Positions 1 through 33,034 of a stretch of 33,034 nucleotides of DNA are shown here, one piece after another. The DNA lies in assembly GCA_000998045.1 (NCBI GenBank), contig LCCS01000006.1:1-33034 (forward strand). Reading direction: 5' to 3'. Positions within the stretch are counted from its first letter, which is position 1, and every line of letters begins with the position of its first letter. The notes under the pieces are model-generated. The model was given only the letters and a program-made list of their open reading frames with translations. It searched no databases and had not been told where the DNA came from. Made by a program: the position numbers and the translations under genes. The DNA is from Parcubacteria group bacterium GW2011_GWD2_42_14. GTDB lineage: Bacteria > Patescibacteriota > Minisyncoccia > Phycocordibacterales > UBA12088.

Positions 1-1
1 A

Positions 2-2560
2 GTAACCTCACTTTCATACGGTGACTTTGAACGTGGAACTTCAGGTGGAGTTTTACTCCAAGTTGCTTCAACAACCATAGATCAAAACCCGACGAAGATA
101 ATTCTCGGTACACGTTTTGGAACAACGTCCGGTGTTTCTGGTGTGACTAACGTGCAGAGAAATGGAGATACTTCGAATTTTTGGGATTTCCAAGGACATA
201 TGGGAGAGATAGACGGTGAAGCGTATGACTCTGATGGAGCTGATGCCTGTGGAGCCATTAGGTGGGATGATAGTACGTGTCTTGAGGTTTCCCAGTCCCA
301 TTACCGTTTCCGATCTGATAATGGTGGAGGTGGGGCGCCAAACTCTGAATGGTACGACGCTGACTGGAGTAAGCGTGTGCGTGTCAATGTCACAAATAGT
401 AATGCCACACCACTTACAAATGGTGCCGTACGAATCGCTATGCCATATGATAGCGATATGCAAAATGACTGGACCGACCTTCGTTTTACAGACAGCTCGG
501 GTACCACATCAATACCGTACTTTGTTGAGTCATATACAACGAGTGCCACCGCTACGGTTTGGGTAAAGATTCCAAGTATTCCTGCAAACGGTTCAACACA
601 TGTGTTTGCATACTATGGTAATGCTGTTGCGACAAATGGAGAAAATGGAGCAGCAACCTTTACCATGTTTGATGATTTTGAAGACGATAATATCAGTGAA
701 TATTCAGGGGATACAGGCTATTTCGATGTGGTCGCAAACGCGGGTGCTGAGGGATCATATGTTCTTGAGGCGGGAGCAGGTTACGAGGCAAACTTTACTA
801 TTGATGGTATTTATCGAACAGGGACAACGTTTGGACAAGGAAGCACTATTCGATTTATGCAGTATGTGGATGCGTCGGAAGATGATGAACCATGTACACT
901 CTTTGGCGTTCAGACCCCCGGTAGTAATAATCAAAATTATGCCGTATGTCTTGACCAGTATCCTTCGGACAAACTTATCCTTGCTAAAGATGTTGAGAGT
1001 AACGATGCGTCTGGTAGTGTACTTGCTTCATCGACTGTGAGTTGGTCGAGTGCGTGGTATACCGTCGAGGTAGATTGGTACACAAATAATCTTATATATG
1101 TTTCTGTGTACAATAGTGCAGGAACCCTGTTTGCGACCACGAGTGTAACAGATGCTTCGTACACAAGTGGGGGAATGGGATTCTCGTTCTGGGGTCAAAA
1201 CGGTGCTTGGGATTTCTATACTGCTCGACCATACACTGCTAATGAACCAGTAGCAACTGTTGGTCTTGAGCAGGGAGCAGATGGTGCAAGTTGGAAAGCA
1301 GACTTGGATACCGCATATAGTCAAGCGCAAGAAGAAGTATTCCGCGTACGATTTTCTATTGAGAATTCAGGACCACAGATTACCGGACAACAGTGGCGTC
1401 TTCAGTATGCCGACCGTACCGGATATGGAACCTGTGCAGCGGTACCGAGTGTTGATTTTGATGATGTGCCCAATCAAGCAGGATGTGGCATCAGTCCGAT
1501 ATGCACCGTCTCGACATCTGAGTATTCAGATGGTGAGACAACACAACAACTTCTCACGTCGGAAACATATCTGCCGTTCACGATGGGTTATTTGATTGAG
1601 AGTCCGAGCAACCAAACAACGGGCATGACACTTGACCAAGGACACATGACGGAAGTCGAGTATGCAGTCGAACTTACTCCGTACGCTACTGCTGACAGTT
1701 ACTGTATGCGTACCTCAAATGGTGGACTCGAGCTCGACTCCTATCAGCAAGTTGCAGAAGTTACTGCGAAGTACGGACCAGTGATCACAGATTGGTCGCT
1801 GAATGAAGAACATTCTATCGCATTGGTAGAAGGAGAAACGACAGCTATTGTTGCGACTGGCACGGTGAGTGACTTGAACGGATGGGAGGATATTTTGTAT
1901 GCATCAAGTACCGTGTACCGTTCGGGACTTGGAGCAACATGCACAGCTAACGATAACAACTGCTACCAACTCAGTTCACTTGAGTGTCCGCTCACTGATT
2001 GTGCGGGTACGTCGTGTACTATTACCTGTACTGCGAATATTCAATATTTTGCTGAACCTACCGACGCAGGAAGCGATTTTGAAGGACAGCATTGGGAAGC
2101 GGAAGTGTTTGTAGTTGATACCACAAACAACGAGGCGACTACGACTTCAATGGGTGTCGACCTGAATACGCTCTGGGGACTTTCAATGGTAACTGGCGAT
2201 ATAGAATACGGTAGTCTTGGATTGGCGGAGGATACGGGAAATAAAAATGCTACAAGTACACTCGAAAACACAGGCAATGATGATGTTGATATTGATATTG
2301 AAGGAACCGATATGACGGGAGGAGTAGCTTCTGCTATACCTGTAGCAAATCAAAAGTTTTCAACCTCTACCTTTACATATTCAAGCTGTGTCATTTGTTC
2401 AGCACTCTCCGGCACAGCGAATACCTTTGAGGTTGATTTGCCAAAACCGACGAGTACGACGCCGGTTACCGATGACTTGTATTGGGGTCTATATGTACCA
2501 AGCGGTACGGAAGGAGTCGTGCACTTTGGAAGGAATACTTTCTATGCAATAGGTGATTAA
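2..2560 (+). CDS. Secreted/surface protein with DUF2341-like domain (5'-partial; frame open to window edge)
   Basis: Frame is open upstream of the ORF-track start at 143 (a GTG) to base 2. Contains WYDADWSKRVRVNVTNSN...DLRFTDSSGTTSIPYFVES...VWVKIPSIPANGSTHVFAYYGN, typical of DUF2341. Confidence 0.75.
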   Translation, partial: VTSLSYGDFERGTSGGVLLQVASTTIDQNPTKIILGTRFGTTSGVSGVTNVQRNGDTSNFWDFQGHMGEIDGEAYDSDGADACGAIRWDDSTCLEVSQSHYRFRSDNGGGGAPNSEWYDADWSKRVRVNVTNSNATPLTNGAVRIAMPYDSDMQNDWTDLRFTDSSGTTSIPYFVESYTTSATATVWVKIPSIPANGSTHVFAYYGNAVATNGENGAATFTMFDDFEDDNISEYSGDTGYFDVVANAGAEGSYVLEAGAGYEANFTIDGIYRTGTTFGQGSTIRFMQYVDASEDDEPCTLFGVQTPGSNNQNYAVCLDQYPSDKLILAKDVESNDASGSVLASSTVSWSSAWYTVEVDWYTNNLIYVSVYNSAGTLFATTSVTDASYTSGGMGFSFWGQNGAWDFYTARPYTANEPVATVGLEQGADGASWKADLDTAYSQAQEEVFRVRFSIENSGPQITGQQWRLQYADRTGYGTCAAVPSVDFDDVPNQAGCGISPICTVSTSEYSDGETTQQLLTSETYLPFTMGYLIESPSNQTTGMTLDQGHMTEVEYAVELTPYATADSYCMRTSNGGLELDSYQQVAEVTAKYGPVITDWSLNEEHSIALVEGETTAIVATGTVSDLNGWEDILYASSTVYRSGLGATCTANDNNCYQLSSLECPLTDCAGTSCTITCTANIQYFAEPTDAGSDFEGQHWEAEVFVVDTTNNEATTTSMGVDLNTLWGLSMVTGDIEYGSLGLAEDTGNKNATSTLENTGNDDVDIDIEGTDMTGGVASAIPVANQKFSTSTFTYSSCVICSALSGTANTFEVDLPKPTSTTPVTDDLYWGLYVPSGTEGVVHFGRNTFYAIGD

Positions 2561-2575
2561 CACTATATATATTGT

Positions 2576-3259
2576 ATGCGCATATTTATCACATTAGTTT
2601 TAGCAATCCTACTTGGGGGAGGGGGAACGTTTTTGTGGCTGTACTACGGTGGTTTTGAAGGAGAGCAGGAGATTTCAGTGGCGTTTATTGATTACTATGT
2701 TGATTACGAAGAGACAGCGCTAGAAGTAGAACAACTCGTTCATCTACCAGGAACTGAGGGAAATGTTGATCGAGCAGAATTACTAACTTTACTTGATTCC
2801 ATTCTAACGAAGGAGATGGATGCACCACATCGAGCAAACTTAGCGCAACTTGCACTTACGAACCTCAATACGTTAAAACAAGAAATTGATAAAGCACACA
2901 CTGCTCAGGCAAAACTGTATGAGGTACTTCAAGAATTAGATAATGCATCAAGAATCTTTTCTTCAATAGATTTGCGCACCCGAGCGGAGAAGATTGTTAT
3001 TTCCGCTCGGAAGCGAGCGGAACTTTCGGCAAACATAACTTCGATTCTTTCCAAAAATAATGAACAGACCTATGCAATACTCGCACGGATACTTGTCGAT
3101 GAAGGGGAGCTTTCACAAGCACATATTACAGAGTTAAATAGTGCAACTGCTGAAACGGAAAAAAGGTTTAGTACACTTGAACAGTTGTATTCTGAGCTTG
3201 TAGTAAAAAAGAAAGAGGTAGAAGACATGTTTGCTACATTTGTAGCTGTGGCGTTATAA
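2576..3259 (+). CDS. Hypothetical protein, N-terminal TM plus helical/coiled region
   Basis: Full ORF 15 nt after the upstream stop; N-terminal hydrophobic segment MRIFITLVLAILLGGGGTFLWLYY. Confidence 0.7.
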   Translation: MRIFITLVLAILLGGGGTFLWLYYGGFEGEQEISVAFIDYYVDYEETALEVEQLVHLPGTEGNVDRAELLTLLDSILTKEMDAPHRANLAQLALTNLNTLKQEIDKAHTAQAKLYEVLQELDNASRIFSSIDLRTRAEKIVISARKRAELSANITSILSKNNEQTYAILARILVDEGELSQAHITELNSATAETEKRFSTLEQLYSELVVKKKEVEDMFATFVAVAL

Positions 3260-3266
3260 CTATAGT

Positions 3267-4166
3267 ATGAAAAATAGTATTGAATCACTTGCACCAAAAG
3301 TTGCTGTAGTAAGCACAGTCGTAGCATTTATGATGACGTGTTTGCTCACAATACATGGGTACAATACGGGTTTGGTGGCTACCGTGCTTGAGCAGGGGGA
3401 AAAGTCAATACATCAGAGAGAGGTGACACAACGTCCGGAAAAAGTCGTAATTACGTACGACTTTGGCGGAGTGGACGTTTCTCAAAGTAGAAATAGTTCT
3501 TTTTTTCCAGAGATTGAAGATAATGTACATCTTTTTGAGAAAGCTGTCACTGATGCACCACACTGCCCCTTTACTCCAGAGGTGGGAAGTGTAGTAATCG
3601 ATTTTACTCGTAACGGCACGGCAACACGTGAGGAATTATTTCTCTATGCTAACAAGGAGATAGAAGAGGCTGAGAGTTTTGTTAGGCATGAGGTCGACGT
3701 CGGTACCTACGTCGTAGAGCTCGCAAGTTACAATAATGCAGAAGTTATAGAAAATAACTATGAACAGCAATGGTATCTTGAGTTTCTTAATGATGAAGAT
3801 GATGTGGTGTACACGACACAATCCACCAGAGATATGTATGTCGGTGAGTCTGAAATGATAGAGTTGGTTGAGCGGGGTATGGTGCTTGATACGGCCATAT
3901 CGCACGTTCGTGCGACGCACTCCGCGTTTCCAGACATGGAACCACAAACAATTGCACCACTCTGTGCTCGTTTAAGCAAAGTCCAAACAGAAAACAATTT
4001 TGTTGAATTAGAACGTGGCGAGAAAAACTTATTTACTGCCTCAGTATTTTTACAACAGGCAACCAAACAATCAGGGAATCATTTTCTTTTTGCATTAGGT
4101 ATGATGCTCGCACTCCTTTGTGCAATGGGAGTTTTTATTGGAAGTACTATTTCACGCAGATATTAG
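3267..4166 (+). CDS. Hypothetical membrane protein with N- and C-terminal TM segments
   Basis: ORF closely spaced with the upstream gene; hydrophobic N-terminus and C-terminal FLFALGMMLALLCAMGVFIGSTI. Confidence 0.7.
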   Translation: MKNSIESLAPKVAVVSTVVAFMMTCLLTIHGYNTGLVATVLEQGEKSIHQREVTQRPEKVVITYDFGGVDVSQSRNSSFFPEIEDNVHLFEKAVTDAPHCPFTPEVGSVVIDFTRNGTATREELFLYANKEIEEAESFVRHEVDVGTYVVELASYNNAEVIENNYEQQWYLEFLNDEDDVVYTTQSTRDMYVGESEMIELVERGMVLDTAISHVRATHSAFPDMEPQTIAPLCARLSKVQTENNFVELERGEKNLFTASVFLQQATKQSGNHFLFALGMMLALLCAMGVFIGSTISRRY

Positions 4167-4183
4167 TTAGGTCTAGGTGAGTT

Positions 4184-4930
4184 TTAATCTAACGGCGTAA
4201 GATTTTCGTAGTCAGGAATTTGTTGAAAGCGTACTGCGGGTGTTATAGCGAGGTGCGTTATTCCTTGTGCATCCTGAAGGTAGGAAAAAGGAATGTTTTC
4301 GTTTGTAAGTGCGGAATGGATAGATTCCAGTGTTGACTTTGGTGAGGTAAGAAGAGAAGTTGGTTTATCCCCAAACAGCCAGTCACTGAGTTCCGGTTCA
4401 AGATGCTGTGCATTTCCTCGGGCAGCAATAAGTCCTTGTTCAACAATACCCACACTTAGTTTTGTGCAGACTTGCGCCACAGTACAGATTCTTTTGGATA
4501 CATCTTCTCGTATCAGTATATGTATGGGTTCGTTGCGCCTTTTAGGATGTCCTATTATTCCATAATCAATGATGCCATATTTAAGACCCATAATAATGAA
4601 TTGTCTCGCGTCCCGTTCTTGCTCGTGTACCCAGGAAGCAAGTGTTTGTGCTGCCAGTGCGTGACTTTGGATTCGTCTGTTTGCTATGGCGTCAGTCAAC
4701 CATAGTGCTCTCCTCACCGCACGGTGCTCGTCTCGTATAACGAGCATGGATTGTTGTGGCTCTATAGTGGAACTATGTAATTGTGGCACAATCCCTGAAT
4801 TTCGGAGGAGTTCAGCAAACCATGCTGAAAAAAGAGAGTTACTCTTTGCATACGACAAAAGTGCTTGGACATTTGTCAAACTATAAGCCCCCGTAGTTAC
4901 GGGTTGAAGGTGTTTCGTTTTCATAAGCAT
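4184..4930 (-). CDS. Hypothetical protein; C-terminal part weakly PTH2-like
   Basis: 248-aa ORF; C-terminal ...LESIHSALTNENIPFSYLQDAQGITHLAITPAV resembles the tail of type-2 peptidyl-tRNA hydrolases. Confidence 0.6.
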   Translation of the reverse strand: MLMKTKHLQPVTTGAYSLTNVQALLSYAKSNSLFSAWFAELLRNSGIVPQLHSSTIEPQQSMLVIRDEHRAVRRALWLTDAIANRRIQSHALAAQTLASWVHEQERDARQFIIMGLKYGIIDYGIIGHPKRRNEPIHILIREDVSKRICTVAQVCTKLSVGIVEQGLIAARGNAQHLEPELSDWLFGDKPTSLLTSPKSTLESIHSALTNENIPFSYLQDAQGITHLAITPAVRFQQIPDYENLTPLD

Positions 4931-5060
4931 TCAAGTTAGATTGATAGAGTATGTACTACTTTACCTACAATACTGCTATCATTTTACCATACTCATTTTA
5001 AGTGTTAATTCAGTGAAATGGGTAGAGAATCCTAGGATATTCTTGTATACTTGGAATACA

Positions 5061-5399
5061 ATGAATGAGCATGAAGTAAAAAGTAAAAGGAGACGTCGAG
5101 GTCCTCGTATAGTACGTTTGCTTCTACAGCTTGTAACTGCTGGTGCGTTATTTTTTCGAGACAAAATACAAACAGACTTCGCTACGATTGCTGCACAAAG
5201 TCGTTTGTTTTTAGGTATAGCTATGCTTAGTTTTGGTATACTATTGTTTCAGTCAGACAAATATTGTGATGGGAATCCTTCAACGTATGCGGCATGCACT
5301 CGACCATCAACATATTATTACTATCCATGGTGGGCAATTCTACTCGTTGTGCTCGGTTCTTTTTCGATTGTTCTTTGGTTTTTGCGAAAACATAATTAA
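5061..5399 (+). CDS. Small basic membrane protein
   Basis: Likely start is Met41 of the tracked ORF (MNEHEVKSKRRRRGPR); two hydrophobic segments; TATACT 9 nt upstream. Confidence 0.55.
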   Translation: MNEHEVKSKRRRRGPRIVRLLLQLVTAGALFFRDKIQTDFATIAAQSRLFLGIAMLSFGILLFQSDKYCDGNPSTYAACTRPSTYYYYPWWAILLVVLGSFSIVLWFLRKHN

Positions 5400-5420
5400 T
5401 GCGGGAACCAAGCTCGTTAT

Positions 5421-6887
5421 ATGAGCAAATATTCGTACTTTTTTATTTTACTTTTGATTGCTGTAGGTACAGTCCTCACGTTTTCTACAAAGCGTATTTT
5501 TGCTGATGATCCTCCCACAATCACTGGTGTACAGTTAGCAACAAGTACGAAGGATTCGGCAACGATAGTATGGACAACCAACAAAGCTGCTGATTCAATT
5601 GTCAACTTTGGTAAACAGCCTCATTATGGAATCATGCGTGACTCAGGGTATGATAAAACGCAACACTCAATCAAGCTTGAAGACCTTGACGCATCGACCG
5701 TATATCACTTTCGTGTTTCAAGTGCTGATGCACTAGGAAACCAAGGAGTCTCCGGAGACTATGTCTTTGTTACAGGAGGATTCCAAGATATTAAAGATAT
5801 TCAAAAGGTAAGCTCAATGTCTCAGCAAACTATCGTTGGACAGGCAACAGATGCTATTTCTCAAATTACCGACCCTGAAGCATTGAAGATTATTCAATCA
5901 GAAATTACAAATCAGGCCCAAGACCTCCTTCGTCCACCCGAAGTTATTGGACTGGCTCGTGCTATTGATGTTACCGCAACTGAAGCAAAGATTATTTGGG
6001 CTACGAGCAGGGATTCCAATTCTATTGTGCGATTTTCCAGAGAGGGGCAGTGGAATGGAACCGATTACGCCCAAACGGTTGCTGTCTTAGAGGATTCTAC
6101 AAAGTCCCACGAGGTACTTATCACAGGCTTGTCTCCCGCAACAATATACCATTTTCAAGTTGAATCTGAGGATGAGTTTGGTCTTTCTGGTGCGGGAGAG
6201 GATACGACATTTACGACTAAATCTCCCATCCCTGCAATAGAAAATGTGCAAATTGTTAAAATTGAAGAGGACTCAGCAACGTTTGCATGGTCAACCAACA
6301 TACCTGCTGCTGGTGCGGTTATATATGAAAACACAGTGACTGGTGAAATTCGTTCAGAAGGAAGTCCAGAATTTCTTACGACTCAGACCGTGCGTCTTAC
6401 CGACCTTACCCTTGGGGTGACGTATGTTGCTATAGTAAAAGCAGAGAACGAACAAGGTGAGCCGTCAGAAAGTGATCCCATAACTTTTACCACCATACGA
6501 GACGAAGAGCCACCGATTATCAGTCGTGTAAACAACGAGTCAACGCTCTATCCAGGAGCAGAGACAAGAATCCAAACTATTGTAAGTTGGGGTACGGATG
6601 AACCAAGTTTTTGCGGAATGTACTATAGTGAAGGTTTGGCTCCGGCTGAGAACGCCACAAAAATGGAAATGAACACCGAACCATCTATTGATCATGTGCG
6701 TGTGGTTACGGAGTTTTTGCCTTCGACGGTGTACAAGTTTTGGATAGAATGTGAAGATCGTTCTGAAAATTCAGTACGTTCAGAGGACTTCGTACTCTTT
6801 ACTCCAGAAAAGGAAAAGAGCATCATCGACATCATTCTTGAAAACTTTGAGGGAACGTTTGGATGGGTAAAGAATATTGGAGGGTAG
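5421..6887 (+). CDS. Secreted protein with multiple fibronectin type III domains
   Basis: Signal-like N-terminus; repeated patterns 'ATIVWTTNKAADSIVNFG...LEDLDASTVYHFRVSSADALGN' and 'AKIIWATSRDSNSIVRFS...ITGLSPATIYHFQVESEDEFG' typical of FN3. Confidence 0.8.
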   Translation: MSKYSYFFILLLIAVGTVLTFSTKRIFADDPPTITGVQLATSTKDSATIVWTTNKAADSIVNFGKQPHYGIMRDSGYDKTQHSIKLEDLDASTVYHFRVSSADALGNQGVSGDYVFVTGGFQDIKDIQKVSSMSQQTIVGQATDAISQITDPEALKIIQSEITNQAQDLLRPPEVIGLARAIDVTATEAKIIWATSRDSNSIVRFSREGQWNGTDYAQTVAVLEDSTKSHEVLITGLSPATIYHFQVESEDEFGLSGAGEDTTFTTKSPIPAIENVQIVKIEEDSATFAWSTNIPAAGAVIYENTVTGEIRSEGSPEFLTTQTVRLTDLTLGVTYVAIVKAENEQGEPSESDPITFTTIRDEEPPIISRVNNESTLYPGAETRIQTIVSWGTDEPSFCGMYYSEGLAPAENATKMEMNTEPSIDHVRVVTEFLPSTVYKFWIECEDRSENSVRSEDFVLFTPEKEKSIIDIILENFEGTFGWVKNIGG

Positions 6888-6888
6888 C

Positions 6889-7111
6889 TTAATTTGAAAT
6901 TTTTAATTTACAATTTGTAATGAATTTTTAATTATTAAATGTAAAAATAAATTTCGAAAAAAAGAATTTTAAAATTAATAGGTAAGAAATTGGAAAAGTT
7001 TGCATTTAAAAATTGAAACATTTATACATTCACTAAAAATTAAAAATTTCAAATTAAAAATTATCCAGTGAAATATGATAAAGATACTGACAATTATCAA
7101 TCTAACCGACG
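6889..7111 (+). repeat. AT-rich intergenic repeat, copy 1 (MITE-like terminal inverted repeats)
   Basis: AATTTGAAATTTTTAATTT (6891-6909) / AAATTAAAAATTTCAAATT (7037-7055) perfect 19-nt TIR; near-identical copy at 8647. Confidence 0.85.
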
Positions 7112-7138
7112 CCTCGTGGGGGGGCAGAATCTAATAGA

Positions 7139-8578
7139 ATGCGATCAATCATTTCCACAAAAAATGTAGATGTAACGTATAACTTTGGGAAGTCCAATGA
7201 ATTTAGGGCACTCAAAGATGTAACCTGCGAAATTGCAAACCGTGAGTACATCATTTTCTTCGGCCCTTCGGGGTGTGGTAAGTCCACCCTTCTGTATTCT
7301 ATTTTCGGCGTTCTTGAGCCTTCTTCGGGAGAGGTGATTGTAAAAGGTGACTCCATTTACAAATTTGAACCAATGGACTTGGTGATGTACCAAAGAAAGA
7401 CTATGGGTATTATGTATCAGTCTTTCAACCTCATTCCATCGCTTACCGTACTCGATAACGTCCAGTTACCCCTTATATTTGCAGGCTTTCCTCCTATTAC
7501 ACGAGAACGACGTGCTATGGACCTTCTCGACCGTTTTGGTATTGCGCACGTCGCTCACAAAAGACCGGGACTACTCTCAGGAGGTCAGCAACAACGTGTG
7601 TCTGTTGCACGCAGTCTTGTGAATGACCCAGAAATTCTTATTGCCGATGAGCCGGTGGGAAACCTCGACTTCGTATCTGCTGAAGCCGTTATGAACACAC
7701 TTGAGGAGATTAACCGTAATGACAAAAAGACGGTTCTGTTGGTTACCCATGATGCGAAATATTTACCGTACGCCCATAGGGTGTTTTATCTCGACTATGG
7801 AAAAATCGACCGCATTGTCCCGAACCCTGAAAAGCGACAGATTATTAAAATACGTCCAGGGGAAAGTATTGTAACCGAGATAGAACAGCTTGCTCGTATC
7901 TACCCCTACGACTCGCCCGAGCAGTTGCGGGTAAAGAGCCTCATTAACTTTTTGACTCAAAACTTATCCTTTGATCAAATTGTACGCCTTGAAAAAATGA
8001 CTCAGCATGTGATTGAAGGCGTACTGTCTGAAGACCAATTTGGAGCGCTATTGACGACTGACTATCAAAAAGGTGGTTGTGGAATTAAACCTAAACAGGC
8101 ACAGGATATGACAAGACGAATGTTTCAAGTACTTGAACAGTCCAAGGACATCATCCGTTTTCGACGTGCAGCAAACAATCAAAATATTGTCGACCTTGCA
8201 CGTTTTGATTTGGTAAAAAATATACATTCGTTCATGGTAGAGGAATGCAAGGTAGAGCCTGATTCTCAACTTCTTGAAATACTGACAAAAATGGTTACGA
8301 CACGAGTGTTTGGATATATTACGAGAGAAGAATTTCATCGTCAGTTGCGACTTTCAAAGAGTGAAGGAGGAGCAGGATTTGACATTTACCTAGCCGCCGA
8401 CCTTTCTCGATATTTGGAAAAGCTGATAGCACAGGGTGTGTCGCATTTCCAACAGCATCAAGAAGCAAAGCCTGATACCACCAGTTTGCATGCACAACAA
8501 GCGAAGAAATTTGAAGAAATGGAGAAAGGTATTTTCTGGAAACTTTCTCACATGTTCACAAAAAAGGAGAAAAAGTAA
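7139..8578 (+). CDS. ABC transporter ATP-binding protein (LolD/MacB-like) with long C-terminal extension
   Basis: Walker A GPSGCGKST, signature LSGGQQQRVSVARSL, Walker B EILIADEPVGNLD; ~230-aa C-terminal extension. Confidence 0.9.
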   Translation: MRSIISTKNVDVTYNFGKSNEFRALKDVTCEIANREYIIFFGPSGCGKSTLLYSIFGVLEPSSGEVIVKGDSIYKFEPMDLVMYQRKTMGIMYQSFNLIPSLTVLDNVQLPLIFAGFPPITRERRAMDLLDRFGIAHVAHKRPGLLSGGQQQRVSVARSLVNDPEILIADEPVGNLDFVSAEAVMNTLEEINRNDKKTVLLVTHDAKYLPYAHRVFYLDYGKIDRIVPNPEKRQIIKIRPGESIVTEIEQLARIYPYDSPEQLRVKSLINFLTQNLSFDQIVRLEKMTQHVIEGVLSEDQFGALLTTDYQKGGCGIKPKQAQDMTRRMFQVLEQSKDIIRFRRAANNQNIVDLARFDLVKNIHSFMVEECKVEPDSQLLEILTKMVTTRVFGYITREEFHRQLRLSKSEGGAGFDIYLAADLSRYLEKLIAQGVSHFQQHQEAKPDTTSLHAQQAKKFEEMEKGIFWKLSHMFTKKEKK

Positions 8579-8646
8579 CCGAATGTCCCATCTAAAGTGG
8601 TATGCTACTACTGATAGTTCATATGTGTAATAAAAATACCGACAGA

Positions 8647-8867
8647 TTAATTTGAAATTTTTAATTTACAATTTGTAATGAATTTTTAATTATTAAATGT
8701 AAAAATAAATTTCGAAAAAAATTTTAAAATTAATAGGTAAAAAATGGGAAAAGTTTGCATTTAAAAAAATGAAACATTTATACATTCATTAAAAATTATG
8801 AATTTCAAATTAAAAATTATCGAGTAAAATGTGTTAAAAATGCCGACAATTATTAATCTAGCCGACG
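8647..8867 (+). repeat. AT-rich intergenic repeat, copy 2
   Basis: First ~70 nt identical to copy 1 by eye; both end in ..GACAATTATNAATCTANCCGACG. Confidence 0.85.
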
Positions 8868-8897
8868 TCCCGACAAATAGGGGTTGTCTCAAAGAAG

Positions 8898-10106
8898 ATG
8901 AGAGTTTCTGATATAGCAAAACTTTCAACACGAATGTTCAAAACGAACCCGGCTCGCACATGGCTTACTATCTTGGGCATGGGCGTGGGAACGGGGGCTG
9001 TGGTGACTTTGGTAGGCCTTGGTTTTGGTTTGCAGAATATTATCTTGGAGCAGATTGTCCTTGGAGATACATTGCGTTCACTCAACATTACACCACCACC
9101 GGCACGTTCAGTCACCCTGAACCCAAAGACCGTACAAGGTTTTCTTGAGATAGAGCGTGTGCAAGATGCTGCTCCTCTTGCGAGTTTTGCAGCGCTCATT
9201 ACCTTTGATGGACTTACGGGAAATACTTTCCTCCAAGGTGCGAATCCAAACTATTTTAGATTTACAGGATCAAAGGAGATTGCAGGACGCCTTTTTTCTG
9301 AAGAAGACCCAGAAGCGGACAGAGGAAGTGTTATTTTAACGAGCGCGATGTTGAAACTGTTTGAAGTTGAAGACCCAGAATCAGCACTGGGGAAACAGGT
9401 ATCGTTTCGTGTATTCGTACCCTCATCAGATGGAGGTGAAGCGGTAGAAATGGAGTTAAAAAAACGCTACACCGTTGTCGGGATAAGTAGTGAGGAGAGT
9501 CGCCCAGGTGCGATGTTACTCCTCGATGAGCTGGCAAGCCAGATAGTGATAGAGGAGTATGAGCGTGTGCAGGTATTGGTAGACAATGCAGAGTTTCTTG
9601 ATCCGGTGACGGAAGCAATAGTGGCGCAGGGCTTTGGGGTGACTGCTCTTTCCAAAACGGTGGAACAAGCAAAAAAAATCTTTCAAGGTATTCAGGCAGT
9701 ACTTGCAGTATTTGGAGGTATCGCCCTTGTGGTATCAGCTATTGGTATGTTTAACACAATGACAGTTACCTTGCTCGAGCGCACCGGTGAAATCGGTATT
9801 ATGCGTACCTTGGGTGCAAGTTCAAAGGATATTAAAATACTCTTTATCTCTGAGGCAGTGGTAGTGGGTTTTTTGGGAGGAGTAGTAGGAATAGGTATAG
9901 GTGTTGGTATTGGTTTTACAGTAAATACGATGGTAAACATAGCAGCATCAAACTTTGGAGGTAAGTCCGTAGCACTCTTCGCATACCCAATGGTGTTTAT
10001 CCTCTTTATTGCAGGATTTTCTGCCGTGGTTGGGTTTTTGACTGGAGTCTTTCCTGCGACACGCGCTGCGGCGTTGAATCCACTTGACGCGATGCGTTAC
10101 AAATAG
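8898..10106 (+). CDS. ABC transporter permease, FtsX/MacB family
   Basis: N-terminal RMFKTNPARTWLTILGMGVGTGAVVTLVGLGFGLQ and C-terminal LLERTGEIGIMRTLGASSKDIKILFISEAVVVGFLGG...PATRAAALNPLDAMRYK. Confidence 0.9.
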   Translation: MRVSDIAKLSTRMFKTNPARTWLTILGMGVGTGAVVTLVGLGFGLQNIILEQIVLGDTLRSLNITPPPARSVTLNPKTVQGFLEIERVQDAAPLASFAALITFDGLTGNTFLQGANPNYFRFTGSKEIAGRLFSEEDPEADRGSVILTSAMLKLFEVEDPESALGKQVSFRVFVPSSDGGEAVEMELKKRYTVVGISSEESRPGAMLLLDELASQIVIEEYERVQVLVDNAEFLDPVTEAIVAQGFGVTALSKTVEQAKKIFQGIQAVLAVFGGIALVVSAIGMFNTMTVTLLERTGEIGIMRTLGASSKDIKILFISEAVVVGFLGGVVGIGIGVGIGFTVNTMVNIAASNFGGKSVALFAYPMVFILFIAGFSAVVGFLTGVFPATRAAALNPLDAMRYK

Positions 10107-10233
10107 ACAGAACTTACGCAAACGGCGCATTTCGTTGTCAAACTTCAGAAAATGTCGTTCACTGTACGCCGTTGTACAGCTCACTCCATTTTCTTCGTTT
10201 TCCTAGAACTGCATCCGTTTGCGTAAGTTCTGT
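10107..10233. repeat. Nested-hairpin intergenic element (family A, copy 1)
   Basis: Perfect 18-nt outer arms ACAGAACTTACGCAAACG (10107-10124)/CGTTTGCGTAAGTTCTGT (10216-10233); inner CTGTAC-gccgtt-GTACAG (10162-10179). Confidence 0.88.
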
Positions 10234-10309
10234 AAAATAAGTACAAAGTCTTATCCACATAAATAGCACCTGTTCCTCCCACAGTTAGTATATACTTAGC
10301 TTAATAGGT

Positions 10310-12178
10310 ATGTTTAATCCAGACCATCATATGCATAAGATTGGAATAGGTAAATTTGCAGTTATTGCGTCACTTTCGATTTTTGCTGTATTTCTACTCA
10401 CTGCTTTTATAGATGTCCAAAACACTGGTACACATAGTGTGCAAGCCACGTCCACCGCTACCACGACCGTTACGGTATTGAACACCCCTCCAGCGTGGAC
10501 AGTAACGGCGTATGAATACTTTGCTTCTGCAACTTCTACCCCCACCAACTCAGGAAGCACGACTGTATGGACTGCTACAGCGACAGACAGCAACGGAGAA
10601 AACTACTACCTACTTATTTGTAAAGCAAGTAGTACCCCAACCCCAACTCCCAGTGGTGCACCGGTATGTGGAGGTGGCTCGACTAATCAATGGGCTGTTT
10701 CCGCCTCGACGGTAAGCGGTGCGGCTGCCCAAGTATCTACGACCACGGCGGAATCATGGGCAGAATCGAATGACTGGTATGCCTATATTTGTGACAACAA
10801 CGCAGGAAGTCCGCGATGTAATGCAGCCATGTATAACGGTCTTCATGAGCCTTGGGCTGCCACAGCTACCTCCTCACCTTTCGTTGTAAACCATAGACCT
10901 ACCTTTACGCTTGCTGCTGATGATTCACCGACACTTCCAGGGGCGACTACGACATGGACGACAACTTCAGATGACGCCGATACACTCGGTGGCGACGACA
11001 CGATGCAACTACACGTCTGTAAGGCACAAGACTTTGATGCTACCATTCCAGCTTGTGGGGCGGGAGGATTTTGGGCAAGCTCGACATTTGTGGCCTCAAA
11101 CGTCTCAGCTGAGGGGTACATCACCCCACCGGCACAGGACAAAGATCATGCGGCCTATGTATACATTGTTGATGACTACAAGCATCCTGCGATAGGAGCT
11201 ACGCAAGGTTCAAACACGCTTTTGACTGTGGGTAATGCAACTCCAGTTGTGGTCTACGATAGTCTTTCAGTATTTGATGTATTTGGTTCTACTACTCCAG
11301 AAGATTACACCCTTGCGTTAACTACTGAAGAAGGCCAAACGGACAACTTCGTTGTACAGTTTGAGGTCCTCGACGACAACAGTTGTGAAGCTGATGGTGG
11401 TGGTGATGAGATTTCAGATGTAGATATAAACATATATCGCTCTGGAAAAGGAGGAATAGATGGTCTCGGATGTGATGCCTCAGGTGAATATGATGCTAAT
11501 GACTGCTACACCCACACGAATTCATTCTTCACCCCAACCTGCTACCAAGTACCTGGAGACTGTTCCGGTCCCGCACAGTCGACTGTTCAATGGGAGTGTA
11601 CATTTTCACTGTGGTATATTGCTGACCCCACAGACGTTGGAAGTGAATACGTATCAGAACACTGGACAGGAGCGTCACGCGCGACCGATGATGATTCAGC
11701 AGTGTCAGCGTATGGTACAAGCTCAGTTACTTCTGAAATGACACAGTTCCTATCTTTCAGGGCTACTGGTACACCTATCGCCTATGGTTCGCTTGAGCCA
11801 GGGCAAAACAACCCAACACACGTAGGTTCTACGACAGTGTATGCGACAGGAAACACTGGACTTGACGAGTACCTTTCAGGTGATGCAATGTGTGTGTCAT
11901 TCCCAACATGTTCTGGACTTGCAACCAACACTATCTATGTGCCGTACCAGCACTACTCTCTCGCAAGCGCGACAGCATATGGTGCTGGAACAGAACTCTC
12001 TACAAGTACTGCACCGACATGGGTTGATGTAGTTATTCCAAAAACAACAGCAACTTCATCACCTGCAGAAGATGCTACCTATTGGGCGATAGCAGTACCG
12101 TCGTCTATCACCTTTGCTGGAGACTATATTGGACGTAACTATATTGATGCGGTCGTTTCTCCGAGCGCAGCTTGGTAA
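10310..12178 (+). CDS. Secreted/surface protein; C-terminus paralogous to the 2..2560 protein
   Basis: N-terminal TM/signal; Ser/Thr-rich; shared patterns 'DPTDVGSEYVSEHW' and 'YWAIAVPSS...IGRNYI' with the first CDS. Confidence 0.75.
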   Translation: MFNPDHHMHKIGIGKFAVIASLSIFAVFLLTAFIDVQNTGTHSVQATSTATTTVTVLNTPPAWTVTAYEYFASATSTPTNSGSTTVWTATATDSNGENYYLLICKASSTPTPTPSGAPVCGGGSTNQWAVSASTVSGAAAQVSTTTAESWAESNDWYAYICDNNAGSPRCNAAMYNGLHEPWAATATSSPFVVNHRPTFTLAADDSPTLPGATTTWTTTSDDADTLGGDDTMQLHVCKAQDFDATIPACGAGGFWASSTFVASNVSAEGYITPPAQDKDHAAYVYIVDDYKHPAIGATQGSNTLLTVGNATPVVVYDSLSVFDVFGSTTPEDYTLALTTEEGQTDNFVVQFEVLDDNSCEADGGGDEISDVDINIYRSGKGGIDGLGCDASGEYDANDCYTHTNSFFTPTCYQVPGDCSGPAQSTVQWECTFSLWYIADPTDVGSEYVSEHWTGASRATDDDSAVSAYGTSSVTSEMTQFLSFRATGTPIAYGSLEPGQNNPTHVGSTTVYATGNTGLDEYLSGDAMCVSFPTCSGLATNTIYVPYQHYSLASATAYGAGTELSTSTAPTWVDVVIPKTTATSSPAEDATYWAIAVPSSITFAGDYIGRNYIDAVVSPSAAW

Positions 12179-12205
12179 AATTGACATATTTTACATTTGT
12201 TTTAA

Positions 12206-12231
12206 AAAAAGACCCTTCAAAGGGTCTTTTT
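12206..12231. terminator. Rho-independent (bidirectional-looking) terminator
   Basis: AAAAAGACCCTT-ca-AAGGGTCTTTTT perfect 12-bp stem with a T tract. Confidence 0.85.
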
Positions 12232-12250
12232 ACTTATTGACATATACTAG

Positions 12251-12422
12251 GACCTCCACAGACGTATGCAGTTCTAGGAAAACGAACAAAATGTTGTGAG
12301 CTGTACACGTCGTACTGTGAACAACATTTTGCGTAGGGCAACGATGAAATGAGCCATGTTTTCAAGGAGTGCAACGACTATGAAAACAGGAATGCCCTTG
12401 TGGTGCGTCGTCTGTGGAGGTC
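12251..12422. repeat. Nested-hairpin intergenic element (family A, copy 2, opposite orientation)
   Basis: Perfect 14-nt outer arms GACCTCCACAGACG/CGTCTGTGGAGGTC; inner CAAAATGTTG...CAACATTTTG; shares 'TTCGTTTTCCTAGAACTGCAT' with copy 1 on the reverse strand. Confidence 0.85.
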
Positions 12423-12554
12423 ATAGCTTATACTACCCACAAGTTGTGCCCAAATACAAGTATCATATTTCCTGATTTATAGCTACAATAGGTACTGAGG
12501 CGTAGCCTTGTATTTCGTAGTAAAGAAAGGGAAAGTAACAAACGAAAGCTTCTC

Positions 12555-13637
12555 ATGTATAAGCGGTTTTTAATACTTGCGGTATTGTTTATATTCATAA
12601 CTGATGCGAGTGTCGCGTTAGCTGGTTTTGGTATTACTCCTCCATACGTACGCAATGACAAACTCACCCAGGGGTCTACCTTCACACAGGAAATTATTCT
12701 TGTACGTGGTGACCCTGTTGAAGACTTGAAGGCAGAGATTACGATAAATGTTCCAGGTATTGAGGAGTGGATCTCGATAGATCGTGGGAATGAGTTTCTT
12801 CTTCCTGCAGGTGAAAAACAAGTACCTATGCGTGTCACCGTCTCTGTTCCTCAAAACGCTGCGTATGAAAGATATAAAGGAAGTATTCGTATACGTACAC
12901 TATCTCCAGACCCTGCGAGTGGAGTATCTATTGCTCTCGGTGCACAAATAGATGTAGACATACGGGTCGTTGATGAGATACGAGACTTTGAGGTAAAGCG
13001 CGTACAAATAAGTGAAACAGAAGAGCCGCGACGTTTTTGGTGGTTTGAATTCCCTGGAAAAATTCAATTTTCTATGGGTATAGAAAACACTGGTAACGCT
13101 CCTACAGCACCTTCGAGAGTACAGCTTGATATTTATGATCGTCGAGGAAATGTCGTACTTGAAACGTCCTACAACGTAAACAAAATTGAAGAAGTACTGC
13201 CGTTTGAGACTCGAGATACCCAGGCGTTCATACCAACGCGCCTACCCCCAGGAGCATACCTTGTGAAGTACTCAATATTTCGATTTGAGGATGAGGTAAA
13301 ACGTTCTGGGGAGCTGACGCTGTCCGTCTTACCTCAGGGGACCTTGGCAGGATACGAAGGGTTTGGTATCGATGGGTTGTCGTTCTCTGATAAGTTGACG
13401 ATTATTATTCCAGCCGTAGTCATAGTTGTACTGGCTCTCATAAGTATGCTTGTTATCTTTATTCGAAGAAAAAATACTCGCCGGCGAAAACCGACACGGC
13501 GACTGCCTCGTGAAGAAGTGTACGAAGATGAGGATGACGATTACCCAAAGCGACCACGGCAAACAGACCCACAACCAAGAAGGGTGGTACAAGGTGCACA
13601 TGGTGTTGTTGATCTGTCTCGAAGGAATAATAGATAA
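12555..13637 (+). CDS. Membrane-anchored Ig-like/DUF916-like surface protein
   Basis: Signal peptide, 'FGITPPYVRNDKLTQGSTFTQEIILVRGDP' beta-sandwich-like region, C-terminal TM followed by an Arg-rich cytoplasmic tail. Confidence 0.65.
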   Translation: MYKRFLILAVLFIFITDASVALAGFGITPPYVRNDKLTQGSTFTQEIILVRGDPVEDLKAEITINVPGIEEWISIDRGNEFLLPAGEKQVPMRVTVSVPQNAAYERYKGSIRIRTLSPDPASGVSIALGAQIDVDIRVVDEIRDFEVKRVQISETEEPRRFWWFEFPGKIQFSMGIENTGNAPTAPSRVQLDIYDRRGNVVLETSYNVNKIEEVLPFETRDTQAFIPTRLPPGAYLVKYSIFRFEDEVKRSGELTLSVLPQGTLAGYEGFGIDGLSFSDKLTIIIPAVVIVVLALISMLVIFIRRKNTRRRKPTRRLPREEVYEDEDDDYPKRPRQTDPQPRRVVQGAHGVVDLSRRNNR

Positions 13638-13654
13638 TACAGGTCTTATGATGT

Positions 13655-14851
13655 ATGTATGATACCTTGCATGTCAATTCAAGATGGTTTGTTCAAATAT
13701 CTTTGGTCCTGTCCTTCTATCTGTTTGTGTTTTTCTACATAGGTGCACGTACCGACAGTGCACAAGCTCAGTACATAGCTACGACAACCGTATCACTTAC
13801 AGTTTGTGGGGATTCTATTGTTGCTCCATCTGAGTTTTGTGATGATGGTACAAATTCAGGACTGTATGCTTTTTCGATAGCGACTCGTAACTGTAGTTCG
13901 TGTATTGCGTGGGGCCAGTACTGTGGTGATGGCGTTATTCAACCTTTTGAAGGGGAAGAGTGTGATGATGGAAACAATACTGCAGGAGACTATTGCGATG
14001 TGTCATGTCAGAACGAAAGCGATCCAGTGACGGAAGGTGGCGGTGGCGGAAGCGGAGGCTCTGGTGGTGGTGGTGGACGAGGGACCCCAGGTGACGATGG
14101 TATCCCCGATGCCTCAGTAGATGGGGGCATAGAATACCTCGGTGAGACTAATCTCAATATCGCTGGGCGTGCGTACCCAGGAGCGACTATTACCGTTCTC
14201 AGAGATGGCGAAGTAGAGCGAGTGGTTGAGGCAGATTCATCGGCAAACTTTACCTTTTCACTAACCGAACAAACTCCGGGAATTACCACGTTGGGCTTTT
14301 GGGCTGCAGACAGAGCAGGGCGACGATCAATAACGTACGCCGCAACATTTCAAGTGGTACAAAATGCAGTGACGACGCTTTCTGGAATTTTGATACCCCC
14401 TACGCTCACGGTAACTCCTGAGAAAGCTCCTCAAGGGACCGCCATATCCTTTGCTGGGAGCGCGTTACCTTCCACAAAGGTGCAGGCATACGTGGATAAG
14501 GCTGACAAACCTGAAGAAACACTTGCTTCAACTAACGGAGAATGGACTATTTCATACGATACCACAAAGCTGACTAACGAGGCATTTCACACAGTGAAGG
14601 CAAACTATATAGATGAAGATAATATACAGTTAAAAAGCGGGTACAGTTTAATTACAAACTTTTACGTGGGGACACGTGATGTAGGTACGGGTCTTACCGC
14701 GGACTTAAACAACGATGGTGTCGTAAATCTCACAGACTTTTCGATACTCTTGTTTAACTGGAACACTACAAACGCGGTAGCTGATATAAACAAAGATGGA
14801 AGTGTGTCGCTACCGGACTTTTCGATATTACTCTTCTACTGGACGGGATAA
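13655..14851 (+). CDS. Secreted protein with Cys-rich repeat, Gly-rich linker, Ig-like domains and C-terminal dockerin
   Basis: CGDGVIQPFEGEECDDGNNTAGDYCDVSC; C-terminal DLNNDGVVNLTDFSILLFNWN...ADINKDGSVSLPDFSILLFYWTG (duplicated Ca-binding dockerin repeat). Confidence 0.85.
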   Translation: MYDTLHVNSRWFVQISLVLSFYLFVFFYIGARTDSAQAQYIATTTVSLTVCGDSIVAPSEFCDDGTNSGLYAFSIATRNCSSCIAWGQYCGDGVIQPFEGEECDDGNNTAGDYCDVSCQNESDPVTEGGGGGSGGSGGGGGRGTPGDDGIPDASVDGGIEYLGETNLNIAGRAYPGATITVLRDGEVERVVEADSSANFTFSLTEQTPGITTLGFWAADRAGRRSITYAATFQVVQNAVTTLSGILIPPTLTVTPEKAPQGTAISFAGSALPSTKVQAYVDKADKPEETLASTNGEWTISYDTTKLTNEAFHTVKANYIDEDNIQLKSGYSLITNFYVGTRDVGTGLTADLNNDGVVNLTDFSILLFNWNTTNAVADINKDGSVSLPDFSILLFYWTG

Positions 14852-14862
14852 GCGAGTTTTAA

Positions 14863-14956
14863 GTTAAATGTTGAAAGTTAAAAGTTCTTAAAGTTAAAAG
14901 TCCTGTTCGCCTTTGGCGAACAGGCAAGGCAGGTTCGTTAACTTTCAACATTTAAC
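14863..14956. repeat. Intergenic palindromic element with inner hairpin
   Basis: Perfect 19-nt inverted repeat GTTAAATGTTGAAAGTTAA (14863-14881)/TTAACTTTCAACATTTAAC (14938-14956); inner CCTGTTCGCC-ttt-GGCGAACAGG (14902-14924). Confidence 0.85.
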
Positions 14957-14993
14957 ATGCAACTTTTAACTTGTTATACGGTATACTATACAC

Positions 14994-16034
14994 ATGCAAA
15001 GGCTATGTTATATAAGCTTATTTTTGGTAGCTGGATGTATCGGTGTGTTCCCTTACACCACGTATGCAGTTCAAATTTTTCTTGATACTACAGAAAATAC
15101 CCACAATCTATCAGATACATTTTATATACCAGTTCGCATAGATACACAGGGAGAATGTATCAACGCAGTGACCGTTGAAGTTGCCTACAATCCGGACGAA
15201 ATTTCAATACAGGACGTGAGTACTGGTGAATCAGTGCTGACCTTGTGGACTCAGTTTCCTCTTATTCAGAAAAATGAGGGAAAAGAATTAGGACAAGTCC
15301 TCTTTGAGGGCGGTATCCCAGGTGGCTATTGTGGCAGAGTGATAGGTGACCCTGGTCAAACAAACATTCTTGCAAAACTAGTTGTGACAGGAGTGCGACA
15401 ACAAGAATTCGCAACAGATACAAGTAAGGTATCACAAGTTGTTCTTGGTCCAGCAACAAAAGCGTACCTGCATGATGGATCAGGAACAGAAGCACCGCTT
15501 ACCTTGGCAGGAAGTACACTCGTTCTCACCTACTCAAGCTCAAGCCCCAACAATTTATGGCTTTCTGATGTGAAACAAGATGTGATCGCTCCTGAATTGT
15601 TTGAGATAACGTTGGTAGAAGGTCCTTCAGTTGGAAGCAACAAACATTACATTGCATTTAATACCACCGACAAACAAAGCGGTGTTGACCACTATGAAGT
15701 ATTAGAGACTGACCCAGACCGTTTTGGATTTCTAACATGGACCCCAAGAGAATCGTACTGGGTGATTGCATCGAGTCCGTATGAGCTCCGAGACCAAAAC
15801 TTGCACTCGAAAATTCTTGTGAAGGCTGTAGATAAAAACGGTAACGAACGAATCGTAACCTACACACCACCAATGTCACCGTTTGTAGTGTTGACGCAAT
15901 CGTACACAGCGCTACTCCTCGTAGGAGTACTGGTGTTTATTGTTTTCTTAGTGCTCTACAAAACAATCCGAAGAAAGAGACGTAATGACGTGCTTAAGAA
16001 TTCCGCTATTATTGAGGATGACCATGGTCAATAA
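14994..16034 (+). CDS. Membrane-anchored cohesin-domain protein
   Basis: VQIFLDTTENTHNLSDTFYIPVRIDTQGECINAVTVEVAYNPDEISIQDVSTGES...GQVLFEGGIPGGYCG...ILAKLVV, cohesin-like; C-terminal TM. Confidence 0.75.
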   Translation: MQRLCYISLFLVAGCIGVFPYTTYAVQIFLDTTENTHNLSDTFYIPVRIDTQGECINAVTVEVAYNPDEISIQDVSTGESVLTLWTQFPLIQKNEGKELGQVLFEGGIPGGYCGRVIGDPGQTNILAKLVVTGVRQQEFATDTSKVSQVVLGPATKAYLHDGSGTEAPLTLAGSTLVLTYSSSSPNNLWLSDVKQDVIAPELFEITLVEGPSVGSNKHYIAFNTTDKQSGVDHYEVLETDPDRFGFLTWTPRESYWVIASSPYELRDQNLHSKILVKAVDKNGNERIVTYTPPMSPFVVLTQSYTALLLVGVLVFIVFLVLYKTIRRKRRNDVLKNSAIIEDDHGQ

Positions 16035-17901
16035 AATAGAATTTAAGGTTGTATTGAACGCTTTGGGGATACTCGCATTATTCCTATGGATAGGATTGCC
16101 TGCGGTACTTCTTGCCGACAATGCTTCTCTTTCTATTGTCCCCGCTACTCACGTGTACCCTGTCAGTGAGCCATTTACGATTGAGGTACGTGTTGATACA
16201 GGTGGTGCTATTATTGGGACAACGGATGCTACTATTGCATATGATCCACAAGATGTTTCCTATGTATCGGTATCTGGAGAGGGCTCGGTTTTTAGTCGTA
16301 TATCAGCGGACTCTGACAGTAACTATGGGAAAGTAAGTATCTCCGGCTTTATTGAGCGGGGGAAAGAAGGGTTTAATGGTAGCAACGGACTAGTCGCACG
16401 GTTGACCTTTGTCCCTCTTCGTAATGTGGAAACGCAATTTCACTTTGCGAGTGGAAGTGCGACACCGCCTATAGCACTCGGTGCCTCAGTTGCAGATTTG
16501 GCAAATATCCTCTCAGGACTACATGTAGCAAACTACACCTTTATTCCAAAAGAATCAGCAGTAGCGGGAGTTCCTTTCGCTTCTGCACAAGAAACTTTTG
16601 AAATAACACCACTCCCTATTCCTTATACAGAATGGTTTGGTACGACATCCGTAAAATTAAGCTGGACCCTGCCAGATGGAGCAACGGAAATGCGAACACT
16701 GGTGAGTGAAAAAAAGGATGCAACACCGACGAAGGTATACCCAACACTTCTTAACTCAGCAACACTTTCTGGTATTCCAGAGGGAAAAAATTATTTTCTA
16801 CTACAGTTTAAAATCAAGGATTCGTGGGGGTCGGTGATTACCTACCCACTCAATGTGGACGTTTCTGCGCCGAGCTTTGTACTCATACGAGAAGCGGAAC
16901 GAGAGGACGAGTTCGATCCTCGAGTGGGTTTTGTTATAGAGTCATCCGACACACTCTCAGGAATAGGAAAGTATGAGATAAGTATAGACGGTGAGGCTTC
17001 ACAAATATGGGAACGACCTGAAAACGGTATCTATAGTCCCACAGGACTGACCCCAGGTGAGCATATCCTTAGCGCCAAAGCGTATGACCTTGCAGGTAAT
17101 AGCACTTCCACTGACTTGCTCTTTCTCGTCAAATCACTCGAATCTCCCATACTAAAAAACGAAAGTGTCCCGGAGAGAGTGCTTACTGGAGATACTATTA
17201 CGATACAGGGTACATCGTATCCTGATGCAGAAGTTACTGTGTACATTTCACACAATGAGGGCGAGGCCACGGAAAAAGTTACCCCTACCGATGCAGAAGG
17301 AAATTTTACTGCTACTATCACTGAGGCAGCGAAGGCAGGAAAGTATACTTTGTGGTTTACCGTGACTGATAAACGCGGAGCCAAAAGTCCGAACTCGGTG
17401 AAGCGTTCCATAGAGGTCACTCAGCCATCTATTATCTTATTTGGATCTACAGCTGTGACGTATCTGTCTATTATCGTACCGCTCATAGGACTCATTCTGC
17501 TTTTAATGCTTACACTCTGGCTTGGCTTTACGTGGCTTCGTGGATATAGACATCGAGTACGCAAAGAAACAGGCGATGCATACCATGTTGCTCGAGAAGA
17601 ATTTAAAAAACTACGAAAGGAGCTGATAAATCAAATAGGCATGCTTGAAAAAGCAAACCAATCACGTGAGTTGACTCGAGAAGAGATGCGCATTTTTGAT
17701 GATTTATCGAAACGACTTGATGAAATCGAGCGTCATATTACCGATGAGATCGAAGATATAGAGACGGTAGATATAGAGACGGTGCAGTATGAAGAAGATC
17801 CCGTACTACGTTCACACAATATTGATGGTTCATTTGAAACGTATCGAAAAAAGGTCAAAGGTGAGCCTGTGGGTGAGGGTACACATACGGTGCGTCTATA
17901 A
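16024..17901 (+). CDS. Membrane-anchored cohesin-domain protein with Ig-like repeats and cytoplasmic coiled region
   Basis: ASLSIVPATHVYPVSEPFTIEVRVDTGGAIIGTTDATIAYDPQDVSYVSV...ISGFIERGKEGFNGSNGLVARLTFVP; TM near the C-terminus; likely start at the second Met of the tracked ORF. Confidence 0.75.
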   Translation: MVNKIEFKVVLNALGILALFLWIGLPAVLLADNASLSIVPATHVYPVSEPFTIEVRVDTGGAIIGTTDATIAYDPQDVSYVSVSGEGSVFSRISADSDSNYGKVSISGFIERGKEGFNGSNGLVARLTFVPLRNVETQFHFASGSATPPIALGASVADLANILSGLHVANYTFIPKESAVAGVPFASAQETFEITPLPIPYTEWFGTTSVKLSWTLPDGATEMRTLVSEKKDATPTKVYPTLLNSATLSGIPEGKNYFLLQFKIKDSWGSVITYPLNVDVSAPSFVLIREAEREDEFDPRVGFVIESSDTLSGIGKYEISIDGEASQIWERPENGIYSPTGLTPGEHILSAKAYDLAGNSTSTDLLFLVKSLESPILKNESVPERVLTGDTITIQGTSYPDAEVTVYISHNEGEATEKVTPTDAEGNFTATITEAAKAGKYTLWFTVTDKRGAKSPNSVKRSIEVTQPSIILFGSTAVTYLSIIVPLIGLILLLMLTLWLGFTWLRGYRHRVRKETGDAYHVAREEFKKLRKELINQIGMLEKANQSRELTREEMRIFDDLSKRLDEIERHITDEIEDIETVDIETVQYEEDPVLRSHNIDGSFETYRKKVKGEPVGEGTHTVRL

Positions 17902-17927
17902 ATTTCTACCCATTCTTCTCATAAGAG

Positions 17928-17957
17928 CAACCCTTCCTTTTATGGGGGGAAGGGTTG
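17928..17957. terminator. Hairpin between convergent genes
   Basis: CAACCCTTCC...GGAAGGGTTG 10-bp stem between the stops at 17901(+) and 17973(-); no strong T tract. Confidence 0.5.
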
Positions 17958-17972
17958 AACTACACACAGCTA

Positions 17973-18419
17973 TTATCTTCGCTGGACATGATGACCGGCA
18001 TATCTGTCGATTTGTTGTTGCTCGCGTATATATGCAACGCATTGTCTAATATTTCTTTCGATTACAGGTCGTTCTCTTTCTCGGGAAATTTGACTCGGTC
18101 CGTTCAGTATCGCTCCAATAAACGTGAGCGGCGCTGCACCATAAAACGCCATTTGTTGCAAAGACCTTTCTGACTTGGTTGGCTTTTCTGTCAGTCGTAT
18201 TCCAAGCAAACCTTGCTCCATACGTCGTGTGTTTTCCATGTTGACACAATAGATAAGGTTATTCCGATCTTCATAGCTCAAATCAGCAGGTATGGACATT
18301 GTGATGGGTTGATTGAAGATATTTCCGCCACTTGGTCTTGCCGCGCAACCGTTGAATGCGAGAACAGCCACAATTGACATTAGGAGCACAACGCCCCTCC
18401 AACATTTTTTCGTAAGCAT
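17973..18419 (-). CDS. Putative lipoprotein
   Basis: MLTKKCWRGVVLLMSIVAVLAFNGC lipobox-like N-terminus; AGGAGG Shine-Dalgarno just upstream of the start at 18419. Confidence 0.7.
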   Translation of the reverse strand: MLTKKCWRGVVLLMSIVAVLAFNGCAARPSGGNIFNQPITMSIPADLSYEDRNNLIYCVNMENTRRMEQGLLGIRLTEKPTKSERSLQQMAFYGAAPLTFIGAILNGPSQISRERERPVIERNIRQCVAYIREQQQIDRYAGHHVQRR

Positions 18420-18583
18420 TGTACACCTCCTAAAGTAGTTTGGGCCGAGTTTGGCCTTTGGGACTGCAAAATATTGCAAGTATCCTCTAATAAAATACTA
18501 ACATTCTCTCTGTGCGAGTCAACGGTAACGGGATGAAAAAAATACAAAAATAGGGGGTGCTAAAGTAAGGCTCAGTAAAAACA

Positions 18584-19303
18584 CTATTGACCCCACAACA
18601 GAGCAAGTGAGCCAAGTCTATTTCCGCTAGAAATATTAGAAATCAAAACACCAATATCGGCAATAGTTATCTTTCCATCAAGGTTTAAATCGTATGAACG
18701 GTTGTATGCCATAAACAACCGTGCCGAGACAACACCAAAATCAAAAAGATTTACATGTTTGTCGCCATTTACGTCAGGGTTGGGAAAGGATTCGGGTCTG
18801 ACGGAGAGCACAATAGGGTTCTCACTGCACGTTACTTCCGCTCCTGTTCCATCATGTGCGAGCATGGTTGTATCTTCAAAGTATATTTTCGCTTCACCAG
18901 CTTCAGTAGGTACCACTACAAACGTAAGTACGAGTCCTCTACCTACAAAACCTGTATCGCGTATTATGCCTCCTGAAAAATGAACCTTGCCATCATCAGA
19001 GGCTACAGGTTCATCAGACCATAGGTCAATGATTGATTCCTCCCGCGATATACTCTGTATTGTCATTGAAGGAGGTGTCACGATAGTAGCACTAAGTACA
19101 TTGATAGGTGTGTCTGCATCAGCAATAACCTCAAGTGTTACCTGTTCACCAACTTCTACGTACCTGTTGTCACTGGGGACAATACACATTTCTTCCGGAT
19201 CTCGGATAAGGGAGAGTGATGAAGCAAGCAAAAAAACCATCGGAACACCAACCGCAATTTTATATTTATGTTTTCTTAGGTGATGTCGAACCATTTCAAT
19301 CAT
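18584..19303 (-). CDS. Secreted protein with cohesin-like domain and C-terminal dockerin
   Basis: Cohesin-like VGEQVTLEVIADADTPINVLSATIVTPPSMTIQSIS...GKVHFSGGI...GRGLVLTFVVVP; dockerin DVNGDKHVNLFDFGVVSARLF...DLNLDGKITIADIGVLISNIS. Confidence 0.8.
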   Translation of the reverse strand: MIEMVRHHLRKHKYKIAVGVPMVFLLASSLSLIRDPEEMCIVPSDNRYVEVGEQVTLEVIADADTPINVLSATIVTPPSMTIQSISREESIIDLWSDEPVASDDGKVHFSGGIIRDTGFVGRGLVLTFVVVPTEAGEAKIYFEDTTMLAHDGTGAEVTCSENPIVLSVRPESFPNPDVNGDKHVNLFDFGVVSARLFMAYNRSYDLNLDGKITIADIGVLISNISSGNRLGSLALLWGQ

Positions 19304-19395
19304 TGTTCAGTATAGTATATCGTAACAAATTTATTACTACAAAGCACGACATGCTGTACATAACTTAGAATGTTGTATACTACACATAAATATTC

Positions 19396-19926
19396 ATGTT
19401 GAGGAGGAAGAGTACAATTAAACTTGGAGATTACTTTGATGAAGCTGTGTATGGTGCAAACGACGGTATTATTACGACGTTCGCCGTCATTTCAAGTGCG
19501 ACAGGGGCAACACTGGGATCCGAAGCTATTATTATTTTAGGGCTTGCAAACCTTGTTGCAGACGGGTTTTCTATGGGAGCTTCAAGTTTCCTTTCAATCC
19601 GCACAGCTGAAGATGTACAACGGCTTAATAGTTTCTGGAAAAAGAGAAATTCAGATGCTTTGAGCCGATCGCTCACAACTTTTGGGGCATTTGTGGTTGC
19701 TGGTTCTATACCTTTGATTCCTTTTGTAAGTGCTAGTGCGGTAGGGCATGAGTTTATGATATCTGCTGTTGCCGCGGGGATAGCTTTTTTCCTCGTGGGT
19801 GGATCTCGTACGATAGTGACTAAGCGAGGCTTCTTTATTTCTGGATTAGAAATGTTTATAGTGGGAGGTATGGCTGCAATAATAGCGTATAGCATTGGCT
19901 ATGTTATTCATTCAGGTATTGCATAG
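19396..19926 (+). CDS. VIT1/CCC1-family transporter-like protein
   Basis: DYFDEAVYGANDGIITTFAVISSATGATLGSEAIIILGLANLVADGFSMGASSFLSIRTAED. Confidence 0.85.
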   Translation: MLRRKSTIKLGDYFDEAVYGANDGIITTFAVISSATGATLGSEAIIILGLANLVADGFSMGASSFLSIRTAEDVQRLNSFWKKRNSDALSRSLTTFGAFVVAGSIPLIPFVSASAVGHEFMISAVAAGIAFFLVGGSRTIVTKRGFFISGLEMFIVGGMAAIIAYSIGYVIHSGIA

Positions 19927-19941
19927 CAATATTACTAGTAT

Positions 19942-19967
19942 AAATTCTAGTAGTACTACTAGAATTT
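19942..19967. terminator. Perfect palindrome, possible terminator
   Basis: AAATTCTAGTAGTACTACTAGAATTT is a perfect 26-nt palindrome 16 nt after the stop codon. Confidence 0.5.
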
Positions 19968-19982
19968 CTGACACCGAAAAAT

Positions 19983-21200
19983 ATGAAAAAAAAATATAAC
20001 AAACTACTCGTCGTGGCTTTTGCATTTTTTTTGATGCCATTTTGGAACACGTTTGCGCAAACAGATACAGGAGTGACGGATGGTGTAGCGAGTAACACTG
20101 TTGCTTCAGAGAATGAGATTCTTGAGAACGACGTTGCGACATTGTACTTTTTTCATAGCGTAACGTGTCCGCATTGCAGAGAAGAGCAAAAGTTTCTTGA
20201 TAAACTCGAAACGAAGTATCCAGAGCTTACGATACTGAGGTATGAGGTTTCTGATCCAACACATACACCACTCATGCGACAGCTTGCTGCAGAGCATGGT
20301 GCAGAACGATACCTTGGGAATGTTCCGCTTACATTTGTGGGCGAGCAATATTTTGTAGGCTACGATAACGAGCGCACGACAGGTGCGGAAATAGAACGCG
20401 CGGTACGCATAGTACTAGGTTTAGAGGGGAGTGAATCCGAACAATCGAAATCTTTCTCAGTACCTTTCTTCGGGAACATTAATCAAGAAGATTTTTCTCT
20501 TCCGATACTTGCTATCCTTCTTGGATTCTTAGACGGCTTTAATGTGTGCTCACTCGGTGCACTGGTACTTATTATTGGGCTTTCCCTTAAACTACAAAGA
20601 AGAAAATCCATCCTTCTGTTTGGTGGTACATTTATTGTAACAACTGCTCTTGTTTATGGTGCGCTCATTGTTGTGTGGTATCAGGTGTTTGAACTTTTCA
20701 GTGGCTACATTGATTTTATAAAAGTACTTGTGGCGCTACTTGCCCTTGGGGGAGGTTTGTACTTCCTTAAGGAATACTTCCGTATGCGCAAGCAGGGTCC
20801 GCTGTGTGAGTTTCAGGAATCAAAATTGATTAACAGATTTATGGAACGGACTGAGGATGCGTTTCAAAACAACACTAAGCTTTTGGGGATTCTGGGAACC
20901 GTACTCGTATTCGCTGCTGTTGTGGCGATTGTTGAGTTTCCTTGTTCAGCAGCAGTCCCTGTTGTTTTTGCAGGCGTACTTGCAGAAGCGGGACTGAGCA
21001 CCTTTGTCTACCTCTCGCATATTGCGCTCTTCGTGCTGTTCTATTTGTTAGATGAGATAGTCATATTCGGTATTGCTGCATATAGACTCAAACTCTGGAT
21101 GACGAGCGGTACGTTTACCAAGTACGCAGTCCTTGGAGAGGCACTGATATTGATGCTTATTGGAGCGTACTATCTTGGCACCATGTTTGGTGTATTTTAA
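19983..21200 (+). CDS. Thioredoxin/glutaredoxin-like domain fused to CcdA/DsbD-type membrane protein
   Basis: Signal peptide, LYFFHSVTCPHCREEQKFLDKLETKYPELTILRYEV, then multi-TM DGFNVCSLGALVLIIGLS...EFPCSAAVPVVFAGVLAEAGL. Confidence 0.85.
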   Translation: MKKKYNKLLVVAFAFFLMPFWNTFAQTDTGVTDGVASNTVASENEILENDVATLYFFHSVTCPHCREEQKFLDKLETKYPELTILRYEVSDPTHTPLMRQLAAEHGAERYLGNVPLTFVGEQYFVGYDNERTTGAEIERAVRIVLGLEGSESEQSKSFSVPFFGNINQEDFSLPILAILLGFLDGFNVCSLGALVLIIGLSLKLQRRKSILLFGGTFIVTTALVYGALIVVWYQVFELFSGYIDFIKVLVALLALGGGLYFLKEYFRMRKQGPLCEFQESKLINRFMERTEDAFQNNTKLLGILGTVLVFAAVVAIVEFPCSAAVPVVFAGVLAEAGLSTFVYLSHIALFVLFYLLDEIVIFGIAAYRLKLWMTSGTFTKYAVLGEALILMLIGAYYLGTMFGVF

Positions 21201-21610
21201 GCACACTTGTTGCAAGTGCATCCATTCGGTTCTATAAACTCTTTAAAGTACTCTTCGCCGTAATCGTAGACGAGTTCTTCATCGCGGTGAAGTTCTCGGA
21301 GCGTTTTAATATAGACATGGGTACCATCTAGCACTGCCTCACAGTTCGGTGCACAAGAGTGGTTTATGTATCGGGCAAGATTATTTCGACTTGCTCCATT
21401 TATTGTCCATCTCTTGTTTATTTCAAATAAGTATCGAGCACCAAGCAAAGTGTTAGCTTCCTTGGTAGAGATAATTGGCCCAGTGTATTCAATGTACATT
21501 CCGGAAGCAATTGTGTCGGTAGCAAAAAGTCCAAGTCCAGATTTTGAACGTCTCACACGTAGCAACTTTTTTGGAATAGGTTTTGTTCGACGCATACACA
21601 TTTGAACCAT
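21197..21610 (-). CDS. SET-domain protein
   Basis: SKSGLGLFATDTIASGMYIEYTGPIIS...RNNLARYINHSCAPNCEA...ELHRDEELVYDYGEEYF...CTCNKC, classic SET plus post-SET-like cysteines. Confidence 0.9.
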   Translation of the reverse strand: MVQMCMRRTKPIPKKLLRVRRSKSGLGLFATDTIASGMYIEYTGPIISTKEANTLLGARYLFEINKRWTINGASRNNLARYINHSCAPNCEAVLDGTHVYIKTLRELHRDEELVYDYGEEYFKEFIEPNGCTCNKCA

Positions 21611-21684
21611 CTTAAGAAAAATAAATGTCCTCGTCTCTAACGGGACGCATCGTGAGCTAGTCTACAGGAGCATGTCAATATAGT

Positions 21685-21716
21685 CCACAAGTAACATACC
21701 CTTGTGGTGGTATACT
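21685..21716 (+). promoter_or_regulatory. Inverted repeat (operator-like) next to TATACT -10-like box
   Basis: CCACAAG-N9-CTTGTGG (21685-21707), then TATACT (21711-21716) 7 nt before the ATG at 21724. Confidence 0.45.
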
Positions 21717-21723
21717 TTTGTGC

Positions 21724-23031
21724 ATGGGAGAAGAAACACTGCATATTATTAAAAACTTTGATGAACTTGCGACAACACCGGCGCGTACCAGCTTGCTTAC
21801 CATTGCTGAAGCAGGGTATCGAGCAATAGAAACTACCAAGGTGATACGTGACACGATACTATGTGCAGGAGACATGCTTACGGTTCAAGGTGTCGGTTAT
21901 CTGTTGACTGAATATGAAAACATTTACGTACTCGGTGTCGGGAAGTGCGCCTACGATAGTGCAGTAGAACTTGAGGCATTGCTCGGTTATCGCATTAAAG
22001 ACGGTGTGGTTGTGGATGTGCGCTCTGACAACGCACTTACCCGTATACGGTCGTATGTTGGGACTCATCCTTATCCCTCGGAAGAGAATATCACCTACAC
22101 ACAAGAGCTCCTCAACCTTGCAGAAAAAGCAACAGAGCATGACCTGGTACTGGTTATTGTCTCAGGCGGAGGTTCGACACTGCTCTGTCAGCCTGCCACG
22201 CATACCTATGCAGATGAAAAAGGACTCGTTCAACATCTCTTTAAAGCAGGTGCAACAATAGAAGAGTTGAACACGATTCGTAAACATTTAAGCAAGGCGC
22301 GAGGTGGGTATGTCGCCGCTGCAGCACACCCCGCTACCGTAATAGGACTTTTGTTTTCTGATGTTCCGGGAGATGACATGAAGACTATTGCAAGCTCACC
22401 AACGCTTATGGATAAGTCTACCCTCGCGGATGCCCGTGCAGTATTTACCAAGTATCAAGCAGAAAACTCTGATTTTTCAATTGAGCACTTGTTTGAAACC
22501 CCCAAGGATGAGCAGATGTTTTTGCACGTACGGAACTTTTTGATTCTCAAAAATGCAACAGCACTCGAAGCGATGAAAACATGTGCAGAACACCTTGGCT
22601 ATCGGGCAGAAATAAAGGAGACCAAATTGCAAGGTGAAGCTCGTGTGGTTGGTGAAGAGCTTGTACATGCGATTCGAAGTGCACGTGCACGTACAGTGTA
22701 TCTCTATGGAGGAGAAACAACCGTTACAATATCCGGCCCAGGAAAGGGGGGGAGAAACGAGGAACTTTCACTCGCTGCACTTTCACTCATAGAAGAAGAT
22801 GAGCTGGTGGTGTCACTTGCTTCAGATGGACGCGACAACACAGAGTATGCAGGTGGTATCGCAGACAAGTATACGCGAGGCATGGCGGAAGACGCACACC
22901 TCAATCCTAAGGACTTTTTATACACCAATGACAGTTATTCGTTTTTCCACTCTTTACAACAGGGTATCAAGACGGGGTATACTGGAGCAAATGTCGCTGA
23001 TTTGGTGATAGCGATTAAACATGAGCGTTAA
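21724..23031 (+). CDS. Glycerate 2-kinase (DUF4147/MOFRL family)
   Basis: VLGVGKCAYDSAVELEALLG, VLVIVSGGGSTLLCQPA, C-terminal LYGGETTVTISGPGKGGRNEELSLAAL...LASDGRDNTEYAGGIAD. Confidence 0.88.
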   Translation: MGEETLHIIKNFDELATTPARTSLLTIAEAGYRAIETTKVIRDTILCAGDMLTVQGVGYLLTEYENIYVLGVGKCAYDSAVELEALLGYRIKDGVVVDVRSDNALTRIRSYVGTHPYPSEENITYTQELLNLAEKATEHDLVLVIVSGGGSTLLCQPATHTYADEKGLVQHLFKAGATIEELNTIRKHLSKARGGYVAAAAHPATVIGLLFSDVPGDDMKTIASSPTLMDKSTLADARAVFTKYQAENSDFSIEHLFETPKDEQMFLHVRNFLILKNATALEAMKTCAEHLGYRAEIKETKLQGEARVVGEELVHAIRSARARTVYLYGGETTVTISGPGKGGRNEELSLAALSLIEEDELVVSLASDGRDNTEYAGGIADKYTRGMAEDAHLNPKDFLYTNDSYSFFHSLQQGIKTGYTGANVADLVIAIKHER

Positions 23032-23065
23032 TCTGTTCTATTAATAATATTAAATACGTAATACT

Positions 23066-25477
23066 ATGCAATTAGTCATTTGGTACAAAGATTTATCGAT
23101 TGGAGATGTACCCAAGGTAGGCGGAAAAAATGCTGCACTTGGTGAAATGGTGCGAGAGCTTCTGCCGTTAGGGGTGCGTGTGCCAAATGGTTTTGCGGTG
23201 ACGGCAGATGCGTATAATCACTTTTTAGATTCGACCAATCTCCGTAAGCGAATCAATGAGACTCTCGAGGGACTTGATACCCATGATGTGCGTGAGCTTC
23301 AGAAGCGTGGAAAACAGGTTCGTGACATGATACTTGCTGAAGAACTTCCACAAGATCTCAAAACTGAAGTTATTAACGCATATCATGAACTCGTTCTGCT
23401 TGAGGGAGCAGAGGACGTAGCAGTGCGCTCAAGTGCGACCGCTGAGGATCTTCCGGATGCTTCGTTTGCAGGTCAACAAGAGACGTACCTCAATGTGGTT
23501 GGACCAGACGATGTTGTTGAGGCAACAAAAAAATGCATCGCGAGTTTGTTTACCGATCGTGCAATAAGTTATCGCTTTGATAAAGGCTTTTCACATACCG
23601 ATACCTCGCTCTCGGTAGGGGTACAAAAAATGGTTCGTTCAGACATGGCTACGAGTGGCGTCATGTTTTCAATAGACACAGAAACCGGTTTTGACAAAGT
23701 GGTAGTTATTGAAGGTTCCTACGGACTTGGAGAAATGGTGGTACAAGGAAAAGTAACTCCAGATAGTTTTACCGTTTTTAAACCTTCTCTAGAAAAAGGT
23801 TTGAACGGTATCATTGCTCGTGACATTGGACCTAAGGAAGTAAAGATGATTTATGGTGACAAGGGAGGAATAGTTATTGATGTACCCGAAGAGGACCGCC
23901 ATCGACTCTGCTTGACTGACGAAGAGGTGGAAAGACTCGCACGATGGGCACTAGAGATTGAAAAACATTTTTCCACAAAACGAGGTCACTACCAACCAAT
24001 GGACATGGAATGGGCAAAAGATGGAAAGACAAATGAACTCTATATAGTACAGGCGCGACCAGAAACAGTCGTTTCTACACGAGATAAAAATGTATTCGTT
24101 GAGCATCAACTCAAAGGTAGTGGAAATGTCTTAACGAAAGGTACCTCAGTAGGAACGAAGATTGGTGTCGGAAAATCACGCGTTATACACAACGTAGAAA
24201 ATATTCATGACTTTAATAAGGGAGAAGTATTGGTAACAGAAATTACTGACCCAGACTGGGAACCAATCATGAAAATAGCGAGCGCTATAGTAACAGACAA
24301 GGGTGGACGTACAAGTCACGCAGCTATTGTCTCACGCGAACTTGGTATCCCTTGTATTGTGGGCACAGGGAATGCGACGCAGGTACTCCACAATGACCAA
24401 GACGTGACCGTTGATTGTAACAGTGGGAATGTACTTGAGGGAATTTTAGATTTTGAAGTTATTGAACATAGACTTGATAATCTGCCAAAACTTAAAACAA
24501 AAATAATGGTAAACGTTGGTTCTCCTGAAGAGGCGTTCAAAAATACCTACCTGCCCGTACAAGGTGTTGGGCTTGGACGACTTGAGTTTATAATTATGAG
24601 TCATATCCGAATACATCCAAACGCACTCGTCGACTATGAAAAACTTAAATGGTACGCAGGTGAAGGACAGCAAGACAAAATAGAGATTGTCAAAAAAATT
24701 GATGAATTGACCATTGGTTATGCAGATAAAACTCGCTACTATGTCGATGAACTAGCTGAAGGTATAGCAAAGATTGCTGCAGCATTTTATCCAAACGATG
24801 TGATTATTCGCTTCTCAGACTTTAAGACAAACGAGTACCGCACGCTTTTAGGTGGTGAGCTCTATGAACCAGAAGAAGAAAATCCAATGATTGGATGGCG
24901 AGGCACCAGTAGGTACTACGATGAAAAGTTTAAAACAGCCTTCGGTTTTGAATGTGAGGCAATTCAGAAAGTTCGCAACGAGCTTGGGCTCGACAACGTC
25001 ATTCCTATGATTCCGTTTTGTAGAACGCTTCAAGAAGCAGACAGTGTGCTCGCGGTTATGAAAGAGTACGGTATTGATCGTGAGAAAGGGGTAAAGGTGT
25101 ACGTTATGTGTGAAATTCCTGCCAATGTTCTTATGGCAGAAGAGTTCCTCGAGCGGTTTGATGGTTTCTCTATCGGGTCAAACGATCTTACACAGCTGGT
25201 ATTGGGTATGGACAGGGACAATAGCGTGATTGCGCACATTGCAAACGAGAACAACGAAGCAGTGAAGCGAATGATTGCACCTGCGGTTGCTGCATGTAGA
25301 AAGCACAAAAAGTACATTGGTATTTGTGGACAAGCACCGAGCGATTTCCCTGAGTTTGCACAATTCCTCGTAGGCCTCGGAATAGACAGTCTTTCCTTTA
25401 CCCCTGATACAGTCATTAAAACACTTCCAAAAATTGCAGAAGCAGAAGCAACTTACCAAGCTTCTCACAAAAATTAG
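23066..25477 (+). CDS. ppsA: Phosphoenolpyruvate synthase
   Basis: GKNAALGEMVRELLPLGVRVPNGFAVTADAY; KGGRTSHAAIVSRELGIPCIVGTGNAT; FSIGSNDLTQLVLGMDRDN; GICGQAPSD. Confidence 0.95.
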   Translation: MQLVIWYKDLSIGDVPKVGGKNAALGEMVRELLPLGVRVPNGFAVTADAYNHFLDSTNLRKRINETLEGLDTHDVRELQKRGKQVRDMILAEELPQDLKTEVINAYHELVLLEGAEDVAVRSSATAEDLPDASFAGQQETYLNVVGPDDVVEATKKCIASLFTDRAISYRFDKGFSHTDTSLSVGVQKMVRSDMATSGVMFSIDTETGFDKVVVIEGSYGLGEMVVQGKVTPDSFTVFKPSLEKGLNGIIARDIGPKEVKMIYGDKGGIVIDVPEEDRHRLCLTDEEVERLARWALEIEKHFSTKRGHYQPMDMEWAKDGKTNELYIVQARPETVVSTRDKNVFVEHQLKGSGNVLTKGTSVGTKIGVGKSRVIHNVENIHDFNKGEVLVTEITDPDWEPIMKIASAIVTDKGGRTSHAAIVSRELGIPCIVGTGNATQVLHNDQDVTVDCNSGNVLEGILDFEVIEHRLDNLPKLKTKIMVNVGSPEEAFKNTYLPVQGVGLGRLEFIIMSHIRIHPNALVDYEKLKWYAGEGQQDKIEIVKKIDELTIGYADKTRYYVDELAEGIAKIAAAFYPNDVIIRFSDFKTNEYRTLLGGELYEPEEENPMIGWRGTSRYYDEKFKTAFGFECEAIQKVRNELGLDNVIPMIPFCRTLQEADSVLAVMKEYGIDREKGVKVYVMCEIPANVLMAEEFLERFDGFSIGSNDLTQLVLGMDRDNSVIAHIANENNEAVKRMIAPAVAACRKHKKYIGICGQAPSDFPEFAQFLVGLGIDSLSFTPDTVIKTLPKIAEAEATYQASHKN

Positions 25478-25482
25478 CTACA

Positions 25483-25677
25483 GGACTTACGTAAGCGGCG
25501 CACCACGAGGGCACTTCATTTTTCTAACTCCTTTCAGTCGTAAGAAAAATTGGTCGCATTTCTTCCTGCCTGCGCAGGCAGGCGTTGCACTGCACAAAAA
25601 CACTGCTCACCGTACTACTTGTACGCCTCGCAGTATTTTGTTTGTGTGCCTCGAACTGCACTCGTTTGCGTAAGTCC
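25483..25677. repeat. Nested-hairpin intergenic element (family A, copy 3)
   Basis: Outer arms GGACTTACGTAAGCG (25483-25497)/CGTTTGCGTAAGTCC (25663-25677), the two mismatches being G-T; inner CGTAC-tactt-GTACG at 25611-25625. Confidence 0.8.
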
Positions 25678-25759
25678 CATGGGTATATAGAGCCAATAAA
25701 AGCCCTTATCAACGCCTGAACTTTGCTTTTTTTCCGTACCCTCATACAATTACGTATAT

Positions 25760-27043
25760 ATGGCAAAAATTGAACACATGAGAGCGCGACAGGTGCTTGA
25801 TTCGCGAGGTAATCCGACCGTAGAGGCAGATGTGTTCTTAGAGGATGGTGCTATGGGGCGAGCAATCGTACCGAGCGGAGCAAGTACCGGCGCACACGAG
25901 GCACATGAACTGCGGGATCACGTTGAAGAAGTCTATCGCGGACTTGGGGTGCAGAAGGCAGTTCAGAACATCAACGGAGAAATAGCACAGCTACTCATTC
26001 GTTCTGAAGCATCAGAACAGGTAGATATAGACAGGAAGCTTGTGGATCTCGATGGTACAAAAACGAAAGAACGTCTAGGAGCAAACGCAATACTGGCGGT
26101 GTCACTTGCGGTTGCAAAGGCAGAGGCAAACAGTCGCGGGGAATATCTTTTTGATTATATAGGAGGTTTGTCACGCATTAAGCGGGTACCACTTCTTCCG
26201 CTCCCTATGTGCAATCTTATAAACGGTGGCAGACATGCTCCCCACTCCACTGACATACAGGAGTTTATGATTTTACCTATTGGCGCACCAGTATTTTCTG
26301 AAGCGCTCCGCATGTCATCGGAGATTTTTCATACCCTTCGCGAGGCATTGGTAGAAGCGGGGTACAACACCACGGTAGGTGACGAGGGAGGATACGCTCC
26401 GACCGTCAAGAAGGGTAACAAAGAAGCACTTGAGCTCTTGATGCGAGCAGTCGAATTGGCAGGCTACGTTCCGGGGAAAGATGTTGTGTTCGGTATTGAT
26501 GTCGCTTCAACTGAATTTCTGAACGAGGACGGAAAGTATCATTTAGCGAGTGAAGAGAGGATACTCGATGCGCACGAACTTATAGAGTACTATGCATCAC
26601 TTATTAACGAATTTCCTCTGGTATCTATAGAGGACGGCCTTAGCGAAAATGATTGGGATGGGTGGAAGGTACTCAATGAACGTTTCGGAGACGAAATCCA
26701 GATAGTGGGGGATGATTTTCTGGTGACCAACGTATCATTCCTTAAACGGGCCATAGATGAAAAAGCAGCCAACGCTATTTTGGTAAAGGTAAACCAGATA
26801 GGAACACTCACTGAAACGATAGACGCTGTTGATACAGCACACGAAGCTGGCTGGCATGCAATAATAAGTCATCGCTCAGGTGAGACAGAAGATACTACCA
26901 TAGCCCATCTCGCAGTTGGACTTTCTACAGGACAAATAAAAACAGGCTCGCTGAGCCGTAGTGAGCGCATTGCCAAGTACAATGAATTGCTTCGTATTGA
27001 AGAAGAGTTGGGGGAGGATGCTCGTTTTGAAACTTGGTCGTAG
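25760..27043 (+). CDS. eno: Enolase
   Basis: ARQVLDSRGNPTVEADV, VPSGASTGAHEAHELRD, GDEGGYAP, SIEDGLSENDWDGW, ISHRSGETEDTTIAHLAV. Confidence 0.97.
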   Translation: MAKIEHMRARQVLDSRGNPTVEADVFLEDGAMGRAIVPSGASTGAHEAHELRDHVEEVYRGLGVQKAVQNINGEIAQLLIRSEASEQVDIDRKLVDLDGTKTKERLGANAILAVSLAVAKAEANSRGEYLFDYIGGLSRIKRVPLLPLPMCNLINGGRHAPHSTDIQEFMILPIGAPVFSEALRMSSEIFHTLREALVEAGYNTTVGDEGGYAPTVKKGNKEALELLMRAVELAGYVPGKDVVFGIDVASTEFLNEDGKYHLASEERILDAHELIEYYASLINEFPLVSIEDGLSENDWDGWKVLNERFGDEIQIVGDDFLVTNVSFLKRAIDEKAANAILVKVNQIGTLTETIDAVDTAHEAGWHAIISHRSGETEDTTIAHLAVGLSTGQIKTGSLSRSERIAKYNELLRIEEELGEDARFETWS

Positions 27044-27254
27044 GACTTACGCAAGTGGCGTATTTCTTCGTTGCGCTACACAAAATACTGTTCATCGTAC
27101 CGCGTGTACGTCTCACAGTGTTTTGCTTGCGCGCCTCCTCCTTCGCTCGCCTCTGAGCTACTGCGGACAAGTCGAACTACACCACAAGAGTATTTCCATT
27201 TTCATAGTCGTTGCACTCCTTGAAAATTAGGTCGCATCCACTTGCGTAAGTCCT
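27042..27254. repeat. Nested-hairpin intergenic element (family A, copy 4)
   Basis: Perfect 17-nt outer arms AGGACTTACGCAAGTGG/CCACTTGCGTAAGTCCT; inner CGTAC-cgcgt-GTACG (27096-27110) within CAAAATACTG...CAGTGTTTTG. Confidence 0.85.
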
Positions 27255-27414
27255 AAGAACCAACCTCATTTTGATATACATTCTAACATCGGCACAGGTG
27301 CATTTTTCGTCAATACTTTGCACCTTAGATATCGAAAATCCCATAAAAACGGGGGTTTTTTTTACTAAATTTAGGCATTTTTATAAAAATGTTTCGCTAT
27401 ATTAAATACTGGGG

Positions 27415-27494
27415 TTATCAACACCCTTACCGACTTATATTGGGGGTACTATATACACATCACCTTCACATTCCTGTGAATTTTTTTATCCACA
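27415..27494 (+). promoter_or_regulatory. DnaA-box-like motifs upstream of ribonucleotide reductase
   Basis: TTATCAACA at 27415-27423 and TTATCCACA at 27486-27494. Confidence 0.4.
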
Positions 27495-27515
27495 TAGATA
27501 ATAACTAGTACGAGT

Positions 27516-29945
27516 ATGGAAAAGCCTTCTTCACACGCAAAAACAAACAAGTCAAAGGGTACAGATTCAAAAGATACGAATGCTATGATTGACAGCATCT
27601 TTGAAGCAGAAGTGCGTGCACCTTCAAAGGGTGAGGAAACACAGGAAATGCATAAAGGCTCATACTATACAAAATTTGTTTCAAAAATACAAAAACGGGA
27701 TGGCTCCATAGTTCCTTTTGATTTTCAAAAAATAATTCGTGCTATTTCTCTCGCAATGGACCAGGTGAGTGAAGGTTCTCATGATGAAGCGGAGATGGTT
27801 GCACACAGAGTTGCTTCTGAGGTGGTACGGATAGCAAAAAAGTATAAAAATTTCTTGCCGACTGTAGAGGGTATTCAGGATGAAGTTGAGCGTCAGCTCA
27901 TTCTCTCTGAGTATGTCAAAACTGCCAAGAGCTATATTCTTTATCGTGAGGAGCGTTCTCGTTTGCGCAAGATGACTATGGCAGTACCAGAGAAGGTGCG
28001 CCAACTTGCGGAAGAAAGCTCAAAATACTTCAAAGATAATCCTCTCGGTGAATTTGTATTTTTACGCACGTATGCACGATGGATTCCAAATGAAAACAGA
28101 CGGGAGACATGGATAGAGACGGTAGATAGGTATGTAGACTTTATGCGAGAGAAACTTGGAGAGAAGCTTACAGAAGAAGAGTACAGTGAGGTTCGAGAAG
28201 CTATTTTAAACCAAGAAGCGATGCCTTCCATGCGACTTCTACAGTTTGCCGGAGAGCCAGCACGCAGGTGTAACGCGGTCGCATACAATTGTTCTTACAT
28301 TGCTCCGACAACCATACAAGATTTTGGTGAAGTGCTCTATCTGTCAGCTTCTGGATGTGGCGTAGGTTTTTCTGCTGAGAGTAAAAACATTGAAAAGCTT
28401 CCACAAATAAAAGAGCAAACAGGAGTAACCCTTAAAACGCATGTCGTAGGGGACAGTAAGGAAGGATGGGCAGATGCACTCATTTTGGGTATGAACACAT
28501 GGTACATGGGCAAAGATATTGAGTTTGATTATTCTAAGGTTCGCCCAAGTGGTACACGTCTTAAAACTATGGGTGGAAAGGCAAGTGGTCCTGCGCCACT
28601 CAAGTCACTTCTCGATTTTACTCGTTACAAGATTCTTTCACGTCAAAACAGACGCCTTCGCCCCATTGATGCACATGACATTTTGTGCAAAATCGGAGAA
28701 GCTATTGTTTCAGGAGGAGTACGACGAAGCGCCATGATATCACTTTCCGATCTTGATAATGAAGAGATACGCCATGCAAAAGATGGTGCGTTCTACAACT
28801 CAGAACCACAGCGCATGTTGGCAAATAACAGTGCGGTCTATGAAATGAAGCCAACGAGCGAAGAATTTATGGATGAGTGGATGGCGCTTATGAAAGGGAG
28901 GAGCGGAGAACGAGGTATTTTCAACAGAGGCGGACTCATGACCCAGCTTCCTAAGCGTCGTCTCGACCTTTGGAGAAAGAAGGGTGTCATCATGAACAAT
29001 CACATTGTGGAGTCTGTTGGAGTAAATCCTTGCGGAGAAATTATTCTTCAATCAAAGCAGTTTTGTAACCTCTCTGAAGTTATAGCCCGCAGGAATGACA
29101 CACTCGAGACACTTAAAAAGAAAATGCGCATCGCTGCTATCCTCGGTACCTACCAGAGCTCACTCACGGACTTCAAGTATATCTCGAGCACATGGAAGGA
29201 GAATTGTGCTGATGAACGACTTCTCGGTATATCTGTTACTGGACAATGGGATTCACCTGAAGCTCGCAAGCCTGAAGTGCTTCGCGCTCTCCGAGAGGAA
29301 GCTGTAGCAATGAATAAGAAGTATGCAAAACGATTTGGTATCTCTCCATCTTCTGCTGTGACCGCAGTCAAGCCGTCAGGCACCGTGAGTCAGACAGTGA
29401 ACTGTGCTTCAGGTATGCATCCACGACACAGCGAGTACTACATTCGACGCATTCGCATTACGAGTACCGACTCACTCTTTAAAATGCTTCGGGATCAGGG
29501 TGTGCAGTATCATCCAGAGGTCGGACAGACTATGGCAAACGCAAATACCTATGTTATTGATTTCCCAGTGAAAGCACCGAAGAGTTCTGTGTACAGCAAT
29601 GACCTCTCGGCACTTGAACAGCTGGAGTACTGGCGCAATGTGAAGGTAAATTACACCGAGCATAATCCTTCAGTTACTATTTCCATTGCAGATGATGAGT
29701 GGGTCGGGGTGGCAAACTGGCTCTATGAAAACTGGGAGATGATAGGGGGGCTCTCGTTCCTTCCACGTGTCGGACAAGTACACCAGCTCTCACCATACGA
29801 AGAAATCACCAAAGAGGAGTACGAGAAGCTCTCAGCGAAGTACAAGAATGTAGACTACTCGAAGTTGGTGACGTATGAGTTTCGGGATGAGACGGAGCAG
29901 GCGAAGGAATTGGCGTGTTCGGGCAACTCTTGCGAAATCAACTAA
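27516..29945 (+). CDS. Adenosylcobalamin-dependent (class II) ribonucleotide reductase with N-terminal ATP-cone
   Basis: ATP-cone-like KRDGSIVPFDFQKIIRAISLAMDQV; NQEAMPSMRLLQFAGEPARRCNAVAYNCSYI; SASGCGVGFS; VNPCGEI; AVKPSGTVSQTVNCASGMHPRHSEYYIRRIRI; C-terminal CSGNSC. Confidence 0.9.
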   Translation: MEKPSSHAKTNKSKGTDSKDTNAMIDSIFEAEVRAPSKGEETQEMHKGSYYTKFVSKIQKRDGSIVPFDFQKIIRAISLAMDQVSEGSHDEAEMVAHRVASEVVRIAKKYKNFLPTVEGIQDEVERQLILSEYVKTAKSYILYREERSRLRKMTMAVPEKVRQLAEESSKYFKDNPLGEFVFLRTYARWIPNENRRETWIETVDRYVDFMREKLGEKLTEEEYSEVREAILNQEAMPSMRLLQFAGEPARRCNAVAYNCSYIAPTTIQDFGEVLYLSASGCGVGFSAESKNIEKLPQIKEQTGVTLKTHVVGDSKEGWADALILGMNTWYMGKDIEFDYSKVRPSGTRLKTMGGKASGPAPLKSLLDFTRYKILSRQNRRLRPIDAHDILCKIGEAIVSGGVRRSAMISLSDLDNEEIRHAKDGAFYNSEPQRMLANNSAVYEMKPTSEEFMDEWMALMKGRSGERGIFNRGGLMTQLPKRRLDLWRKKGVIMNNHIVESVGVNPCGEIILQSKQFCNLSEVIARRNDTLETLKKKMRIAAILGTYQSSLTDFKYISSTWKENCADERLLGISVTGQWDSPEARKPEVLRALREEAVAMNKKYAKRFGISPSSAVTAVKPSGTVSQTVNCASGMHPRHSEYYIRRIRITSTDSLFKMLRDQGVQYHPEVGQTMANANTYVIDFPVKAPKSSVYSNDLSALEQLEYWRNVKVNYTEHNPSVTISIADDEWVGVANWLYENWEMIGGLSFLPRVGQVHQLSPYEEITKEEYEKLSAKYKNVDYSKLVTYEFRDETEQAKELACSGNSCEIN

Positions 29946-29947
29946 GT

Positions 29948-30073
29948 TCAAAAGCTCACAATTGACGAATTTCGTTGTTGCCATCGCCGTCGACCCTTTC
30001 ACAATATAGATACATATTGCTCAAGGGCACGACGGCTCGGCGCCTAGAAATTCATTCAATTCTGAGCTTTTGA
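29948..30073. repeat. Long nested hairpin after the ribonucleotide reductase gene (loose family A member)
   Basis: Outer TCAAAAGCTCACAATTGACGAATTTC / GAAATTCATTCAATTCTGAGCTTTTGA; inner GCCGTCG-a-CCCTT-tca-CAATAT-agatac-ATATTG-ctc-AAGGG-ca-CGACGGC. Confidence 0.85.
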
Positions 30074-30148
30074 TTCAACTTTGTTCTTTAGTGGCGGATG
30101 CAACCTTTAATTGCATCTGATTATATTAATGAGTAATTAAAGCTGTTC

Positions 30149-30281
30149 ATTAACATAAAAGCGATTTTTTCGTTGTGTTCCTGCGACGAGCTACGACTCT
30201 GTTAGAGCGTTACGTGTGATTGTGTCATCATGATTGCGTTATCTCATAAGCGATAGAAGATAAGAAGGCTTTTATGTTAAT
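30149..30281 (+). ncRNA. Candidate retron msr-msd RNA
   Basis: Perfect 14-nt inverted repeat ATTAACATAAAAGC (30149-30162)/GCTTTTATGTTAAT (30268-30281) enclosing ~105 nt with hairpins at 30170-30189, 30193-30210, 30215-30232 and 30233-30254, directly upstream of a retron-type RT. Confidence 0.75.
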
Positions 30282-30283
30282 TA

Positions 30284-31990
30284 ATGGTTTTAAATAAAAA
30301 TTTTCCAGTAGACATACCAGAAGACATAAGGGATTGTCGAAATATTACCGACTTGGCAAAGTTGCTTAATATTAATTTGAAAGCACTATTCTTTTTTGCT
30401 TACAAAAAAGAACGTTTGTATCTCAGTTTTAATATTAAGAAAAAAAATGGCGGGGCTAGGAATATCTCAGCTCCAATTGAAGCATTAAAAAATACCACAA
30501 AAAAAATAAACAGTTACTTATCAGTGGTATATGAGGAGTATAAACCGAAATCTGTGCATGGCTTTGTCTATGATAGAGATGTTGTGACAAACGCAGGAAA
30601 TCATCTTGATAGAAAGTATATTCTTAATATCGATTTGTTAAATTTCTTTGAAACAATCACCGCGCAGAGAATTTATGGTTTGTTTAAACGTTATCCCTTC
30701 ATTTTTGGGAATAAATTTGCTTCTATATTAACAGGTATAGTGACATATAATAATTGCTTACCCCAAGGTTCTCCTTGTTCTCCTGTATTATCAAACATGG
30801 TTTGTCTAAAAATGGATAAACAGTTAATAAACCTCGCAAATGAAAATGGGTGGAGATACACAAGGTATGCAGATGATATAACCTTTTCAGCAAATAAAAT
30901 TTCAAGCAATCTCGCTAATTTTGCAAGTGACGGGATTAATGTAGGTGAAAAAATTGTAAATATAATCAACAAGAATGGGTTTGCAATTAATGAAAAGAAA
31001 ACACGATTATCTTCCCATAACCAAAGTAAGTGGGTTACTGGGATTAAGGTAAATAAAAAATGTAATGTTTCTAGAAAATATGTACGAAATGTACGCGCTA
31101 TGTTACATGTGTGGGAGGCATACGATGAAAAGTTAGCTGAAAAGACATATAATGCTAAATATAATTTTGGTAAAAACAAAAAATTTAGGAGTGTGGTGAA
31201 TGGAAAAATTGAACATATCGGTCATGTAAAAACCAAAAAAGATTTAATTTATATAAAGCTTCATAATAGGTATTGTGAATTAGTAGGTGAATCTCATAAA
31301 AGATTGCCAGAAACAAAAAAAGATGAATATCTGAATAAGGTACTAATGATACAGGGTCAATCTGGTTATGGAAGCGGGTTTTTTATTACTCAACACTTAA
31401 TTCTTACATGTGCCCATGTTGTAAAAGGTTCAAAAAAAGTTAAGTTTACAACACGCTTGAACAAGCTTCCTGTGGAATTCAAAGAAGCAAGTGTTATCGA
31501 TATAAATATCGAAAAAGACTATGCGATATTATTTTCAGAAAAAAAGTTTAATGAGTTTGTATTCAAGTGCAATTTAAATAAAGGCTTAAATATGTATAGT
31601 CATAATGACGCATATATTTCAGTTGGATATGCCGGTTTTAGAACTGATGGTAACTTTTGGGTTGAACCATCAATTGCTGATCAAAAAATTGTCCAAACAA
31701 ATCAGCGTAAGAACGTTAATAGTTTTGATGTTAGTGGTGCTATGTGGAAAGGCATGAGTGGAGGTCCAATTATTTTAGAACATACAGATTATGTAGAGGG
31801 GTATATAGTTAATGGGGCATCATCACTAGATACCAGCGAAGATGTAAAAAGTCATTCTTTTTATCCAATTTCAAATATTCCAAAAAAGTATTATGAACCT
31901 AAATTTCTAACCCTTTTGATTGATGAAATGTACGGTAGCAGGTTTACAGAAACAAAAGAAGTTGGCATGCCTGACCAATTTTTTACTTAG
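30284..31990 (+). CDS. Retron-type reverse transcriptase fused to C-terminal trypsin-like serine protease
   Basis: RT motifs: NAGNH (30590-30604), IDLLNFFETI, LPQGSPCSPVLSN, RYADDITF (YADD 30866-30877), WVTGIKV (VTG 31034-31042). Protease: GSGFFITQHLILTCAHVV (H378), KDYAIL (D412), GMSGGPI (S492). Confidence 0.93.
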   Translation: MVLNKNFPVDIPEDIRDCRNITDLAKLLNINLKALFFFAYKKERLYLSFNIKKKNGGARNISAPIEALKNTTKKINSYLSVVYEEYKPKSVHGFVYDRDVVTNAGNHLDRKYILNIDLLNFFETITAQRIYGLFKRYPFIFGNKFASILTGIVTYNNCLPQGSPCSPVLSNMVCLKMDKQLINLANENGWRYTRYADDITFSANKISSNLANFASDGINVGEKIVNIINKNGFAINEKKTRLSSHNQSKWVTGIKVNKKCNVSRKYVRNVRAMLHVWEAYDEKLAEKTYNAKYNFGKNKKFRSVVNGKIEHIGHVKTKKDLIYIKLHNRYCELVGESHKRLPETKKDEYLNKVLMIQGQSGYGSGFFITQHLILTCAHVVKGSKKVKFTTRLNKLPVEFKEASVIDINIEKDYAILFSEKKFNEFVFKCNLNKGLNMYSHNDAYISVGYAGFRTDGNFWVEPSIADQKIVQTNQRKNVNSFDVSGAMWKGMSGGPIILEHTDYVEGYIVNGASSLDTSEDVKSHSFYPISNIPKKYYEPKFLTLLIDEMYGSRFTETKEVGMPDQFFT

Positions 31991-32075
31991 GAGAATGAAA
32001 AAAAGGGGAAGAAAATGAAAATGGAAACAGGGACAATTAAATCTTGAAAACTTTGCCGTGTGTAATTACAGTTAG

Positions 32076-32104
32076 AATACTAGAATTTCCACTAGTATTT
32101 TTTT
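32076..32104 (+). terminator. Rho-independent terminator downstream of retron
   Basis: AATACTAG-aatttcca-CTAGTATT followed by a T run. Confidence 0.8.
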
Positions 32105-32296
32105 ATGATGGAGGTTCAACCTTTACCATAACGTAACAGTTAATTATTTAAATGAAGTAGGTTCAACCTTCTTCATTAGCTACTAGCGGTGCACCTACCT
32201 TACGGTTAACCGTAAGGTAGAGAGTCGTCTTACATATTCTTTACAGTTGAGTTTTTTAATATACGGTAGCTCTGGAGGTTGAATCTCCATCATAAA
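32101..32296. repeat. Cluster of hairpins with GGTT-n-AACC-like cores, bounded by imperfect inverted repeat
   Basis: TTTATGATGGAGGTTCAACCT (left) vs GGAGGTTGAATCTCCATCATAAA (right); AATGAAGTAGGTTCAACCTTCTTCATT (32151-32177); perfect palindrome CTACCTTACGGTTAACCGTAAGGTAG (32195-32220). Confidence 0.75.
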
Positions 32297-32379
32297 TACT
32301 TGTCACGAGTTAAGTTTTTATGATGAATTTTTATCAAGAATACTTCTTAATGCATAGAAAGAAGAAGGGGAGAACGAGA

Positions 32380-32404
32380 GAAGACCGCTTGGGTAGCGGT
32401 CTTC
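32380..32404. terminator. Hairpin terminator between retron island and minus-strand gene
   Basis: GAAGACCGCT-tgggt-AGCGGTCTTC 10-bp stem with a T-rich tract (gatttcgattttttt) on the + strand. Confidence 0.65.
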
Positions 32405-32426
32405 GATTTCGATTTTTTTGACCCTA

Positions 32427-32846
32427 TTACTTGAGGGCCGTTTGTTCGGCGGGGATGTTGTAACGTGCCTTGTACGTTTTCAGAAATTCTTCGATTGACA
32501 TGTCAATTCTGAGAGCAAAGGCATCACCCCCGACATAAGCTATTCCATCTGCGGAGCTGAATTTCCATCCATCACTTTGATCGCTAGAACCCACGTATGA
32601 GTCAATGAGAATCCAATGACGTAACGTTTCTCCACCGCTATTGTCGACAACGAGCCAGTTTCCACTCTTTCCTGATGCTACAAGTTGAAGCCAGTACACA
32701 TTCCCTTGTGGCGTACCCCATGCAGCAATGAATACTGTAATACATAGGAGGCCCACAATCACCGAAGCGGTATTTTTTGTGTAAGAATACCAGAAAATAC
32801 AGCCGGCTAATCCGAGAACACCGATTAATACGAGAATTAAAAACAT
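32427..32846 (-). CDS. Small membrane protein, unknown function
   Basis: AGGAGG Shine-Dalgarno upstream of the ATG at 32846 (MFLILVLIGVLGLAGCIFWYSY...); two TM segments. Confidence 0.65.
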   Translation of the reverse strand: MFLILVLIGVLGLAGCIFWYSYTKNTASVIVGLLCITVFIAAWGTPQGNVYWLQLVASGKSGNWLVVDNSGGETLRHWILIDSYVGSSDQSDGWKFSSADGIAYVGGDAFALRIDMSIEEFLKTYKARYNIPAEQTALK

Positions 32847-33034
32847 ACCACACCTCCTCACTTAAATTTTAAGTTACGTTCGTGTATATACTAACCTAGT
32901 GTTTTTTAGCATAAAAATATAGAAATGTCAATGAAAACGGGTAATGTGCACACACATATGGCGGATTTAGTAGAGTAGCTAAATGACCGTCAAAATGAAC
33001 GAAACAATCCAAATGGAGCGATATCAGTGGATAC

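Follow-up and report, generated by a model that had tools for sequence, protein, structure and literature searches.

A probable, divergent type XI retron, with its msr-msd RNA upstream of a reverse transcriptase-protease fusion gene, in a Patescibacteria-like genome

Type XI retrons, a nomenclature that reportedly goes back to Mestre et al. 2020, correspond to the PADLOC family RT-Protease_XI and consist of a single gene in which a reverse transcriptase (RT) is fused to a trypsin-like protease, with an msr-msd RNA containing a1/a2 arms and the stem-loop SL1 directly upstream. Retron Eco2 (Ec67), a type I-C RT-Toprim system, is likewise encoded by one fusion gene, carries a Toprim RNase as effector and has an RNA in which a1, G-AUUU.., a single SL1, the msd and a2 follow each other around a 105-nt insert. 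According to its cryo-EM structure the branching rG15, linked 2'-5' to dT1, is the first base after the inverted repeat arm and is followed by rA16-rU19 and the stem-loop, and Phe46 of the protein matters for msDNA synthesis (PMC12405507). The RT domain of type XII retrons (RT-TIR fusions) belongs to the same broad clade as that of the protein described below. Trypsin-like proteases are also attached to defence enzymes in the nuclease-protease pairs of Hachiman, AVAST, Lamassu and DRT systems, where they are located N-terminal to the core enzyme and act on a neighbouring MBL-fold nuclease (PMC12799240).

We analyzed a 33,034-nucleotide stretch of DNA (the window; contig LCCS01000006.1) from Parcubacteria group bacterium GW2011_GWD2_42_14, which very probably carries a divergent new member of the known type XI retrons. 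The locus shares with these the single-gene RT-protease fusion, the domain order, the triad and the upstream position of the RNA, but its protein is only about 26-36% identical to the relatives found, sits on a long, unplaced branch and is encoded in a small Patescibacteria-like genome. The arrangement of the RNA, including the 105-nt insert, and the single fusion gene are shared with Eco2, to which the RT domain has its best match in the PDB, while the effector is a protease instead of a Toprim RNase. Type XII differs by its TIR domain, which the window protein does not have, and in contrast to the nuclease-protease pairs the protease is C-terminal to the RT, with no nuclease gene seen adjoining. 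The features of the locus are as follows.

30149..30162, + strand: a1 arm ATTAACATAAAAGC, exact complement of a2; relatives mostly have arms in the same place
30163, + strand: predicted branching guanosine, first base after a1, from the Ec67-family/Eco2 alignment
30164..30169, + strand: single-stranded linker AUUUUU (Eco2 ssRa counterpart, AUUU)
30170..30189, + strand: SL1, msr stem-loop UCGUUGUGUUCCUGCGACGA; the helix covaries in relatives and lies within the match to covariance model R2
30200..30266, + strand: predicted msd template of a 67-nt RT-DNA, with A30266 as first templated base and the last near 30200/30201, from the Eco2 rule
30268..30281, + strand: a2 arm GCTTTTATGTTAAT, exact complement of a1
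30284..31990, + strand: retron reverse transcriptase - trypsin-like protease fusion, 568 aa (PADLOC, Pfam, AlphaFold model)
30866..30877, + strand: YADD catalytic motif, residues 195-198
31319..31873, + strand: trypsin-like protease domain (Pfam Trypsin_2)
31415-31417, 31517-31519 and 31757-31759, + strand: protease triad His378, Asp412 and Ser492

The best PADLOC family for the fusion protein was RT-Protease_XI (E 6.8e-143, 475 bits, residues 13-532), followed by type XII (376 bits), and both Pfam RVT_1 and Trypsin_2 scored above their cut-offs, while the group II intron RT model reached 57 of 300 bits, far under its cut-off. The ORF contains the conserved retron RT motifs NAGNH (103-107, NAxxH), YADD and VTG (251-253), and Tyr46 is the counterpart of Phe46 in Eco2. 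The protease His, Asp and Ser were invariant across the 38-41 RT-protease proteins compared. An AlphaFold model built from 38 sequences (pLDDT 88) had Eco2 as its nearest PDB structure and also matched the trypsin-like peptidases Rv3671c and RsgI9; a Toprim effector as in type I-C (Ec67/Eco2) was absent, the C-terminus of the fusion being trypsin-like. Neither a frameshift nor a stop was found in the ORF, and the catalytic residues of both domains are intact. The protein is the only RT found in the 1.08-Mb genome.

Examination of the sequence upstream of this gene confirmed the perfect 14-bp a1/a2 repeats of the original prediction as exact complements enclosing the insert, with a gap of 2 nt between the end of a2 and the start of the ORF. 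The spacer extends from the stop codon of the preceding ribonucleotide reductase gene (27516-29945) to the ORF start (30284). When the 360-nt spacer was shuffled 20,000 times with its dinucleotides preserved, a perfect 14-bp inverted repeat with similar spacing appeared in 4 cases. The 133-nt RNA folded at -37.8 kcal/mol with its arms paired (z -2.5; 2 of 200 shuffles were equally good), and with 9 nt added on each side none of 200 shuffles was as good (z -3.0). Among the four hairpins proposed for the insert, the first (UCGUUG..CGACGA) and second (ACG-a-CUCU/AGAG-CGU) were present in both the minimum-energy and the centroid folds. The complementarity of the third and fourth is real, but the fold preferred other registers and the centroid retained only part of the fourth.

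Relatives were gathered from genome, viral and plasmid collections by profile searches, which were used after single-protein scans of genome and viral contigs had revealed no close relative. Most of the RT-protease relatives keep strong arms of unrelated sequence in the same place, and retention of the RT with loss of the a1/a2 pairing was not the rule among them. Such arms occur upstream of RT-protease genes in Pseudomonadota, Bacillota, Planctomycetota, Patescibacteria and others, span mostly 114-166 nt and have an a2 that terminates near the start codon; examples are the pairs tggggaatataagatt/aatcttatattcccca from a genome of the Paceibacterota, atttggagatacacaa/ttgtgtatctccaaat from a different member of the class to which the window belongs and cacgaggtctccc/gggagacctcgtg from Alphaproteobacteria. 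In a first pass the helix was better than all 60 shuffles in 21 of about 50 loci, including the window, and after new start codons had been assigned, about 34 loci with RT-protease genes exceeded 27 on the helix scale, as scored without a shuffle control. Some relatives retain arms of just 7-9 bp and a few have no clear arms.

Directly after the linker these RNAs contain a stem-loop with near-constant U-G-U...C-U-G-C-G and a variable stem. The covariation score of this SL1 was 0.78, compared to 0.29 +/- 0.03 for shuffled alignments and at most 0.19 for slid partners, with 93% of the alignment cells paired and 55 cells changed on both sides. One locus from the class of the window (L183 in genome G660) encodes an RT that belongs to the same broad clade but has a different C-terminal extension, which is apparently phospholipase-D-like (HDRYIIID motif).

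The earlier statement that the element was not matched to any known retron holds for Rfam, where neither gathering nor relaxed thresholds gave a retron match, but not beyond it, the element being a recognisable relative of type XI and Ec67-type RNAs. A covariance model of 37 unselected ncRNAs (R1), 35 of them from RT-protease genes, had no significant match in the whole window (SL1 10.7 bits, E 2.7) and matched SL1 weakly within the 221-nt spacer (E 0.018); it also detected the stem-loop upstream of protease-less RTs in the same clade. R1 sees SL1 of the window weakly because the element resembles the Ec67 family, whose layout is a1, G-A-U-U-U.. and SL1, with a shorter, U-rich linker. Model R2, comprising 36 sequences without the window and representing relatives in which a G immediately follows a1 or precedes a U-rich linker, matched 30164-30209 (26.3 bits, E 3.5e-4; next 12.5 bits), an E-value that is somewhat optimistic because relatives with a G before a U-rich linker were picked after the window had been seen. 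Across the whole 1.08-Mb genome the same element was the top R2 match (E 0.011; next 16.9 bits). The A+U-rich linker beginning with G-A-U is nearer to Ec67 RNAs than to most type XI RNAs compared, the sequence GATTTTTTCG directly after a1 is identical in the window and a Bacillus cereus Ec67-family RNA, and the insert length equals that of a canonical Eco2-like copy (L141). The ncRNA shares SL1 and arms with the RNAs of other RT-protease genes, and these comparisons support 30149-30281 as the genuine msr-msd (template) RNA of the RT-protease gene.

For the branch point, G30161 had been proposed; this base is paired inside the a1/a2 helix, and it was rejected. Homology to rG15 of Eco2 points instead to G30163, where the RNA first becomes unpaired behind a1. 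In the alignment with Ec67-family RNAs, G30163 occupies the position of the G that immediately follows their a1, and it is most likely the branching guanosine. The ends of the DNA were predicted by a rule that places the first templated base second before a2 and the last at insert position 38. Applied to L141 this rule yielded a 67-nt DNA with a T start and a CTGCC end, matching the report for Eco2, and for the window it predicts an RT-DNA of the same length that would start 5' with TTCTTATCTTC. The predicted window RT-DNA exhibited no marked hairpin (z 0.9 versus shuffles). A strong msd DNA hairpin was dropped as a retron criterion since it does not discriminate: Eco2 DNA was no better than shuffles in the same test (z 0.2).

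In a tree of 94 RTs the window protein fell into no supported clade and had a long branch (1.06 changes per column), and the other type XI retrons of its class were not close relatives. The RT-protease genes did not form one clade, with up to 15 changes in the tree and at least two forced by supported branches. Five congeneric genomes, some of which are incomplete or masked, yielded no copy. These congeners retain the ribonucleotide reductase gene, similarity ending with the gene and the DNA behind it being unrelated, with some contigs short; nothing downstream of the reductase matched and the comparison provided no clean empty site. The retron gene has a G+C content of 31.5%, compared to 42.9% for the window. 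Considering the lack of a copy in the congeners and the A+T-rich gene, it was probably acquired laterally. Since two relatives from the same class are Paceibacterota and Parcubacteria MAGs, the host is most probably a Patescibacterium of the Paceibacteria type. An open frame of 24,879 codons in another genome (G740) was discarded as masked sequence (N). Elsewhere in the window, the neighbouring genes at 15985-17901 and 18584-19303 encode cohesin/Ig-like and dockerin type I domains in this small genome.

The spacers of this genome are rich in palindromes, and a repeat search of the window identified at least five further inverted repeats that lie between genes and whose arms pair perfectly over 12-14 bp or more, including:

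6889-7057: intergenic inverted repeat
8647-8813: intergenic inverted repeat
10107-10233: intergenic inverted repeat
12251-12422: intergenic inverted repeat
14863-14956: intergenic inverted repeat

The first two lie in A+T-rich long-hairpin (MITE-like) elements of about 180 bp (6886-7065 and 8644-8821) that are 94% identical and have 26 matching stretches genome-wide. The other three and 29948-30073 are long intergenic hairpins, several of which begin only a few bases away from a stop codon. The stretches 10149-10221 and 12259-12330 contain 88%-identical sequence in opposite orientation; 29948-30073, directly after the reductase gene, is a near-perfect hairpin (-56 kcal/mol) that is single-copy except for its own reverse strand. 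Downstream of the retron gene, a terminator-like hairpin at 32076-32104 (AATACTAGAATTTCCACTAGTATTTTTTT) recurs in the genome as about 20 similar copies, most of them oriented the same way, and 32102-32296 is a composite palindrome with 21-bp terminal inverted repeats that holds ATGAAGtAGGTTCAACCTtCTTCAT and CTACCTTACGGTTAACCGTAAGGTAG, two sequences with dispersed copies elsewhere in the genome. Contig C12 encodes a Y1/IS200-like (RAYT-type) transposase (L217:2119-2916, - strand) that is flanked by ATGAAGtAGGTTCAACCTtCTTCAT, an arrangement resembling a REP-RAYT system. On contig C18 of G000, palindrome copies of TACCTTACGGTTAACCGTAAGGTA lie on either side of a small ORF (L218:797-1210) whose HTH match is weak.

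Because so many other long palindromes occupy the spacers, the arms alone prove little, and it is therefore the comparison with relatives that decides: the retron RNA of the original prediction is upheld by this comparison, but its arms by themselves are not the diagnostic layout they had been taken for. That the inverted repeat is another MITE- or REP-like palindrome lying by chance before an RT gene would agree with the perfect-arm repeats elsewhere in the window, with the family of 26 genome matches and with the REP-like palindromes just downstream of the retron gene. We nevertheless regard this as very improbable and rejected it for 30149-30281, since the element is single-copy, pairs at its ends only and, unlike elements A, B, C and F, showed no lengthwise match to its own reverse strand; several of the other repeats are palindromic along much of theirs. 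The element furthermore matches retron RNAs from other phyla.

A genuine retron RNA could also belong to a system that has decayed or fallen silent in this lineage, as might be suspected from the long RT branch, from the type XI profile score of 475 bits compared to 565-662 for four plasmid-borne relatives and from the five congeners without a copy. Given the intact ORF, the preservation of every catalytic motif and the 14-bp arms, we consider decay decidedly unlikely. Alternatively, msDNA may be made while the protease serves a purpose other than phage defence, for instance maturation of the RT or processing of a host protein in normal growth. Neither a partner gene nor a defence island was seen adjoining the retron gene, and no paper describing type XI function was found in the literature searched; type XI is, however, among the candidate defence systems of PADLOC, and Eco2, the nearest relative with a solved structure, is an anti-phage RT-effector fusion that is autoinhibited, so such a role appears unlikely.

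In our assessment, 30149-31990 very probably represents a complete single-gene type XI retron, in which RT-msDNA would hold the protease until its release is triggered by phage. The RNA folds with a1 paired to a2. By analogy with Eco2, the RT domain of the fusion protein would bind SL1, use the 2'-OH of G30163 as its primer and turn the 3' half of the RNA into the DNA of about 67 nt. The branched RNA-DNA product (msDNA) would stay bound to the protein and probably restrain the C-terminal protease. If the msDNA were damaged or removed during phage infection, the protease would become free to cut a protein of the cell or the virus, and phage production would come to a halt. The most likely arrangement is thus an RT-msDNA-protease complex in an autoinhibited state, with the protease freed upon msDNA loss, as proposed for the Toprim of Eco2. 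More tentatively, and with somewhat less than even confidence, we suggest that in an episymbiotic, genome-reduced host loss of the RT-DNA would free a serine protease and cause abortive infection by proteolysis, with the system acquired independently of other type XI retrons in Patescibacteria.

With this locus the type XI retrons gain a divergent and apparently intact member in a Patescibacteria-like genome. A small candidate-phylum bacterium is thus probably equipped with a complete anti-phage retron encoded by one gene, of a type already described and little studied. An RNA module consisting of a1, linker and covarying SL1, likely including the branch point, is common to RT-protease and Ec67-type retrons. 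With concrete ncRNA boundaries and a predicted RT-DNA at hand, msDNA production and the action of the protease would be directly testable.
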